Shown here: in pieces, positions 1 to 64,000 of the stretch
How the letters are laid out: every line of letters starts with the position of its first letter
Position numbering within the stretch: the first letter of the stretch is position 1
Translations under genes and position numbers: made by a program
Notes under the pieces: generated by a model
Told to the model about the DNA's origin: nothing
Databases searched by the model: none
What the model saw: the letters and a program-made list of their open reading frames with translations, nothing else
Source: Salinirussus salinus
GTDB taxonomy: Archaea > Halobacteriota > Halobacteria > Halobacteriales > Haloarculaceae
DNA: 64,000 bases
Assembly (NCBI RefSeq): GCF_009831455.1
Contig: NZ_WOWO01000002.1
Span: forward strand, 1,178,001-1,242,000
Direction of reading: 5' to 3'

Positions 1-941
1 GCGCCGGCAGCGCCAGCCCGACGGCGAGCCCGCCCCACAGGGAGTCGTAGCCCGCACGGTCAAGCAGCCAGGTACCGGTCAGGATGGCCCCGTAGACGAA
101 CCCGACCCACAGCAGCGGGAAGTAGACGAGCAGCCCGGCGATGCTCACCGGGATCCCGACGATGGTGATGGCGAGGGCGACGAGCACGGCCGGAATGCCG
201 ACGAGCGTCCCGAGGCCGACGCCGGCGCTGACCCCCGGCCGGCCGGTTCCGGTGTCGGTCACGCGCCGGGCGAACCGCGGAGCGCCGAGCAGGAGGGCGA
301 CCCCGAGCACGGCGTTGGTCAGAAAGGAGAGCAGGAAGCCCAGCGGCCAGGGGATCAGCGAGTCCCCGAGGTCGATACCCCCGACGAACGGGACGTCGAC
401 GTCCACGCTGACCCCGTCGACGCGCTCGGTGGTGCCGCCGACCGTCGCACCGTCGGCGATGTCGACCGTCTCGGCGTCGTATCTGACGTTCCCGCCGACC
501 TGGGCGGTGGGACCGAGCGAGAACCGGTCGGCGCCGGCCGCGACGTCACCGTCGACAGACCCGTCGATGCTGACGTCGCCGGCCCCGGTCGACAGCGACC
601 CGCCGACCCGGCCCGACTCGGTGACCGTCACCGCGCCCGCGGCCGCCTCGACGTCGCCCTCGACGGTCCCGCTTATCGTGACCGAGCCCGCCGCGACTTC
701 GACGTCGCCGGTGACGGTCCCGGTGACCAGCACCGAGCCGGCGAAGCCGCTGAGGCTGCCGTCCAGCGTCCCCTCGACCACGACCGTCCCGCCGACGACC
801 GAGATGTCGCCGGTCTGGGTCGTTCCCGGGGGGACGGTGACCGACCCGCCGACCTGCTGGGCGCCAGCCGCGACGGGGACGGTGGCGAGAGCGATGACGA
901 GCACGACGGCCGGGAGCACGCGCCGGAGCGGACGGGCCATG
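1..941 (-). CDS. Bactofilin-like polymer-forming membrane protein, partial (C-terminus beyond window)
   Basis: The open frame begins at ATG 941 and is still open at base 1, giving about 313 residues of an incomplete protein. The N-terminus is a signal peptide or membrane anchor (Arg-rich start, hydrophobic stretch, then Ala-Gly-Ala-Gln). It is followed by about 150 residues of repeated Gly-x-Val-x-Gly-Asp-Val-like units, the pattern of bactofilin or polymer-forming cytoskeletal beta-helices. The last visible 110 residues contain at least two long hydrophobic stretches (LIPWPLGFLLSFL and the region after GTLVGIPAVLV). Haloarchaea carry many such exported bactofilin-like proteins of unknown role. 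It diverges from the gene at 1131. The beta-helix assignment rests on repeat pattern only. Confidence 0.7.
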
Positions 942-1130
942 GGACGTTCCCGTTGCGCTACACCGGACTCTGCCGTAAGTATAGGCGGCGTACACGCGGT
1001 ATGGTTGAGATACTGGCGGAGGAGCACGCGGGCTCTTGGGGGGCCTCACGCGGATTTCGCGGTGTCGTCGAGGCGCCGACAGGCCGGCGACCGGGCGTGT
1101 CTTGAAGTGAGCGCGGCCGGAAGAGCTGGC

Positions 1131-1469
1131 ATGGAACTGGTCAACACCGAGACGATCCCGGGCGAGGAGGTCGAGGAGACGCTGGGCATCGCGCGGGGCA
1201 ACACCGTCGAGGCCCGCAACGTCGGCCGGGACATCACCCAGAGCATCCGCAATCTCGCGGGCGGCGAACTCAAGGCCTACTCCGAGCTGCTGACGAAGGC
1301 CCGCGACGAGGCGATCGCGCGGATGGAGGAGGACGCCCGGTCGATGGGTGCCGACGCCGTCGTCAACGTCCGCATGGAGACCTCCTCGATCGCCAACGCC
1401 GGCTCCGAGGTGATCGCCTACGGGACCGCGGTGACGTTAAAACAGCACAGCTACAGCGAGACCTCGTAG
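1131..1469 (+). CDS. UPF0145 (YbjQ-like) protein, copy 1
   Basis: 112 residues, UPF0145/YbjQ family, a small single-domain fold that forms oligomers and is sometimes annotated as heavy-metal binding. The conserved core is visible: GIARGNTVEARNVGRDI, then NLAGGELKAYSELL and ADAVVNVRMETS, ending SEVIAYGTAV. The same frame is open far upstream, but ATG 1131 matches the family start and follows a real intergenic region. A close paralogue lies at 4890. The 3' end overlaps the convergent enolase-superfamily gene by 19 bases. Biochemical role unknown. Confidence 0.9.
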   Translation: MELVNTETIPGEEVEETLGIARGNTVEARNVGRDITQSIRNLAGGELKAYSELLTKARDEAIARMEEDARSMGADAVVNVRMETSSIANAGSEVIAYGTAVTLKQHSYSETS

Positions 1470-2596
1470 GTGATCCCCTCCCCGCCGCTGACCCGCAGGT
1501 CCTCGACGCGCTCCCGGGAGACATCGACGCCCAGCCCCGGCCCGTCGGGGACGGTCATCGCGCCGTCGGAGACCTCGAAGCGGTCCTCGACCACGTCGTC
1601 GGCGAGCGCGTAGTTAACCCGGTCCGGCGGCAGGTCCATCACCGGCGAGGCGGCGACGAAATGGAGGACTGCGGCGGTCTTGATCCCCAGGTCGAAACTC
1701 GAGTGGTGGGCCACCGAGACGTTTCCCTCGTCGAGCAGGCCCATCAGCTTCTTCGTGGGGAGGAGGCCGCCGACGGGGACCATGTCGACCACGGCCGCGT
1801 CGATAGCGTCCTCCCGGACGAGTTCGAAGAGGTTGCGGTCGTGGTAGGCGTCCTCGTTGACGCCGATAGGAGTCCGGAGCCGCTGGCGGAGGCGCTTGTA
1901 CCCCCCGATGTTGTCCACCCGGAGGGGTTGCTCGAAGTACTGGAGGTAGACGCCCGCGTCCTCGAGGCGGGCGCCGGTCTCGACGGCCTCGCCGAAGCTC
2001 ATCGTCTGGTTGCCGTCCAGCCGGAATTTGACGTCGCCGCCGACGGCCTCGTGCATCGCGGTCAGGCGTTCGACGTCCTGGTCGACGTCGAGTCCGCCTT
2101 TGGTCTTGAGGACCTCGAACCCCTCCTCGCGGGCCCACCGGGTCTGTGCCGCCGCCTCCTCGGGGTCAGTGATCCCCAGACAGTACGCCACGGGCACCTC
2201 GTCAGTCCGCTTGCCGCCCAGCAGCTGGTGGAGGGGGGCGCCTTTCTCCTTTGCGAGGGCGTCCCACATCGCCATCTCGACGCCGCCGACGTAGGGCGTG
2301 AGGTCGATGTAGGGGTACTCGAAGGCGTCGAGCACCGACTCGAGTTCCCAGACCTGCCGGCCAACGAGTTCTGGAGCGATGACGTGCTCGATGGCGGCCA
2401 TCGCCACGTTGGGCTCAGGCCCGGCCATCGTCTCCCCCCAGCCGACGACCCCGTCGACGGTCTCGACGCGGACGACCAGCCGGAGGATCTCCTCGAAGGT
2501 GGTGTACCCCGCGACGTAGGGCGAGACGCCGTAGGGCTCGCTACGGGGCTCGATGTCGACCTCGACCGGTGTCGCCTCGACGCTCGCGATCTCCAT
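1451..2596 (-). CDS. Mandelate racemase/muconate lactonizing enzyme family protein (enolase superfamily)
   Basis: 381 residues from ATG 2596 (a GTG two codons earlier is possible). It has the capping domain, then the barrel domain with a Lys-x-Lys motif (VLKTKGG, about residue 165), three metal ligands in order (FRLDGNQ, YFEQPL, GVNED) and a late SVAHHSSFDLG segment. These suit abstraction of a proton alpha to a carboxylate using Mg2+. The family covers sugar-acid dehydratases, racemases and cycloisomerases, and I cannot pick the substrate. It lies 72 bases downstream of a creatininase-family gene on the same strand, so the two probably form a transcription unit. Confidence 0.85.
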   Translation of the reverse strand: MEIASVEATPVEVDIEPRSEPYGVSPYVAGYTTFEEILRLVVRVETVDGVVGWGETMAGPEPNVAMAAIEHVIAPELVGRQVWELESVLDAFEYPYIDLTPYVGGVEMAMWDALAKEKGAPLHQLLGGKRTDEVPVAYCLGITDPEEAAAQTRWAREEGFEVLKTKGGLDVDQDVERLTAMHEAVGGDVKFRLDGNQTMSFGEAVETGARLEDAGVYLQYFEQPLRVDNIGGYKRLRQRLRTPIGVNEDAYHDRNLFELVREDAIDAAVVDMVPVGGLLPTKKLMGLLDEGNVSVAHHSSFDLGIKTAAVLHFVAASPVMDLPPDRVNYALADDVVEDRFEVSDGAMTVPDGPGLGVDVSRERVEDLRVSGGEGITYEVSL

Positions 2597-2668
2597 GCGC
2601 ACGCTGGTCGCGCTCGGATATTCATCCTGTCGGCTGCGTGGGTGCAGGCTGTCCCGCCGCTCCCGGCG

Positions 2669-3454
2669 TCACTCGCGGTTGTGCTCGTGGATCGCCCCGT
2701 ACAGACCTGCGAGTTCGTCGGACAGGCGGTCGAACAGCTCGGTGCCTTTCTCGGCGGTCGCGAGAGTGGGGTCACCGATGGCGCCCGACTCGGAGTACTC
2801 GGTGAACTCCCGGTAGACCGCCAGCGGCCCGCCGACGAACAGGTCCTGGCGGGCCAGGTCGTAGTGCTCGTCCATTGCCGTCCCCGCGGCGCGGTCCATG
2901 TCGACCAGGTCGGGGTGGAGATGGAGCATGAGGGAGGTCTCGAACTCGCCGCCGTGGCCCGCCCCGCCGACCCCGGAGTCCCGTATCTCGTCGGCAAAAC
3001 CCTCCGCGAGCGCGAAGTAGGTGAGACTGGACACCTCGGCCTGGGGGTGGTCGGCGCCGACGGATGCACGGACCGACTCGACGAGCGCCGCGTTCCCGCC
3101 GTGACCGTTCAGGAAGAGGAGGGCGTCGAAGTCGTTCTCGAGGGCGGCATCGGCGACCCCCTCCAGCAGCGTCGCCAGGTCCTCCCGCTCCAGGGAGACC
3201 GTCCCGCCGAAGGGCATGTGGTGTGGCGAGAGCCCGGTCCAGACCGGCGGGGTGACGAGGACGGGTGCGTCGGTCCGGGTCGCTCCCTCGTGTGCGACAG
3301 CGTCCGCGAGCAGCGTGTCCGTCGCCGTCGGGAGGTGGTGGCCGTGCTGTTCGAGGCTGCCGACAGGGACGACCAGAACGGACCCATCCTGTTCCGCGAG
3401 GTCGACGACCTCGCCGTAGGGGCGGGCCGCCCACGCGGTATCCGTGAGTTGCAT
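2669..3454 (-). CDS. Creatininase family protein (metal-dependent amidohydrolase)
   Basis: 261 residues. I start at ATG 3454 (MQLTDTAWAA) rather than the in-frame TTG at 3481. Creatininase metal-site motifs are present: SLEQHGHHLPTATDT (Glu, His and Asp), FLNGHGGN and GHGGEFETSLML. The family hydrolyses cyclic or formamide-type amide bonds (creatinine, FAPy intermediates, mycofactocin precursor). The neighbouring enolase-superfamily gene suggests a small catabolic pair, but the substrate cannot be read from sequence. Length is normal for the family. Confidence 0.85.
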   Translation of the reverse strand: MQLTDTAWAARPYGEVVDLAEQDGSVLVVPVGSLEQHGHHLPTATDTLLADAVAHEGATRTDAPVLVTPPVWTGLSPHHMPFGGTVSLEREDLATLLEGVADAALENDFDALLFLNGHGGNAALVESVRASVGADHPQAEVSSLTYFALAEGFADEIRDSGVGGAGHGGEFETSLMLHLHPDLVDMDRAAGTAMDEHYDLARQDLFVGGPLAVYREFTEYSESGAIGDPTLATAEKGTELFDRLSDELAGLYGAIHEHNRE

Positions 3455-3531
3455 GTCCGCCGGTAGCACCGACCGGGGCAAATAGCCTCCGGCACCTTCC
3501 GGGACAGCACTCGTATTCGTGACTATGATTC

Positions 3532-3648
3532 GGTACAGCAGGAAAGCCCCGAGGCGTTGCGGTCGCGCGCCTCGCTGCGCGCGCTCGCAGCGCTCACGTG
3601 CTTGCGTCAGCGTGCTTCCCGCAACGCCTCGCCCCTTTCAGTCCTACC
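3532..3648. repeat. Imperfect inverted repeat, about 29-base arms
   Basis: The left arm (3532-3560) ends GAGGCGTTGC and the right arm (3621-3648) begins GCAACGCCTC. The outer parts (GGAAAG against CTTTC) also pair imperfectly. The arms enclose about 60 bases of GCGC-rich sequence. It could be a decayed small mobile element or a structured transcript end. Confidence 0.5.
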
Positions 3649-3783
3649 CTCTGCTCGCGACTCACGCCACTCGCACTTTCGTTGCGCTTACTCCGCTCGC
3701 GCAACGCACGCCACGTACCTCCCCAGCCGATTCGCTCACTCGGTCACGGGACTCCCTCGCTCGCTCATCCCTCGCACAGTGTC

Positions 3784-3803
3784 GTCGCGGCCGGAGCCGC
3801 GAC
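3784..3803. other. Perfect 8-base-stem hairpin
   Basis: GTCGCGGC, a CGGA loop, then GCCGCGAC. It lies downstream of the RidA gene (reverse strand) and may help transcript termination, although no T-run follows. Confidence 0.4.
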
Positions 3804-3861
3804 AGCGCGTGCCCACCGGTTCATTCTCGGAATCTGTCCAGCAAACACCACCACCGACACC

Positions 3862-4239
3862 TCACTCGATGGTTGCGACGACCTCGATCTCGACGCCGAC
3901 GTCGACGGGGAATTCGCCCACCTCGACCGCACTCCGGGCCGGGAACGGCTCACTCATGTACTCGGCGTACACGTCGTTGACCGCGCCGTAGTCGTCCATG
4001 TCCCCGACGTAGACGGTGGCCGTCAGGACGTTGTCCAGCGAGGTGCCCGCGGCCTCTAAGACGGCGGCGATGTTCTCCAGGGTGAGCGCGGTCTGCTCGG
4101 CGATGTCGCCGTCGAGCACCTCGCCAGTCTCGGGGTCGATAGGGCCCTGGCCGGAGGTGTAGACGGTGTCGCCGTCCCGGACCGCCTGGGAGTAGGGGCC
4201 GATGCTCGCCGGTGCCTCGTCGGTGGTGATCTCCTCCAT
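3862..4239 (-). CDS. ridA: RidA family enamine/imine deaminase
   Basis: 125 residues, the usual length for the YjgF/YER057c/UK114 family. RidA proteins form trimers that hydrolyse reactive 2-aminoacrylate and related enamines made by PLP enzymes. Visible signatures are IGPYSQAVRDGDTVYTSGQ near the N-terminus, ARSAVEVGEFP (the catalytic Arg, about residue 102) and the terminal VEIEVVATIE carrying the conserved Glu. It is encoded alone, with the repeat-rich gap downstream. Confidence 0.93.
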   Translation of the reverse strand: MEEITTDEAPASIGPYSQAVRDGDTVYTSGQGPIDPETGEVLDGDIAEQTALTLENIAAVLEAAGTSLDNVLTATVYVGDMDDYGAVNDVYAEYMSEPFPARSAVEVGEFPVDVGVEIEVVATIE

Positions 4240-4349
4240 GCCCGGCCGGCCGGGCGCTCGCCACCTAACCCTGTCGGCGGCTGGCGGGGTCGCCCCTTCA
4301 GTGGCGTCCGGGTCGGTAGTTTGAGGTGCGTGGACTCGGTTCGGTGACC

Positions 4350-4733
4350 ATGTCCGAGTCCGACAACGTGGCCGTCCTGCGGGAATCCATCGAGTACCAC
4401 AACGACCCCGAGACCCGCGAGCGGTATCTCGACAGCTACAGCGAGGACCTCACCCTCCACGGCGCGGACGCCGACGGACTGGCGGAGCTGGCGGCGTTCT
4501 ACCGGGCGGTCTGGGAGGCCATTCCGGACCTGACAGTCACCATCGAGGCCGTGATGGCCGAGGGCGACGAGGTGGCCGCGCGGTACTCCTGGGCGGGAAC
4601 CCACGCCGAGACCGGTGAGGAGGTAGCTCTGGAGAGCGGCCTCACCTGGTACCGGTTCGAAGACGGACAGATCGTCGAGCGGTGGGTCGCCTCCGGGACC
4701 GGCGGGGCCATCGAGGACCTCATCGAGCCCTGA
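4350..4733 (+). CDS. SnoaL-like / ester cyclase family protein
   Basis: 127 residues from ATG 4350 (an in-frame GTG at 4326 is less likely). The pattern is that of the NTF2-like SnoaL polyketide-cyclase fold: LAELAAFYRAVWEAIPDLTV, then RYSWAGTHAETGEE, WYRFEDGQIVERW and a short C-terminus. Archaeal members are mostly uncharacterised small-molecule binding proteins. No neighbour suggests polyketide chemistry. Confidence 0.8.
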   Translation: MSESDNVAVLRESIEYHNDPETRERYLDSYSEDLTLHGADADGLAELAAFYRAVWEAIPDLTVTIEAVMAEGDEVAARYSWAGTHAETGEEVALESGLTWYRFEDGQIVERWVASGTGGAIEDLIEP

Positions 4734-4857
4734 ACCGGCCGGCCGCCGGCCACGGGTTACCACCGACGACCCGGCCGGACAGCGGGTTCCACTGGCGTGA
4801 AATCCTCGAGCAGAGACTCGCCCGGAGCCACCGCGTGTGAACACGGGCCACTGCTAG

Positions 4858-4868
4858 AGCTATATCAC
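4858..4868 (+). promoter_or_regulatory. TATA-like box upstream of UPF0145 copy 2
   Basis: GCTATATCACC lies about 25-30 bases before ATG 4890, the spacing expected for a leaderless haloarchaeal transcript. Confidence 0.45.
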
Positions 4869-4889
4869 CGGCCGCCGTACAGATGTATA

Positions 4890-5246
4890 ATGTCAATTGA
4901 ATCACAAACTGCAGCTGTACAGCCCTCGCTCGTCGCGACCGTCACGACCGAGACGGTCCCGGGACACGAGGTCGTCGAGGTGCTCGGGATCGCCCGCGGG
5001 AACATCGTCAAGGCGCGGAACGTGGGGCGGGACATCACCCAGGGGATCAGGAATCTCGCCGGCGGCGAACTGAAGGCCTACTCGACGCTGCTCTCGCAGG
5101 CCCGCGACGAGGCGATCGAGCGGATGGAGGCCGACGCCGTCGAACGGGGCGGGGACGCCGTCGTCAACGTCCGCATGGAAACCTCGGAGATAACCAAGGG
5201 TGCCTCGGAGGTCATCGCCTACGGGACCGCCGTCCGGCTCGAGTAG
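4890..5246 (+). CDS. UPF0145 (YbjQ-like) protein, copy 2
   Basis: 118 residues from ATG 4890. It is highly similar to the protein at 1131 over its whole core (GIARGNIVKARNVGRDI, NLAGGELKAYSTLL, GDAVVNVRMETSEI, SEVIAYGTAV), with a longer, Gln/Ala-rich N-terminus. The promoter region is clear. The two copies are 3.4 kb apart and separated by unrelated genes, so they are not a recent tandem duplication. Function unknown. Confidence 0.9.
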   Translation: MSIESQTAAVQPSLVATVTTETVPGHEVVEVLGIARGNIVKARNVGRDITQGIRNLAGGELKAYSTLLSQARDEAIERMEADAVERGGDAVVNVRMETSEITKGASEVIAYGTAVRLE

Positions 5247-5268
5247 CCGGGACAGCACCCGGACTGCG

Positions 5269-5316
5269 GTCACTGTCTGCGCTGTCTGTGCAGTCACTGT
5301 CTGCACTGTCTGTACA
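5269..5316. repeat. Two tandem copies of a 24-base unit
   Basis: Units 5269-5292 and 5293-5316 differ at two positions. Each starts GTCACTGTCTGC and is itself built from CTGTCTG-like sub-repeats. They lie between two convergent genes. Confidence 0.7.
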
Positions 5317-5343
5317 GTTCAGGCGCACGCCATCGCGCGTGGT

Positions 5344-5613
5344 TCAGGCTCGTGCTGCGTCGTTCGCGTCCGCGATCACCTTGTAGACGAAGCCGATGAG
5401 CCCCCCGAGGAGGGCCACGAAGCCAGCTAAGAACAGGGCCGCCGCGAGGAGTTGCCCGACGAGACCCGCACCGCCACCCCGGAGCGCCCAGTTGGCTCCG
5501 AACCACGCGCCCAGGATCAGCCCCACGTAGCCGCCGACCACGACGGCGTAGAGGACCGCCATCTCCCGACCGAGCGCGTACGCCAGGGCTTCCCGGGGCC
5601 CAACTGTTGCCAT
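5344..5613 (-). CDS. Small two-helix membrane protein
   Basis: 89 residues from ATG 5613 (MATVGPREALAYALG); the frame is open further upstream without family support. Two hydrophobic segments follow: VLYAVVVGGYVGLILGAWFG and LLAAALFLAGFVALLGGLIG. The tail is short and soluble. I recognise no family name. The protein probably sits in the cytoplasmic membrane. Confidence 0.6.
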   Translation of the reverse strand: MATVGPREALAYALGREMAVLYAVVVGGYVGLILGAWFGANWALRGGGAGLVGQLLAAALFLAGFVALLGGLIGFVYKVIADANDAARA

Positions 5614-5664
5614 ACTAACAGTATCGGGAGGGGACGGATGAATGTCGCGGTGATACCGGCGCCG

Positions 5665-5731
5665 CAGGCGAACAGCTCGCGGGTCGCCTCCAGCGCGTCG
5701 ACCAGCTTGTCGACCTCCTCCCGCGTGTTGT
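5665..5731. repeat. Downstream copy of a 67-base exact direct repeat (duplicated 3' end of the cysteine desulfurase gene)
   Basis: Identical to 5885-5951, which encodes the last 21 residues of the cysteine desulfurase. The copies are offset by 220 bases, and the 153 bases between them are non-coding and rich in CTCGCTCCGCTC. The duplicated copy has lost the stop codon context and is not a gene. Confidence 0.9.
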
Positions 5732-5883
5732 GAGACCACCGTTTTCTCGTCGGGTCGCCGCCGGCGACCACTCCTCGAAAACCGTGGGCGAAAAAGCGAC
5801 CCCTCGCTCCGCTCACGGCATCGCCGTTCGCGTTTCCGAGACCCTCACTCCGTTCGCGTCTCGCTCCGCTCGGGGTCGTCCAG

Positions 5884-7125
5884 TCAGGCGAACAGCTCGC
5901 GGGTCGCCTCCAGCGCGTCGACCAGCTTGTCGACCTCCTCCCGCGTGTTGTAGATGTAGAAGGAGGCCCGCGCGGAGGCGGCGACGCCGAGCTTGTCGTG
6001 CAGCGGCTGGGTGCAGTGGTCGCCGGCACGGACCGCGACGGCGAACTCGTTGAGGATCTCGGAGGTGTCGTGGGCGTGGACGTCACCGAGGTTGAAGGAG
6101 ACCAGTGCCGCGCGGTCGTCGCCCGGCGGGCCGTACACGTCGACGTCCCCGAGCTCCTCGAGCCGGTCGTGGGCGTAGGCGGCGAGCTCCTCGCCGTGGC
6201 GGCGGACCCTGTCCATCCCGATGTCCTCGAGGTAATCGCAGGCCTCCGCGAGCGCGATCCCCTGGCAGATCGGGGGCGTGCCGGCCTCGAACTTCCAGGG
6301 GAGTTCGTGCCAGGTGGAGTCCTCGAAGGTCACCTTCGAGATCATCATCCCCCCGTAGAGGTACGGCTGCATCTCCTCGAGCAGGTGTTCCTTCCCGTAG
6401 AGGACACCGACGCCCGTCGGGCCGCACATCTTGTGCCCCGAGAAGGCGAAGAAGTCGGCGTCGATGTCCTGAACGTCGACGGGCATGTGTGGGACCGACT
6501 GGGCGCCGTCGACGAAACAGAGCGCGTCGTGGTCGTGGGCCAGGTCCGCGAGGTCGCCGACGGGATTCACGGTTCCGAGGGTGTTCGAGACGTGGACGAC
6601 GCTGACCATCTCGGTGTCGTCGGTGACCAGCTCGCGGGCGTGGTCCATGTCCAGGTAGCCCTCGTCGTCGACCCGGATGTACTTCACCTCCGCGCCCGTC
6701 TTCTTGGCGATCTGCTGCCAGGTGACGAGCGCGGCGTGGTGTTCCATCTCCGTCATCACGACCTCGTCGCCCGGCCCCAGCTCCGCGAGCCCCCAGGCGT
6801 AGGCGACGGTGTTCATCGACTCGGTGGTGTTCTTCGTGAAGACGACCTCCTCGCGACCCTCGGCGCCGATGAACTCCGCCACGCGGTCGTGGGCCTCCTC
6901 GTAGGCGATCGAGGCCTCCTGGCTGAGCTGGTGGAGCCCGCGGTGGACGTTGGCGTTCGTCGTCCGGTAGTAGTCCGCGATGGTCTCGACGACCGGTTCC
7001 GGCGTCTGCGAGGTCGCGGCGTTGTCGAGATAGACGAGCTGTTCGCCGCCGAACTCCCGCTCGAGGATCGGGAAGTCCTCGCGTATCCGCTCGACGTCGA
7101 GCAGGTCTGAAGATTGCGCTCCCAT
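5884..7125 (-). CDS. sufS: SufS-type cysteine desulfurase
   Basis: 413 residues from ATG 7125 (an in-frame GTG/ATG lies about 11 codons upstream). It is a fold-type I PLP enzyme releasing sulfur from cysteine for Fe-S clusters and other thio-cofactors. Visible motifs: YLDNAATSQTP, EMEHHAALVTWQ, FVDGAQSVPHMPVDV, the PLP lysine in FSGHKMCGPTGVG and the catalytic Cys in RAGDHCTQP, which is the group II (SufS/CsdA) arrangement. No SufBCD or SufU genes are nearby. Its last 67 bases are duplicated downstream. Confidence 0.95.
   Translation of the reverse strand: MGAQSSDLLDVERIREDFPILEREFGGEQLVYLDNAATSQTPEPVVETIADYYRTTNANVHRGLHQLSQEASIAYEEAHDRVAEFIGAEGREEVVFTKNTTESMNTVAYAWGLAELGPGDEVVMTEMEHHAALVTWQQIAKKTGAEVKYIRVDDEGYLDMDHARELVTDDTEMVSVVHVSNTLGTVNPVGDLADLAHDHDALCFVDGAQSVPHMPVDVQDIDADFFAFSGHKMCGPTGVGVLYGKEHLLEEMQPYLYGGMMISKVTFEDSTWHELPWKFEAGTPPICQGIALAEACDYLEDIGMDRVRRHGEELAAYAHDRLEELGDVDVYGPPGDDRAALVSFNLGDVHAHDTSEILNEFAVAVRAGDHCTQPLHDKLGVAASARASFYIYNTREEVDKLVDALEATRELFA
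5885..5951. repeat. Upstream copy of the 67-base direct repeat, inside the cysteine desulfurase gene
   Basis: This is the original coding copy. It matches 5665-5731 without mismatch. Confidence 0.9.
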
Positions 7126-7237
7126 TACCGGAACGACGGGCTCCACGACCAACATCATTTCGGTTCGCCGAAAAACAGTTTGTGGAACGCAAAGTGGCGA
7201 CCCGCTCGAGGGGAACTCAGCGAAGCCCCCGCTGGCC

Positions 7238-7534
7238 TCACATCCAGAGCAACTGTGCGTGGCGCGTCCCGCCCAGGTCGAGGACGTTCTCCTCCTCGAC
7301 GAAGCCGTGCTCGACGGCCAGCGAGACTGCCTCGGTGCCGACGATGTTGGCGGTCGTGCAGCTGGCGAGGCTGTTGACGACCTCCTGTTCGCTGGCCTCC
7401 TGCCCGCCGTAGAACTCCTCCTCGACGGTCAGCGACACCGTACCGTTCTCGAAGGACTCACCGAGGATGTCGGCGTCACAGACCGAGACCAGCAACCCCT
7501 CGTCGGTGTCGCGCTCGGTGAGCAAAAGCGTCAT
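7238..7534 (-). CDS. DUF424 family protein
   Basis: 98 residues from ATG 7534. It matches the archaeal DUF424 pattern: an N-terminal LLLTERDTDEGLLVSVCDA, FENGTVSLTVEEEFY, and a late CTTANIVGTEAVSLAVEHGF ending in a short LLW tail. The family is conserved in Archaea and of unknown function, often suspected to act in RNA or translation. Its start overlaps the stop of the TPR gene by four bases (ATGA), so translation is probably coupled. Confidence 0.8.
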   Translation of the reverse strand: MTLLLTERDTDEGLLVSVCDADILGESFENGTVSLTVEEEFYGGQEASEQEVVNSLASCTTANIVGTEAVSLAVEHGFVEEENVLDLGGTRHAQLLWM

Positions 7535-8289
7535 TCCAGCAGCCGCTCGTCGTCGCCGTCGACGAGCTGTTGTTCCTGTTCCTGGCGCAGCTCTTCGGCC
7601 TGCTCGGCGACTTCCTCGGCGCGTTCGTCTTCGCCCAGCGCCTCCAGGGCGACGGCTTTCTCCTCCAGCAGGTCGGCACTGCGGAAGCCGAGCCGCTGGG
7701 CGTTGTCGAAGGCGTTGACTGCGTCCTCGTGGAGGCCGCGCTCGTTGAGGAAGAAGCCGCGGTTGTACCACGCCTGGCCGAAGCGGGGGTCGAGTTCGAC
7801 GGCCCGCTCGGCGTGCTCCAGGGCCTGCTCGGCCCGGCCGAACTCCCACAGCGCGTAGGCGAGGTTCGTCTCCGCGGCGGCGGCGTGTTCGGACTCGTCG
7901 TCGATGTCCAGCGCCTCCTCGTAGGCGCCGATGGCGGCGTCGTACTCCTCGAGTTCGGCGTGGGCGGCGCCCTTGTTCACCCAGGCTTCCTGCTCGACGA
8001 GGTCGTCCTCGGCGAAGTGGGCGACGCGCTCGAAGGTGTCGGCGGCCTGTTCGTGGCGGTTGATCCCCATGTACTCCAGGCCGACGTCCAGCAGCCGCTC
8101 GGGGTCGACCTGCTCGGCGACGACCTGCTCGCCGTCGAGCAGGTCAGTGAGGACGTGCGAGTCGACGGGGTCGACCTGGCCCGGGCCGGCGTCCAGCTCC
8201 GGAGGGTCGAGGTCGAAGGGGTCGTAGGGGTCGGAAAAGCCCTGCCCCTCCGAGAACTCGTGGTCGCGGTCCTCGTGTGGGTCGTCCAT
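7531..8289 (-). CDS. Tetratricopeptide repeat protein
   Basis: 252 residues. A very acidic N-terminal 60 residues is followed by about five TPR units (LLDVGLEYMGINRHEQAADT; AWVNKGAAHAELEEYDAAIG; NLAYALWEFGRAEQALEHAE; AWYNRGFFLNERGLHEDAVN) and a Glu/Gln-rich helical tail. TPRs form protein-binding scaffolds. It is the first gene of a unit with DUF424 and diverges from thpR at 8341. Confidence 0.88.
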   Translation of the reverse strand: MDDPHEDRDHEFSEGQGFSDPYDPFDLDPPELDAGPGQVDPVDSHVLTDLLDGEQVVAEQVDPERLLDVGLEYMGINRHEQAADTFERVAHFAEDDLVEQEAWVNKGAAHAELEEYDAAIGAYEEALDIDDESEHAAAAETNLAYALWEFGRAEQALEHAERAVELDPRFGQAWYNRGFFLNERGLHEDAVNAFDNAQRLGFRSADLLEEKAVALEALGEDERAEEVAEQAEELRQEQEQQLVDGDDERLLE

Positions 8290-8340
8290 ACCTCCGGTTC
8301 GGCAGGCGGAAGGTTAAGGGCTACGTCCCGAAGGTCCGGT

Positions 8341-8910
8341 ATGCGACTGTTCGTCAGCGTCGACCTCGACGGGCTGGCCAGCCAGGTCCGGGCCGTCCAG
8401 GAGCAGTTCGAGGGGGCCGACGGGCTGAACTTCGTCGACCCCGGGCAGGCCCACGTCACGCTCAAGTTCCTCGGCGAGGTCGAGGAGGACCGCGCCGACG
8501 ACCTGACCGACGAGCTGGTCGGGGCCGTCGCCGACAGCGGCGTCGGCCCCTTCACCGCCGAATTCGGCGGGCTGGGGGTGTTCCCGCACCTGGGGTACAT
8601 CAGCGTCGTCTGGCTCGGGGTCCGGGAGGGCGGCGACGAGCTGACCCGGCTCCACGAGGCCATCGAGGACCGGACCGTCGCGATGGGCTTCGAGCCGGAG
8701 GAGCACGACTTCACGCCACACGTCACCCTCGCCCGGATGGAACACGCCGGCGGGAAGGACCTCGTCCAGGAGGTCGTCGAGACCCGGGACCCCGACGCGG
8801 GCCGGCTGGACGTCGACGAGATCCGCCTGACCGAGAGCGTGCTCACCGACGAGGGACCGGAGTACCGGACAGTCTCCGCTGTCCCCCTCTCACCGGGCGA
8901 TCCGGGGTGA
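8341..8910 (+). CDS. thpR: RNA 2',3'-cyclic phosphodiesterase (ThpR/LigT)
   Basis: 189 residues from ATG 8341. It is a 2H phosphoesterase with two His-x-Thr-x motifs in the expected places, HVTLKFLGEV (about residue 39) and HVTLARMEH (about residue 128), and the family start MRLFVSVDL. The enzyme hydrolyses 2',3'-cyclic phosphate ends of RNA to 2'-phosphate and can ligate tRNA halves in vitro. Length is typical. Confidence 0.93.
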   Translation: MRLFVSVDLDGLASQVRAVQEQFEGADGLNFVDPGQAHVTLKFLGEVEEDRADDLTDELVGAVADSGVGPFTAEFGGLGVFPHLGYISVVWLGVREGGDELTRLHEAIEDRTVAMGFEPEEHDFTPHVTLARMEHAGGKDLVQEVVETRDPDAGRLDVDEIRLTESVLTDEGPEYRTVSAVPLSPGDPG

Positions 8911-8962
8911 CGCCGGAGCGGGTCCCGGACAGCTTTAGGGCGGCCAAAAACATCAACTTCGT

Positions 8963-8972
8963 GATAGTTAAG
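8963..8972 (+). promoter_or_regulatory. TATA-like box upstream of the ZIP transporter
   Basis: An A/T-rich stretch ending AGTTAAG lies about 28 bases before ATG 8998. Confidence 0.4.
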
Positions 8973-8997
8973 TGGGGAAGCGGGACTACCGTCAGGT

Positions 8998-9828
8998 ATG
9001 GTCGTCCTCGAGAACGTGGTGGTGGTGTTTCTCGCCGGGCTCGCGACGGCGCTGGCGACGGGGCTGGGGGCGCTCCCGTTTTTCTTCTTCGACGACATCA
9101 GCTCGCGCTGGAACGTGGTTCTCTGGGGGCTGGCGTCGGGGATCATGGTCTCGGCGTCGGTGTTCGGGCTGGTCCAGGAGGGGCTCGCGGTCGTCGACGG
9201 GACGCTCGTGGACGCCGCGGTGGCCATCGGCCCCGGGCTCGCCGCCGGAGTCGTGCTCGTGGTCGTCGGCCACGAGCTGCTCGACCGGACGGAGGTCCAC
9301 CCCACGGAGTACGAAGAGGCCGATTTCAAGAAGCTAGTGCTCATCCTCGGGATCCTGACGGTCCACAGCTTCCCGGAGGGGGTCGCGGTCGGGGTCTCCT
9401 TCGCGGAACTCGGGCTGGCAGGCGTACCGGACGGGGAGACCGTCGCCCTCCTGGGGCTGACGCTGCCGGTGCTGGCCGTCTTCATGACCGTCGCGATCTC
9501 CATCCACAACATCCCGGAGGGGGTGGCAGTGTCGATCCCGCTGCGGTCGATGGGCGTCAGCGAGTGGCGGATGGTCTGGTGGGCAGTCTTCTCGAGCCTG
9601 CCCCAGCCCGTCGGCGCAGTCATCGCCTACTACTTCGTGACGCTGGCCCGGGAGTTTCTCCCCTTCGGCTTCGGCTTCGCGGCCGGGGCGATGGTCTACC
9701 TCGTCGCGACCGAGTTCATCCCCGAGGCCCTCGAGGACGGGCGGGAACTCCCGCGGGGCGGCCGGCCCGAGCTGGCCGCGGGACTGGCCGTCGGGGTCGC
9801 ACTGATGGTCCCGCTGGCGTTCGTCTGA
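8998..9828 (+). CDS. ZIP family divalent metal transporter
   Basis: 276 residues with about eight hydrophobic segments. The two metal-site motifs of ZIP helices IV and V are both present: HSFPEGVAVG and HNIPEGVAVS. An acidic loop (HELLDRTEVHPTEYEEADF) precedes the first motif. ZIP proteins take up Zn2+ and other divalent metals into the cytoplasm. It is encoded alone with its own promoter. Its stop codon touches the palindromic element downstream. Confidence 0.93.
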   Translation: MVVLENVVVVFLAGLATALATGLGALPFFFFDDISSRWNVVLWGLASGIMVSASVFGLVQEGLAVVDGTLVDAAVAIGPGLAAGVVLVVVGHELLDRTEVHPTEYEEADFKKLVLILGILTVHSFPEGVAVGVSFAELGLAGVPDGETVALLGLTLPVLAVFMTVAISIHNIPEGVAVSIPLRSMGVSEWRMVWWAVFSSLPQPVGAVIAYYFVTLAREFLPFGFGFAAGAMVYLVATEFIPEALEDGRELPRGGRPELAAGLAVGVALMVPLAFV

Positions 9829-9909
9829 TAGTGATTGCTGTAACTGTTTACCGGTTCGACCGCCCGCAGTCGGGCGGTCGATACCGAAATGACTTACAGC
9901 AGTCACTAT
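9828..9909. repeat. 82-base near-perfect palindrome (MITE-like or terminator)
   Basis: The ends are ATAGTGATTGCTGTAA and TTACAGCAGTCACTAT, inverted repeats with one mismatch in 16. The centre is CGACCGCCCG/CGGGCGGTCG around a short loop, and the arms between pair with a few mismatches. It fills the gap between two convergent genes. It could be a miniature inverted-repeat element or a bidirectional terminator. Confidence 0.75.
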
Positions 9910-9920
9910 GACGCCGGGGA

Positions 9921-10331
9921 TCAGAGGTCCGTCTCGATGACGTACCCCCAGCGCTCGTACCCGCGGCGTTCGTAGTAGTCGTGGACCGCCTCCCGGTTCA
10001 GCGGCGAGGCCAGCGCGACGCGGTCGCAGTCCCGCTCGCTCGCCCACTCCTCGACGAAGGCGAGCAGCGCGCTCCCGTGCCCCTCGCCGCGGCGAGGTTC
10101 GTCGACGACGAGGTCGTAGAGCCACGCGTGACGAACGTGATGGAGGTGGTCGGCCACGAGCACGCCGGCGACGCCGACCAGGTCCTCGCCGTCGAACCGC
10201 CCGAAGAGGCGGTACTCCTCCTCGCCGGTCCACGCCAGTATCTCCTCGGGGTCGGCGTCGGTCCACAGCTGCCGCAGTATCGGGACGGCCTCCCGGCGGT
10301 CGGACTCCGAGGTGAGTTCCCGGGTCGCCAT
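9921..10331 (-). CDS. GNAT family N-acetyltransferase
   Basis: 136 residues from ATG 10331. GNAT motif A is clear: [19 protein letters not shown] (acetyl-CoA pyrophosphate loop R-x-x-G-x-G). The C-terminal helix and strand read [19 protein letters not shown]. The substrate cannot be told. It is convergent with the ZIP gene and diverges from the ribosomal protein operon. Confidence 0.88.
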
Positions 10332-10493
10332 GTCGGAGGCGGGGCGGCGGTCCGGAAGAGTGTGGGGGAGCAGCGGTACCACGGCACACGACCTGTCCGT
10401 GGGACCCGGGATACGCCCCGAGCCGCCGCGAGTCGGCGCGATGGTCGCGCTCGCCCTCGTCCGGGCTGGCCGAACGCCCGTGCGAAGGAACAC

Positions 10494-10503
10494 ACATTTA
10501 ACC
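10494..10503 (+). promoter_or_regulatory. Promoter of the rpl39e-rpl31e-tif6 operon
   Basis: ACATTTAACC lies 25-34 bases before ATG 10528, fitting a TATA box for a leaderless transcript. Confidence 0.5.
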
Positions 10504-10527
10504 GACGACCGGAAAGGGGTGACCACT

Positions 10528-10680
10528 ATGAGCAAGAAGTCGAAAGCCAAGAAGAAGCGGCTGGCGAAACTGGAGCGGCAGAACAACCGCGTCCCCGCGT
10601 GGGTCATGCTCAAGACCGACCGCGACGTGCAGCGCAACCCCAAGCGGCGCAACTGGCGGCGGAGTGACACCGACGAATGA
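10528..10680 (+). CDS. rpl39e: Large-subunit ribosomal protein L39e
   Basis: 50 residues, very basic. It shows the L39e signature: [27 protein letters not shown], and the terminal [14 protein letters not shown]. It lines the peptide exit tunnel of archaeal and eukaryotic ribosomes. The stop overlaps the start of rpl31e by four bases (ATGA). Confidence 0.97.
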
Positions 10681-10949
10681 GCGCCGGTGACTTCGAAGAG
10701 CGGGTCGTGACCGTCCCGCTCCGCGACGCGCGCGTCGAGGCCGGACACGAACAGGCAAACGCCGCGATGGGGATCATCCGCGAACACCTCGCCCAGCACT
10801 TCTCCGTCGAGGAGGAGGCGGTCAGGCTCGATCCCTCGATCAACAGCGCGGTCTGGGCGGAGTCGAGCCCGCCGCGCAAGCTTCGGGTACGTGCCGCCCG
10901 CTTCGACGAGGAGGGCGAGAGCGTGGTCGAAGCCGAAACCGCGGAGTAG
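10677..10949 (+). CDS. rpl31e: Large-subunit ribosomal protein L31e
   Basis: 90 residues. L31e near the exit tunnel: [50 protein letters not shown], with a short acidic halophilic tail. The L39e-L31e-aIF6 order is the standard archaeal arrangement. Translation is probably coupled to rpl39e. Confidence 0.97.
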
Positions 10950-10962
10950 GGCCCCCTGACAC

Positions 10963-11631
10963 GTGCTCCGTGCCGCCTTCTCCGGGTCGTCGTACGTCGG
11001 TGTCTTCGCCAGAGCCACCGACGACTGCCTGCTCGTCCGGCCCGACATCGACGCCGGGCTGCGCGAGGACTGCGCCGAGGAGCTCGGCGTCCCGGCCGTC
11101 CCGACGACCGTCGGCGGCTCCGGAACTGTGGGCGCGCTCGCCGCGGGCAACGGGAACGGGCTGCTGGTGAGCAGCCGGGTCCGCGAGCGCGAGCGCCGGC
11201 GCATCGTCGACGCGGTCGACCTCCCGGTGACCGAGCTCCCGGGGCGGATCAACGCCGCCGGCAACGTCGTCGTCGCCACCGACGAGGGCGCCTACGTCCA
11301 CCCCGAGCTCCCCCGCGAGGCGGTCGAGGCCGTCCGCGAGGGGCTGGATGTCCCCGTCGAGCGCGGCGACATCGCCGGCGTCAACACGGTCGGCACGGCG
11401 GCGGCCGCCACCTCGAAGGGCGTGCTCTGTCACCCCCGTGCGACCGACGAGGAACTCGACCGGCTGGAGGAGCTTCTGGGCGTGCCCGCCGACATCGGCA
11501 CGATAAACTACGGCGCGCCGCTGGTGGGGTCGGGGCTGGTCGCCAACAGCCACGGCTACGTGGTCGGCGAGGAGACCACCGGGCCGGAGCTGGGCCGGAT
11601 CGACAGCGCACTCGGCTACGCCGGGCCCTGA
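10963..11631 (+). CDS. tif6: Translation initiation factor aIF6 (ribosome anti-association factor)
   Basis: 222 residues starting at GTG 10963, 13 bases after rpl31e. The five-fold pseudo-symmetric aIF6 pattern is visible: [68 protein letters not shown], and [19 protein letters not shown]. aIF6 binds the 50S subunit and prevents premature joining. Full length. Confidence 0.96.
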
Positions 11632-11750
11632 GCGCGGCGGCGGCGGGCGCTGGCGAGTGCGGACCGGCGGCCACGGTCCGGCCGGGACGCGTCGGCCCTG
11701 CAACTGGCGGTATGACAAGGCTCTTCTGACTCGGCACCCCACCCGTGCAT

Positions 11751-11924
11751 ATGGAAACGTACACGGTCAGCGGGCGGTGGCAGGCCCGCGACGGCTGGCA
11801 GTCCTTCGAGACGGAGATCCAGGCCGAGAACGAGGACGTGGCGACCGAGCACGCCTACGCCGAGTTCGGCTCGCGACACGGGCTCAAGCGCACGCAGATC
11901 GAAATAGAGGGGGTCCGGGCATGA
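11751..11924 (+). CDS. rpl18a: Large-subunit ribosomal protein L18a (LX)
   Basis: 57 residues: a start METYTVSGRWQARDG, then AENEDVATEHAYAEFGSRHG and KRTQIEIEGVRA. It matches archaeal L18ae/LX, a small peripheral 50S protein usually encoded between aIF6 and prefoldin alpha, exactly its place here. Its stop overlaps the pfdA start (ATGA at 11921). The 119-base gap upstream may hold an internal promoter. Confidence 0.93.
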   Translation: METYTVSGRWQARDGWQSFETEIQAENEDVATEHAYAEFGSRHGLKRTQIEIEGVRA

Positions 11925-12370
11925 GCCTGGGTGGTGGCGGCGGCCAGCAGGAACTCCAGGAGCTCGCCCAGCAGCTCGAGGCCATCGAGGAGCAACAGCA
12001 GGCCATCGAGGCCGAAATCGAGGGGCTCCAGACCCGCAAACAGGAGGTCGACGAGGCAATCGAGGCCATCAACAGCCTCGAGACGGATTCGACGGTGCAG
12101 GTCCCGCTGGGCGGGGGCGCCTACCTCCGGGCCACCATCGAGGACATCGACGAGGTGACGGTCGAACTCGGCGGCGGCTACGCGGCCGAGCGCGACCAGG
12201 ACGGCGCGGTCGAGACCCTCGAATCCAAGAAGGAGACGCTGGACGACCGGATCGACGACCTGCGCTCGGAGGTGGCCGAACTCGAGTCCGAGAGCGAGGA
12301 ACTCGAGCAGAAGGCCCAGCAGATGCAGGCCCAGCAGATGCAGCAGCTCCAGCAACAGCAGGACGAGTAG
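11921..12370 (+). CDS. pfdA: Prefoldin alpha subunit
   Basis: 149 residues: an N-terminal coiled coil (ELQELAQQLEAIEEQQQAIE), a central beta-hairpin region (TVQVPLGGGAYLRATIED), and a C-terminal coiled coil ending in Gln-rich repeats. Two alpha and four beta subunits form the archaeal prefoldin that hands unfolded chains to the thermosome. It lies within the conserved rpl18a-pfdA-ftsY series, three bases before ftsY. Confidence 0.96.
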   Translation: MSLGGGGGQQELQELAQQLEAIEEQQQAIEAEIEGLQTRKQEVDEAIEAINSLETDSTVQVPLGGGAYLRATIEDIDEVTVELGGGYAAERDQDGAVETLESKKETLDDRIDDLRSEVAELESESEELEQKAQQMQAQQMQQLQQQQDE

Positions 12371-12373
12371 GCG

Positions 12374-13591
<1,218 letters not shown>

Positions 13592-13823
13592 CCGCCCTAC
13601 CAGCCATTTTGACCGGTATCCCGGACGCGAACGTGTCCGGCCCGTGGTACGTGTCCGGCGAGCCCCGGGCTCTCCCGTCCAGCGCCGGGGCTGCGCGCGA
13701 AGCGAACCGGCAACACTCTCCGTAACGGCGGAAGTGGGGCGGTATTGGCCGTGAGGGGCGCGGTGAAGTGGCCGCGGGTGTGTGTCCCCACAAGCAGCGG
13801 CGACCGGCGGCTGCTTTGATATC

Positions 13824-15581
13824 ATGAACACGGTCGAAGAATGGAAAGAGGAGAAACACCCGCTGGACGTCATCGAGGACGTCGAGACCTACGCCGAAGA
13901 GGGGATGTCCTTCGACGAGATCGAGGAGTACGCCGGCGACGGCGAGTGGGAGCGGCTCAAGTGGGCCGGGATGTACGCCCACGGCCGCCAGCGGGGCTAC
14001 TTCATGCTCAGGACGAAGGTGCCCGGCGGCTACCTCACGCCCGAGCAGGCCGAAGTCATCGGTGAAGTGGCCGAGGAGTACGCCACCGCCCCGCCCGAGC
14101 ACGGCGGCGAGGAACAGAACGAGATCTGGGGCGACGCCTTCCTGGACATCACGACCCGCCAGGACGTCCAGATGCACTGGATCGAGGTCGAGGACATGCC
14201 CGAGGTCTGGGACCGGTACGACGAGGTCGGGCTGACGACGGTCCAGGGCTGTGGCGACTCCGCGCGCAACGTGCTCGGCTGTCCGGCCGCGGGCCTCTCC
14301 GAGCACGAGGCCTTCGACGCCCAGCCCGTCGTGGACGCCGTGTCGGACTTCTTCACGAAAAACAGGGAGTACGCCAACCTCCCGCGGAAGTTCAAGCTGA
14401 CCGTCACGGGCTGTACCCACGACTGCGGGCAGTCCCAGATCAACGACGTCGGGATGACCCCCGCGAAGAAGGAACTCGGCGGCGTCTCCGCGAGCAGCGC
14501 GAGCGGAGGCTCGTCGGAGGGTAGCTCCGACGGCGAGTGGCAGTACGGCTTCCACGTCCGGGTCGGCGGCGGGCTCTCGGACGGGCCGCGGATGGCCACG
14601 CCGATGGACGTCTTCGTCCCGCCGGCCGACGCCGTGGAGTTCTGTCGGGCCGTCGCCCAGACGTTCAAGGAACTGGGCGACCGCAATAACCGCGGCGTCT
14701 GCCGGATGCGGTATCTCGTCCAGCAGATGGGCACGGAGGCCTTCGAGGAGGCCGTCCGCGACCGGTGTGGCGTCGACCTCCCGTCCCGGGGTGTGGACCT
14801 CACCGAGGGGTACACCGGCGACCACGTCGGCGTCCACGACCAGCGCGAGGACGGCCTGAAGTACGTCGGCTTCAACGTCATCGCCGGCCGGATGGGCGGC
14901 GACGAGTTCGCCGCTGCGGCCCGCGCCGCAGAGAAGTACGGTACCGACGAGGCGTCGGTCCGTCTCGCGACCGACCAGAACTTCCTCGTCACTCACATCC
15001 CCGAGGAACGCGTCGGCGACCTGCTCGACGAGCCGTTCGCCCGGAAATACCGGCCCGACCCCGGCCCCTTCTCGCGGGGCGCGGTCGGCTGTACGGGTTC
15101 GGAGTTCTGCAACTACGGGATCATCGAGACGAAAAACCGCGTCCGGCGGTGGGCGAAGGCGCTCGACCGCCGGGTCGACACGCCCGAGGACCTCGACGTG
15201 GTGCGGATGCACATGTCCGGCTGCTCGGCCTCCTGTGCGCAACCGCAGATCGCGGACATCGGCTTCCGGGGCGAAACCGTACAGATCGACGACCCCGAAG
15301 GCACCACCAACGAGGAGGGGGACAATATCGTCGAGGGGATGGACTTCGGCCTCGGCGGCAGCCTCGGGACGGACAACGAGTTCCTCGACTGGGTAGAACA
15401 CGCCGTCCCCGCGGACGCCGTCATCCCGGCCATCGAGGAGCTGTTCGGTGCCTACACCGAGAACCGGGAGGAGGGCGAGCGATTCTACGCCTGGTGTCGC
15501 CGCGTCGGCAACGACCGCCTGCGGTCGGTGATGGAGCGGGCCGACGCCAACGTCTCCGGCGGGGTGGCACATGGGGACTGA
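13824..15581 (+). CDS. Siroheme/4Fe-4S sulfite or nitrite reductase (NirA/SirA type)
   Basis: 585 residues from ATG 13824, a two-repeat assimilatory reductase. Cluster/siroheme cysteines: C423 and C429 (CTGSEFC), C467 and C471 (CSASC). The anion pocket reads R63 (FMLRTK), R148 (DSARNVLG), K189 and K191 (LPRKFK). The second Lys is the sulfite-reductase state, while plant nitrite reductases have Asn there. Overall sequence (CTGSEFCNYGIIETKNR) is NirA-like, as in mycobacterial SirA. An 18-residue Ser/Gly insertion lies near residue 220. It overlaps the F420 dehydrogenase gene by 11 bases, so electrons probably come from F420H2. Six-electron reduction of sulfite is my preferred call, nitrite the alternative. 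Confidence 0.85.
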   Translation: MNTVEEWKEEKHPLDVIEDVETYAEEGMSFDEIEEYAGDGEWERLKWAGMYAHGRQRGYFMLRTKVPGGYLTPEQAEVIGEVAEEYATAPPEHGGEEQNEIWGDAFLDITTRQDVQMHWIEVEDMPEVWDRYDEVGLTTVQGCGDSARNVLGCPAAGLSEHEAFDAQPVVDAVSDFFTKNREYANLPRKFKLTVTGCTHDCGQSQINDVGMTPAKKELGGVSASSASGGSSEGSSDGEWQYGFHVRVGGGLSDGPRMATPMDVFVPPADAVEFCRAVAQTFKELGDRNNRGVCRMRYLVQQMGTEAFEEAVRDRCGVDLPSRGVDLTEGYTGDHVGVHDQREDGLKYVGFNVIAGRMGGDEFAAAARAAEKYGTDEASVRLATDQNFLVTHIPEERVGDLLDEPFARKYRPDPGPFSRGAVGCTGSEFCNYGIIETKNRVRRWAKALDRRVDTPEDLDVVRMHMSGCSASCAQPQIADIGFRGETVQIDDPEGTTNEEGDNIVEGMDFGLGGSLGTDNEFLDWVEHAVPADAVIPAIEELFGAYTENREEGERFYAWCRRVGNDRLRSVMERADANVSGGVAHGD

Positions 15582-17400
15582 CGAGCCCGAACTCGTCGAG
15601 GACGCCCCGGGAATGGGGCAACCCGGTGCGACCCGGAGCGAACAGGACGCGGCGGGGGCGGGCGCGGACTCGACGCCGGAGTCGGACCCGACGCCCGACC
15701 CGGGCCCGGCGACGGAGGCGGACCCGGCGGGGAGCGCGGACCGGCCCGGACGCGACGGACCGCTGCCGGGCGTCCCGGAGGCCGGCACGGACGGCCCCGG
15801 CGTCCCGCCCGTCTCCGGCGGGGACCGTACGAGCGACGCCACAGGGTCGATCCCGGCAAGCGGGGACCCCGGTGGCGAGAGGGCCACGAGCGGAGAGTGT
15901 AGCGACGACGGCTGTACCTGCGGCGCCGACGACCGTGGGAGCGCCGGCAACCACGTGGACGCCGGCGAGCGTGCCGGCAACCGCGGAAGCGCCGGCGGGC
16001 GCCCGGTGGCAGACGGTGCCGGCGCGGACGCCGCCGGCGGGACTCCAACGAATGTCACCGCGGACGGCGAGCTGACTGACCTGGAGTTCACCGAGCCACA
16101 GGAGGGGGTCAGCCAGGCGCTGCCCGGCGAGGAGCACGGCGACACCGACCGGCCGGACCGCCGGGTCGACGCGCCCGAGGGGGTCGACCTCGACACGCCG
16201 GGCTACGGCATCCGCGCGGAGATGAACGACATCGACGAGCCCGACGACAAGACGTGGTTCATGGAGCTGGATTCGGCCGTCATCGACGAGGGGCGGTGCA
16301 TCCAGTGTGGCACCTGCGTCGCGGCCTGTCCCTCGGACTCCATCGGGATCGGCGACGACGACCTGCCCGAACTCGTGAAGATGTGCACCGGCTGCTCGCT
16401 GTGCTGGGACTTCTGTCCCCGCGGCGGGCTCCGCTACGAGCGCCAGTGGAAGATCACCGGCGGCGAGGACAACGTCAAGGGCGCGGGTGACCCCATCACG
16501 GAGTTCTCCGCCCGGGTCGAGGACGACTGGCGCCACAGCTCCCAGGACGGCGGCGCCGTCACGGGTATCCTCATCCGGCTGATGGAGGCCGGAGCGATCG
16601 ACGGCGCGCTGATCGCCACCGAATCCGAAGACGATCCCTGGAAAGCAGAGGGCTTCATGGCCACTTCCCCCGAGGAGCTGGTCGAGAACACCGGCACCAT
16701 CTACAGCCAGACGATGGCGCTCGGCCATCTGGACTTCTCGCAGTGGGAGGACAAGTTCGAGAAACCCTGGGCGGAGGTGTCGCTGGCGCTCGTGGGCACT
16801 CCCTGCGAGATCGAGGGGATCCGCGCCCTGCAGGACTTCGAGTGGGAGTACGGCTCCCAGGAGGCGGGCGTGCGCGCCATCGACTACACGATCGCGCTGA
16901 TGTGTACGAAGAATTTCAACTACGAGCAGCTCGTCGGCGAGCAACTGGAGGAGAAACGCGGGATCGACATCGACGAGGTCGGCAAGATGGACGTCCTCCA
17001 CGGGAAGCTGATGGTCGACGACCGCGACGGCAACAGGATCCTCACCGAGGACATCGAGCACTTCCACGACGCCGCACTCAAGGGGTGTGACGAGTGCGCC
17101 GACTTCACCGGCTTCTGTGCCGACCTCACCGTCGGCTCCGTCGGGTCGAGCGAGGAGTACTCCTCGGTCATCGTCCGCACCGAGCGGGGACTGAAGGCGT
17201 GGGAGCTTGCCGAGCCAGTCCTCGACTACCACGACCTGGAGGACCGCTCGGCGGTCGGGAAGCTCCAGGGCTGGGACAAGAAGAAGGCCTTCGAGGCGCT
17301 GGAGCGGCCCTTCGACCCCGACGCCCCTCGCTTCATCGACTACACCGACCACGTCGACCACTACGGCGGCGAACCCACCCCCCACGAGGCCGACCACTGA
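15571..17400 (+). CDS. FrhB-type F420H2 dehydrogenase subunit with two 4Fe-4S clusters
   Basis: 609 residues. The first 220 are a Gly/Asp/Pro/Ala-rich, probably disordered extension with a small Cys motif ([10 protein letters not shown]). Then comes a two-cluster ferredoxin domain (C243, C246, C249, C253; C272, C275, C278, C282) and the FrhB/FdhB C-terminal domain ([35 protein letters not shown]). FrhB, FpoF and the N-half of methanogen Fsr share this arrangement: oxidise reduced coenzyme F420 with FAD and pass electrons to Fe-S clusters. The start at 15571 precedes the reductase stop; a later ATG near 16222 would remove the extension. Confidence 0.85.
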
Positions 17401-17451
17401 CGGTGCGGGGGCCCGGCTCTCCGGGCGCACGGCCGCCGCGTCCGAGAGAAA

Positions 17452-17460
17452 GCCTTTACC
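17452..17460 (+). promoter_or_regulatory. Promoter of srp54
   Basis: GCCTTTACC lies about 28-34 bases before ATG 17486. Confidence 0.4.
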
Positions 17461-17485
17461 GCGGGACTCGCGTAGCCTCCTGCAA

Positions 17486-18895
17486 ATGGTACTCGACGAT
17501 CTCGGCTCCTCGCTCCGGAGCACTCTCGACGACCTCCGCGGCAAGTCGCGGATCTCCGAGGAGGACGTCGAGGACGTGGTCAGGGAGATCCAGCGCTCGC
17601 TGATCCAGGCCGACGTGGACATCGCGCTGGTCCAGGACCTCTCGGACAGCATCAAGAGCCGCGCGCTGGACGAGGAACCGCCCGCCGGCACCACGCCCCG
17701 TGACTGGGTGTTGCGGATCGTCTACGAGGAGCTGGTGGAGCTGGTCGGCGAGTCGACCGAGCTCCCCCTGGAGCAACAGACGGTCATGCTCGCCGGCCTC
17801 TACGGCTCGGGGAAGACCACCACCGCCGCCAAGATGGCGTGGTGGTTCTCGAAGAAGGGGCTCCGACCGGCGGTCATCCAGACCGACACCGACCGCCCGG
17901 GCGCCTACGACCAGGCGAAGCAGATGGCCGAGAACGCCGAGGTCGACTTCTACGGGGACCCCGACGAGGAGGACCCCGTCGCCATCGCCGAGGCGGGGAT
18001 GGAAGCCACGGGGGACGCCGACGTGCGCATCGTCGACACCGCCGGCCGCGACGGCCTCAACGAGGAACTGATCGCCCAGATCGAGCGGATCGACGCTGCA
18101 GTGAACCCCGACCGGAATCTGCTGGTGGTCGACGCCGCGATGGGCCAGTCCGCCAAGGAGCAGGCCCAGGAGTTCGAGGAGGCCATCGGCATCGACGGCG
18201 TCGCGATCACCAAGCTCGACGGGACCGCCAAGGGCGGGGGCGCGCTCGCGGCGGTCAACGAGACCGACTCCACCATCGCCTTCCTCGGGACCGGCGAGAC
18301 CGTCAAGGACATCGAGCGCTTCGAGCCCTCCGGGTTCATCTCCCGGCTGCTGGGGATGGGCGACCTCGAACAGCTCACCGAGCGCGTCGAGCGCGCCATG
18401 GAGGAGGCCCAGGAGGGCGAGGACGACTGGGAGCCCGAGGACATGCTCGAGGGCTCGTTCACCCTGAAGGACATGCGCAAGCAGATGCAGGCGATGAACA
18501 ACATGGGCCCGCTGGACCAGGTGATGGACATGATCCCCGGGCTGGGCGGCGGGATCAAGGACCAGCTCCCCGAGGACGCGATGGACGTCACCGCCGACCG
18601 GATGCGGGAGTTCGACGTCATCATGGACTCGATGACCGAGGACGAACTCGAGGACCCCCGCAGCATCGGCCAGAGCCGCGTCAGGCGGATCGCACGCGGG
18701 TCGGGCACCTCCGAGGACCGCGTCCGCGAGCTGCTCCAGCAACACAAGATGATGGAGCGCACCCTCAACCAGTTCCAGGGGATGGGCGACGCCGACATGG
18801 AGCGGATGATGCAGCAGATGCAGGGCGGCGGCGGTCCCGGTGGCCCCGGCGGCATGGGCGGCATGGGCGGTGGCGGCGGTCCCTTCGGCGACTGA
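17486..18895 (+). CDS. srp54: Signal recognition particle protein SRP54
   Basis: 469 residues from ATG 17486. N domain, then GTPase domain: [18 protein letters not shown] (G1), [29 protein letters not shown] (G3), [15 protein letters not shown] (G4) and a Met-rich M domain ([20 protein letters not shown], then [15 protein letters not shown] for 7S RNA binding) with a Gly/Met-rich tail. It binds signal sequences and delivers ribosomes to FtsY. Odd points: Tyr replaces the usual Gln in G1, and Asp replaces the aromatic residue before RPGAY. It has its own TATA-like box. Confidence 0.96.
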
Positions 18896-18908
18896 CTGTT
18901 CGTCGCCG

Positions 18909-19793
18909 CTACGACGACTTCTCCGGAGCGTTCGCCTCGTTGTAGGCGTCGACGAGCGCCGCCAGCGCCTCGCTCTCGACGTCGTCGTGGTCGATGGACA
19001 GCGGCGAGACGCTGACCTCCCCGTCGACCAGCGCCCGCCGGTCGGTCCCGACCGGGTAGCGGTCGCGCTGGCGGTCGGTCGGGGGAAACGGGTTCTCGAA
19101 GCCGACCGTTCCCGGCCAGACCGCGTCGTGCATCCGGACCAGCGTCCCTTCCTCGCCGGTGTCGACCTCCCCGTCGCGGCCCAGCGCCTCGACGGCCTCG
19201 ACTGCCGCCGGGTCGGCGTCGTGTTCGACGTGGAGGTCGTAGTCGGGATAGGGGATCGTCCGGCGCATCGGCGGGTCGGCGACGTCAAGCGGGACGTTGA
19301 CGTTCAGCAGCGTCCCCGGCGCGAGCAGGTCGACCTCGCGGGCGTGCCGACAGACCTCGGTGGTCACCCGCGCCGGCCGGCCGAAGTCGTAGGCCCCGGG
19401 CGGGTCGGGAAAGAAGTCCTCGTGGTGGTACGCGGAGACCGCGACCGCGGGCGTCCCGAGGAAGGCCGCCTCGATGCCGGCGCCGACCGTTCCCGAGCGG
19501 CCGGTGACGTAGTTGCCCGCGTTGGGGCCGTGGTTGCAGCCCGAGACGACCAGGTCGAAGTCAGTGTCGAGCCCGCGCAGGCCGTAGGCGACGCAGTCCG
19601 CGGGCGTGCCCGTCAGCTCGTACCCCCAGGGGTGCTCGCGACGGACGACGGCGTGTGAGCGGGTTCGGCCGACCCCGCTCTGGTTCTCGGCGGGGGCGAC
19701 GACCGTCACGTCGCCGAGGGCGGTCAGCTCCTCGTAGAGCCCGACCAGCCCGGCGGCGTCGGCGCCGTCGTCGTTCGTCAACAGGATCTCCAT
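18909..19793 (-). CDS. surE: 5'/3'-nucleotidase SurE
   Basis: 294 residues. SurE motifs: ILLTNDDGADAAG (the two metal-binding Asp), ENQSGVGRTRS (Ser/Gln ligand region), and SGCNHGPNAGNYVTGRSGT (conserved Asn). The enzyme dephosphorylates nucleoside monophosphates and short polyphosphates with a divalent metal. It is convergent with srp54, 13 bases from its end. Confidence 0.95.
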   Translation of the reverse strand: MEILLTNDDGADAAGLVGLYEELTALGDVTVVAPAENQSGVGRTRSHAVVRREHPWGYELTGTPADCVAYGLRGLDTDFDLVVSGCNHGPNAGNYVTGRSGTVGAGIEAAFLGTPAVAVSAYHHEDFFPDPPGAYDFGRPARVTTEVCRHAREVDLLAPGTLLNVNVPLDVADPPMRRTIPYPDYDLHVEHDADPAAVEAVEALGRDGEVDTGEEGTLVRMHDAVWPGTVGFENPFPPTDRQRDRYPVGTDRRALVDGEVSVSPLSIDHDDVESEALAALVDAYNEANAPEKSS

Positions 19794-19896
19794 GGGCGGG
19801 GTTGTCCGCCGCCGGGTGAAACGGTTGTGAAACGCCCCGAAGCGGCCGGTCGAGTGTCTGACCCTTTTTTGTACCGGGCGCCTGTGAACCGGAACG

Positions 19897-20472
19897 ATGA
19901 GCGTCCGCGAGGCCGCCCGCGAGGCCTACCGCGAGGGGCTGCCCGCGCTCGCGGCCAGCGTCTTTGGTGGACTGCTCGCGGGCGTCGTGCTCGGGGGCAT
20001 GCGCGGGGACTTCGCCCGGGTGGACGGCCTGCTCGTGCTCGTGCCTGCCCTGCTTGCCACCCGCGGGAACGTCTACGGCTCGCTGGGCGCGCGGGTCGCC
20101 ACCGGGCTCCACCAGGGGCTGGTCGAACCCCGCGTCGGCGCGGACCGCCGGCTCGGGGGCGCGGTCGCCGCGGCCCTGCTCAACGGCCTCCTGGCGAGTG
20201 CCTTCGCCGCGACCGCCACCTTCCTCGTGCTCTCGGGGCTGGGGCGGGCGGTCGCCCCCGTGTGGACGCTGGTCGCCATCGCCCTGCTCGCGGGGCTGCT
20301 GTCGGGAGTCGTCCTCGCGGCGTCGGTCGTGCTCGTCGTGTTCGCGGGCTACCGACGGGGATACAACCCCGACACGCTCGTGGGACCGATCGTGACGACC
20401 GCCGGCGACGTCTTCGGCGTGGCTTTCCTCCTGCTCGCGGTCCGGACCGTCCTGCTCGTGGGGGGCGGGTAG
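19897..20472 (+). CDS. MgtE/SLC41-type divalent cation transporter, first half
   Basis: 191 residues forming one MgtE membrane domain of about five helices, without the N and CBS cytoplasmic domains of bacterial MgtE. Signature stretches: LLVLVPALLATRGNVYGSLG, ARVATGLHQG, and NPDTLVGPIVTTAGDVFGV, which holds the pore-type Asp. Its TAG abuts the ATG of the second half. The two proteins probably form the Mg2+ (or Co2+) channel dimer that MgtE makes as a homodimer. Confidence 0.88.
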   Translation: MSVREAAREAYREGLPALAASVFGGLLAGVVLGGMRGDFARVDGLLVLVPALLATRGNVYGSLGARVATGLHQGLVEPRVGADRRLGGAVAAALLNGLLASAFAATATFLVLSGLGRAVAPVWTLVAIALLAGLLSGVVLAASVVLVVFAGYRRGYNPDTLVGPIVTTAGDVFGVAFLLLAVRTVLLVGGG

Positions 20473-21030
20473 ATGGCTACCGACTGGCGCGTCGGGGCGA
20501 TCACCCGCGCCATGCTGCCCGTCCTGCTCGCGCTCACGCTCGTGGAGGTCGGCAGCGGCCTGGTGCTGGGCAGCTTCGAGGCCGAGCTGCTCGCCTCCCC
20601 GTCGCTGCTCGTGCTCGTTCCGGTCACCATCGGCACGGCGGGCAACCTCGGGAGTATACTCGCCGCGCGGCTCTCGACGGCGGTCCACCTCGGGACCGTG
20701 GCGTTCGAGCCCGGCGACGAGACGCTGGCCGGCAACGCCCTCGCCACTGTCGCGCTGGCGCTGACGGTGTTCCCCGCCGTCGGTCTCGGGGCCTGGGGGC
20801 TGGCGGCACTGACGACCGGCGCGCGGCTGAGGCCGACGACGGTGCTCGCCGTCGCGGTCGCGAGCGGCTTTCTCCTCTCGCTGCTCGCGGTGCTGGTGAC
20901 GGCCGTCACGACATACGTCGCCTACCGGCTGGAACTGGACCCCGACGACGTCGTCATCCCCGTCGTCACCAACGTCTGTGACGTGCTCGGCGTGGTTGTG
21001 CTCTTCCTTGTCGTCGCCGTCCTCGTATAA
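20473..21030 (+). CDS. MgtE/SLC41-type divalent cation transporter, second half
   Basis: 185 residues, a second single MgtE membrane domain: LLVLVPVTIGTAGNLGSILA, ARLSTAVHLG, and DPDDVVIPVVTNVCDVLGVV. It is clearly homologous to the preceding gene but well diverged. No regulatory CBS domain is present, so gating must differ from bacterial MgtE. It is followed 61 bases on by a small HTH gene on the same strand. Confidence 0.88.
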   Translation: MATDWRVGAITRAMLPVLLALTLVEVGSGLVLGSFEAELLASPSLLVLVPVTIGTAGNLGSILAARLSTAVHLGTVAFEPGDETLAGNALATVALALTVFPAVGLGAWGLAALTTGARLRPTTVLAVAVASGFLLSLLAVLVTAVTTYVAYRLELDPDDVVIPVVTNVCDVLGVVVLFLVVAVLV

Positions 21031-21091
21031 ACCGCCGCAGTGTCGCGGGCCGGCGGCCTTGCACGACGAGCGAGTACGGGGGGTGGGACCG

Positions 21092-21292
21092 ATGTACACG
21101 GAACCGCGGGTACTCGCAGCACTCGAGGAGGGACCGGCGACCGTTCCCGAACTCGCGGGCCGGCTCGACCGCCACCCCGCGACGGTCCAGCGGCGGTGTG
21201 CCCGGCTCCAGGCGCAGGGGCTGGTCAGGCGGACGACCGGCGGTGCCTACGTCCGGGTCGAGGGGGCGCGCGGACGGGCGGCCTCGGACTGA
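21092..21292 (+). CDS. Small winged-helix/HTH protein
   Basis: 66 residues from ATG 21092. The helix-turn-helix pattern is TVPELAGRLDRHPATVQRRC, followed by a wing (QGLVRRTTGGAYVRV). It may be a minimal DNA-binding regulator. Its position after the MgtE-type pair makes it a candidate regulator of that transporter, by position only. Confidence 0.7.
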   Translation: MYTEPRVLAALEEGPATVPELAGRLDRHPATVQRRCARLQAQGLVRRTTGGAYVRVEGARGRAASD

Positions 21293-21317
21293 CCCTCGCT
21301 GCTCGCACGAGGGCGGG

Positions 21318-22217
21318 TCACGCCGCCTCGTCGGGCACCGGGTCCACCACCACGGTGGCCTCCCCGTCGATGACCGGCTCGCCCTCGCCGTCCAGTACGG
21401 CGGTCGTCAGCCGGAACCGGCGGTTGCCCAGACCCTCGACCACCTCGCACTCGGCGGTGAGGCGCTCACCCAGCGGGACGGGCGCGAGAAAGGACAGGTC
21501 CTGTGAGAGGTAGATAGTGAGGCCGGGCAGGCGGGCGAGCGCGGCGCTTATCAGTCCGGCGACGAGGGTGCCGTGGACGATCCGCTCGCCGAAGCGAGTC
21601 CGGGCCGCGAATTCCTCATCGAGGTGGAGCCGGTTGGTGTCGCCGCTGGCCTCCGCGAACGTCTCCACGTCCCCGGCGGAGACGGTCTTGCCAAAGCGGA
21701 CGACGTCGCCGACATCGACCGCTCTCTCGTGGCCGACGTACTCGTACTCCCAGTCGGCGTCCTCGTAGGCGGTGTCGACCCGGACGTCCCGGCGGGTGCG
21801 CTCGCCCGCGGCCGGGTCGCGCCGCCCCGTCCGGACCAGGTGGGGGAGGAAGTTCGAGAGGTCCGTCGTCGTGACGACCCCGACGACCGCACCGTCTTCG
21901 AGGACCGGTAACCGCTTGACAGTTTCCTCGCGCATGCGCGCGGCGGCGTCCTCGATGCCGGCGTCGGCCCCGACGGTGACCAGCGGCGCGGCCATGACGT
22001 CGGCGACGGGCGTCGTCTCCGGGTCCGACCCCGCGGCCAGCAGCGCCGTCAGGTCGCCCTCGGTGAGGATGCCGACGGGCTCGCCGTCCCGGCAGACCAC
22101 GAGCGAGCCGACGCCGGCATCGACCAGCCGGCGGGCGGCCGCGCGGACCGTGGCCTCCGGCGACACCGTCTCGACGGGCGACTGCATCACCTCGCGGACC
22201 GCGATGGGCGTGAGCAT
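21318..22217 (-). CDS. CBS-domain pair fused to a MaoC-like dehydratase domain
   Basis: 299 residues from ATG 22217. Residues 1-130 form two CBS motifs (REVMQSPVETVSPEATVRAA, GILTEGDLTALL, ADVMAAPLVTV, GVVTTTDLSNFL). Residues about 165-299 form a hot-dog MaoC domain with the hydratase motif: FAEASGDTNRLHLDEEFA, then RFGERIVHGTLVAGLIS. MaoC enzymes hydrate enoyl-CoA; CBS pairs bind adenine nucleotides. The fusion suggests a hydratase tuned by energy state or by AMP/CoA derivatives. It is encoded alone. Confidence 0.85.
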   Translation of the reverse strand: MLTPIAVREVMQSPVETVSPEATVRAAARRLVDAGVGSLVVCRDGEPVGILTEGDLTALLAAGSDPETTPVADVMAAPLVTVGADAGIEDAAARMREETVKRLPVLEDGAVVGVVTTTDLSNFLPHLVRTGRRDPAAGERTRRDVRVDTAYEDADWEYEYVGHERAVDVGDVVRFGKTVSAGDVETFAEASGDTNRLHLDEEFAARTRFGERIVHGTLVAGLISAALARLPGLTIYLSQDLSFLAPVPLGERLTAECEVVEGLGNRRFRLTTAVLDGEGEPVIDGEATVVVDPVPDEAA

Positions 22218-22316
22218 CACAACGGCCTCGGGACGGGTGACGTATCAACCCGCGGTCCGGGACGACTCCGGCCCGGGCAGCCGGCGGCACACGCGCCGGC
22301 CGTCGGGCCCGGACGC

Positions 22317-22727
22317 TCACCCGGAGACGTCGACCGGCTCCCCCTCCTCCGTGGGCGGGGCGACGTGGTCGACGTAGGACTCGACGTCGGGCTCCTCGAC
22401 CGTCACCCGGACGGTGATGGCGCCGAGCTCGCCGGGTTCGACGACGAAGTTGACGACCCCCTGGAAGGCGGCCTGCTTTTTGAGCCGGAAGGAGAAGGTG
22501 TCCCCGCGGCGGTTCGAGAGAAACGCCCCCCGGGCGGTGTCGAGGATCTCCTGGCGGTGGAGCAGCTCCGAGAAGTGCTCGAGGTCGTGGACCGTCGCGG
22601 TCAGCTCGCCGTGGCGGAGCTCGGGCTCGGCGCCCGGGAAGAGTTCGGTGATGGCGTCCGCGACCCGGTCGGTCACCTCGGTGTCGTAGACGGGGGCCGT
22701 GACCTCCGCCTCGACCCGGTAGATCAT
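22317..22727 (-). CDS. UPF0201 family RNA-binding-domain protein
   Basis: 136 residues: MIYRVEAEVTAPVYDTEVTD, ELRHGELTATVHDLEHF, DTARGAFLSNRRGDTFSFRL and LGAITVRVTVEE. This matches the archaeal UPF0201 family, often labelled RNA-binding domain. Its start overlaps the stop of the UPF0200 kinase-like gene (ATGA). The two families occur fused as one UPF0200/UPF0201 protein in some archaea, so they probably work together. Confidence 0.85.
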   Translation of the reverse strand: MIYRVEAEVTAPVYDTEVTDRVADAITELFPGAEPELRHGELTATVHDLEHFSELLHRQEILDTARGAFLSNRRGDTFSFRLKKQAAFQGVVNFVVEPGELGAITVRVTVEEPDVESYVDHVAPPTEEGEPVDVSG

Positions 22728-23272
22728 CGCGAGTCCTCCAGCAACTGCCGGACCCGGTCGCGGAACTCCTCAAGGGTCCCCGTGTTCTCGACGGTCAGGT
22801 CGGCCCGCTCCATGGCCTCACCCATCCCGAACTCGAGCTCGCGGCGGTCCCGCTCCTCCAGGGACTCGCCGTCCTCGCCGGAGACCGCGTCACGGCCCCG
22901 CAGGTCCAGGCGCTCGGCGCGGGTCTCGAAGGGCGCCTCGACCCGGACGAGCCGGAAGTCCTCGCCGAAGGCCTCCTGGAAGCGGTCGACCTCCGTCCCC
23001 GAGCGGATGCCGTCGACGACGACCGTCTCGGCCCCGGCCAGGCGGTCCTCGATGACCGGAAGCGAGCGCTCGGCGATGGCCCCGGGACCGTTCTCCTCCC
23101 GGAGCTTCCCGGCGATCTCCCCGTGGTGGACGGCGGGGTCGAGCCCGCGGTCCCGGCACTCCTGGCGGATGACGTCGCCCATGGTCACGACGGGGATCCC
23201 CTCGTCCTCGGCGACGGCCGCGGCCTCGCTCTTGCCGCTGCCCGGGAGGCCGACGATCCCGATGACGCGCAT
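22724..23272 (-). CDS. UPF0200 family P-loop kinase-like protein
   Basis: 182 residues from ATG 23272. It is a small nucleotide-kinase fold: GLPGSGKSEAA (P-loop), VTMGDVIRQECRDRGL, VVVDGIRSGTEVDRF, and a lid-like RAERLDLRGRDAVS. The family resembles dephospho-CoA kinase and adenylate kinase, but the substrate is not established. Upstream partner of UPF0201. Confidence 0.87.
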   Translation of the reverse strand: MRVIGIVGLPGSGKSEAAAVAEDEGIPVVTMGDVIRQECRDRGLDPAVHHGEIAGKLREENGPGAIAERSLPVIEDRLAGAETVVVDGIRSGTEVDRFQEAFGEDFRLVRVEAPFETRAERLDLRGRDAVSGEDGESLEERDRRELEFGMGEAMERADLTVENTGTLEEFRDRVRQLLEDSR

Positions 23273-23376
23273 ACCCTCCGTTCCGCAAGCAAGGGAATAA
23301 GGACTGCGTTCGGGGCCGAGCGCGCAGGGCGCAGCGGCACGCGATAGTCCACGATGGTCCGCGACGGCCCCGGCGG

Positions 23377-24219
23377 CTACCGCTCGCGGACGACGACGAA
23401 CTCCGCCAGGTCCCGGAGGTAGGTCTGTGCCTCCGAATCTGGCATGTCCACGGAGTCCAGTGCGGCGAGGGCGGCCTCGCTCTCCTCGCGGGCGCGGTCG
23501 GTGGCCTCCTCGGGGGTGAGGTCGGTCACCTCCACCAGCGAGGGGCGCTCCATGGCGGCGTCGTGGCCGGTCGGCTTGCCCAGCTGGTCGGCGTCCGCGG
23601 TGGCGTCGAGCACGTCGTCGCGCATCTGGAAGGCGACCCCGACCCGCTCGGCGTACTGACCGACGGCCTCGACCGTGTAGGCGTCGGCGTCGGCCGCGAC
23701 CGCGCCGAGCTCGGCGGCCGCACGGAAGAGCGCCCCCGTCTTCCGGCGGGCCAGCTGCATGTACTCGCGTTCGTCGCTTGGGCGGTCGACGAGTTCGCTG
23801 GCCTCGCCCTCGCCGAGGTTGACCATCGACTCCGCGACCGCCTGCATGGCGCGTTCGTCCGTCGAGAACAGCTCGAAGGCCTCGCCGAGCAGCCCGTCGG
23901 AGGCGATGATTGCGGGGCCGTAACCGAACTCCCGCCAGGCAGCGGCCGAGCCCCGCCGGAGGTCGGAGTCGTCGATGACGTCGTCGACCACCAGCGAGGC
24001 GTTGTGGACGAGCTCGACGCCGACGGCGTAGTCGAGTGCGGTCTCTTCGTCGCCGGAAAGCGCCTCGCAGACCAGCAGAGTGACCATCGGGCGGACCCGC
24101 TTGCCGCCCGAGAGCGCGACGTGGCGGAGCTGTGCCTGGAGTTCCGTCGGCTCGACAGCGTCGACGACCTCCTCCAGTCGCTCTTCGACGCGCTCGCGAC
24201 GCTGCTCCAGATACTCCAT
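23377..24219 (-). CDS. idsA: Short-chain isoprenyl diphosphate synthase (polyprenyl synthetase family)
   Basis: 280 residues. Motifs: SGGKRVRPMVTLL, first Asp-rich motif LVVDDVIDDSDLRRG, and second Asp-rich motif FQMRDDVLD. It condenses isopentenyl diphosphate with allylic diphosphates to farnesyl/geranylgeranyl diphosphate for archaeal lipids. At 280 residues it is shorter than typical archaeal GGPP synthases (about 330-350), so it may be a second, specialised copy. Chain length cannot be assigned confidently. Confidence 0.88.
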   Translation of the reverse strand: MEYLEQRRERVEERLEEVVDAVEPTELQAQLRHVALSGGKRVRPMVTLLVCEALSGDEETALDYAVGVELVHNASLVVDDVIDDSDLRRGSAAAWREFGYGPAIIASDGLLGEAFELFSTDERAMQAVAESMVNLGEGEASELVDRPSDEREYMQLARRKTGALFRAAAELGAVAADADAYTVEAVGQYAERVGVAFQMRDDVLDATADADQLGKPTGHDAAMERPSLVEVTDLTPEEATDRAREESEAALAALDSVDMPDSEAQTYLRDLAEFVVVRER

Positions 24220-24336
24220 CTACCTGCGGTAGGCGCCAGCCGGGCAAGTACGTGACGGACGAGGACGGGCGGAACATGTTCGTGTCCGTTTCCGGGTGCC
24301 GGGAACGCCTCCCGGGCGGTGGGAACGCGTTCGACC

Positions 24337-24347
24337 CCCTATATACA
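24337..24347 (+). promoter_or_regulatory. Promoter of the multicopper oxidase gene
   Basis: CCCTATATACA is a strong TATA box 23-33 bases before ATG 24370. Confidence 0.6.
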
Positions 24348-24369
24348 GCCGGGCTAAACGGGGAGATGT

Positions 24370-25515
24370 ATGACCCAGATGGGCGCACCCGGTTCCGGAC
24401 TGTCCCGGCGCGAATTCGTCGCGGCGACCGGGACGACCGGGATCGTGGCGACGGCAGGCTGTGCGAGCGCACCGATCAACGGCGGTAGCGACGAACCGGC
24501 GGCGACGGACGGACGTCCCGCACAGCAGGACCTCCCGACGACGAGCCCGCCACAGGTCGTCAACGCCGACGAGCAGGGCAACCAGGTGACGCTGCGCTCG
24601 GTTCCCTCCCGGCACGACGTCCACCCCGGCGAGTCGATGGGCGGACCGGTCGAACTCCCGCAGGTGTGGGCCTGGCAGGCCGACGACCGCGAGCCCAGCG
24701 TCCCCGGGCCGATCATCCGCACGACCGAGGGCGAGGACATCGAGGTCACGCTGGACAACACCGACGGGATGCGGCCCCACACCGTCCACTTCCACGCCGT
24801 CGAGAAGACCTGGGAGAACGACGGCGTCCCCACCACGACCGGGATCACGGTCCCCGCCGGCGAGAGTCACACCTACGACATTCCCGCAAACGTCCCCGGG
24901 ACCCACGTCTACCACTGTCACTACCAGACCCACCGCCACATCGACATGGGGATGTACGGCATCTTCCGTGTCGACCCCGAGGGGTACGAGCCCGCGGACA
25001 AGGAGTACTTCATGACGCTGAAGGACTGGGACTCCCGGCTCAACCGCCAGTTCGCCGGCGAGGACGTCACCTACAACGTCCGCAACCGCCGGCCCGACGT
25101 GTTCACGATAAACGGGAAGGCCGCGCCGCACACGCTCCACCCCGAGCAGGGCTCGCCGGTGCTGGTCGAGCAGGGTGACACCGTCCGGATCCACTTCGCG
25201 AACAACGGCTACATGGACCACCCGATGCACCTCCACAACCACCGCTTCCAGGTGGTCGCCAAGGACGGCGGGACGATCCCCGAGGCCGCGCGCCACGACC
25301 GCGACATCACCAGCATCCCCCCGGCCAGCCGGCACACCATCGAGTTCGAGGCCGACGCCGACCCGGGGATCTACCTCATCCACTGCCACAAGGTCAAACA
25401 CGTGATGAACGGCCAGACCTACCCCGGCGGGATGCTCACCGGGATCGTCTACGAGGAGGCGATGGACACCGAGATCTTCGCCCAGCTGATGGAGTACGCG
25501 GGCTACGAGGGCTGA
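24370..25515 (+). CDS. Two-domain multicopper oxidase, Tat-exported lipoprotein
   Basis: 381 residues. A Tat motif (SRREFVAATG) and lipobox-like VATAGC near residue 31 predict export and lipid anchoring. Domain 1 holds HTVHFHAVE and HVYHCHYQTHRHIDMGM; domain 2 holds HPMHLHNHRF and YLIHCHKVKHVMNG. Both domains carry a Cys-His type 1 motif as well as His-x-His trinuclear-site motifs, the layout of type A two-domain laccases. The length and fold also resemble copper nitrite reductase, which has type 1 copper only in domain 1. The substrate could be phenols, metal ions or nitrite. Confidence 0.87.
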   Translation: MTQMGAPGSGLSRREFVAATGTTGIVATAGCASAPINGGSDEPAATDGRPAQQDLPTTSPPQVVNADEQGNQVTLRSVPSRHDVHPGESMGGPVELPQVWAWQADDREPSVPGPIIRTTEGEDIEVTLDNTDGMRPHTVHFHAVEKTWENDGVPTTTGITVPAGESHTYDIPANVPGTHVYHCHYQTHRHIDMGMYGIFRVDPEGYEPADKEYFMTLKDWDSRLNRQFAGEDVTYNVRNRRPDVFTINGKAAPHTLHPEQGSPVLVEQGDTVRIHFANNGYMDHPMHLHNHRFQVVAKDGGTIPEAARHDRDITSIPPASRHTIEFEADADPGIYLIHCHKVKHVMNGQTYPGGMLTGIVYEEAMDTEIFAQLMEYAGYEG

Positions 25516-25590
25516 ACGGCGGGGTCGGAAACGCCCCGGACGCCGGAGACGAAACACAACGCCTTATCGGCTCGGCGGCGTACTCCGGTC

Positions 25591-26088
25591 ATGAGCGTCA
25601 TCCGGGTCGTCTGGGGGTCGGGGACCGGTCCGACCGAGACCGCGGCCTACGACGCCGCCCTGGCCGGGGCGGGGATCCACGACTACAACCTCGTGACCGT
25701 CTCCTCGGTTGTCCCGGCGGACCCGCCGGTCGAGACCGTCGGGACCGCCCCGGACCTTGGACCGGTCGGCGAGGAACTGACCGTCGTCCAGGCGCGGGCG
25801 AGCATCCCGCCGGTAGAGAGCGGGACAGCTCACGGAGGCGAGCCCGCAGTCGCGGCGGTCGGCTGGGCCCGGAGCGCGGACGGCCCCGGGGTCTTCTACG
25901 AGGCCAGCGGTCGCGACCCCGAGCGCGTCCGGGAGACCGTCGACGCGGGGCTCCGGCACGGCTGCTCGCTGCGGGAGTGGGAGCCGGTCGACCGCGAGCT
26001 CGTCGTGCGGACCGCCGACCCGGCTCCCGACCGGCACACCTGCGTGGTCGTCTGTGCGGTCTACGGGGAGAGCCGGCCGTTGCTGTGA
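25591..26088 (+). CDS. pdaD: Pyruvoyl-dependent arginine decarboxylase
   Basis: 165 residues. The self-cleavage site is visible in NLVTVSSVVPAD (Ser-Ser, about residue 40): the proenzyme splits there to create the pyruvoyl group. Other conserved parts: VVWGSGTGPTETAAYDAALA and the late HTCVVVCAVYGES. It converts arginine to agmatine for polyamine and agmatidine (tRNA-Ile C34) synthesis in archaea. A TATA-like CCTTATC lies about 27 bases upstream. Confidence 0.94.
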   Translation: MSVIRVVWGSGTGPTETAAYDAALAGAGIHDYNLVTVSSVVPADPPVETVGTAPDLGPVGEELTVVQARASIPPVESGTAHGGEPAVAAVGWARSADGPGVFYEASGRDPERVRETVDAGLRHGCSLREWEPVDRELVVRTADPAPDRHTCVVVCAVYGESRPLL

Positions 26089-26221
26089 GCCGGGGAGACC
26101 GGCCCCGCAGTGGGTCCTGGCCGGGGACCCGTCCACAGAGTGCTGGGACGGCCCAGCCCGGAACGCTTGACGCAGCCGGCGGGCTTTTGTACCCGCGAGG
26201 CGTATCCAGACGGAACGTCAA

Positions 26222-26563
26222 ATGTACGGAAACTCGCCGCTCGGAGACGACTCGACGGTCGAGCTGACGGCAAACCAGCGCCGGACCCTCCGGCAGGACC
26301 TGGCCAGCGTCGCCGCCCGGACCCGCAACCTCCTCCCCGGGGAGTTCGTCGTCGGTTCGGAACTGCGCCAGGGTGCGGAGGGCCCGCGGGCGACCGTGGC
26401 GGTCCGCCCGCCGGTCGGCTCGGTCGTCAGCGCCGACTACGAGCTCGACGGCGACGGCGTCGTCGACACCGACCGCGACGAACTCGCCCGCGGGCTCGCC
26501 GCCAGCGCCGCCCTCCAGGTCAAGCGGGCGATGCCCGACGACCCCACCCCGACCGCGAAGTAA
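26222..26563 (+). CDS. Conserved haloarchaeal protein of unknown function
   Basis: 113 residues: MYGNSPLGDDSTVELTANQ, then LRQDLASVAARTRNLLPGEF and a mixed beta region ending LAASAALQVKRAMPDD. Acidic, soluble, no signal or membrane segment. The composition and clean promoter (CTTTTGTA about 35 bases upstream) support a real gene. It ends two bases from a convergent small membrane protein gene. I recognise the pattern as haloarchaeal but assign no function. Confidence 0.75.
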   Translation: MYGNSPLGDDSTVELTANQRRTLRQDLASVAARTRNLLPGEFVVGSELRQGAEGPRATVAVRPPVGSVVSADYELDGDGVVDTDRDELARGLAASAALQVKRAMPDDPTPTAK

Positions 26564-26565
26564 CC

Positions 26566-26748
26566 TCAGCCCTCCGGCTCCGGCGCCGCGACAAAGAGCG
26601 CGTAGCCGACGGTCCCGCCGGCCGGCAGGCTCCCCGCAGCGAGCGCCGTCGACATCGCCAGCGACGTGAACGCGCCCGCGGCTCCCGCCAGTGCCATCGG
26701 GAGCGCCACTGCGGCGAGCAACAGGTCGTACCTGGAGAGCCGTGACAC
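26566..26748 (-). CDS. Small two-helix membrane protein (haloarchaeal)
   Basis: 60 residues: a basic start MSRLSRYD, then LLLAAVALPMALAGAAGAF and SLAMSTALAAGSLPAGGTVG followed by YALFVAAP. Two membrane helices in a short protein, of a kind common in haloarchaea. A strong A/T-rich promoter (26771-26786) lies about 27 bases before its start, which supports expression. Confidence 0.7.
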   Translation of the reverse strand: MSRLSRYDLLLAAVALPMALAGAAGAFTSLAMSTALAAGSLPAGGTVGYALFVAAPEPEG

Positions 26749-26770
26749 GGGTCAACCGTCGTCCTCGTCC

Positions 26771-26786
26771 TAATTAAATATTATTA
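26771..26786 (-). promoter_or_regulatory. A/T-rich promoter of the small membrane protein
   Basis: TAATTAAATATTATTA is one of the most A/T-rich stretches in the window. It lies 23-38 bases upstream of the start at 26748 on the reverse strand. Confidence 0.55.
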
Positions 26787-26818
26787 CCAGGTGGTCCGGG
26801 CGGGCGATACCTGCCGGT

Positions 26819-26835
26819 CGAACCCTCCGGGTTCG
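26819..26835 (-). terminator. Perfect 7-base-stem hairpin after infB
   Basis: CGAACCC, loop TCC, GGGTTCG, located 53 bases beyond the infB stop and followed on the reverse strand by the A/T-rich promoter stretch. It may end infB transcription. A short ncRNA is an alternative. Confidence 0.4.
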
Positions 26836-26887
26836 GCGTCGCATGGACACGGCTGGAAGGCGGTGAGTCGGCCGAGGCCGAGAGGGG

Positions 26888-28711
26888 TTATTTCCCCCAG
26901 AAGGGGTCGCGGTTGCGGTGCTTTTCCAGGTACATCGAGAGGGTCTCGCGCTCGTCGGCGGAGATGTCCTCGGTCAGTTCCTGTTCGAGGATCTTGGCGT
27001 GTTTCTCGGGGATCTCGACCCAGAGGTCGTCGCCCTCCTCGATCCCCCGGCCGACGGTCGGGCCGTCGATGGAGACCGCGGCGCGCTCGCCGGTCCGGAG
27101 TTCGTCGACATCCTCGCCCTCGTCCTGGATCGACTTCAGCGAGCCCACCCGCTCGGGCTCGTCGCCCTCCCACTGCACGACGTTCACGTTGCGCCGGAGC
27201 AGGCCGCCCCGCACTTCGACGCCGACCACCGCGGGGTCGGACTGGCGGAACGTGTGGTCGTCGAGGATCGTAAACCGGGCGGGCCGGGTGATGTTCTCGA
27301 GCACCTGCTCCTGCTGGGCCTGTTCGATTGCCTCGACGTGGTCCTCGTACTCCTCGACCAGCCGGTAGATGACGTCGTGTTCGAACAGCTCGACGCCCTC
27401 CTGCTCGGCGAGGTCGCGGGCGTCGTCGAGCACGTCGACGTTGAAGCCGAGGATGGCGCGGTGTTCGGGCTCGCCGGCGGTCCCGGCCATCCGGACGTCC
27501 CGCGGTGCGACGTCGCCGACCTCGGCGTGCATGACGGGGATCTCCGCCTCCTCCAGCGTGCCGGCGATGGCCTCCAGACTCCCGAGGGTGTCGGCCTTGA
27601 CCGTGATCCCCTCGTCGGCAGTCGAGACCTCAATGTCGGCGAGTTCGGCCTCGACCTCGGCGACGACGTCCGCAACCGCGCGGTCCCGGACCACGCGGAC
27701 GGGCGCGCCGGCGATCGCGCCATCGAGGTCCGGCGCGGCGACCTTGATCCCGTCGGCGGCCACGACCTCATCGACCTGCTCGAAGGCCTCCTCGGTGCGG
27801 ATCTCCGCCAGCGGCTTGGGCTGCAGCAGCGCGCGCACGTCGGTGACGATGGTGTCGTCGGTCCCCCCGACGACGATGGTGTCGTCGGCGCGGACCGTCC
27901 CGTCGTAAATCACGACGTCGACGGTCGTGCCGAACCCCTGGGTGTCGGTCACCTCCAGGACGGTGCCCGCGCCGGGGCCGGTCGCGTCGATGGCCATCTC
28001 GTCTTTCATGTACCGCTGGGACAGCCCCATCATCACCGTCAGCAGGTCGGGGACGCCCTCGCCCGTTTCGGCCGACACCGGCACGACCCCGACGTTGGCC
28101 TGGAAGTCCTGCACGCGCCAGTACATGTCCGCCGAGAAGTCCGCATCGGAGAGCTGGCCGATGATCTCGTACAGCGCCTCGTTGAGGTCACCCTGTACCC
28201 GGTCGGACTGGGCCTCGATAGCGACCTTCGAGGGGCGGTCGGTCTCGGGGCGCCACCCCGGCACGGTGTCGATCTTGTTGGCCGCGACGACGAAGGGGGT
28301 CTGAGTCCGCTTGAGGATGTCGACGGCCTCGCGGGTCTGGGGCTGGAAGCCGTCGTTGACGTCGACGACGAGGATGGCGATGTCGGCGAGCGCCCCGCCG
28401 CGGGCGCGCAGCGTCGAGAAGGCGTGGTGGCCGGGCGTGTCGATAAAGAGGAGGCCCGGCAGGTCGAAGTCGGTCGGGTCGACCAGGTCGCCCGCGATCT
28501 CCGAGACCACGTCGAGCGGGACGGCCGTGGCGCCGATGTGCTGGGTGATCGCGCCGGCTTCGCCCTCGCTGACGGCGGAGCCGCGGATCTTGTCCAGCAG
28601 GCTCGTCTTGCCGTGGTCGACGTGGCCCAGGACCGCGACGATGGGCGTGCGCAGCGTCCGCTCGCCGGCGTCGGCCGTCCCTCCCGTGTCGGCGCGGTCG
28701 TGGTCGGACAT
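26888..28711 (-). CDS. infB: Translation initiation factor IF-2 (aIF5B type)
   Basis: 607 residues, the archaeal/eukaryotic eIF5B length. GTPase motifs: [16 protein letters not shown] (G1), [14 protein letters not shown] (switch I), [18 protein letters not shown] (G3), and [13 protein letters not shown] (G4). Domain IV ends in helices and the conserved [14 protein letters not shown] region, closing with [12 protein letters not shown]. It promotes subunit joining and initiator tRNA placement. A TATA-like CTTAAATG about 41 bases upstream serves it. Confidence 0.96.
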
Positions 28712-28837
28712 CCTCGACTCCAGAATTACCTGTATCCAGCCCCGCTCGGCATTTAAGCGGTTCGTCTTCCGCGCGCACGGCCGGTCACCGGAGGGGAGCC
28801 ATCGAGGGTGCCGGCCCGCCGCCGGCGTTTCGGCGTG

Positions 28838-29410
28838 TCAGTCCTCGACGACGGTGAACGAGCCGGTCATCCCGTTTCCCCGGTGGACCGAGCAGTAGTA
28901 CTCGTAGCTGCCCGCCGTCTCGAAGGTGTACTCGTAGGTGTGGCCCGAATCGAAGGTCCGGGAGGCCCCGCCGGCCGTACCGGTCCAGTCGCTGCCCGCC
29001 GGGATGGCGTCGGCGACCACGTTGTGGTTGTCGCTCTCCCAGACCCACCGGACGGTCCCCCCCGCCGCGACCTCGAAGGTCTCGGGACCGAACCGGAGAC
29101 CGAAGTCCGGCCCGACCGCGACAGTCTGTGCGACGCCGTCGGTCTGGGTCGCCGTCGCGGTATCGGTTCCACCTGGAGTCTCGAAGGGAGGCTCCGCCGT
29201 CGTCGCGGTGTCGGTGGGCGTCGGAGTATCTGCGGGTGCCGCTGTCGCGGTGTCGGTTGCGCCCGGGGTGTCGACAGGCGTCGCAGTGTCGGTGGCTGCG
29301 GTGGTCCGAGAGCCGTCGGTTTCTCCCGCCCCGTCGGGGGAGCCGCCACAGCCGGCCAGTCCGGTCGCGACCGCGGTGCCGACCGCAGCGAGCAGCGTGC
29401 GTCTGCGCAT
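28838..29410 (-). CDS. Halocyanin-like blue copper lipoprotein
   Basis: 190 residues. Signal peptide with lipobox (ATGLAGCGG), then a Thr/Asp/Pro-rich linker of about 75 residues built of TDTAT-like repeats, then a plastocyanin domain. Type 1 copper ligands: His in SDNHNVV, Cys and His in YYCSVHRG, Met in GNGMTGSF. It carries electrons at the outer face of the membrane. It stands alone, 127 bases from infB and divergent from the acyl-CoA dehydrogenase. Confidence 0.93.
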
Positions 29411-29523
29411 ACCTCGCGGTCGGCCGCCAGCGACATAGGTTGCCGGGTGGCTACCGGCGACGACGGCGGTCCGACCGCTCGGCCGGGGTACCGTACTTAC
29501 GGCTGGCGTTCGGAGAGTCCGGC

Positions 29524-30648
<1,125 letters not shown>

Positions 30649-30737
30649 GGGCACCCGTCCCGTGGCTGGTCGGCAGCGCTGGCAGGAGCCGTCCGGCAGG
30701 CAACTCCGTGGTGAGACGGCCACCATCCGGCGGCAAC

Positions 30738-30780
30738 CCGTGAACTATGGCAATTGTTTTATGACTTTTCTTGTAATACC
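30738..30780 (+). promoter_or_regulatory. A/T-rich promoter region of the 48-aa/547-aa unit
   Basis: A low-GC island containing CAATTGTTTTATGAC and TTTTCTTGTAATACC. It is unlike the surrounding DNA and precedes ATG 30827 by 50-90 bases. The exact TATA box is not clear. Confidence 0.4.
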
Positions 30781-30826
30781 TGTCAGTGGTGCATGTGGAG
30801 AGTTGGCATGCGCCACGGTGAGTGAC

Positions 30827-30973
30827 ATGAGCGAAAACGACCATCAGTGTGAGTGGATGGAGACGGAGCCTACCGGGCACCCGGGGCCAGCCAGTGGACC
30901 TGGGGGAGCGGTCGGGGAGTCGACAGGCGGTGCCGTCTGCGGGGGCGGTAGCGGCCACGGGGGTGAGGGCTGA
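30827..30973 (+). CDS. 48-residue Gly-rich peptide coupled to the following gene
   Basis: 48 residues: an acidic start with MSENDHQCEWMETE, then a Gly/Pro/Ser-rich tail with one Cys and one His (GGAVCGGGSGHGGEG). Its TGA overlaps the next ATG (TGATG at 30971), so translation is probably coupled. There is no signal peptide or membrane segment. It could be a small partner subunit, a leader peptide or only a translated leader. No family recognised. Confidence 0.5.
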   Translation: MSENDHQCEWMETEPTGHPGPASGPGGAVGESTGGAVCGGGSGHGGEG

Positions 30974-32616
30974 TGTCGGCCGGGGACATCGTCGACGAGG
31001 TCACGCGGCGCCGTGACGAGTTTGCCGACTACGCCTATCTGCGGCAGTACGAGCCCGACGCCGACGGGATGCAGTTCAACGACGAGATCGCGTGGGACCG
31101 GCCACGGGAGATCTACGGCGACGAGCCGATCTGGGGTGGTATCGCCGGGGAGCGCGACGTTCGCGAGTGGCTCACGACGGACCTGCTCGACGGGGATTTC
31201 AGCCGCGAGCACCTCGAACGCGGGCTCACCCGCGAGGAGTTCAACGACCTCCAGAACTACCACGGCTGGAACGTCTACGACACCCTCGCGCTCCGGGCCA
31301 CGGAGGGCGAGTCCGAGATCATCCCCCGCCAGGAGTACGAGTTCCTCAGTTTCTGCTGGGCGATGGAGCGGTGGCCGGAGTTCTTCAAGCTGTTCATCGA
31401 CACGGTCGGCCTCGACGGCATCATGGAGCTCTGTCGCCAGTCCCGGACCGAACTCACCACCGGCCTCACCTCCCTGCTCGGCTGGGTGTACATCGGCGTC
31501 CCCGGCGGCGGCGCCATCGGGATGGACGTGCTGGACCTCGTCGACCCGCAGGACCCGGTGTTCGCACAGCAGTCCAAGGTCGACCTGACGATGGGGGCTG
31601 CGGTGCAGTACGCCTGCCTCGGCGAGAACGGGTATCTCTACTCGAGCCAGAACCGCTACGCGCTCCAGACCAAAGCCGAGGAGACCATCGAGTTCGTGCA
31701 GGACAACCTCGTGGACCTCGAGGGCACGAGCAAACGGAACTTCCGGCAGTTCAACGCCGCCGCGGAGACCCTCTCGTTTCTGATGCACTACGACAACCGC
31801 GTCGGGCTGATCGACAACGGTCCGTATCTCGTCGACGACGGCAAGCCGTTGATCCTCCGCGACATTCTGCTCAACCGGCCGTTCCTGCCCTGGAACGACA
31901 TCGCCGCCAGCCGCGACCTCCCTTACGGGCTGACCGTGGCCATGGTGATCGACCCGGCGGAGATGGGGCTCCAGGAGATCCGCGTGCCGCTGACGGCGTT
32001 TACCGCCCCTGCCGATCATCTCTCGGCCGTCGAGCGCGGGGCGGTCTTCCTCCGGAACGACCAGTACGAGCCGGGCGGGTACCCGCTGGACGGCCTGGAG
32101 ACCGCCGACGTCGACGCTACCCTGCCCGACCTGACGGACCGCGCCAACGAGGGCATCACGGAGTGGTACAAGCGGACGGCCGGGCTCCCTCGCCGCCAGA
32201 AGATCCTCAACGGCGCCTGGACCTACTACGTGGGGATGTTGGTCCCGTTCCTGCGTGCGACCGGAACCTACGACTACTTCTGTGAGGCGCTGGACCTCTG
32301 GGAGATGCCGCCGATGACCTCGGACATCTACTACCGGATGATGGACGGCGTCGCACAGGAGCAGGTTCCGGCACAGATCATGTTCGGGTACGGCTGGAAA
32401 GACTTCCCCGAGACCTACGACGAGGAGTCGGGCTACGCCGACTATCTCGCGGAGGCCCGCGAGCTGGGCTGGAAGAGCCAGCTGTCCGGAACGAACCCCG
32501 TCCCGGCCGGCCTCGAGGACCGGATGGACGAACACGGGCTGCTCGACGTCCCGCACACCAAGATGTCGGGCGACGTCGAGCCTGCCGAACTCGGCACCTA
32601 TCTCGAGGGACTCTGA
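30973..32616 (+). CDS. Orphan 547-residue protein of unknown family
   Basis: Soluble, acidic, many aromatic residues. No P-loop, Rossmann, Fe-S or metal-site motif that I can recognise. Distinctive stretches: WDRPREIYGDEPIWGGIAGE (about 41), EFLSFCWAMERWPEFFKLF (about 121), LLGWVYIGVPGGGAIGMDVL (about 167), LRDILLNRPFLPWNDIAA (about 296) and TSDIYYRMMDGVAQEQVPAQ (about 448). The coding quality is good (no stops, halophilic composition). It lies between acyl-CoA and hydroxyacyl-CoA dehydrogenase genes, but a role in that pathway is only positional. Confidence 0.75.
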   Translation: MSAGDIVDEVTRRRDEFADYAYLRQYEPDADGMQFNDEIAWDRPREIYGDEPIWGGIAGERDVREWLTTDLLDGDFSREHLERGLTREEFNDLQNYHGWNVYDTLALRATEGESEIIPRQEYEFLSFCWAMERWPEFFKLFIDTVGLDGIMELCRQSRTELTTGLTSLLGWVYIGVPGGGAIGMDVLDLVDPQDPVFAQQSKVDLTMGAAVQYACLGENGYLYSSQNRYALQTKAEETIEFVQDNLVDLEGTSKRNFRQFNAAAETLSFLMHYDNRVGLIDNGPYLVDDGKPLILRDILLNRPFLPWNDIAASRDLPYGLTVAMVIDPAEMGLQEIRVPLTAFTAPADHLSAVERGAVFLRNDQYEPGGYPLDGLETADVDATLPDLTDRANEGITEWYKRTAGLPRRQKILNGAWTYYVGMLVPFLRATGTYDYFCEALDLWEMPPMTSDIYYRMMDGVAQEQVPAQIMFGYGWKDFPETYDEESGYADYLAEARELGWKSQLSGTNPVPAGLEDRMDEHGLLDVPHTKMSGDVEPAELGTYLEGL

Positions 32617-32673
32617 CTGTCGCGTCGACTGCCCGCGACGGTGAGGGCCGAACCGGGTGGCCGGGTGCAGTCC

Positions 32674-33537
<864 letters not shown>

Positions 33538-33707
33538 CGTCCCGACGTTGGCCGAAGCCCACCCTAAGTGTGGCGGGTCGTCGGCGGGCGAACGCGGGCG
33601 CGGAGCGCAGTCACCCGCTCGAGCCCGGGATACGGCCCGCGGGTCGCGTCGGCCGGGCGTCAGACACCCCCGTGTCGTTTATGTGGGCGGGGTCGAAACG
33701 CGAGGGT

Positions 33708-33953
33708 ATGGCAGAGATCCTCGCCGAGAACCTGTCGGGGAAGGCAGTGATGGGTTCCGACGGCGCCGAGCTCGGAATGCTGTACAACATCACGATGGAC
33801 ATCGACTCCGGCCGCCTCAACCACCTCGTTATCGACCCAAACGAGGAGCGCGCGCGCGGGGCCGACGACTTCGAGCGGGACGGGGCCGGGCATATGCTCG
33901 TCCCGGTCGGGCGCGTCCAGGCAGTCAAAGACCACATGATCGTCGACCGGTAG
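33708..33953 (+). CDS. PRC-barrel domain protein
   Basis: 81 residues from ATG 33708. PRC-barrel pattern: AENLSGKAVMGSDGAELGML, MDIDSGRLNHLVIDPNE, then HMLVPVGRVQAVKDHMIV. These small beta-barrels bind RNA or proteins; the RimM C-domain is the bacterial relative. The TAG abuts the NOB1 ATG, which supports a role in ribosome maturation or RNA metabolism. Confidence 0.88.
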   Translation: MAEILAENLSGKAVMGSDGAELGMLYNITMDIDSGRLNHLVIDPNEERARGADDFERDGAGHMLVPVGRVQAVKDHMIVDR

Positions 33954-34412
33954 ATGTACATTCTCGACGCCTCGGCCTTTATCAACGAGTATCACACCGA
34001 CCAGCCGGTCGCGAGCATCCCGCTGGTCCGCGAGGAGCTCGAAGACGAGTCCGCCTACCGCTTCGACGCCATGGAAGGGTCGGGGATGCATCTCCACATC
34101 CCCGAGGAGGAGACCGTCGAGCGCATCGAGCGGGCCGCAAGCGACACGGGCGACGCCGGCGAACTCTCCCGGACCGACATCCGGCTGGTCGCCGCCGCCT
34201 TCGAACTCGACGGCCGGCTCGTGACCGACGACTACGCCATGCAGAACGTCGCCGAGAAGCTGGAGGTGCCCGTCGAAGTCATCGCCCGCGAGGGGATCGA
34301 CGAGCAGCGGGACTGGCATTTCCAGTGCGGGGGCTGTGGCCGCGAGTTCGAGGAAAACCACGACCGCTGTCCGGTCTGTGGGAGCGAACTCACCCGGAAG
34401 AATCCCGCCTGA
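33954..34412 (+). CDS. nob1: rRNA maturation endonuclease NOB1
   Basis: 152 residues: a PIN nuclease domain (YILDASAFINEY with the metal Asp; LSRTDIRLVAAAFEL; GRLVTDDYAMQNVAEKL) followed by a zinc ribbon (FQCGGCGREF and CPVCGSEL). NOB1 cuts the 3' end of precursor 16S rRNA at site D. Length is the archaeal norm. Directly follows the PRC-barrel gene without a gap. Confidence 0.95.
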   Translation: MYILDASAFINEYHTDQPVASIPLVREELEDESAYRFDAMEGSGMHLHIPEEETVERIERAASDTGDAGELSRTDIRLVAAAFELDGRLVTDDYAMQNVAEKLEVPVEVIAREGIDEQRDWHFQCGGCGREFEENHDRCPVCGSELTRKNPA

Positions 34413-34475
34413 ATCGCCACCGGCTCACAACAGAGGCGCCGCCGCCACCGCAGGCACGCCGCGAGCACCGCCGCG

Positions 34476-34625
34476 TCAGACCGGCGGCCGCTCGCCGACC
34501 TCCTCCAGCCCGAGGTCGACGAGTTGCCGGAGGACCTCCTCCTCGGTGAGGTCGTACTTCCGGGCCAGCCGCCGGACCTCCCGTGCCTTCTCCTCGTCGC
34601 AGACGAGGGTGTACCGGGTAGGCAT
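34476..34625 (-). CDS. Small ribbon-helix-helix-like protein
   Basis: 49 residues from ATG 34625, too short for many gene finders. It reads MPTRYTLVCDEEKAREV then RRLARKYDLTEEEVLRQLVD. A beta strand followed by two helices suits a CopG-like DNA-binding protein. It is convergent with nob1 and could be a lone regulator or orphan antitoxin. Confidence 0.6.
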   Translation of the reverse strand: MPTRYTLVCDEEKAREVRRLARKYDLTEEEVLRQLVDLGLEEVGERPPV

Positions 34626-34710
34626 ATCTTAACGCGTGGCCGGTACGGGGCTTAAAGACCTGTCAGACGGATGTCCGACGGGCCACGCCGGGCGCGTGTC
34701 ACCGGCGCGG

Positions 34711-35565
34711 TCAGGCCCCGCCGGTCGTGACGAGGTACAGCCCGGCGTACTGGACCGCGTTGAACAGGCCGTGGACCAGCCCCGGGACGAAGAGGTTCTC
34801 GCTCCACTCGTAGAGGACGCCCAGCAGCGTGCCGAGCGCCGTGATGACGACCAGCGTGTAGGCGATGTTGCCGCCGCCACCGGAGACGGCGAAGTAGTGG
34901 ACGACCCCGAACACGGCCGCAGACAGCGCGATGCCCGGCAGGATGCCGTAGGCGTCCCGGAACAGCCCCTGGACGAGACCCCGGAAGAGGAACTCCTCGA
35001 TGGGGCCGTTCAACAGCAGCGCGATGGGGATCAGATAGAGCAGCAATTCGGGATTCCCTTCGCCGAGCGTCTGTGTGACGTTCTCGGAGGGGGTGAGCCC
35101 GAACTGCGCGGCGACGTTGCTGATGAGGCCGAGGACCACGAAGAGAACGACGAGCCCGGCGAGGGCCTGTCCGGCCTGGCGGAGCGACGGGAGAGCCAGG
35201 TCGTACAGCGAGGTGTCGAACACCGACTCGCCACGCCAGCGGAGGTAGGCCCACCCGACGGCGAAGAAGCCGACGAAGTTCATCACGAACAGCAGAACCG
35301 TCCCGGAGGTGGGCAGGTCGGCCACCGAGGAGAAGCCGGCGGGCACGGTGATGAGACCGGCCACGACCGCCGCCTGGAGCGCGGCCAGCGCGAACACGTT
35401 CGAGGCGAGAAACGCCCCGGCGACGAGCACGACCGTGTGGAGGAGGCTCCGGATCCGCTGCTGTGTCGTCCCCATCTTGTACAGCGGCGGGCCCGGGTCG
35501 GGGCCCGGCCCCGCCGGGTCCGGCGTCGGCTCGACGCCGCCGTCCGGCTGTCTGTCCGAGTCCAT
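34711..35565 (-). CDS. CPBP family intramembrane metalloprotease
   Basis: 284 residues with about eight membrane helices and a Pro/Asp-rich 30-residue N-terminus. The CPBP (Abi/CaaX) motifs are present: GPIEEFLFRGLVQGLF (Glu-Glu-x3-Arg), GVVHYF, and a late LVHGLFNAVQY. The Rce1-like family cuts membrane substrates; archaeal roles are unknown, with some members acting in bacteriocin immunity in bacteria. Confidence 0.9.
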   Translation of the reverse strand: MDSDRQPDGGVEPTPDPAGPGPDPGPPLYKMGTTQQRIRSLLHTVVLVAGAFLASNVFALAALQAAVVAGLITVPAGFSSVADLPTSGTVLLFVMNFVGFFAVGWAYLRWRGESVFDTSLYDLALPSLRQAGQALAGLVVLFVVLGLISNVAAQFGLTPSENVTQTLGEGNPELLLYLIPIALLLNGPIEEFLFRGLVQGLFRDAYGILPGIALSAAVFGVVHYFAVSGGGGNIAYTLVVITALGTLLGVLYEWSENLFVPGLVHGLFNAVQYAGLYLVTTGGA

Positions 35566-35607
35566 CTGTCAGCGCCAGTAGGGCCGGGAGACGTTTGAGC
35601 CCACCGA

Positions 35608-36903
35608 TCACTCGACTCGCAGTTCGGTCTTCGAGCCGACGGCCGCTGCCTCCTCGAACTCGCCGCCGCCGAGCAGCCCCCGGGCGGCCCGCTTGCCCCA
35701 CTCGACGGCCGGCTGGGTGAACGTCTCCACGCCCGCGAGTTCACCCGCAAGCACGCAGGCGGCCTCCATCCCGTAGAGGAGTTCGCCGACGCTCTCGGCG
35801 TCCAGCCGGTCGAGTTCGACCCGGACGTTGGGGCGGCCGGCCGCGGCCAGGCTGGCCTCCGTCGCCTCGAACTCCGCGTCCAGCAGCTCCCCGAGGTCGT
35901 GCCCGCCCAGGTAGGCCAGCTCCTCGACGTCTGGCTCGGGGACCGGGAGCACGGGCCGCTCGCGGGGCCGGACGAGCGTCACCAGCTTGTCCCGGGGCCC
36001 CGCCCGGTAGAGTTGCAGCTGGGAGTGCTGGTCGGTCGCCCCGAGCGCCCGCGCAGGAGTCTGCCCGCGGCCGTCCTTGCCGAGGCTCTCGGCCCACAGC
36101 TGGGCGAACCACTCCGCGAACGGTTCCAGGCGCTCGGCGTAGGGCATCACCGCGTTGACGGTCGCGCCCCGCTCCTCCAGGCCGTGGGCGACCGCGCCGT
36201 AGGCGTAGGCCGGACACTCGAAGAGTGAGGGGGCAAGCGACTCCGCGGCCCGCCGGCCGCCCGCGAGCAGCCCCTCGATGTCGTGCCCGCGGATGGCCGC
36301 GGGGACGAGTCCCACCGCGGACAGCGCCGAGAAGCGGCCGGGCACCCCATCGGGGACGTCGAGCGCGGGGAGGTCGTGCTCGTCGGCCAGCTCCCGCAGC
36401 GGCCCCGACTCGCCCGTGGTGACGACGGTCCGGTCGGTCCAGTCGACCCCCGCCGCCCGCATCACGTCCCGGACCACGAGGAAGGTCGCGAGCGTCTCCG
36501 CCGTGGTCCCCGACCGGGAGACGACGTTGACCGCCGTCTCCGACAGCGGGAGGCCGTCGAGCACCTCCCGCGTGTGCGCGGGGTCGACGTTGTCCAGCAC
36601 CCGGTGGTCGACCTCGCTGGGGCCGAGCGCGGCCGAGACCGTGGCCGCGCCCAGGGCGCTGCCGCCGATGCCGACAGTCAGGACGGCCTCGCTGTCGGCG
36701 AGCGGCGCGACCGCCTCGCGGATGGCGCCAGGATCCGTCCGCTCGGGGAGGTTCAGCGCGGCGTAGCCGAACTCCCCCGCCTCGCGGCCGGCGGCGATGC
36801 GGTCGTGGGCCTCGGCCACCCGCTCGTCGAGTGCGTCGAGGGCTGCCTCCGAGAGCCCGGGGTCGGCCTCGACGGCCAGCGCGTTGCCGATGTCGATCTC
36901 CAT
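35608..36903 (-). CDS. pgi: Glucose-6-phosphate isomerase
   Basis: 431 residues from ATG 36903. It is the SIS-fold type: VLTVGIGGSALGAATVSAAL, NVVSRSGTTAETLATFLVV, GVPGRFSALSAVGLVPAAI, and GLEERGATVNAVMPYAERL, ending near QLWAESLGKDGRGQTPARA. It interconverts glucose-6-phosphate and fructose-6-phosphate for gluconeogenesis and the haloarchaeal semi-phosphorylative glucose pathway. Full length. Confidence 0.95.
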   Translation of the reverse strand: MEIDIGNALAVEADPGLSEAALDALDERVAEAHDRIAAGREAGEFGYAALNLPERTDPGAIREAVAPLADSEAVLTVGIGGSALGAATVSAALGPSEVDHRVLDNVDPAHTREVLDGLPLSETAVNVVSRSGTTAETLATFLVVRDVMRAAGVDWTDRTVVTTGESGPLRELADEHDLPALDVPDGVPGRFSALSAVGLVPAAIRGHDIEGLLAGGRRAAESLAPSLFECPAYAYGAVAHGLEERGATVNAVMPYAERLEPFAEWFAQLWAESLGKDGRGQTPARALGATDQHSQLQLYRAGPRDKLVTLVRPRERPVLPVPEPDVEELAYLGGHDLGELLDAEFEATEASLAAAGRPNVRVELDRLDAESVGELLYGMEAACVLAGELAGVETFTQPAVEWGKRAARGLLGGGEFEEAAAVGSKTELRVE

Positions 36904-36995
36904 ACGACCCGCTCGCTCGCCGGGGGCATAGGCCTCACGCTGTCCTCCAGCAGGGACTGCGGACCCGCGAGCGCTGGCGAAACACCTACCCGCTT

Positions 36996-37012
36996 GTATA
37001 CACGATGTATAC
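36996..37012 (+). promoter_or_regulatory. Palindromic operator/promoter of vapBC
   Basis: GTATAC-ACGAT-GTATAC is a perfect inverted repeat only three bases before the vapB ATG at 37015. It contains the TATA-like sequence, so an RHH antitoxin dimer bound here would block transcription. Confidence 0.55.
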
Positions 37013-37014
37013 GC

Positions 37015-37215
37015 ATGAGTAGCACGACCATTCGGGTGGACGAAGAGACAAAAGAGCGCCTCGAACGGCTGAAGGCCGACGAGGAGACCTGGAGCGAATT
37101 TCTCGACCGGCTGGCGACCGAACACGGGTCGATGGACGCTGGGGTCTGGGAAGGGACGGACAAACCAGCGGCCGCGCAGGCGGCACGCGAGCGTGCCCGG
37201 GAGAGTTTCGAGTAG
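37015..37215 (+). CDS. vapB: Ribbon-helix-helix antitoxin of a VapBC pair
   Basis: 66 residues from ATG 37015. RHH fold: SSTTIRVDEETKERLERLK, then a second helix DEETWSEFLDRLATEHG and a charged C-terminal tail that would wrap the toxin. The TAG abuts the ATG of the PIN-domain toxin. Likely autoregulated through the palindrome over its start. Confidence 0.88.
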   Translation: MSSTTIRVDEETKERLERLKADEETWSEFLDRLATEHGSMDAGVWEGTDKPAAAQAARERARESFE

Positions 37216-37602
37216 ATGGCGTTTCTCGACTCCTCGGTCATCATCGACTACCTCACCGGCGTCGACACAGTCGTGGAGTACGTCGACGACCAGCCCCGCC
37301 TGGTCACGTCGGCACTCTGCGTGTACGAGGTACTCGAGGGTGAGGTACTCGGGAGCGGCGAGACGGACATCGCGGGCGCTCGCCAGCACTTCGGGCGCGT
37401 CCGCGCGGTCGGGTTCGACGAGTCGGTCGCGCTGGAAGCGGCCCGCCTCCAGGACCGGCTGGCACAGCAGGGGTCGCCGCTGCCCACCTACGACCTGCTC
37501 GTCGCCGCCTCCGCCCGCTCGGAGGGGGAGACGCTCGTCGTCAGGGACGACGACTTCGAGACCGAGCCGCTCACGGACCTCATGGCCGTCCGGCGGCTCT
37601 GA
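37216..37602 (+). CDS. vapC: PIN-domain ribonuclease toxin VapC
   Basis: 128 residues. PIN acidic residues: Asp in MAFLDSSVIIDYL, Glu in LCVYEVLEGEVLG, Asp in LPTYDLLVAASA, and Asp in VVRDDDFE. The VapC family cuts tRNA or rRNA when not bound by antitoxin. Both genes appear intact. The pair sits between pgi and DUF1684, 600 bases from the TnpB element. Confidence 0.9.
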   Translation: MAFLDSSVIIDYLTGVDTVVEYVDDQPRLVTSALCVYEVLEGEVLGSGETDIAGARQHFGRVRAVGFDESVALEAARLQDRLAQQGSPLPTYDLLVAASARSEGETLVVRDDDFETEPLTDLMAVRRL

Positions 37603-37647
37603 GCCCGCGAGCGACGCCCTGAAACCACGGGCTGGCGTAGGCCGAAC

Positions 37648-38205
37648 ATGGACGACGCCGAGGTCGAGGACTACACCGAGCGCCTGCAGGCAAAGCGCAC
37701 AGAGAAAGACGACTTCTTCGCCGAGCACCCGCAGTCGCCGGTCCCGCCCGAGCACCGCGAGGACTTCGAGGGACTGAACTACTTCCCGGCAGACCCCGAG
37801 TACCGCGTGAGTGCGACCGTCGAGGTCCACGACGACCCCGATCCCGTCGAGATGGCCACCAGCGACGGCCGGACCGTCCGCTACGAGCGCGTCGCCACCT
37901 TCGCCTTCGAGCTCGACGGCGAGCCGACGCGACTGCACGGCTACCGCCAGGACGCCGGTGCCGACGAGCCCGTCTTCGTCCCGTTCCGGGACAAGACGAC
38001 CGGCCAGGAGACCTACGCCGACGGCCGCTACATGGAGCTAGCGGTCGAGGGGGAACTCGAAGATGGGGCGGAGGTGACACTCGATTTCAACCTTGCGTAT
38101 TCCCCGTTCTGTGCCTACAGCGAGACCTTCTCCTGCCCGCTGCCGCCCGAGGAGAACTGGCTGGAGACGACCGTTGAGGCCGGCGAGCGGACGCCCGAGA
38201 TGTAA
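37648..38205 (+). CDS. DUF1684 family protein
   Basis: 185 residues: KDDFFAEHPQSPVPPEHRE, FEGLNYFPADPEYRV, then VPFRDKTTGQETYADGRYME and LAYSPFCAYSETFSCPLPPE. These are hallmarks of DUF1684, a cytoplasmic family of unknown function with conserved NPYCxY-like ending (here SPFCAY). The right end of the TnpB element begins right after its stop codon but does not disrupt it. Confidence 0.88.
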   Translation: MDDAEVEDYTERLQAKRTEKDDFFAEHPQSPVPPEHREDFEGLNYFPADPEYRVSATVEVHDDPDPVEMATSDGRTVRYERVATFAFELDGEPTRLHGYRQDAGADEPVFVPFRDKTTGQETYADGRYMELAVEGELEDGAEVTLDFNLAYSPFCAYSETFSCPLPPEENWLETTVEAGERTPEM

Positions 38206-38207
38206 CC

Positions 38208-38330
38208 CGTGAACTACCCCGCTCTACTCACTCACGGCTAACACCGTTCGCTCCTTGAGGGCGGGGCTTCCCGCTTCCACGACGCGCTTTGCAGGAACCG
38301 AGTCGGTTCCCGTAGGGAGCGTGGTCTCCA
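38208..38330 (-). ncRNA. Probable TnpB guide (omega/reRNA) overlapping the tnpB 3' end
   Basis: IS200/IS605-type TnpB elements make an RNA from the 3' part of tnpB through the right end, where the guide begins. Here the right end reads, on the reverse strand, GTGAGTGAGTAGAGCGGGG then TAGTTCAC, including the TAG stop. Extent and 5' end are inferred, not seen. Sense-overlapping RNAs are known for haloarchaeal IS1341-type genes. Confidence 0.4.
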
Positions 38331-39492
38331 CGGGCGTGTCTTCGGAGTGAACCACTCCTAGCTCCTCCAGGCCGCGAGAAAACGCGTTGAGCGCAGTGTT
38401 TCGATCCCTGTCGGTCTCGAACCCGCACGACGGACACGAGTGCGTTCGCACCCACAGCGGCTTCTCCACTTCAACACCGCACCGAGCACACTCCTTCGTC
38501 GTCCCGTTCGGTTCCACCTCCACGACGTGACAGCCGTTCTTTTCGCCGTGGCGTTTGAGAACGCGGATGAATCCACGCCAGCCGACCCCGGCCTTGTTCC
38601 GCGCGTTCCCGTCGCCTTCGAGCATCCCCCGCACGTCAAGATCCTCCACGAACACGGCCTCACACTCGGTGGTGTAGAAGTGCGCAAGCTTGTGTTTGAA
38701 GTCGTCCTTGCGGTCAGTCATCCGTTGATGCACGTCGGCAACTCGACGGCGCTGTCGTTCCCAGTTCTTGGAACCGTGTTGCTTGCGGGAGAGCGACCGC
38801 TGTTCGCGCTCCAACCGCTCGCGGTCGTCTGAGAGGTCGAGGCGGTCGACCGCTCTGCCGGTCGAATCGTGGACGAACGACCGGATGCCGAGGTCGATCC
38901 CAATGCAGTCCTCGGGCTCGATGTCCTCGACGGCGGGTTTGTCGGGGTAGTCGGGATCGTAATCAACGACGATGCTGACCGTCCATTCCCCGGTCTTCTG
39001 CTTCTTGAGGTGGATTTGCTTGATCGTGCCGTCCTCGGGCAGCGGACGGTGATACGAGAGGTGGAAGCAGCCGATTTTCGAGAAGTCCACAGTAGCGTGG
39101 TTAGCCCGACCCGTGTTACTATCCACGTCGAAGCCGGACTGGTTGTAGGTGATGCTGCGGTACTCCCGTGGTGCCTTCCACTTCAACTCGCCCACGTCGT
39201 AGCCCTTCGTTTCGAGTTCGTCGAGGACGGTCTCGCCGTGCTTGATGCGGCGGACGGCCATCTGGAGGTACTTCGAGTACACCTCTCCCCACTCAGACCA
39301 CTGGCGTTTCCAGTCGGGGAGTTTGTTCTGCATCGCGGTGTACGACGGCTTGTCGCCGTCCGGGGCCGGGTGATAGTCTTGGGTGAGCGCGTGGTTGTAG
39401 ACTTCGCGGCAGGTCTGGATGTCGTTCCACGCACGCCGGGCAACCTCCCTGGAGGCCGGTTCGGCGTGGTACTGGAACGACTCCTCGACCAT
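38224..39492 (-). CDS. tnpB: RNA-guided nuclease TnpB (IS1341-type OrfB)
   Basis: 422 residues, apparently intact. RuvC-like active-site residues: Asp in CIGIDLGIRSFVHD, Glu in AVFVEDLDVRGML, and Asp in FETDRDRNTALNAFSRG. The zinc ribbon lies between (CARCGVEVEKPLW and CPSCGFETD). An N-terminal helical region carries the basic residues expected for RNA contact. TnpB cuts DNA guided by an RNA from the element's right end. The TAG stop lies inside the right-end sequence. A TTATTTAG box 23-30 bases upstream suggests a leaderless transcript. Confidence 0.93.
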   Translation of the reverse strand: MVEESFQYHAEPASREVARRAWNDIQTCREVYNHALTQDYHPAPDGDKPSYTAMQNKLPDWKRQWSEWGEVYSKYLQMAVRRIKHGETVLDELETKGYDVGELKWKAPREYRSITYNQSGFDVDSNTGRANHATVDFSKIGCFHLSYHRPLPEDGTIKQIHLKKQKTGEWTVSIVVDYDPDYPDKPAVEDIEPEDCIGIDLGIRSFVHDSTGRAVDRLDLSDDRERLEREQRSLSRKQHGSKNWERQRRRVADVHQRMTDRKDDFKHKLAHFYTTECEAVFVEDLDVRGMLEGDGNARNKAGVGWRGFIRVLKRHGEKNGCHVVEVEPNGTTKECARCGVEVEKPLWVRTHSCPSCGFETDRDRNTALNAFSRGLEELGVVHSEDTPVETTLPTGTDSVPAKRVVEAGSPALKERTVLAVSE

Positions 39493-39514
39493 ACGAGTGA
39501 ATGGGTCTGTGATG

Positions 39515-39522
39515 TTATTTAG
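39515..39522 (-). promoter_or_regulatory. TATA-like box of tnpB
   Basis: CTAAATAA on the reverse strand, 23-30 bases before the tnpB start. Confidence 0.45.
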
Positions 39523-39656
39523 TGGTTTGTGTCCGCTGCGGACGGCTGTATCTCCACCCTACTGCGTTACTCGCTCCCGCTGGTCGCTGCGTTGCTCGAT
39601 GAGGACGAGAACTTAGCCTGAAAAAGTTAACCGCCCGCCAGCCCTACTGGCGTGCA

Positions 39657-40250
39657 ATGAGCGAGGGCGAGGACGGCGCGGCGACGGACGGCGGGGTCGC
39701 CGAGGCCGGCGGCGACGGCGAGGGTGCGCCCGGAGATGCCGAAGGAGCGAGCAGCTACGGCGGCTTCTTCGGTGCCTACCCCTACGCCTTCCGGCAAAGT
39801 GACTCGCGGCTGTTTCGCTCCTACGTCGTCCTCGGCGGGCTGTTGACGGCGTTCGTGGTCCTCTTTTTCGTGACGGCGCTGGTGACGCTGGTCGCCAACA
39901 CCGTCGGAACCGTCGGCGGGACCTTCACCTTCGTCCGGGCCTTCTATATCGTGGTCGGGCTGGCCGTGGTCGCGCCGCTGGCCGCGCCGGTCCTGCTGGT
40001 CGCCCGGCGACACCGTCGGGTGGGTGGCAAGGCCGACTACGACGGCGCGCTGGCCGCCAGCGGCTACCTCTTTCTGTTCTCGCTGTATCTGGCGCTCGTG
40101 ATTTCGGCCCCGCCGGGGGCCAGGAGCGACCCGCCAGCCGCTATCGCGCCGCTCGTCGAGTTCCTCTACGGGCTGTCGCCGGCCACCGGGGCGGTGCCGC
40201 CGCTGGTGGCCATCGCGCTCGGCTATCTCCTCCACCGTCACTACCGATAA
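39657..40250 (+). CDS. Four-helix membrane protein of unknown function
   Basis: 197 residues. A Gly/Asp/Glu-rich N-terminal 35 residues is followed by AYPYAFRQSDSRLFRSY and then four hydrophobic segments (VVLGGLLTAFVVLFFVTALV; FYIVVGLAVVAPLAAPVLLV; SGYLFLFSLYLALVI; PLVAIALGYLL). A promoter-like GAAAAAGTTAACC lies about 30 bases upstream. The pattern is haloarchaeal; no function known to me. Confidence 0.7.
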   Translation: MSEGEDGAATDGGVAEAGGDGEGAPGDAEGASSYGGFFGAYPYAFRQSDSRLFRSYVVLGGLLTAFVVLFFVTALVTLVANTVGTVGGTFTFVRAFYIVVGLAVVAPLAAPVLLVARRHRRVGGKADYDGALAASGYLFLFSLYLALVISAPPGARSDPPAAIAPLVEFLYGLSPATGAVPPLVAIALGYLLHRHYR

Positions 40251-40329
40251 AAGCGGCCACTCCGGCCCTGCACCCGTTCGATACCCGCCGGGACACACCC
40301 TGCCACCGCCACGGGACGCTCGGCTGCAG

Positions 40330-40695
40330 TTACAGCGAGACCACGAGGTCGCCGTCCTCGACGCGTGCCTCGTGTTCGACGAGCCGGTACTGGTCGGAGT
40401 GCAGACAGTCGCCGGTCAGCGCGTCGAACTCCCAGGCGTGCCAGGGACACCGCAGGACGCGGTCCTCTTTGACCCAGTCGAGGTCGTAGTCCCTCGTCTC
40501 GGGGTCGAGGGTCGCCTCGGTGGTTCCCGCCAGAGAGCCCTCACAGACGGGGCCGCCCTGGTGGGCACACCAGTTGGTGTAGGCGAGATACTCCCCCTCG
40601 ACCCGGAACACGCCGATCTCCCGGCCCTCGAGCTCGACGACCAGGTGGTCGCCGTCGTCGAGTTCGTCGGCCCCACAGACGACGTGGTCGCTCAT
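40330..40695 (-). CDS. Rieske-type 2Fe-2S protein
   Basis: 121 residues, one Rieske domain: the first Cys-His pair in YTNWCAHQGGPVCEG and the second in VLRCPWHAWEFDALTGD. It is of the soluble ferredoxin type used by ring-hydroxylating and related oxygenases, or as a small redox protein. The linker between the pairs is long (about 42 residues). Its ATG overlaps the amidohydrolase stop (ATGA), so it is translated with that gene and probably serves the same pathway. Confidence 0.92.
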   Translation of the reverse strand: MSDHVVCGADELDDGDHLVVELEGREIGVFRVEGEYLAYTNWCAHQGGPVCEGSLAGTTEATLDPETRDYDLDWVKEDRVLRCPWHAWEFDALTGDCLHSDQYRLVEHEARVEDGDLVVSL

Positions 40696-41795
40696 ACGGA
40701 GAGTCCAAAGGCCTCCTTGGCGTTCCCGGAGAGCACCTGCCGTCGGTCGTCCCCGGAGAACTGCCGGAGGAAGCGGTCGATGGCCGACGGGTCGTCGAAG
40801 TCGTAGTGGGGGTAGTCGGTCGCGAACAGCAGCGACTCCGTGCCGATGATGTCGAGTACCTGCTTCATGTGGGTCGGGTCGTCGAACTCCTCGACGGGCT
40901 GTGTCGAGAAGTAGAACCGGTCACGGATGTACTGTTCCGGACTCTTCTCCAGGTACGGGACCTCCTGGCGCCACTGGCCGTACTCGCGGTTCATCCGCCC
41001 CATGAGGAAGGGAAGCCAGCCGACCCCGCCCTCCATCATCACGAAGTCGAGGTCGGGGAACTTCTCCGGGACGCCCTGGGAGATGAGGCTGACAGTCGCC
41101 TCCTGGACCGCCCATCCCAGCGCCAGCGAGTGCCAGGCGAAGAGGTTCTCGAGGTCGCGGAGGTGGGTCGCCTTCTGGATGTAGTTCGAGGTGTGAAACG
41201 CCGGCGTCAGGTCGTTGTCCTCCAGCGCCTGGAAGATGACGTCGTGACTCGGGTCGCCGGCGGGCTTCTGGTAGTTCGTGCCGTAGTAGACGAACCCGCC
41301 GACGATCTGGTCCTCGTCGCCGAGGCGGTCGATCTCCTCGGCCGTTCGAACCGGGTCCTGCAGCGAGAGCGTCATCAGCCCGCGGTAGTCGTCGTCGTGA
41401 TCCAGAAATTCCTCGACCAGCACGTCGTTGATCCCGCGCATCTCCTCGATAGCGCGGTCGGTCTTGAACAGGGTATCCACGAGGCCGATGACGTTGAGGA
41501 TCGGGTAGTCGACGCCCAGCCCCTCGACGAGGTCTTCCTGCACCATCTGCCGGTGGGGTAACCCCCGACCGACGTGGAAGGACTTGCGCCCGCCGAGCGG
41601 TTTCGGGAGCCCCGGCGACGGTTTCCGGTATCGCGCGGGCGTCTCCTCGGGGTCCGCGTAACCCGCCCACGGTTCGTCCATCCGCTGTGCGACCTGGCGC
41701 TGGACGTTCTCGGCGTAGCTGACGTGGACGTCGCAGTCCACGACTTCCACGTCCGCGAACTCCGCCTGCGTCTCGTTCGTGGTTTCCGTTGCCAT
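40692..41795 (-). CDS. Amidohydrolase family protein (ACMSD-like)
   Basis: 367 residues from ATG 41795. It shows the amidohydrolase-2 pattern with a reduced N-terminal metal motif VVDCDVHVSY (Asp-x-His instead of His-x-His), a central His in TPAFHTSNYIQ, and the late metal Asp in LLFATDYPHYDFDDPSA. Relatives are decarboxylases or hydrolases of aromatic and related ring breakdown products. The coupled Rieske gene supports an oxidative ring-degradation role. Its start codon lies inside a perfect palindrome. Confidence 0.88.
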   Translation of the reverse strand: MATETTNETQAEFADVEVVDCDVHVSYAENVQRQVAQRMDEPWAGYADPEETPARYRKPSPGLPKPLGGRKSFHVGRGLPHRQMVQEDLVEGLGVDYPILNVIGLVDTLFKTDRAIEEMRGINDVLVEEFLDHDDDYRGLMTLSLQDPVRTAEEIDRLGDEDQIVGGFVYYGTNYQKPAGDPSHDVIFQALEDNDLTPAFHTSNYIQKATHLRDLENLFAWHSLALGWAVQEATVSLISQGVPEKFPDLDFVMMEGGVGWLPFLMGRMNREYGQWRQEVPYLEKSPEQYIRDRFYFSTQPVEEFDDPTHMKQVLDIIGTESLLFATDYPHYDFDDPSAIDRFLRQFSGDDRRQVLSGNAKEAFGLSV

Positions 41796-41807
41796 GTGAC
41801 ATGGCAA
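41789..41807. promoter_or_regulatory. Perfect palindrome over the amidohydrolase start (candidate operator)
   Basis: TTGCCATG-TGA-CATGGCAA, eight-base arms, with the amidohydrolase ATG inside one arm. It adjoins the A/T-rich divergent promoter. A dimeric repressor or an RNA hairpin could act here. Confidence 0.55.
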
Positions 41808-41829
41808 AAGACAACAAAAAATAAAAGTA
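41808..41829. promoter_or_regulatory. Shared divergent promoter
   Basis: A run of about 20 A-rich bases (GACAACAAAAAATAAAAGTA) lies 20-35 bases from both divergent starts (41795 reverse, 41850 forward). It can serve as overlapping TATA boxes for both. Confidence 0.55.
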
Positions 41830-41849
41830 CCCCAGCGGATCGGAGCGAC

Positions 41850-42167
41850 ATGGCCGACCGACCGGAGTGGTGGGACACGAACGAGGCCATCCGCGACCGC
41901 CTCGACCTCCCCGAGTACGAGCCCCCGCGACTCGCCGACGGGACCTACACCCACGAGGTCGTGCCCGAACTCGAGCGCGTCTGTAACTGCACTATCCGGT
42001 TCATCGGCATCAACACGACCTTTCCCGAGGACTGGGAGCTCCGGGTCGACGGCCGGACCGTCCGGCCGGTCGAGCGCCGGCGTGACGCCAACGGCAACAC
42101 GGTGTACGGACTCACGGCGGCAGAGCTACGGGAGACCGTGCGGGGCACCGTTACCGGGCAGTGCTGA
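41850..42167 (+). CDS. Conserved haloarchaeal protein of unknown function
   Basis: 105 residues from ATG 41850: MADRPEWWDTNEAIRDRLDL, YTHEVVPELERVCNCTIRF, WELRVDGRTVRPVERRRDAN, and a short helical end. It contains a Cys-x-Cys in the middle, and no membrane segment. It shares the divergent promoter with the amidohydrolase/Rieske pair. I recognise no named family. Confidence 0.7.
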   Translation: MADRPEWWDTNEAIRDRLDLPEYEPPRLADGTYTHEVVPELERVCNCTIRFIGINTTFPEDWELRVDGRTVRPVERRRDANGNTVYGLTAAELRETVRGTVTGQC

Positions 42168-42312
42168 CTGCACTCCGTGACCGGCTCCGGGGTCGACTCG
42201 GAGCGCTCCAGGGAGGCCGTCCCCCCACCGGCGAGGATCTCGTAGAGAGCGGCCCGAACCTCCGGGCCCCGAGAGCGAAACGCGAAAGGCCCGCTCGCCG
42301 CTACGGGGACCC

Positions 42313-42834
42313 ATGAGTGAGGAGTCAGACACCGGCGGTGACGGCCCCGCTAGCGACGACCGCGAGGGCGGCGACCGGCAGGAGGGGACGTTCGTCGTCA
42401 CACACGTCGACGAGGGGACGGCAGTCCTGCAGGACGTCCACAGCGGCGGGGTCCACACGCTCGCGGAGAACCCCGACCTGGACGTCTACGAGGTGCTCGA
42501 GGCAACCCTGGCGGTCCAGCCGCCGATGGAGGTCGTCTGGACGGTCGCCGAGATACACGACCGCCGGACAATCGACGTCGAACACAGCCCCGAGCGGCCC
42601 ACACAGCAGGCACGGGAGCTGGCGGCCGACCAGGAGGTTGGGGAGCTGACCACCCGCGAGCGGGCCGGCGAGGGAGAACTCCACGTCATCTCGGTCCCGC
42701 CCGAGCGGACCGAGCAGGCCGCGACCGACGTGGTCGAGGACGAGGCGACGCTGACCCGGGCGGCCAGGCTGGGCGTCGGACGGGTTGAGGTGCGGGCCGC
42801 CGACGGCGTCCTCAGCGTGCGCTACCTGCCCTGA
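42313..42834 (+). CDS. Conserved haloarchaeal protein next to secF (DUF5812-like)
   Basis: 173 residues: an acidic start, then GTFVVTHVDEGTAVLQDV, HTLAENPDLDVYEVLEATL, VVWTVAEIHDRRTIDVEHS, GELHVISVPPERTEQAATD, and a C-terminal beta region. Cytoplasmic, no membrane segment. I believe the TFVVTH start is that of DUF5812, a haloarchaeal family of unknown function, but cannot confirm it. A role with SecFD is only positional. Confidence 0.75.
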   Translation: MSEESDTGGDGPASDDREGGDRQEGTFVVTHVDEGTAVLQDVHSGGVHTLAENPDLDVYEVLEATLAVQPPMEVVWTVAEIHDRRTIDVEHSPERPTQQARELAADQEVGELTTRERAGEGELHVISVPPERTEQAATDVVEDEATLTRAARLGVGRVEVRAADGVLSVRYLP

Positions 42835-42876
42835 CGGGCCCGGGCGACCGGGGCCGGCTGTGCCCGAACGAGCGGC

Positions 42877-42924
42877 GCCCGACACCGGGCCACAAGCACC
42901 GCCCGACACCGGGTCACAAGCACC
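42877..42924. repeat. Two tandem copies of a 24-base unit upstream of secF
   Basis: Units 42877-42900 and 42901-42924 both start GCCCGACACCGGG and differ at one position. They lie 60-110 bases before the secF start. Confidence 0.8.
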
Positions 42925-42950
42925 AGCCGGCGGGGCCGAAGACGATTACC

Positions 42951-42962
42951 GAAGGCTTATTC
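42951..42962 (+). promoter_or_regulatory. TATA-like box of secF
   Basis: GAAGGCTTATTC lies 24-35 bases before ATG 42986. Confidence 0.45.
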
Positions 42963-42985
42963 CAGCCGGTCGCACACCAAGGCGC

Positions 42986-43843
42986 ATGGTCGATGTCACG
43001 GTGCCGGACGCCGACTACGAGCCCTACACGAACCGCCAGCTGGCGCTGGTGCCCGTGGCGGTGCTGGTCCTCGCGCTCGTGGTCATCGGCGGCTGGTACG
43101 TGATGAACGGGACGCCGGTCGAGCTCGGCTTCGATTTCACCGGCGGCTCCGAGGTCCGGTTTACGACTGGCGCCTCCCTCGAACAGGTGCGGGCGACTTT
43201 CGAGGGGATCCCCGTCGAGTCCGTCCAGCCCGCCTCGGGCGACACGTTCATCCTGACGACGCAGGCGACCGATACGGCTGCCATCGAAGAGCTCGCCCGG
43301 GGGGCCGGCTACGAGATCGAGCAGGTCCAGAGCCGGTCGGCGACGTTCGGAGCCAGCGCCCAGCAGGAGGCGCTCATCGGGCTGGTCGTCGCCTTCGTCG
43401 GGATGAGCGTGCTCGTCGGGCTCATGTTCCGGACCTTCATCCCCTCCATCGCCGTCGTCCTCTCCGCCTTCTCGGACATCGTGATCCCGATCGCGGTGAT
43501 GAATCTCCTCGGGATGCAGCTCACGCTCGGCGTGGTCGCCGCGCTGTTGATGCTGATCGGGTACTCGGTCGACTCGGACATCCTGCTGAACAACCACATC
43601 CTCCGGCGGCGCGGTGGCTTCTACGAGAGCGCCTACCGCGCCCGGCGGACCGGAGTCACGATGACCCTGACCTCCATCTCCGCGATGGTCGTCATGGGCG
43701 TCGTCTCGGCGGTGCTCGCGATCCCGCTGTTGCCGGCCATCGGGCTGATCCTCGCCGTCGGGCTGACCGCCGACCTGATGAACACCTACCTGCTGAACAT
43801 GAGCCTGCTGCGCTACTACAAGTACGAGGGGGTCGCGAAATGA
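42986..43843 (+). CDS. secF: Protein-export membrane protein SecF
   Basis: 285 residues from ATG 42986. Six membrane helices with an external loop after the first. Family motifs: VELGFDFTGGSEVRF, ALIGLVVAFVGMSVLVGLMF, and LLMLIGYSVDSDILLNNHIL. SecF and SecD form an RND-type complex that helps Sec export using the ion gradient; archaea lack SecA. The secF-secD order is the usual archaeal one. Its stop overlaps the secD start (ATGA). Confidence 0.95.
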   Translation: MVDVTVPDADYEPYTNRQLALVPVAVLVLALVVIGGWYVMNGTPVELGFDFTGGSEVRFTTGASLEQVRATFEGIPVESVQPASGDTFILTTQATDTAAIEELARGAGYEIEQVQSRSATFGASAQQEALIGLVVAFVGMSVLVGLMFRTFIPSIAVVLSAFSDIVIPIAVMNLLGMQLTLGVVAALLMLIGYSVDSDILLNNHILRRRGGFYESAYRARRTGVTMTLTSISAMVVMGVVSAVLAIPLLPAIGLILAVGLTADLMNTYLLNMSLLRYYKYEGVAK

Positions 43844-45405
43844 GCCCCGACCTCGACCTCCGCGAGAACTGGCGGATCACCCTGCTCGTCCTGCTGCTGG
43901 TGACCAGCGGGGTGTTGCTTTTCGTGCCCTCCGGCGAGACCGAAGGACCGACGAACCTCCAGTACGGGCTGGAACTCGACGGCGGCACGCGCCTGCGGGC
44001 CGAACTGGTCGGCATGACAGCCGAGGGCGTCGGCGGGGTCACCGCCGACAACGTCGGCGATGTCGAACAGGGGGTCGCGGCCGAGCTCGGGCTCGACCAG
44101 ATCGACGTGACCGTCCGCCGAACCACCCAGTCGACGGCCACTGTCGAGGTGTTCGACGAAAACGTCACCCAGTCCGAGTTCGTCGCCGCGCTGCAGGCGG
44201 TCGGGGTCGACGCCTCGGGCGAGGACATCCGGAGCGGCGTCACCGAGCAGACCAGGGAGACGGCGACGGGCGTGCTGGAGCGGCGGATCAACCAGGGCGG
44301 GCTGACCGGCGGGACCGTGTCGACGGTCACCTCCGGCGGCGGTGACGTCTTCGTCGTCGCGGAGGTACCGGGCGCGAACCGGTCGGAGGTGTTACAGCTC
44401 ATCGGCGAGCCCGGCCGGATCCAGATCGTGGCGGCCTACCCGACCGAGGTCGACAACGAGACCGTCACCCGGCGGACACCGCTTCTGACACAGGGTGACT
44501 TTGCCGGTATCCGACCGGCCCAGCAGGCCAGCCAGGGGAACCCGCCGCGGGTGCCGGTGACGCTGACCGAGCCCGCCGCCGCGAACTTCACGAACGCCAT
44601 GCAGAACTTCGGCTTCACCGGACCGGGGGTCAACGCCTGCGACCAGGAGGCCGCCTATAATGGCTCGGAGGACGTCGGGTACTGCCTGCTGACCGTCGTC
44701 GACGGTGACGTGACCTACGCGGCCGACATGAGCGCGGGGCTGGCAGGGGACCTGCGACCCGGCCCCGACGGGGAGGCGGCGTTCCTGCAGACCCGCGGGT
44801 TCAGCATGAACACCCGCACCTTCTCCGAGGCCCAGAACCTGAAGCTCAACCTCGAGTCGGGCGCGCTGCCGACCGAACTCGACATCCAGTCACAGCTGTT
44901 TCTCGCCCCCAGCCTCGCCCAGGCGTTCAAGCCGCTGGCGCTGCTGACCGGGCTGGCCGCGTGGCTGACCGTCACGGGGGTCATCTTCTACCGCTACCGC
45001 GAGCCCCGGGTCGCCATCCCGATGCTCGGGACCGCCATCGCCGAGGTGTTCATCCTGCTCGGCTTCGCGGCCGCGGTCGGGCTGGCGCTCGACCTCTCGC
45101 ACATCGCCGGCTTCATCGCCGTCATCGGGACGGGGGTGGACGACCTGGTGATCATCGCCGACGAGGTCCTCCAGCGCGGGGAGATCAAGACCGGCCGGGT
45201 GTTCCAGAACCGCTTCCGGAAGGCGTTCTGGGTGATCGGTGCCGCCGCCGCGACCACGATCATCGCGATGAGTCCGCTGGCCGTGTTGAGCCTCGGTGAC
45301 CTCCAGGGCTTCGCCATCGTCACCATCGTCGGCGTCCTCATCGGCGTGCTCATCACCCGGCCGGCCTACGGGAACATCCTCCGGAACCTCCTGCTCGAGG
45401 AGTGA
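43840..45405 (+). CDS. secD: Protein-export membrane protein SecD
   Basis: 521 residues. A first helix, then the large P1 external domain starting QYGLELDGGTRLRAEL, and the RND membrane domain with LAVGL-like helices (FILLGFAAAVGLALDLSHIA, IAVIGTGVDDLVIIADEVL, FAIVTIVGVLIGVLITRPAY). The TGVDDLVIIADE stretch matches the family's ion-coupling helix. Translation coupled to secF. Confidence 0.94.
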   Translation: MSPDLDLRENWRITLLVLLLVTSGVLLFVPSGETEGPTNLQYGLELDGGTRLRAELVGMTAEGVGGVTADNVGDVEQGVAAELGLDQIDVTVRRTTQSTATVEVFDENVTQSEFVAALQAVGVDASGEDIRSGVTEQTRETATGVLERRINQGGLTGGTVSTVTSGGGDVFVVAEVPGANRSEVLQLIGEPGRIQIVAAYPTEVDNETVTRRTPLLTQGDFAGIRPAQQASQGNPPRVPVTLTEPAAANFTNAMQNFGFTGPGVNACDQEAAYNGSEDVGYCLLTVVDGDVTYAADMSAGLAGDLRPGPDGEAAFLQTRGFSMNTRTFSEAQNLKLNLESGALPTELDIQSQLFLAPSLAQAFKPLALLTGLAAWLTVTGVIFYRYREPRVAIPMLGTAIAEVFILLGFAAAVGLALDLSHIAGFIAVIGTGVDDLVIIADEVLQRGEIKTGRVFQNRFRKAFWVIGAAAATTIIAMSPLAVLSLGDLQGFAIVTIVGVLIGVLITRPAYGNILRNLLLEE

Positions 45406-45516
45406 GGCGGGGCCCACCGGCCCACGGGCAGTCGACGGGCGGCTCCGACTGCCTGCAGCCCTCGCCGACGGCTCACAACCGTCACCGACAAGCACGCTCC
45501 CCTCCGAGTGGCGGGC

Positions 45517-46092
45517 ATGATCCGCAACCTCGCCGCCACCGTTCAGGGTTTCACCAGCAACGTCTTCCTCGTGACCGGCGAGCGGACAGTGTTAGTCGAC
45601 GCTGGCAACGGCTTCGACGTCGCGAGCGGGGTCCGCGAGTACGCCGACGGGCTCGACGCGCTCGTGCTCACCCACACCCACTCAGACCACGTCGGGAACC
45701 TCCCGGACGTGGTCGAGGACTTCGGCGTCGACGTCTGGGGGTACGACACCGACCAGGACGGGGTCGACCGCCAACTCACCGAGGACGAGCCCGTCCAGCT
45801 CGGCGACGACAGCTACGAGGTCATCCACACGCCCGGCCACAAGAACGACCACGTCTGCCTGTACGCACCCGAATCCGGGGTCCTGTTCGCGGGCGACCTG
45901 GTCTTCGCCAACGGCGGCTTCGGCCGGACCGACCTCGCGGAGGGGAACCGCGAGCTGCTCATCGACAGCATTCAGCGGCTGCTCGAGCGGGTCGACCATC
46001 TGGAGGAGATGCACACCGGCCACGGCCCCAGCGTCGACCACAACCCGCGGCAGGACATCGAACTCGCCCTGCAGGCCGCCCGGATGCGGTAG
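45517..46092 (+). CDS. Metallo-beta-lactamase-fold hydrolase
   Basis: 191 residues from ATG 45517 (a GTG three codons earlier is possible). The metal motif LVLTHTHSDHVGNLPDVV (His-x-His-x-Asp-His) is followed by IHTPGHKNDHVCLYAP, LFAGDLVFANGGFGRTDL and the late MHTGHGPSV. It resembles glyoxalase II-like hydrolases of unknown substrate, such as those for thioesters. Single-domain and full length. Confidence 0.92.
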   Translation: MIRNLAATVQGFTSNVFLVTGERTVLVDAGNGFDVASGVREYADGLDALVLTHTHSDHVGNLPDVVEDFGVDVWGYDTDQDGVDRQLTEDEPVQLGDDSYEVIHTPGHKNDHVCLYAPESGVLFAGDLVFANGGFGRTDLAEGNRELLIDSIQRLLERVDHLEEMHTGHGPSVDHNPRQDIELALQAARMR

Positions 46093-46116
46093 TCGGGGCT
46101 ACTCGACAGTCGCCGG

Positions 46117-46917
46117 CTACCAGCCCGCGGCCGCCAGCAGCTCGTCGTAGGCCGCGCCGTAGGCGCGTGCGACCGTCTCCGGGTCCGAGCGCTCCTCGCC
46201 CGAAAGCGCCGGCAGGTCGACCGTCGTCACGGGGTCGACCAGGTCCATCACGTCCCCGACGTGCTCCTCGAGTTGCCCCTCGCGGGGGCCGCCCGCGGCG
46301 ACCGCACACCCCTTCCGGTAGCGGTCGCCGTCGACGACCCGGACCCGTGTCGGCTCCACGACCGCGACGGCGTCGGGGCCGAGGTCCTGGAGCGGCCGGG
46401 CCACGTCGCCGTAGGACTCCACGACCGCCCGGTCGACGGCCGCGACGTCCTCGCCGACGGCGTCGACCGCCGGCAGGTGGTACCGCTCCATGGCGCGGTT
46501 CAGTTCCGCCAGCGAGTCGACGGCAACGGCGTCCGCCAGCGGGAGCCCCTCGCGGAGCCGGTCGGGGAGCCGGCGGTCGCCGTTGACGACGTAGCGGTCG
46601 CCGGCGCGGTCGACCAGGAATGTGCGTCCCTCGCGACCCAGCGGCCCCGACCGGCCGGGGGTGGGCTCCCAGAGCCGGTGGACGGGGTTGATCGCCTCGG
46701 GCGCCAGGTCGCCGGGGCTGGCGGCCGCGAGCCGGCGGGCGTCCTTGCCGAACAGCCGGCCCCGCTCGACGGCGTGACGGTAGTCGTCGTGGTCGAACCA
46801 CCGGTCGTTGCCGGCGCGGGGCTTGAAGCCGACGGCACCGGTGCGGGCGAGCAGCCCCGTCGAGAAGATGGTCTTGCCGGCGTCGACCTCCCGGGCGCCC
46901 GCGACGAGCACCGTCAT
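46117..46917 (-). CDS. BioD/CobQ-like P-loop ATPase of unknown role
   Basis: 266 residues from ATG 46917. The P-loop is MTVLVAGAREVDAGKTIFST, close to dethiobiotin synthetase and CobQ/MinD-like ligases, followed by GAVGFKPRAGNDRWFDHDDY. The later sequence (REGRTFLVDRAGDRYVV, LPLADAVAVDSLAELNRAME) does not match biotin synthesis, and no biotin genes are nearby. It may be a haloarchaeal ATP-dependent enzyme with an unknown substrate. ATGA overlap with the small gene upstream. Confidence 0.75.
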   Translation of the reverse strand: MTVLVAGAREVDAGKTIFSTGLLARTGAVGFKPRAGNDRWFDHDDYRHAVERGRLFGKDARRLAAASPGDLAPEAINPVHRLWEPTPGRSGPLGREGRTFLVDRAGDRYVVNGDRRLPDRLREGLPLADAVAVDSLAELNRAMERYHLPAVDAVGEDVAAVDRAVVESYGDVARPLQDLGPDAVAVVEPTRVRVVDGDRYRKGCAVAAGGPREGQLEEHVGDVMDLVDPVTTVDLPALSGEERSDPETVARAYGAAYDELLAAAGW

Positions 46918-47177
46918 GCGAGGCCGTAGCGGCCCGGCTCGTCGTCGGCTTCGGGCTCGGCGAAGACGAGCGCCTCGCGGTTGACGACCATCCACGGGAT
47001 CGCCCAGTCGAGCAGGACGTCCTCGGTGGCCCGGTCGAGGTCGGCGTCGGGTTCGAGCCCCTGGAGGAGCCGGGCCACCTCGTAGACGGTGTAGAGCTTG
47101 TCCTCGTCGAGCACTTCCTCGGGTTCCCGGAAGGAAAGCGGTCGTACGTCGTCGACGGCGGAGCGCGGGACTGGCAT
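46914..47177 (-). CDS. Small conserved haloarchaeal protein (DUF5827-like)
   Basis: 87 residues from ATG 47177: SFREPEEVLDEDKLYTVYEV, ARLLQGLEPDADLDRATED, and LLDWAIPWMVVNREALVFAE. A soluble, helical, acidic protein found in haloarchaea; I think it corresponds to DUF5827 but cannot check. It precedes and overlaps the BioD-like ATPase gene by four bases, so the two probably function together. Confidence 0.75.
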   Translation of the reverse strand: MPVPRSAVDDVRPLSFREPEEVLDEDKLYTVYEVARLLQGLEPDADLDRATEDVLLDWAIPWMVVNREALVFAEPEADDEPGRYGLA

Positions 47178-47292
47178 AGCGGGCGAAGGCCGCGCCCGCC
47201 GGTAAACACACCGATCGCGACACGCCGGCCGCGGCGTCCACAGCCGTCCGGTTTCTCCCACATATTTGTGCCAGCAGCCCCAACGAAGGGCA

Positions 47293-48276
47293 ATGGGTGA
47301 CGGGTCGCCGGACCTGCGGGAGGCGGTCGTCGACGCAGTCGGTGACCCGCTGGTCGTCGTCGACGACGGACTGGTCCTCGACGCCAACGGGGCGTTCCGG
47401 GAGTGGTTCGGAACCGAGGAGCCGACCGGCGAGGCGCTGGCGGCCGTTCTCGGCGAGCAGCCGGCCCTGTGTGAGCAGATCGAGGCCGGACAGGAAGGGG
47501 TCGTCGAGGCCGAAACCGCGGCCGGAAGCCGGCGCCTCGAAGTCAGTCTCTCGCCCGTCCGCGACGGGGGCGAGCGGGTCGGGCGGCTCGCTCACCTCCG
47601 CGACGAGACCGACCGCGAGCGGCGGTGTGACCGCCTGGAGCGGGAGAACGCACGGCTCGACCGGTTCGCGAGCGTCATCTCCCATGACCTCCGGAACCCG
47701 CTGGACGTCGCGCTGGGGCGGACGAACGCCCTCAGAGAGCGGGTCGACGACCCCGATATCGCCGAGGAGCTTGCGGAGATACGCGACGCCCACGACCGGA
47801 TGCGCCGGATCATCACCGACGTGCTCAGCCTCGCCAGGGAGGGCGAGGAGATCGACAGCACGGAACCCGTCAGCGTCGGAACCCTGGCGGAGGAGGCCTG
47901 GTCGACCGTCGCGACCGGGGACGCGACGGTAGCGACCGAGGTCGACCGCGTCGTCTCCGCGGACCGGGACCGGCTGGCCCAGGTCTTCGAGAACCTCTTT
48001 CGCAACGCGGTCCAGCACGCCGGCCCCGAGGTGGCCGTCACGGTCGGCTCCCTCGAGGACGGCTTCTACGTGGCCGACGACGGACCCGGGATCCCTCACG
48101 AGGACCGCGAGCGCGTGCTCGAGCCAGGGTACACCGCCAGCGGGTCCGGGACCGGCCTCGGGCTGGCGATCGTCAGGAAAGTCGTCGACGCCCACGGCTG
48201 GGACCTGGCGGTGACGGAGTCCGCAGCGGGCGGTGCGCGCTTCAAGGTGTCCGGGGTCGACCCCGAGCGCGACTGA
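47293..48276 (+). CDS. Soluble sensor histidine kinase with PAS-like domain
   Basis: 327 residues from ATG 47293. Residues 1-110 form a PAS-like sensor (VVDAVGDPLVVVDDGLVLDA, then FREWFGTEEPTGE). HisKA follows with the phospho-acceptor His in ASVISHDLRNPLDVALGR. HATPase: N box ENLFRNAVQHAG, G1 YVADDGPGIPHED, and G2 GSGTGLGLAIVRKV. No membrane segments, so it senses an internal signal. No response regulator is adjacent, as is common in haloarchaea. Confidence 0.93.
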   Translation: MGDGSPDLREAVVDAVGDPLVVVDDGLVLDANGAFREWFGTEEPTGEALAAVLGEQPALCEQIEAGQEGVVEAETAAGSRRLEVSLSPVRDGGERVGRLAHLRDETDRERRCDRLERENARLDRFASVISHDLRNPLDVALGRTNALRERVDDPDIAEELAEIRDAHDRMRRIITDVLSLAREGEEIDSTEPVSVGTLAEEAWSTVATGDATVATEVDRVVSADRDRLAQVFENLFRNAVQHAGPEVAVTVGSLEDGFYVADDGPGIPHEDRERVLEPGYTASGSGTGLGLAIVRKVVDAHGWDLAVTESAAGGARFKVSGVDPERD

Positions 48277-48338
48277 GGAGCGAGCCGCCACGCGGCCGGA
48301 GTGCTGGCGGTCGCTACGGGCGGCCGGCTGGGCTACGA

Positions 48339-48350
48339 TTGGTTAACCAA
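48339..48350. promoter_or_regulatory. Perfect 12-base palindrome in the promoter of the zinc-finger gene
   Basis: TTGGTTAACCAA lies 24-35 bases before GTG 48374, where a TATA box is expected. It may be promoter, operator or both. Confidence 0.45.
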
Positions 48351-48373
48351 GCAACACCACTATACCCGATGAG

Positions 48374-48595
48374 GTGATACGGGGGCGCGTGTTGTCGAGA
48401 CTACGCCAGCGACTGCAGGCCCGGTTCGGGAACGGCGAGCCGGAACAGAACGGCGAGAGGCCCGAGCCGCGGGAACGGGAGACGGGGTCGCTGCTCCACA
48501 CCTGCCCGGACTGCGGGGAGGTCTACCTGAGTGAGGGGCCGCGAACCTGCTCGACGTGTGACCGGCAGACGGTTCCGGCCCGGGGGAACGAGTAA
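48374..48595 (+). CDS. Small zinc-finger protein
   Basis: 73 residues from GTG 48374; GTG 48389 (starting MLSRLRQRLQARF) is an alternative. A basic N-terminal helix (RLRQRLQARFGNG) and a four-Cys zinc ribbon (HTCPDCGEVYLSEG, RTCSTCDRQTVP) are visible. Small zinc-finger proteins of this kind are abundant in haloarchaea and often regulatory. Function unknown. Confidence 0.65.
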   Translation: MIRGRVLSRLRQRLQARFGNGEPEQNGERPEPRERETGSLLHTCPDCGEVYLSEGPRTCSTCDRQTVPARGNE

Positions 48596-48667
48596 TCGAC
48601 GCGCGGGTGCGGAGCCGGTGCCCCCGGAGACCGGCCGGCTTAAGAGCCGGGCCGGCGGAGTCCGGGT

Positions 48668-49048
48668 ATGGACGCCACGACGATCCACGTGTGTCTGAAC
48701 GTCTCGGACGCCGACCGCCTCGCCGACTGGTACGTCGAGAATCTCGGCTTCGAGCGCTCCTGGGAGTTCACCACCGCCGACGGAACCGGCCGGAACGTCT
48801 ACGTCGCCGACGGCGACGGCTTCGAGCTCCAGCTCTCGGACACGGAGGGCGAAAGCGAGTTCGAGCAGGGGACCGCCTGGGACCACGTCGCTGTCGGCGT
48901 CGAGGACGTGGACGCGGCCTTCGAAGCCATCGACCACCACGGCGTCGTGAAAGAGCCCGGCGACCAGCCCGAAGCCGGGGCCCGGACCGCCTTCGTCGAG
49001 GACCCCGACGGCCACGTCGTCGAGCTGGTCGAGCCCCTCGAAGAGTAG
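48668..49048 (+). CDS. VOC/glyoxalase superfamily protein
   Basis: 126 residues from ATG 48668. It has the lactoylglutathione-lyase-like fold: IHVCLNVSDADRLADWYVEN, LGFERSWEFTTADG, VYVADGDGFELQLSD, HVAVGVEDVDAAFEAIDHHG, and AFVEDPDGHVVELVEPL. Metal ligands are the early His, Glu in FELQL, the second His and the terminal Glu. It is a candidate methylglyoxal-type detoxification enzyme or dioxygenase. Confidence 0.9.
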   Translation: MDATTIHVCLNVSDADRLADWYVENLGFERSWEFTTADGTGRNVYVADGDGFELQLSDTEGESEFEQGTAWDHVAVGVEDVDAAFEAIDHHGVVKEPGDQPEAGARTAFVEDPDGHVVELVEPLEE

Positions 49049-49082
49049 TCCTCGAGGAGAGGGAGTCCGGCCGCTGGAGCAG

Positions 49083-52000
49083 TCAGTCCAGCGCCTCGCG
49101 GACCTTCTCGACGGGATGTGGCGGGCGCTCGCCGCCCTCCCGGTCGCCGAGCTGGGTGCGACAGGACGCGCCGGGGGCGACGACCGTCTCGCCGGGGCTC
49201 TCCTCGACTTTCTCGAAGAGGATCCGGCCGATGGCCTTCGAGAGGTCGTAGTGTTCGGCCTCGTAGCCGAAGGAGCCGGCCATCCCGCAACAGCCCGAGT
49301 CGAGTTCGTCGACGTCGTAGCCGACCCGGCGCAGCGCGGCGGCGGCGTGGTGGTCGCGGTTGAGCGCCTTCTGGTTGCAGTGGCCGTGGTAGGTCAGCGT
49401 CTCCGCGGGCGCGTCGGCGTCGAGATGGTCGTGGACCCGGTGGGTGTGGAGGTACTCGCAGACCCCGTACGCGCCCGCCGCGACCGCCTCGACGGCCTCG
49501 CCATCGAGCATATCGAGGTACTCGTCCTGGAACATCACGGCGTCGGAGGGCTCGACGAACAGCACCGACCAGCCCGCCTCCACGCGGTCGGCGAGTGCGT
49601 CGACGTTCGTCCGGGCGCGCTCGCCGGCCTCGTCGAGCAGCCCCATCGAGAAGGCCGCCCGGCCGCTCGGCGCGACGTCGTCGGGGTCGAGCACCTCGAC
49701 GTGGACTCCCGCGGCCTCGAGCACCTCGACGGCCGCCTTTCCGGGTTCGGGGTAGCTGTAGTTGGTGTAGGTATCGGGAAAGAGGAGCACCCGGTCCCGG
49801 GCCTCTGCCTCCGGGACACCGGGGCCACGTGCCCGGAACCAGTCGACCAGCGTCTCCCGGCGGAAGGTCGGCAGGGCCCGTTCGGGCGCGACCCCGAACA
49901 GCTTCTCGCCGAGGAAGTCGGCGCCGGGCAGCTTCTGGGCCCAGTTGGAGACGGGCGCGAGCGCACTTCCGAGCCGGCTGACGCGGTCGACGTTACCGAA
50001 CAGGCGGTCCCGGCGGGTGGTCCCCTCCTCCTGGTGGTACTCGTGTTTGAGTTCGGCTTTCAGCTTCGCCATGTCCACGCCTGTCGGACAGTCGCTCGCA
50101 CAGCCCTTGCAGCCGACACAGAGGTCGAGTACCTCCTCCTGGAAGCGGTCGGAGTAGAGCTCCTCCTCGGGGAGTTCGCCGCTGATGGCCGCCCGGAGGA
50201 TGTTCGCCCGGCCGCGGGTGGCCTGGACCTCCTCGCGGGAGGCCCGGAAGGTGGGGCACATCGTGTTCGAGTCGGTCTGCCGGCAGGTGCCACAGCCGTT
50301 ACAGAGCTCGACGAGATGCGAGAAGCCACCCTCGTCCTCGAAGTCCAGAGCGGTCTGTGGCTCGAGTGACTGGTAGTCGGGGCCGTAACGGAGGTGCTCG
50401 CGCATGTCCGCGCCGACGCCGCGGTCGCTGTCCGGGCCGACATCCTCGGAGCCGTCGCGGTAGACGACGTTGCCCGGGTGCATCAGCCACGCGGGGTCGA
50501 CGGCCGTCTTGACCTCCTTGAAGGCCGTCCAGAGGTTCTCCCCGTACATCTTGGGGTTGAACTCCGTGCGGGCCATGCCGTCGCCGTGCTCGCCGGAGAA
50601 GGCGCCGTGGTGTGCCAGCACGAGGTCGGTCACGTCGTCGGCGATCGACCGCATCTTCTGGATGTCCTCGTCGGTTTTGAGGTTGAGGATCGGCCGGATA
50701 TGAAGGGTGCCGCTGCCGGCGTGGGCGAAGTAGGCTGCGGAGGTGTCGTGGTCCTCGAGCACCTCCTCGAACTCCCCCACGTACTCCGCGAGCTCCGCGG
50801 GCGGGACCGTGGCGTCCTCGATGAAGGGGTAGGGCTTGGGGTCGCCCTCCAGACTCATCAGCAGCGGGATGGCCGCCTTCCGGAGCTCCCAGATGTCGTT
50901 CTGGTCGGCCTCGGTGTAGGCCTCGACGACTTCGAAGGCCGCCCCCTCGGCGACGAAGTGGTCGTTGGTGGCCGCGACGGCCGCCTCGAAGTCGTCGTGG
51001 AGTTCGGAGTCGAACTCCAGCATGAGCGCCGCCGCCGTTCCCTCGGGAATGGGCTCGACGTACTCCGCGTAGCCGTCGGAGGCCGCGGCCAGCCGGAACA
51101 CCTCGTCGTCCATCAGCTCGACCGCACTGACCTCGAACTCCAGGGCCTCGGGGACCGCCTCCATCGCGTCCACCAGGTCATCGAAACAGTACAGCGCCAG
51201 CGCGGTCTCCTCGGGGACGGTGACGAGTCCGAGCGTCGCCTCGACGACCACGCCCAGAGTTCCCTCCGCGCCGACGTAGAGCTTCGCGAGGTTGATCACC
51301 TCCTCGCCCTCGTCGTTCTCGTAGACGACGCGGTCGAGGTTGTAGCCGCTGACCCGCCGCTTGAGGTCGGGGTACCGCTCCGCGATCTCGGCCTCGTGTT
51401 CCTCGACGAGCGCCCGGACGGTCTCGTAGACCCGGGCCTCGCGGTCGTCTTTCGAGACGATCTCCTCGTACTCCGGGGAGTCGAGGACGACCTCGCGGGC
51501 GTGAAGCAGCGAGCCGTCCGGCAGGACCGCTTTCACTTCCTCGGTGTAGGCGTCGGTGATCCCGTAGCGAACCGAGTGGGCGCCGGTGGAGTTGTTGCCG
51601 ATCGAGCCGCCGACCGTCGCGCGGTTCGAGGAGGCCGGGTCGGGGGCGAACTTCAGCCCGTACTCCGCGAGTTCTGCGTCCAGGTCGTCCTGGACGATGC
51701 CGGGCTGGACGGTCGCCGTCCGCGCCTCGGGGTCGACCGAGAGGAGCCCGTCCATGTGCCGGGAGGTATCGAGGACGACACAGCCCGGGCCGACGGCCTG
51801 ACCCGCGAGCGAGGAGCCGGCGCCGCGCGGGAGCACTGGCACGTCGTGGTCGGCGGCGACCCCGACGGCCGCCCGCACGTCCGCGATATCGCGCGGAAAG
51901 ACGACGCCGGCCGGTCTGGCCTGGTAGATGCTCCCGTCGGTGGCGTAGAGGACCTGTGCGTACTCGTCGAAGCGGACGTCGCCGGCGACGGCCTCGTCGA

Positions 52001-52118
52001 GGTCGGCCGCGAGGTCGACGTACTCGGCGACAGTCGGTCCCGTCTCCCGTGCGTGCGCCGATGGGTCCCCCGGCGGGTCGGCCGGCCGGACGGTCGGCTG
52101 CTGTCGGTCTGCGCCCAT
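49083..52118 (-). CDS. FAD-linked oxidoreductase fused to Fe-S/CCG domains (D-lactate or 2-hydroxyacid dehydrogenase type)
   Basis: 1011 residues. N-terminal FAD domain of the GlcD/PCMH type (PRGAGSSLAGQAVGPG, SSNRATVGGSIGNNSTGAHS) and its C-terminal oxidase domain (SGEHGDGMARTEF), two 4Fe-4S motifs (CNGCGTCRQTDSNTMCP, CVGCKGCASDCPTGVD), and two CCG-type segments (HGHCNQKALN, DSGCCGMAGSFGYE). It combines GlcD and GlpC-like halves, as in one-chain D-lactate or D-2-hydroxyglutarate dehydrogenases, passing electrons to the respiratory chain. The substrate is unassigned. Confidence 0.93.
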   Translation of the reverse strand: MGADRQQPTVRPADPPGDPSAHARETGPTVAEYVDLAADLDEAVAGDVRFDEYAQVLYATDGSIYQARPAGVVFPRDIADVRAAVGVAADHDVPVLPRGAGSSLAGQAVGPGCVVLDTSRHMDGLLSVDPEARTATVQPGIVQDDLDAELAEYGLKFAPDPASSNRATVGGSIGNNSTGAHSVRYGITDAYTEEVKAVLPDGSLLHAREVVLDSPEYEEIVSKDDREARVYETVRALVEEHEAEIAERYPDLKRRVSGYNLDRVVYENDEGEEVINLAKLYVGAEGTLGVVVEATLGLVTVPEETALALYCFDDLVDAMEAVPEALEFEVSAVELMDDEVFRLAAASDGYAEYVEPIPEGTAAALMLEFDSELHDDFEAAVAATNDHFVAEGAAFEVVEAYTEADQNDIWELRKAAIPLLMSLEGDPKPYPFIEDATVPPAELAEYVGEFEEVLEDHDTSAAYFAHAGSGTLHIRPILNLKTDEDIQKMRSIADDVTDLVLAHHGAFSGEHGDGMARTEFNPKMYGENLWTAFKEVKTAVDPAWLMHPGNVVYRDGSEDVGPDSDRGVGADMREHLRYGPDYQSLEPQTALDFEDEGGFSHLVELCNGCGTCRQTDSNTMCPTFRASREEVQATRGRANILRAAISGELPEEELYSDRFQEEVLDLCVGCKGCASDCPTGVDMAKLKAELKHEYHQEEGTTRRDRLFGNVDRVSRLGSALAPVSNWAQKLPGADFLGEKLFGVAPERALPTFRRETLVDWFRARGPGVPEAEARDRVLLFPDTYTNYSYPEPGKAAVEVLEAAGVHVEVLDPDDVAPSGRAAFSMGLLDEAGERARTNVDALADRVEAGWSVLFVEPSDAVMFQDEYLDMLDGEAVEAVAAGAYGVCEYLHTHRVHDHLDADAPAETLTYHGHCNQKALNRDHHAAAALRRVGYDVDELDSGCCGMAGSFGYEAEHYDLSKAIGRILFEKVEESPGETVVAPGASCRTQLGDREGGERPPHPVEKVREALD

Positions 52119-52278
52119 AGCCCCCGATCAACGGGAGCCGAGGTAAACGCTTGTCGGCAGGTGGGCACGCGGTGCCGGCGGGACGACACACAGCGCCGGC
52201 GGGGCGATATACGGCCCGGCGGGGCGACAGCCGCGGCTGTCGGACCAGCGCGCAAAAAACGGCGAGAGTCGTAGCGAC

Positions 52279-52890
52279 TTACTCGAACAGCTCGGTGACC
52301 GTCGCGTACTCGTCTGCGACCTTGTCCCAGTTGACGACCTCGAAGAAGGCGTCGATGAAGTCCCCGCGGGCCGGGCCGTAGTCGTAGTAGTAGGAGTGCT
52401 CCCAGACGTCCAGCGCCAGGATGGGGTGTGCGCCCCAGAGCGCGCCCTGGTCGTGCTTGTCGACCGGGACGTTGCGGAGCTGCTTGGCCACGGGGTCGTA
52501 CACGAGCAGGGCCCACCCGCCGGCAGCGGACGCGGCGGCCTCGAAGTCGCCCTTCCAGCCCTCGTAGGAGCCGAAGTCCTCCTCGATGCGGTCGGCGAGG
52601 TCGCCGTCGGGTTCGCCGCCGCCGTCGGGGTGCATGTTCTCCCAGAACAGCGTGTGGAGATAGTGGCCACAGCCGTTGTGGGTGACGTTACCCTGCGCGG
52701 CGGCACTCGAGGAGAAGTCGCCGGCCTCGCGGTTCTCGGCCAGCGTCTCCTCGGCGGACGCGAGGCCGTTCACGTACCCCTGGTGGTGGGTGTCGTGATG
52801 CCACGTGAGTACCTGCTCGGAGATGTGTGGTTCGAGGGCGTCGTAGTCGTACGGTAGCGGCGGCAGTTCGGGCTCGGATAGTTCTGGCAT
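52279..52890 (-). CDS. sod: Superoxide dismutase (Fe/Mn family)
   Basis: 203 residues. Metal ligands: His in TWHHDTHHQGYVNGL, His in CGHYLHTLFWENM, and Asp and His in LALDVWEHSYYYDYG. It converts superoxide to peroxide and oxygen; haloarchaeal enzymes are usually Mn. Full length, cytoplasmic. A TATA-like CTTTAACC about 40 bases upstream on the reverse strand is likely its promoter. Confidence 0.96.
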   Translation of the reverse strand: MPELSEPELPPLPYDYDALEPHISEQVLTWHHDTHHQGYVNGLASAEETLAENREAGDFSSSAAAQGNVTHNGCGHYLHTLFWENMHPDGGGEPDGDLADRIEEDFGSYEGWKGDFEAAASAAGGWALLVYDPVAKQLRNVPVDKHDQGALWGAHPILALDVWEHSYYYDYGPARGDFIDAFFEVVNWDKVADEYATVTELFE

Positions 52891-53173
52891 CGTTGTAACC
52901 TCCGGTATCTACTGATGGACGGACGAAGGTTAAAGATTGAGGAGTCGGCTACCTGGACAGTCCGGAAAGTCGACGCGACGCTCCACCGCCGTGGCAGTCA
53001 GCGAACGCCGCCCCGTCGCGGTCCACACCGGAACGCGAATAGGACTGGCTTACGGGCTTCGGGCGGTGTGAGCGCGCAGGACGAACCCGACGGGCGAGCG
53101 GCGGATAGCCTGCGCGGGAGACCGGTGTAAGGGTGAAGTAACAAACCCGCCCGGCAGCGGAGACGGAGGGGCC
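52891..53173. other. Intergenic region between divergent sod and DUF1328 genes
   Basis: 283 bases without a gene. It holds the sod promoter region at its left end (TTAAAG near 52930) and, near 53131-53148, AAGGGTGAAGTAACAAAC, a plausible promoter element for DUF1328. No repeats or structured RNA noticed. Confidence 0.6.
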
Positions 53174-53404
53174 ATGACCGGATCAGTCGCGGTCGCGTCC
53201 GCCGTCCTGGTACAGTCCCTGGCTTCCGAGCTCCCGATGCAGGTGTTCTCCGGGGATTTCCTGGAGCTGGCAGTGCTCTTTTTCGTGCTCGCCATCGTCG
53301 CCGCGGTGTTCGGCGCCCGGGGCGTGGCCGGCCTCAGCATGGAGATCGCGAAGTGGCTCGTGGTCATCTTCATCGTGCTGGCGGTCGTCTCGGTCATCCT
53401 CTGA
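53174..53404 (+). CDS. DUF1328 (UPF0391) small membrane protein
   Basis: 76 residues. After a short soluble start, two helices: [19 protein letters not shown] and [20 protein letters not shown], joined by VAGLSM. This is the DUF1328 pattern, found in many bacteria and haloarchaea and often stress-induced. The first 25 residues contain an extra hydrophobic stretch ([14 protein letters not shown]). Function unknown. Confidence 0.85.
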
Positions 53405-53434
53405 GAGAGGGCCGTTCCCGTCCCGGAGCGGGGC

Positions 53435-54232
53435 TCACTCCACGTCGGCTCCGGAGCCGTCGTCCAGCCGGCCGGCAAGGGTCGCGTTCAGCACGACACC
53501 GATCAGCAGCGAGAGCGCGACGACGTACAGCCAGGTGAGCACCAGGAAGACGGCGCCGACGACGCCGTAGAGGTCGACGCTCTCCGAGACGCCGACGTAC
53601 ACCCGGAGTGCGAGCGCCGAGAGCGTCCAGCCCGCGGCGGCGACGGCGGCGCCCGGGAGCACCTCGCCGAGCGAGGCGTCGTGTCCCGAGAACTGGTAGT
53701 ACACCGGGAAGAAGAGGACGACCAGCGCGACCCAGACGACGAGCGGGCCGGCGACGACCCAGGCACGTATCTCGGTCCGGAACAGAAACAGCGAGGCGGC
53801 GGCAGCCATCACTGTGACCGTCAGCGTGACCGCCAGGAGTACCAGCAGGCTGTCGAGGAGTCGGCGGGCCAGCGAGCGGTCCTGGCGGGTCCGGTACACC
53901 TCGGCGAAGACACTCTCGACAGCTCCGAACAGCCGGAAGGAGCTCCACAGGGAGATGGCGAGTGCCAGCGCGACGGCCCGGCGCCGGCCCGTCGCGTCGC
54001 CGCCGACTTCCTCGAAGAGACGACGGAGCGCAGCCGTCTCGACGCCGGTCAGGGCCTCGGCGGTCACCACCAGAAAGTTCCCCGTCCCGACCAGGGAGAG
54101 GGCAGTGTAGACCAGAACCGCGAGGGCGACGAGGAAGTTGAACGCGTAGAAGGCGACCCCGGCGGCGTCGACGGTGAGCTGGCGCTCGCGAGCGAAGGCG
54201 GCCGCCGTCCGCACGAGCGTCGTCGCGCTCAC
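53435..54232 (-). CDS. YihY/BrkB family membrane protein
   Basis: 265 residues starting at GTG 54232. About six membrane helices. Family traits: FARERQLTVDAAGVAFYAFN near the start, a helix YTALSLVGTGNFLVV, LLVLLAVTLTVTVMAAAASL, VWVALVVLFFPVYYQFSGH, and LSLLIGVVLNATLAGRLDD. The YihY/virulence factor BrkB family has no settled function (formerly RNase BN). Convergent with DUF1328. Confidence 0.9.
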   Translation of the reverse strand: MSATTLVRTAAAFARERQLTVDAAGVAFYAFNFLVALAVLVYTALSLVGTGNFLVVTAEALTGVETAALRRLFEEVGGDATGRRRAVALALAISLWSSFRLFGAVESVFAEVYRTRQDRSLARRLLDSLLVLLAVTLTVTVMAAAASLFLFRTEIRAWVVAGPLVVWVALVVLFFPVYYQFSGHDASLGEVLPGAAVAAAGWTLSALALRVYVGVSESVDLYGVVGAVFLVLTWLYVVALSLLIGVVLNATLAGRLDDGSGADVE

Positions 54233-54401
54233 GTCCGGACGTCGACCGGCCCGCGCTTCGATAGCCGGGACTTACCGGTCGGTACCCGCCCCGCGTTCCC
54301 CTCCGCTCGCTTCCCGCGTGTCGCTTCGCTCCCGCTCGCTCTGTTCCGCGGCTCGCATACACTCGCCGCTCCACCACGAGGGGCGACTCCTTCCCTGGCG
54401 T
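54233..54401. other. Intergenic region with CGCTC-rich repeats and an inverted repeat
   Basis: 169 bases between two reverse-strand genes. It contains CGCTCGCTTC/CGCTTCGCTC-type repeats (about 54300-54360). GAGGGGCGAC near 54378 pairs with GTCGCCCCTC near 54409 at the end of the photolyase gene, a ten-base perfect inverted repeat that could form its terminator. Confidence 0.55.
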
Positions 54402-55799
54402 TCAGTCGTCGCCCCTCGCTTTCTCGAACATCGCCAGCGCCTCCTCGCGGCGCTTCCCGTGGTCGACGATAGGGTGGGGGTAGTCCGGGGCGTGCATCTC
54501 GCGGGTCCCGGGGTCGAGTTCGTGCCAGGAGTGGATGGCGTCGGCGGGCACGCCCTCCAGTTCGGGGACGTACTCGCGGACGTACTCCGCGTCGGGGTCG
54601 TACCGCTCCCCCTGGGTCATCGGGTTGAAGATCCGGAAGTACGGCTGGGCGTCCGTGCCGGTCGAGGCGGCCCACTGCCAGCCGCCGTTGTCGTTCGCGG
54701 TGTCGTGGTCGGCCAGCTTCTCGCGGAACCAGGCGTACCCCTCCCGCCAGTCGACCAGCAGGTCCTTCGTCAGAAAGGAGGCGACTATCATGCGGACGCG
54801 GTTGTGCATCCACGCCTCCGCGCGGAGCTGTCGCATCCCGGCGTCGACGATGGGATAGCCCGTCCGCCCGTCCTTCCAGGCCTGCAGCGCCTCGGGGTCA
54901 TCGCGCCACTCGACGGCGTGTTCGTACTCCTTGTAGTTCGAGTCGACGACCTCGGGGTTGGCCCACAGCACCTGTGTGTAGAACTCCCGCCAGGCCAACT
55001 GGTCGAGGAACTCGAAGACGCTCTCGCGGGCGTCCTCGTCGGGCGCGTCCGCACGGGCGCGGTCGGCCCGCCCGTAGACCTCCCGGATACCGATAGTGCC
55101 GTACTTCAGGTGGGGTGACAGCCGGGAGGTGACGTCCTCGGCGGGGTAGTCCCGGCGCTCCCCGTACCGGTATGCGGGCCCCTCGCAGAACCGCTCCAGC
55201 AGGTCCCTGGCGACCGCGGTGCCCGCCGCCGGCACGTCGGCCTCCGGCTCCTCGAAGCCGAGGTCGGCGAGCGTCGGGAGCGGGTCGCCCTCCACGTCCG
55301 CCAGGCCGCCACCGTCCGGCGGCTCGACGGGGTCGGCTTTCGGCCGGTCGTGCCACTTCTTCGAGAAGTAGGTGAACACGGCGTAGGGGTCGCCGTCGTT
55401 GGTCGTGATCGACCCGGGCTCGTGGTGGACGGCGTCGTGGACTGCCTCCCGGTCGACGCCGGCCTCGTCCAGCGCCTGCCGGACCGCAGCGTCCCGGCGG
55501 CGGGCCAGCCCGGAGTAGTCGCGGTTCCAGGTGACCAGGTCGGCGTCGTACTCGTCGGCGAGCGCCGGAACGACCTCGACGGGGTTGCCGCGGGCGACGA
55601 CCAGGTCGCTGCCCTGCTCACGGTAGGCCGCCCGCAGCGCGTCGAGTGCGTCGAGCATGAACGCGACCCGGGGCGGCGCGCCGTGTTCCAGCACTGTGGG
55701 GTCGAAGACGAAGACGGGAACGGCGGTGTCCTCGGCGGCGCGGGCGAGCCCGCGGTTGTCGGCCACCCGGAGGTCCCGGCGGTGCCAGTGAAGGCGCAT
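54402..55799 (-). CDS. phr: Deoxyribodipyrimidine photolyase (class I CPD type)
   Basis: 465 residues from ATG 55799. It starts MRLHWHRRDLRVADNRGL, has the antenna domain, and the FAD-binding domain motifs SRLSPHLKYGTIGIREVYG, LAWREFYTQVLW, GYPIVDAGMRQLRAEAWMHN, RVRMIVASFLTKDLL, and DNGGWQWAASTGTDAQPYF. It repairs UV cyclobutane dimers with light, expected in organisms living in bright brines. Full length. Confidence 0.95.
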   Translation of the reverse strand: MRLHWHRRDLRVADNRGLARAAEDTAVPVFVFDPTVLEHGAPPRVAFMLDALDALRAAYREQGSDLVVARGNPVEVVPALADEYDADLVTWNRDYSGLARRRDAAVRQALDEAGVDREAVHDAVHHEPGSITTNDGDPYAVFTYFSKKWHDRPKADPVEPPDGGGLADVEGDPLPTLADLGFEEPEADVPAAGTAVARDLLERFCEGPAYRYGERRDYPAEDVTSRLSPHLKYGTIGIREVYGRADRARADAPDEDARESVFEFLDQLAWREFYTQVLWANPEVVDSNYKEYEHAVEWRDDPEALQAWKDGRTGYPIVDAGMRQLRAEAWMHNRVRMIVASFLTKDLLVDWREGYAWFREKLADHDTANDNGGWQWAASTGTDAQPYFRIFNPMTQGERYDPDAEYVREYVPELEGVPADAIHSWHELDPGTREMHAPDYPHPIVDHGKRREEALAMFEKARGDD

Positions 55800-55913
55800 A
55801 CGTCTACGACGGGCCCGGTCCACTTCAAGCGGCGGGGCAATCGGTTTGGGACGCCGTGGGACCGGGCGGCTCGCGGGCCTCGGGACCGAACGCCCGACAG
55901 CCCGGAGGGCTGG

Positions 55914-57101
55914 CTACCCGTCCGTCTTCAGGGCGAGCCCGCCGTCGGTCGGGCCATCCTGGAGCACCACGTCGATCACCGTCGGCTGTTCGAGGTGGTA
56001 GGAGACGATCCCGTCGTCGGTCCAGCTCACCGCCTCGACGTCGAAGGTCTCCGTGCCGTCGGCCGTCACGACGGTGAGGGTGCGGTCGGCGGCGTCGTAG
56101 CGGACCTCCTCCGGCGCGTCGGCGACGGGGGCCTCGGGGTCGAACTCGCGGACCGGGTCACCCGTCGCGTTCTCGGGGAGGGCGGTCTCCCTCACACCGT
56201 CGGTTGTACTCTCGCCTCCGGAGACGGCTTCCCCGCCGAGGTCCAGTTCGAGCAGCGGTGTGAAGTCGAACAGGGTTGGCACCGTTCCGGGGCCGCCGGC
56301 AAGCGAGACGACCGTCGGGCTCATCCGGAAGTAGTGGCCGTCGGTGGTGAAGCCGACCGGGGGAACGTCCTCGGCCGACGCGTCGTAGCTCACGCGTTCG
56401 AGCGACCGGGGGAAGGGGACAGTCGTCCCGTTACTCCCGTCGTCGGCGTCGACCATGTGCACGAGGGCGACCTCGTCGAAGTGGTAGGTGACGGTCCCGG
56501 TGTCGTTGGCGACGACGGCCGTCGGCGCAAGCGTGTGCGTCCCGTCGGCCGTCGTCACGGTGACGGTCCCGTTGGCGGCGTCGAAGCGGACCTCCTCGGG
56601 CGCGTCGGCGACCGGGACGTCGGGGTCGAACTCCCCGGCCGGCTCGATGTCGGCGTCGTCGGGGATGTCGATCCGCAGGGTGCCGTTGCTCCCGGGCTCG
56701 GAGACCGTTCCCTCATCGAGGTCGAGCCGGTCTCCGGGGGTGAACGAGAAGCTCCGGGGGATCGTCGCCCCGGCGTCCGCGAAGCCGACCGCGCGGGGTT
56801 CCATGGTGAACCGGTGAGCGTCGGTGACGAAGGTGACGCGACGGGTGTGTTCGTCCACGCGCTCGTAGACGACTTTCTCGAGGGAGTCGGGGAACGTCGC
56901 GTTCGGAGCGGTCGCTGGGCTGGGGGAGTCGGAAGCTCTCGACTGCGTCATGTCGGGTGCGGAGTCGGAGGGCTCCGTCTGGTCGTCGGGCGGTGCGTCA
57001 AGCGGGGCGGAGTCCGCGTTCGCGGCGACGACGGCGCCACCGGCGACAGTGGTGACGACCATCGCGGCCGCGAAGGCGAACGCGAGTGATTTCGATGGCA
57101 T
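55914..57101 (-). CDS. Exported protein with a tandemly duplicated domain of unknown function
   Basis: 395 residues. Signal peptide (MPSKSLAFAFAAAMVV...) then an acidic Pro/Asp-rich segment. Two copies of a domain of about 150 residues follow: copy 1 holds FPDSLEKVVYERVDEHTRRV and EFDPDVPVADAPEEVRFDAA, copy 2 holds FPRSLERVSYDASAEDVPPV and EFDPEAPVADAPEEVRYDAA. Each copy ends in a strand-rich stretch with YHFDEV or YHLEQP. No cell-wall anchor seen. The gene is 184 bases from a membrane-anchored HTH gene on the same strand, which may regulate or respond to it. Confidence 0.75.
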   Translation of the reverse strand: MPSKSLAFAFAAAMVVTTVAGGAVVAANADSAPLDAPPDDQTEPSDSAPDMTQSRASDSPSPATAPNATFPDSLEKVVYERVDEHTRRVTFVTDAHRFTMEPRAVGFADAGATIPRSFSFTPGDRLDLDEGTVSEPGSNGTLRIDIPDDADIEPAGEFDPDVPVADAPEEVRFDAANGTVTVTTADGTHTLAPTAVVANDTGTVTYHFDEVALVHMVDADDGSNGTTVPFPRSLERVSYDASAEDVPPVGFTTDGHYFRMSPTVVSLAGGPGTVPTLFDFTPLLELDLGGEAVSGGESTTDGVRETALPENATGDPVREFDPEAPVADAPEEVRYDAADRTLTVVTADGTETFDVEAVSWTDDGIVSYHLEQPTVIDVVLQDGPTDGGLALKTDG

Positions 57102-57285
57102 GGTTCATGTCGTGGCCCGGTGTCCCGCGGACCAGGGCGGCTACCCCGAGGGACCGGAACCACTCGCTTACCCCTTGTGTGAAACTCCGGATAAGCACCC
57201 GTTGGAAAGGCCCGGAAACAGCGGACGAAAACCCTTCCCAACGGTCGGGTTGCCGCCAGTCCGGCCGGGGCAGACGGACACAAAC

Positions 57286-57846
57286 TCAGAGGAGAAGGAC
57301 GACGTTGCCCATCCCGCGGCGCTTGCGCTCGACGAGGTCTTTCGTCTCCAGGCTGTCGAGCGCCCGGCTCACCGTCGCCTTCGAGAAGTCGGTCCGCTCG
57401 ACGACCTCGCTCTGGGCCAGCACGCCGTCGGCCTCCAGCACCGCCTCGTAGATGGCCCCCTCGGTGTCACCGAGCCGGTCGGCGGTCTCGGTCCACTCCT
57501 CGCGGCGGCGCTCGAGGAGGGTCTCGCTCGGGGTGGCGCCGTCGGGCCCTGGCTCGGCCTGTGGTGCCGGCTCGGGTGTGGCGGATCTTGACTCCTCGGA
57601 ACCCCTCCCGGGGGTGTCAAGCGTGAGATAGACGCTGGCGCCCCCGGCGACGAACCCGGCGAGGGCGACGAGGAACGTGTCACCGTAGGTGAAGAAGCCG
57701 CCGATCTCGGTCGTCTCGGAGCCGTTCTCGGTCAGCGAGACCACCACCGGCGAGGGATTGACGAACTGGAGGGCGAGGACCATCGACGCGGCGACGACGG
57801 CCGCCGCGGCGAGTAACTGGCTGCTCTGGAGGGCCCGCAGGTCCAT
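57286..57846 (-). CDS. Membrane-anchored winged-helix transcription regulator
   Basis: 186 residues. Two N-terminal membrane helices (LLAAAAVVAASMVLALQFV and TFLVALAGFVAGGASVYLTL) enclose a short external loop. A Pro/Ser/Glu-rich linker leads to a C-terminal MarR/Lrp-like winged helix: EAIYEAVLEADGVLAQSEVV, then RTDFSKATVSRALDSLETKD and a basic wing (LVERKRRGMGNVVLLL). It is likely a one-component regulator sensing outside or membrane conditions, a type common in haloarchaea. Confidence 0.85.
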   Translation of the reverse strand: MDLRALQSSQLLAAAAVVAASMVLALQFVNPSPVVVSLTENGSETTEIGGFFTYGDTFLVALAGFVAGGASVYLTLDTPGRGSEESRSATPEPAPQAEPGPDGATPSETLLERRREEWTETADRLGDTEGAIYEAVLEADGVLAQSEVVERTDFSKATVSRALDSLETKDLVERKRRGMGNVVLLL

Positions 57847-57991
57847 GTGTGATCGACCACCCGACGGGCAAAAATAGGTAACGCTTCAGCCGGAGCGAGC
57901 GGGGCTGAAACGGCTGTGTAACGGGTTTCGAACCGGTTCGGAAGGCGTTTCACCGCAGCGCTGATGAGGCTTTTCGCCCAAGTGGGAGGTG

Positions 57992-58645
57992 ATGCCCGAG
58001 GTCCCCGCCTCCCGGCTCGCCCTTCTGGCCGCGCTCGCCGCGACGGGAGTCGCGCTGGCCGGCGTCGGTACCGTCGTCGGCCTGACCGGAACGGCCACCC
58101 CGGACGCCCCCGCCGGCGAGTTCGTCGTCTCGGACAACGTCACCTTCACCACCGCCGGCGGTGACCGGACGAAGCTCGCGAACCTGACCGCCGACTCCGA
58201 GGTGCGGATCAGCCGGACCGGCCCCGGGACGTTCGCGGTCGAGACCGAGTCGTCGACGCCGCTGAGCGAGGCCGACCGCGAACTCGCCAGACGGGTCGCG
58301 CGGGAAAACGAGACGGTGAGTCGGGCCCTGGAGCGGATGGACGCCTACGAGCTGACCGTCGACCCCGTCCGGAAGCTGCAGACCGTCGAGCTCGATGTCG
58401 AACAGGTTCGGACGGCGGAGAACAGCTCCACGGTCTCGGCTAACAAAACGGTCTACGTGATGAACGTCTCGACGGGATCCGACGAGGTCGTCGTCGACCG
58501 CGAGCCCCAGTACGTCCGTGACATGGCGTCCGTGCAGGTCAGCCCGCCCGGCGGCAGGGAGACGAGATACCACGCCACTGTCGACCTGGCAAACCGGACC
58601 GTCGTCGACGTGGCCACCGTCACGACACTCGACGACGTCGAGTGA
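57992..58645 (+). CDS. Exported protein of unknown function
   Basis: 217 residues from ATG 57992. N-terminal signal anchor (LALLAALAATGVALAGVGTV) then a soluble, strand-rich, acidic domain with ISRTGPGTFAVETESSTPLS, AYELTVDPVRKLQTVELDV, and TRYHATVDLANRTVVDVATV. No metal or redox motif. It diverges from the HTH gene at 57846. Its TGA overlaps the GTG of the ABC-transporter remnant (GTGA at 58642), a junction likely created by a deletion. Confidence 0.75.
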   Translation: MPEVPASRLALLAALAATGVALAGVGTVVGLTGTATPDAPAGEFVVSDNVTFTTAGGDRTKLANLTADSEVRISRTGPGTFAVETESSTPLSEADRELARRVARENETVSRALERMDAYELTVDPVRKLQTVELDVEQVRTAENSSTVSANKTVYVMNVSTGSDEVVVDREPQYVRDMASVQVSPPGGRETRYHATVDLANRTVVDVATVTTLDDVE

Positions 58646-58902
58646 GACAGCGGTCGCGTCCCGCCCCGGACCCCGACCCGCGGAACACGGCCGTCATCGA
58701 GGAGGCGGTCGACGCGGCCCGGGCCAGCGGCATCGGCGCCGTGCTCGCGACCCACGACATGCACCAGGCCGAGCGGGCCGCCGACCGGGCGGCGGTACTT
58801 CCGGGCGACGGCGTCGTCGAGCACGGCCCGACCGAGCAGGTCTTCGAGAACACGGCCGACGAGCGCACCCGGCAGTTCGCCTCCGGGGAGCTGGTGTACT
58901 GA
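58642..58902 (+). pseudogene. Remnant of a tungstate/molybdate-type ABC transporter ATPase (C-terminal part only)
   Basis: 86 codons from GTG 58642. The sequence matches the C-terminal end of a WtpC/TupC/ModC-like ATPase: DPDPRNTAVIEEAVDAA, ATHDMHQAERAADRAAVL, VEHGPTEQVFENTADE and a final RQFASGELVY. The D-loop, switch His and end are present, but the Walker A loop, signature and Walker B are all missing, so it cannot hydrolyse ATP. It abuts the exported-protein gene, and a ModE-like regulator follows at 58946. A deletion that removed the permease, binding protein and most of the ATPase is the simplest explanation. Confidence 0.75.
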
Positions 58903-58945
58903 CCGCCGGTGCACTGATATGGGGCCGGTGACTCGACACCACAAC

Positions 58946-59662
58946 ATGGACGCGGGCGGCGACCCGTACATCGAGGTCGACGGCGCGACGGTCGACGAGC
59001 GCGACGTCGAAGCCCTGCGGGGGATCGACGAGTACGGCTCGATGTACCGGGCGGCCGAGGAACTGGGGCGCTCCTACGCCCGGATCCAGCAGCGGGTCAC
59101 CGAACTCGAGGAGACGGTCGGACCGCTGGTGGTCAGCGAGCGCGGCGGCGCGGGCGGCGGCGGGAGCGCGCTCACGCCGAACGCGCGCGAGCTTCTGGCC
59201 CGCTTCGACCGTCTCCGTGCGGAGTTCTCGGGGCTCGCCCGGGCCGAGGAGTCCGTCGTCTCGGGGCGGGTCGTCGACCGCGGCGAGCGGCTAGGGACCG
59301 TCGAGACGCCGGCGGGGATGCTGCGAGCGCTGGTGCCCGCCGAGGCTGAGACGGTTCAGGTCGGGGTCCGCTCGGACGCGGTGAGTCTGCTCGCCCCCGA
59401 CGACGCCCCGCAGCCGGCGGGGACGAGCGCCCGCAACCGGTTCGAGGGGACGGTCGCGGCCCTCGACCGGGAGGGGGACCTGGCGCGGGTTGCCGTCGAC
59501 GTCGGCGGGGAGACGACCCTCCGGGCGCTGATCACGGGAGCAAGCGTCGACCGCCTCGACCTGTCGGAGGGCGACCGGGTCGTCGCCTCGTTCAAGGCGA
59601 CGGCCACCCGCGCGGCGCCGGCCCCGGAAACCGGGACCGGGGCGGACGAAGACAAGTCCTGA
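58946..59662 (+). CDS. ModE-like molybdate/tungstate-responsive regulator (HTH + TOBE/Mop)
   Basis: 238 residues from ATG 58946 (ATG 58919 also in frame). N-terminal LysR-like HTH as in ModE (EALRGIDEYGSMYRAAEELG, then RSYARIQQRVTELEETVGPL). The second half is a TOBE/Mop-type oxyanion-binding domain: VVDRGERLGTVETPAGMLRA, RSDAVSLLAPDD, SARNRFEGTVAALDREGD, and LITGASVDRLDLSEGDRVVA. ModE proteins repress or activate molybdate/tungstate genes. Its transporter partner upstream is broken, so the target may lie elsewhere. Confidence 0.88.
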   Translation: MDAGGDPYIEVDGATVDERDVEALRGIDEYGSMYRAAEELGRSYARIQQRVTELEETVGPLVVSERGGAGGGGSALTPNARELLARFDRLRAEFSGLARAEESVVSGRVVDRGERLGTVETPAGMLRALVPAEAETVQVGVRSDAVSLLAPDDAPQPAGTSARNRFEGTVAALDREGDLARVAVDVGGETTLRALITGASVDRLDLSEGDRVVASFKATATRAAPAPETGTGADEDKS

Positions 59663-59665
59663 GCG

Positions 59666-59884
59666 TCAGCCCTCGCGCCACCTGGAGAGCAGGCCGCCGA
59701 CGCCGACGGCGTAGGCGGTCAGAAAGGCCACGAACCACGCCTGACCGACGCCCTCGCCGGCCGCCAGATTGCCGGCGTACAGCCCGACACCCAGCAGGCC
59801 GAGCGCAAGCGCCAGGGTCAGCGAGACGGGGTTTGGCTCATTCAGCAGGGCACACAGCCGGCCGCGGACGCTCGTCTGTGACAT
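59666..59884 (-). CDS. Small two-helix membrane protein
   Basis: 72 residues from ATG 59884: MSQTSVRGRLCALLNEPNPV, then two hydrophobic segments (SLTLALALGLLGVGLYAGNL and WFVAFLTAYAVGVGGLLSRW). Haloarchaeal in composition. It is convergent with the ModE-like gene and divergent from gltX. Function unknown. Confidence 0.65.
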   Translation of the reverse strand: MSQTSVRGRLCALLNEPNPVSLTLALALGLLGVGLYAGNLAAGEGVGQAWFVAFLTAYAVGVGGLLSRWREG

Positions 59885-59987
59885 ACACGGACCGTGGGGA
59901 GCGACCCATTTCAAAAACCCAGGGCGGTCGCGCAGTCGGCAACCCGGCAAAAAGTTGAAATGCTGGAGCGAGCGCGGAGACCGGCCG

Positions 59988-59998
59988 ACCTTTATTCG
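59988..59998 (+). promoter_or_regulatory. Promoter of gltX
   Basis: ACCTTTATTCG lies 20-30 bases before ATG 60018. Confidence 0.5.
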
Positions 59999-60017
59999 CG
60001 GGCCCGTTCGCCCAGGT

Positions 60018-61748
60018 ATGGACGAAGATCTGGAAGCGCGGGTGGAGGCCGTCGCGGAGGAGAGCGCCCTCTACAACGCGCTCAAACACGGAAGCGACGC
60101 CCAGGTCGACGCCATCCTCGGGCCGATGATGGGCGAGCACCCCGACTTCCGCGAGCACGGCGGGGAGGTTCCCGGCGTCGTCGCCCCGGTCGTCGAGCGG
60201 GTCAACGCGATGAGCGAGGCCGAGAAACGGGAGCGCCTGGCGGAGCTCGCGCCGGAGCGACTGGAGGAACTGGAGTCGGAGGACGAAGGTGAGGAACACC
60301 CGCTGCCGGACCTGCCGAACGTCGAGGACGGCGTCCGGATGCGGGTCGCTCCCAACCCCAACACCCCCTGGCACGTCGGCCACGCCCGGATGGCCGCCGT
60401 GGTGGGCACCTACAAAGAGCGGTACGGCGGGGAGTTCGTCTGCCGCTTCGACGACACCGACCCCGAGACCAAACGGCCGGACCTGGACGCCTACGACGCG
60501 ATCCTCGACGCCATCGACTACCTGGGGTTCGAGCCCGACGAGGTGGTCCGGGCCAGCGACCGCGTCGAGACCTACTACGACCACGCCCGCGAGCTGGTCG
60601 AGGCCGGCGGGGCCTACACCTGCGAGTGCCCCCAGGAGCACTTCTCGGAGCTGAAAAACAGCGGCCGTGCCTGCGACCACCGGGACAAGCCCCCCGAGGA
60701 GAGCCGCGAGGAGTTCGAGGCGATGGTCGACGGCGAGTACGACAGCGGCGAGATCGTCCTCCGAGTGCGGACGGACATCGAGCACAAGAACCCCGCGCTG
60801 CGGGACTGGGTGGCCTTCCGGATGGTCGACACTCCCCACCCCCGCGAGGAAGCGAGCGAGTACCGCTGCTGGCCGATGCTGGACTTCCAGAGCGGGGTCG
60901 ACGACCACCTGCTCGGCGTCACCCACATCATCCGGGGGATCGACCTCCAGGACTCCGCGAAGCGGCAGGGCTTTCTCTACGACTACTTCGGCTGGGAGTA
61001 CCCCGAGGTCGTCCACTGGGGCCACGTCCAGGTCGACGAGTACGACGTCCCCCTCTCCTCCTCGACCATCCAGGAGTACATCGCCGAGGGCCGGCTGGAC
61101 GGGTGGGACGACCCCCGAGCGCCCACGGTCGCGAGCCTCCGCCGCCGGGGGATCGAGGGCGAGGCCATCGTCCGCGCGATGGTCGACCTTGGCACCTCGA
61201 CCTCGAACGTCGACCTCGCGATGTCGAACGTCTACGCCCACAACCGCGAACTGATCGACGACAACACCGACCGCGCGTTCCTCGTGCGGGACGACCCCGA
61301 GGCCGGCGGCGGCGCGGTCGAGCGGCAGGTGCTCGGCGGTCCCGCGGCTGGCGAGCCGCCGGTCCACCCCGACCACGACGAGCGAGGGAGCCGGCACATC
61401 CCCGTCGTCGACAGCGTGCTCGTCGAGGGCGACGACCTGCCCGGCCACGGCGAGCGCGCCTGGCTGAAAGGCTACGGCTGTGTCAGACACACCCGCGACG
61501 CCTTCGAGTACGTCGACGCGGACATCTCGGTCGTCCGCGAGGAGGGCGTCGACGTGGTCCACTGGGTGCCCGCGGAAGCCAACGTCCCCACCCGGATGCG
61601 GACGACGGAGGGGGACGTCTCGGGGTTCGCCGAGCCGGGCGTGCTGGAGTACGGCGCCGGGGACCGCCTGCAGTTCGAGCGCGTCGGCTTCGTCCGCCTG
61701 GACGAGGTCGACGGCGAGGGAACCGTCGCTTACTACGCTCACCCCTGA
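60018..61748 (+). CDS. gltX: Glutamyl-tRNA synthetase (archaeal type)
   Basis: 576 residues from ATG 60018. Class I motifs: the HIGH-equivalent RVAPNPNTPWHVGHARMAAV, RFDDTDPETKRPDLDAYDAI, a Cys/His cluster (YTCECPQEHF, RACDHRDK), and the KMSKS region, here YDVPLSSSTIQEYI, a degenerate form. The archaeal-type helical N-terminus and beta-barrel anticodon domain are present. It is nondiscriminating in most archaea, charging tRNA-Glu and tRNA-Gln. Complete. Confidence 0.96.
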   Translation: MDEDLEARVEAVAEESALYNALKHGSDAQVDAILGPMMGEHPDFREHGGEVPGVVAPVVERVNAMSEAEKRERLAELAPERLEELESEDEGEEHPLPDLPNVEDGVRMRVAPNPNTPWHVGHARMAAVVGTYKERYGGEFVCRFDDTDPETKRPDLDAYDAILDAIDYLGFEPDEVVRASDRVETYYDHARELVEAGGAYTCECPQEHFSELKNSGRACDHRDKPPEESREEFEAMVDGEYDSGEIVLRVRTDIEHKNPALRDWVAFRMVDTPHPREEASEYRCWPMLDFQSGVDDHLLGVTHIIRGIDLQDSAKRQGFLYDYFGWEYPEVVHWGHVQVDEYDVPLSSSTIQEYIAEGRLDGWDDPRAPTVASLRRRGIEGEAIVRAMVDLGTSTSNVDLAMSNVYAHNRELIDDNTDRAFLVRDDPEAGGGAVERQVLGGPAAGEPPVHPDHDERGSRHIPVVDSVLVEGDDLPGHGERAWLKGYGCVRHTRDAFEYVDADISVVREEGVDVVHWVPAEANVPTRMRTTEGDVSGFAEPGVLEYGAGDRLQFERVGFVRLDEVDGEGTVAYYAHP

Positions 61749-61795
61749 GCGGGAGAGATGCCCGGCGGCAGGGGCGACGGATGCCGGTTCGGTCA

Positions 61796-61806
61796 AAGCT
61801 TTAAGT
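61796..61806 (+). promoter_or_regulatory. Promoter of the ferredoxin gene
   Basis: AAGCTTTAAGT lies 27-37 bases before ATG 61834. Confidence 0.45.
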
Positions 61807-61833
61807 TCAGCCGCTGACTGATATCAGGTACCA

Positions 61834-62172
61834 ATGGCCATCGATCCCGAATTCGAGGAGACCTACGAGGAAGTCGAGCGCCACGAGGGACACCGCGTCT
61901 GGACGCAGGACGGCGAGGACCCGACCGACGAGGTTCAGGGGATTCACGGGACGCACGTGGCCGTGGACTTCGACCTCTGTATCGCCGACGGGGCGTGTCT
62001 GGAGGACTGTCCCGTCGACGTCTTCGAGTGGGTGGACACGCCCGGCCACCCCGAGAGCGAGATCAAGGCCGACCCGACCCACGAGGACCAGTGTATCGAC
62101 TGTATGCTCTGTGTCGACGTCTGCCCGGTCGACGCCATCGACGTCGACCCCTCGCGGGCCGGCCGGATATGA
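61834..62172 (+). CDS. Zinc-containing 7Fe-type ferredoxin
   Basis: 112 residues. The N-terminal extension has His residues (VERHEGHRVW, GIHGTHV), and VDFDLCIADGACLEDCPVDV shows Cys-x2-Asp-x2-Cys, the 3Fe-4S cluster I pattern with Asp in place of the second Cys. DTPGHPESEIKADPTHEDQC then leads to CIDCMLCVDVCPVDAI, cluster II (4Fe-4S). This is the layout of the Sulfolobus zinc-ferredoxin. It is distinct from the plant-type 2Fe-2S ferredoxin of haloarchaea. EtfB starts 270 bases downstream. Confidence 0.93.
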   Translation: MAIDPEFEETYEEVERHEGHRVWTQDGEDPTDEVQGIHGTHVAVDFDLCIADGACLEDCPVDVFEWVDTPGHPESEIKADPTHEDQCIDCMLCVDVCPVDAIDVDPSRAGRI

Positions 62173-62441
62173 CCTGCGAGCCCGCTGACCGGCGGACCTG
62201 AGGCGCGCGCCCGACACCGCTCCGTCAGCTCTGCCCCCGGCTGGAGGGGACCTTCCGTCGCCGGGGCAACGGTAGCCGGCCTCTACCAGCACCGGCCCCG
62301 CCGGGCCGCCACGCCACTCCCGGCCGTCGAGCCGTGGCTCTCCCCGTTCTGACCGGCCGAACCGCCCCACTGCTGGCAGTTACGTGACGTGTATCGTAAG
62401 GCTTAGAAGGTACTGGATGTGGGTCTCACACACGGTAAAGA
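62173..62441. other. Intergenic region before etfB
   Basis: 269 bases with no gene. A promoter-like GTATCGTAAGGCTTAGAAGG lies 30-52 bases before the etfB start. No repeat noticed. Confidence 0.6.
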
Positions 62442-62461
62442 ATGTCAATCAGAAGCGTCGT
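62442..62461 (+). other. etfB start region
   Basis: ATGTCAATCAGAAGC is the first in-frame ATG. There is no clear Shine-Dalgarno immediately before it, which suits a short or leaderless transcript. Confidence 0.3.
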
Positions 62462-63365
62462 ACTGACGAAAGGCGTGCCGGACTTCAGAGAGGGGCAGGT
62501 GTCCTTCGACGAGGACGGACACCTGGAGCGGGGGAAGACACCGACGGTGATGAACCCCAACGACAAGCACGCGCTGCGTGCTGCCCTCCAGACGAAGGTG
62601 CGCCACGGTGGTACAGTGTCGCTGATGAGCATGGGGCCGCCCGGCTACGCGGAGGTCCTCCAGGAGGGGATGCAGGACGTCTACGCCGACGACCTCTATC
62701 TCCTCTCGGACCGCGAGATGGGCGCGGCCGACACGTGGGCGACGGCGATGACCGTCACCACCGGGCTGGAACACCTCGAGGAGGAACCGGACCTGGTGTT
62801 CGCGGGCTTCAAGACCGCCGACGGGGAGACCGGCCACACCGGTCCCCAGACCAACTGGTGTATCGACATCAACGAGGAGATGACCGACCGGCCGCTGATC
62901 ACCCACGTCATCGCGCTGGACATCGACGAGGAGGCGGGCACGGTGCGCGCGAAACGCCTCGTCGAGGGTGACATCTCCGAGATCGAGACCATCGAGGCCG
63001 AGCTGCCAGCGTTCATCGTCGCGGACCCCGAGTTCGAGGCCAGCTACCGGAAGGCCGAGCACCGGCTCCGGCACAAGGACTTCCGGGAGCAGACCCAGCA
63101 GCGGGCCGCCGAGTTCGGCGAGTACCTCGCCGACGACTCGGAGAAGGAGATGACCGACTTCGAGCACTTCACCATGTGGAACCAGGAGGACCTGAATCTC
63201 GACCCCGACTTCATCGGGCTGGACGGCTCGCCGACGATCGTCGCGGGCGTCGACCCGATCCCGAAAGCGCCCTCCGAGCGGGAGGCGACGATGGTCGACC
63301 CCGACGACGCCGAGGGGATGGGCGACGTGCTCGAGGAGATGGAGCCCTACGCGGCAGGTGACTGA
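62442..63365 (+). CDS. etfB: Electron transfer flavoprotein beta subunit (FixA)
   Basis: 307 residues, longer than the usual 250-260. Motifs: RSVVLTKGVPDFREGQVSF, VMNPNDKHALRAALQTK, DLYLLSDREMGAADTWATAM, FAGFKTADGETGHTGPQTNW, and KRLVEGDISEIETIEAELPA. A C-terminal extension of about 50 acidic residues carries LVDPDDAEGMGDVLEE-like sequence. It binds AMP or FAD and, with EtfA, carries electrons from acyl-CoA dehydrogenases to quinone. Two bases separate its stop and the etfA start. Confidence 0.93.
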   Translation: MSIRSVVLTKGVPDFREGQVSFDEDGHLERGKTPTVMNPNDKHALRAALQTKVRHGGTVSLMSMGPPGYAEVLQEGMQDVYADDLYLLSDREMGAADTWATAMTVTTGLEHLEEEPDLVFAGFKTADGETGHTGPQTNWCIDINEEMTDRPLITHVIALDIDEEAGTVRAKRLVEGDISEIETIEAELPAFIVADPEFEASYRKAEHRLRHKDFREQTQQRAAEFGEYLADDSEKEMTDFEHFTMWNQEDLNLDPDFIGLDGSPTIVAGVDPIPKAPSEREATMVDPDDAEGMGDVLEEMEPYAAGD

Positions 63366-63367
63366 CC

Positions 63368-64000
63368 ATGCCGGAAATCGACCCCACCGACCACGAGATC
63401 GCCGACCTCGGACCGAAGATCAAGGATATCGACGACGAGCAGGAACTCGAGGAGATGCTGGCCATGGAGAAAGGCGGCGAGGGGCGCGCCCCCGTCGTCA
63501 CGCTCATCGAGGACCGCCTCGAGAAGGTGGCCGGCGACGACGAGGACGAACAGGACCCCAGCGAGGTCGACCTGACGGAGCTGACCATCGCCGACATCGC
63601 CAACATGGTCCGCGACGTCGAGGAGGTCGACGTGCTGGAGGGTCTGCTGGAGCGGGAGAAGGAGGGCAAGGACCGGAAGGGCGCCAAAGAGCAGATCGAG
63701 AGCCGCATCCAGTCCATCGAGGGCAGCGACGAGGAGGAGGAGACGGAAGTCGAGTACGTCCCCCCCGAGGAGAAACACCCCGACCTCGACCATCCGACCG
63801 CTGACAAGCAGTACGTCGAGGGGACCGTCGGCGGCGAGTACCGCGACATGTGGGTCTACTGCGAGACCCAGCGCGGCGAGCTGATCGACGTCTCCCGGGA
63901 GATGCTCGGCAAGGCCCGGGAGCTGATGGACCTGTACAACGCCGACCCGTCCGAGGCCACGGAAGACGAGCCCTCCGGCCGGTACGGCGGCGACGAGAAC
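63368..64000 (+). CDS. etfA: Electron transfer flavoprotein alpha subunit (FixB), partial
   Basis: The frame is open from ATG 63368 to the window end (211 codons). The first 150 residues are an acidic, coiled-coil-like extension absent from ordinary EtfA (LGPKIKDIDDEQELEEML; ELTIADIANMVRDVEEV). The true EtfA domain starts near YRDMWVYCETQRGELIDVSRE. The FAD-binding C-terminal half lies outside the window. It probably has FixCX-like partners further right. Confidence 0.88.
   Translation, partial: MPEIDPTDHEIADLGPKIKDIDDEQELEEMLAMEKGGEGRAPVVTLIEDRLEKVAGDDEDEQDPSEVDLTELTIADIANMVRDVEEVDVLEGLLEREKEGKDRKGAKEQIESRIQSIEGSDEEEETEVEYVPPEEKHPDLDHPTADKQYVEGTVGGEYRDMWVYCETQRGELIDVSREMLGKARELMDLYNADPSEATEDEPSGRYGGDEN

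Follow-up and report, generated by a model that had tools for sequence, protein, structure and literature searches.

Two overlapping genes in the 64,000-nucleotide stretch of Salinirussus salinus DNA analysed here ('the window') very probably encode a two-subunit F420H2-dependent sulfite reductase (aFsr). Such a two-subunit haloarchaeal enzyme was predicted and given this name in an earlier report (Susanti & Mukhopadhyay 2012; PMC3448663), thus the idea is already published and not new, a point on which the initial annotation of this locus was silent. The pair is a member of this predicted family, for which no assay was found in the literature searched, and the present evidence makes the prediction much stronger and easily testable. 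We infer that the two proteins form a complex, in which the beta subunit would oxidise F420H2 at its FAD, single electrons would pass through the FrhB [4Fe-4S] cluster and two ferredoxin-type clusters of beta to alpha, and the siroheme-[4Fe-4S] centre of alpha would reduce sulfite to sulfide with six electrons. An enzyme run on F420H2 would, if the reading is true, extend what F420 is known to be used for in both bacteria and aerobic haloarchaea; assimilatory sulfite reductases of the architecture of alpha are known to run on NADPH or ferredoxin. A 2021 review of F420 lists Fsr for methanogens only. The features of the pair are as follows.

13824..15581, + strand: alpha subunit (aFsr-alpha), predicted NirA/SirA-type siroheme-[4Fe-4S] sulfite reductase, 585 aa (Pfam NIR_SIR and NIR_SIR_ferr; PDB plant NiR and M. 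tuberculosis SirA)
13974..13976, + strand: Y51, counterpart of Tyr69 in M. tuberculosis SirA, for which a Cys-Tyr bond has been reported (alignment to 1zj8; invariant in clades A, B, C1 and Rubrobacteraceae; Phe in NasD)
14010..14012, + strand: R63, anion pocket (alignment)
14250..14252, + strand: C143, aligned with SirA Cys161 (alignment to 1zj8; clades A and C1 and Rubrobacteraceae have Cys here, NasD has Gly)
14265..14267, + strand: R148, anion pocket (alignment)
14388..14396, + strand: K189-F190-K191, with K191 at the position of plant NiR Asn226 (alignment)
15090..15236, + strand: siroheme-coupled [4Fe-4S] ligands C423, C429, C467 and C471, CX5CXnCX3C (invariant in alignment)
15571..17400, + strand: beta subunit (aFsr-beta), predicted F420H2 dehydrogenase of Fsr-N/FrhB type, 609 aa, its start overlapping the alpha stop by 11 bases (Pfam FrhB_FdhB_N/C and 4Fe-4S; Fsr 7np8, E 9e-37)
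15571..16245, + strand: acidic N-terminal arm of beta, of low complexity and spanning roughly residues 1-225 (about 230 residues), clade A only (sequence and alignment; absent from the initial annotation)
15898..15921, + strand: conserved motif of three cysteines, C110-x4-C115-x-C117, within the arm (carried by 65 of 77 clade-A betas but by neither clade B nor Rubrobacteraceae)
16276..16434, + strand: 2x[4Fe-4S] ferredoxin-like domain of beta (eight invariant Cys; Pfam Fer4 families)
16504..17214, + strand: FrhB core of beta with FAD, third [4Fe-4S] (C412, C445, C506, C509), HGK477-479 turn and GSVGS522-526 loop, the predicted F420 site (Pfam; alignments)

Both reading frames are real, start with ATG and overlap by exactly 11 bases, in agreement with the original description, and they are flanked by ftsY (12374-13591) and srp54 (ending at 18895). 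The assignment of alpha as a NirA/SirA-type reductase and of its partner as an FrhB-type protein was likewise confirmed: alpha scored 185.5 bits against NIR_SIR (cut-off 27) and 101.2 against NIR_SIR_ferr (cut-off 24), while beta exceeded the cut-off of FrhB_FdhB_N, FrhB_FdhB_C and 4Fe-4S dicluster families. The top PDB matches reached E-values of 2e-79 for alpha and 9e-37 (Fsr) for beta; given these values and the adjacency of the genes in 118 of 118 genomes, the observation is far beyond chance. In the window genome, alpha is the sole NIR_SIR protein and beta the sole FrhB_FdhB_C protein.

Joint conservation of the pair in other genomes, a check set beforehand, was borne out by a survey of 391 genomes of the class, in which the FrhB side was counted by PF04432. 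Close alpha orthologues (clade A; identity of at least about 73%) were found in 118 genomes and an FrhB_C protein in 126. In all 118 the FrhB gene lies downstream of alpha on the same strand, with 752 to 1398 bases between the end of alpha and the FrhB_C domain; no genome among the 391 harboured clade A without FrhB, and eight further genomes had FrhB without a clade-A alpha. Most of the other FrhB genes belong to a second FrhB-paired reductase (clade B; 41-48% identical to alpha), and in each clade-B locus examined the reductase adjoins FrhB. Among the named-genome loci, beta adjoins alpha in 74 of 75, the exception being truncated at a contig end. Since the neighbourhoods of clade A vary (ftsY in 39 of 80 loci, cofC plus cofG in eight of 80), the pair travels as a unit.

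Phylogenies of the two subunits recovered the same groups. In the alpha tree, clade A and the actinobacterial set described below are sisters (99/98), clade B stands apart, and so do C1 (a third NirA/SirA clade) plus NasD. The best alpha tree places all FrhB-paired alphas in a clade of single origin; as its support is 78/53, such an origin is not claimed. In the beta tree, clade A itself is weak (64/54). These congruent clades are consistent with co-inheritance of alpha and beta.

The anion-pocket residues R63, R148, K189 and K191 and the cluster ligands C423, C429, C467 and C471 stand where the initial annotation had placed them, and are invariant across the 21 clade-A sequences aligned. K191 occupies the position of plant NiR Asn226 (Nii3 numbering). 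In 1zj8, the chain residues matching Y51 and C143 are Y80 and C172, which, given an 11-residue tag offset, are presumably Tyr69 and Cys161 of the Cys-Tyr bond; a bond of this kind in M. tuberculosis SirA is reported in the title of a cited paper. Haloarchaeal NasD, which adjoins NasA (itself above the model cut-off) and a transporter of NarK type, has N, F and G in place of K191, Y51 and C143, respectively, and plant NiR has the identical three. This comparison, made inside a single organism group, serves as an internal control and upholds the earlier view of K191 as the sulfite-reductase Lys where plant nitrite reductases have Asn. The alignment thus supports a putative sulfite-type pocket in alpha that would favour sulfite over nitrite. 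No NasA was seen among the conserved neighbours of clade A; in 31 genomes clade A occurs without NasD and in 19 without C1 or NasD, with the window genome included in both sets.

The clade termed C1 has no FrhB, carries the sulfite-type pocket residues and adjoins DUF7119 and DUF6360 (L104-L109, L143-L157); it is probably the usual haloarchaeal sulfite reductase. C1 was less frequent in the clade-A genomes (60 of 118) than in the others (208 of 273; Fisher P value 1.6e-6, uncorrected for phylogeny), and in one genome (G002) DUF7119, which usually neighbours C1, is found near the pair. This is no more than a hint that clade A replaces C1.

In beta, the cluster ligands of FrhB (Cys 104, 134, 192 and 195; PMC3591093) correspond in alignments to C412, C445, C506 and C509, which are kept in clades A, B and Rubrobacteraceae save for one alignment gap. 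Together with the eight ferredoxin-type Cys, these four FrhB-type Cys point to three [4Fe-4S] sites, one more than the two clusters proposed initially; residues 1-336 of MtFsr likewise hold three (PMC10229431). The FrhB regions near F420 have counterparts in beta, the GSVGS loop at 522-526 and the GK turn at 478-479, while the Lys75-Tyr76 FAD loop of FrhB reads I-Y in beta (GTIY), with the Lys replaced. The nearest sequences to beta are the F420H2-oxidising parts of Fsr (7np8) and F420-linked subunits of other complexes. The AlphaFold model of the beta core was excluded from geometry because its mean pLDDT is 59 (low confidence) and its ferredoxin part is unmodelled.

The Cys motif of the acidic arm, present in 65 of 77 distinct clade-A betas at 90-125 residues before the ferredoxin domain, accounts for 231 of the 257 cysteines in the 170-residue stretches examined. 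Its variants include CGCGSSCGC and CSPDTCTC, and the window sequence reads CSDDGCTC. By eye only, the motif resembles the CGCGSS motifs of A-type Fe-S carriers.

Genes for F420 synthesis were found near the pair and elsewhere. CofD is above cut-off in the window genome, and cofG exceeded the TIGR03550 cut-off in the two loci tested (among the eight clade-A loci with cofC plus cofG). In the named-genome scan, adjacent pairs were also found in Actinomycetota MAGs, mostly Rubrobacteraceae, with 50-53% identity for alpha and 44-55% for beta (in one, L219, beta is clipped by the contig end and gave 76% over a short stretch). The Rubrobacteraceae alphas also have K191, Y51 and C143. The gene order in two scanned loci (L221:1370-10378 and L218:558-11810) is cofD-cofC-cofE-(MFS)-cysH-alpha-beta-(113-aa ORF)-sat-cysC-tauE, where the cof genes, cysH, sat and cysC are above their NCBIfam cut-offs and the TauE-type exporter is above the Pfam cut-off, and the same ORFs recur across Rubrobacteraceae loci. 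The cluster unites F420 synthesis and sulfate assimilation around the pair, whose role in Rubrobacteraceae is very likely sulfate assimilation. No description of the cluster was found in the literature searched, and in the available portions of PMC3448663 and PMC9295563 Rubrobacter xylanophilus is only a legend name. The cluster renders a 14-year-old prediction directly testable. Binding of F420 by beta is supported by the FrhB-type Cys, the GSVGS loop, the GK turn, the nearby cof genes and the Rubrobacteraceae cluster.

Three other explanations were weighed. An F420H2-dependent nitrite reductase in vivo, like FsrII of ANME-2c, is unlikely, even though siroheme reductases reduce both anions, the best NCBIfam model for alpha is ferredoxin-nitrite reductase (below its cut-off), and ANME2c-FsrII-6D, an Fsr homolog, used F420H2 with nitrite and not with sulfite (PMC9295563). 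Against it stand the residues shared with SirA at the three positions where NasD beside NasA has N, F and G, the 31 clade-A genomes without NasD, and the adjoining sat, cysC and cysH in relatives. More improbable still is an FrhB-type subunit fed by ferredoxin or another donor in place of F420H2. FrhB-fold relatives do exist outside F420 enzymes, and the model of beta also matches one such protein, HCAR (5dqr), a ferredoxin-dependent enzyme; yet beta is nearest to F420-oxidising subunits and retains the F420 pocket motifs, and cof genes adjoin the pair in two separate lineages.

It is hardly credible that the genes are merely co-located and their proteins have no joint function. About half of the clade-A pairs do lie beside ftsY, a housekeeping neighbourhood; however, the adjacency holds in 118 of 118 genomes, across many genera and several unrelated neighbourhoods, extends to clade B and bacteria, and comes with overlapping reading frames. 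The F420-driven sulfite reductase originally proposed is supported, as a prediction, by the adjacency, the sulfite-type pocket, the F420-site motifs of FrhB, the cof genes and the Rubrobacteraceae cluster. Counterpoints are the match of the beta model to HCAR, the low confidence of that model, the replaced Lys of the FAD loop and the lack of ATP sulfurylase in the window genome.

Among the closest known systems is the aFsr predicted in 2012 (PMC3448663), which consists of an aSir-type reductase and a separate adjacent Fsr-N homolog in haloarchaea, with the same proposed reaction. The pair shows these traits, that is, a NirA/SirA reductase subunit and an FrhB protein with two N-terminal ferredoxin-type [4Fe-4S] sites. 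A rhodanese-fused clade, the Cys arm and the Rubrobacteraceae sulfate/F420 cluster are not described in that part of the 2012 text, where Rubrobacter and Thermobaculum are legend names only. Methanogen Fsr of group I (EC 1.8.98.3; MJ_0870; 7np8, 7npa) similarly links an F420H2 oxidase through two ferredoxin-type clusters and one FrhB cluster to a siroheme-[4Fe-4S] centre, but on one fused chain, and its reductase half is of a small Dsr-LP type into which a ferredoxin domain is inserted; alpha, in contrast, is a complete NirA/SirA protein of two repeats on its own ORF, has no extra Fe-S and is only weakly similar to Fsr-C. This contrast had been drawn correctly from the start; because of the split chains and the different reductase lineage, the pair would work like Fsr but is not Fsr. 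M. tuberculosis SirA/NirA (1zj8) shares with alpha its architecture, K-x-K motif and Tyr/Cys pair, yet is annotated as ferredoxin-dependent and is described without an FrhB partner. Haloarchaeal NasD and plant NiR share the NirA-family fold and siroheme-[4Fe-4S] but differ at the three diagnostic positions, and the conserved neighbours of clade A show no nitrate reductase linkage of the kind seen for NasD. FrhB-type F420 oxidoreductases resemble beta in the four cluster Cys and, close to F420, in the GSV loop and the GK turn.

The source of sulfite in haloarchaea is less clear than in Rubrobacteraceae. By profile search ATP sulfurylase (PF01747) is absent from the window genome, matches there to CysN and PF01507 are below cut-off or paralogous only, the CysD-like protein is divergent and below cut-off, and no sulfate-activation pathway is recognisable; sulfate assimilation was thus set aside as an unsupported role in this genome. 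As ATP sulfurylase occurs in only 11 of the 391 genomes of the class, its co-occurrence is uninformative as a class-wide test. Candidates are external sulfite, sulfonates, thiosulfate or a role in detoxification. A 324-aa CysD-like PP-loop protein (G000:C1:610173-610721; L163:1012-1986) comes from a genome in which neither Sat nor CysN exceeds the cut-off.

Clade B offers a further view of sulfur. Its reductase carries N-terminal rhodanese domains, seen as two stretches in the sole protein scanned (from L087), in which YCNTARR, in the second domain, is the only Cys loop and is active-site-like; the FrhB gene lies directly 3' of the reductase (L087:6960-10629; also L084-L096 and L099-L103). These domains point to sulfane sulfur. 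A haloarchaeal NirA-rhodanese fusion has been noted before, with the FrhB partner unmentioned in the accessible part of that source (PMC11237513). It is a doubtful idea that the complex handles sulfur beyond reducing free sulfite, in that the Cys motif of the mobile acidic arm in clade A (C-x4-C-x-C, often CGCGSSCGC) might accept nascent sulfide or carry a metal or Fe-S site, and the rhodanese of clade B might free sulfite from thiosulfate beside the siroheme. If this were true, F420-driven sulfur assimilation would be a module of two domains of life (haloarchaea and Actinomycetota).

Relatives of beta also stand alone in two loci (L097:7801-9084 and L098:7059-8342; 427 aa, 70% identity), with no adjoining reductase. 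In the former, a gene for an FAD_binding_2 flavoprotein lies beside the lone relative on the same strand, and perhaps encodes another F420-linked reductase.
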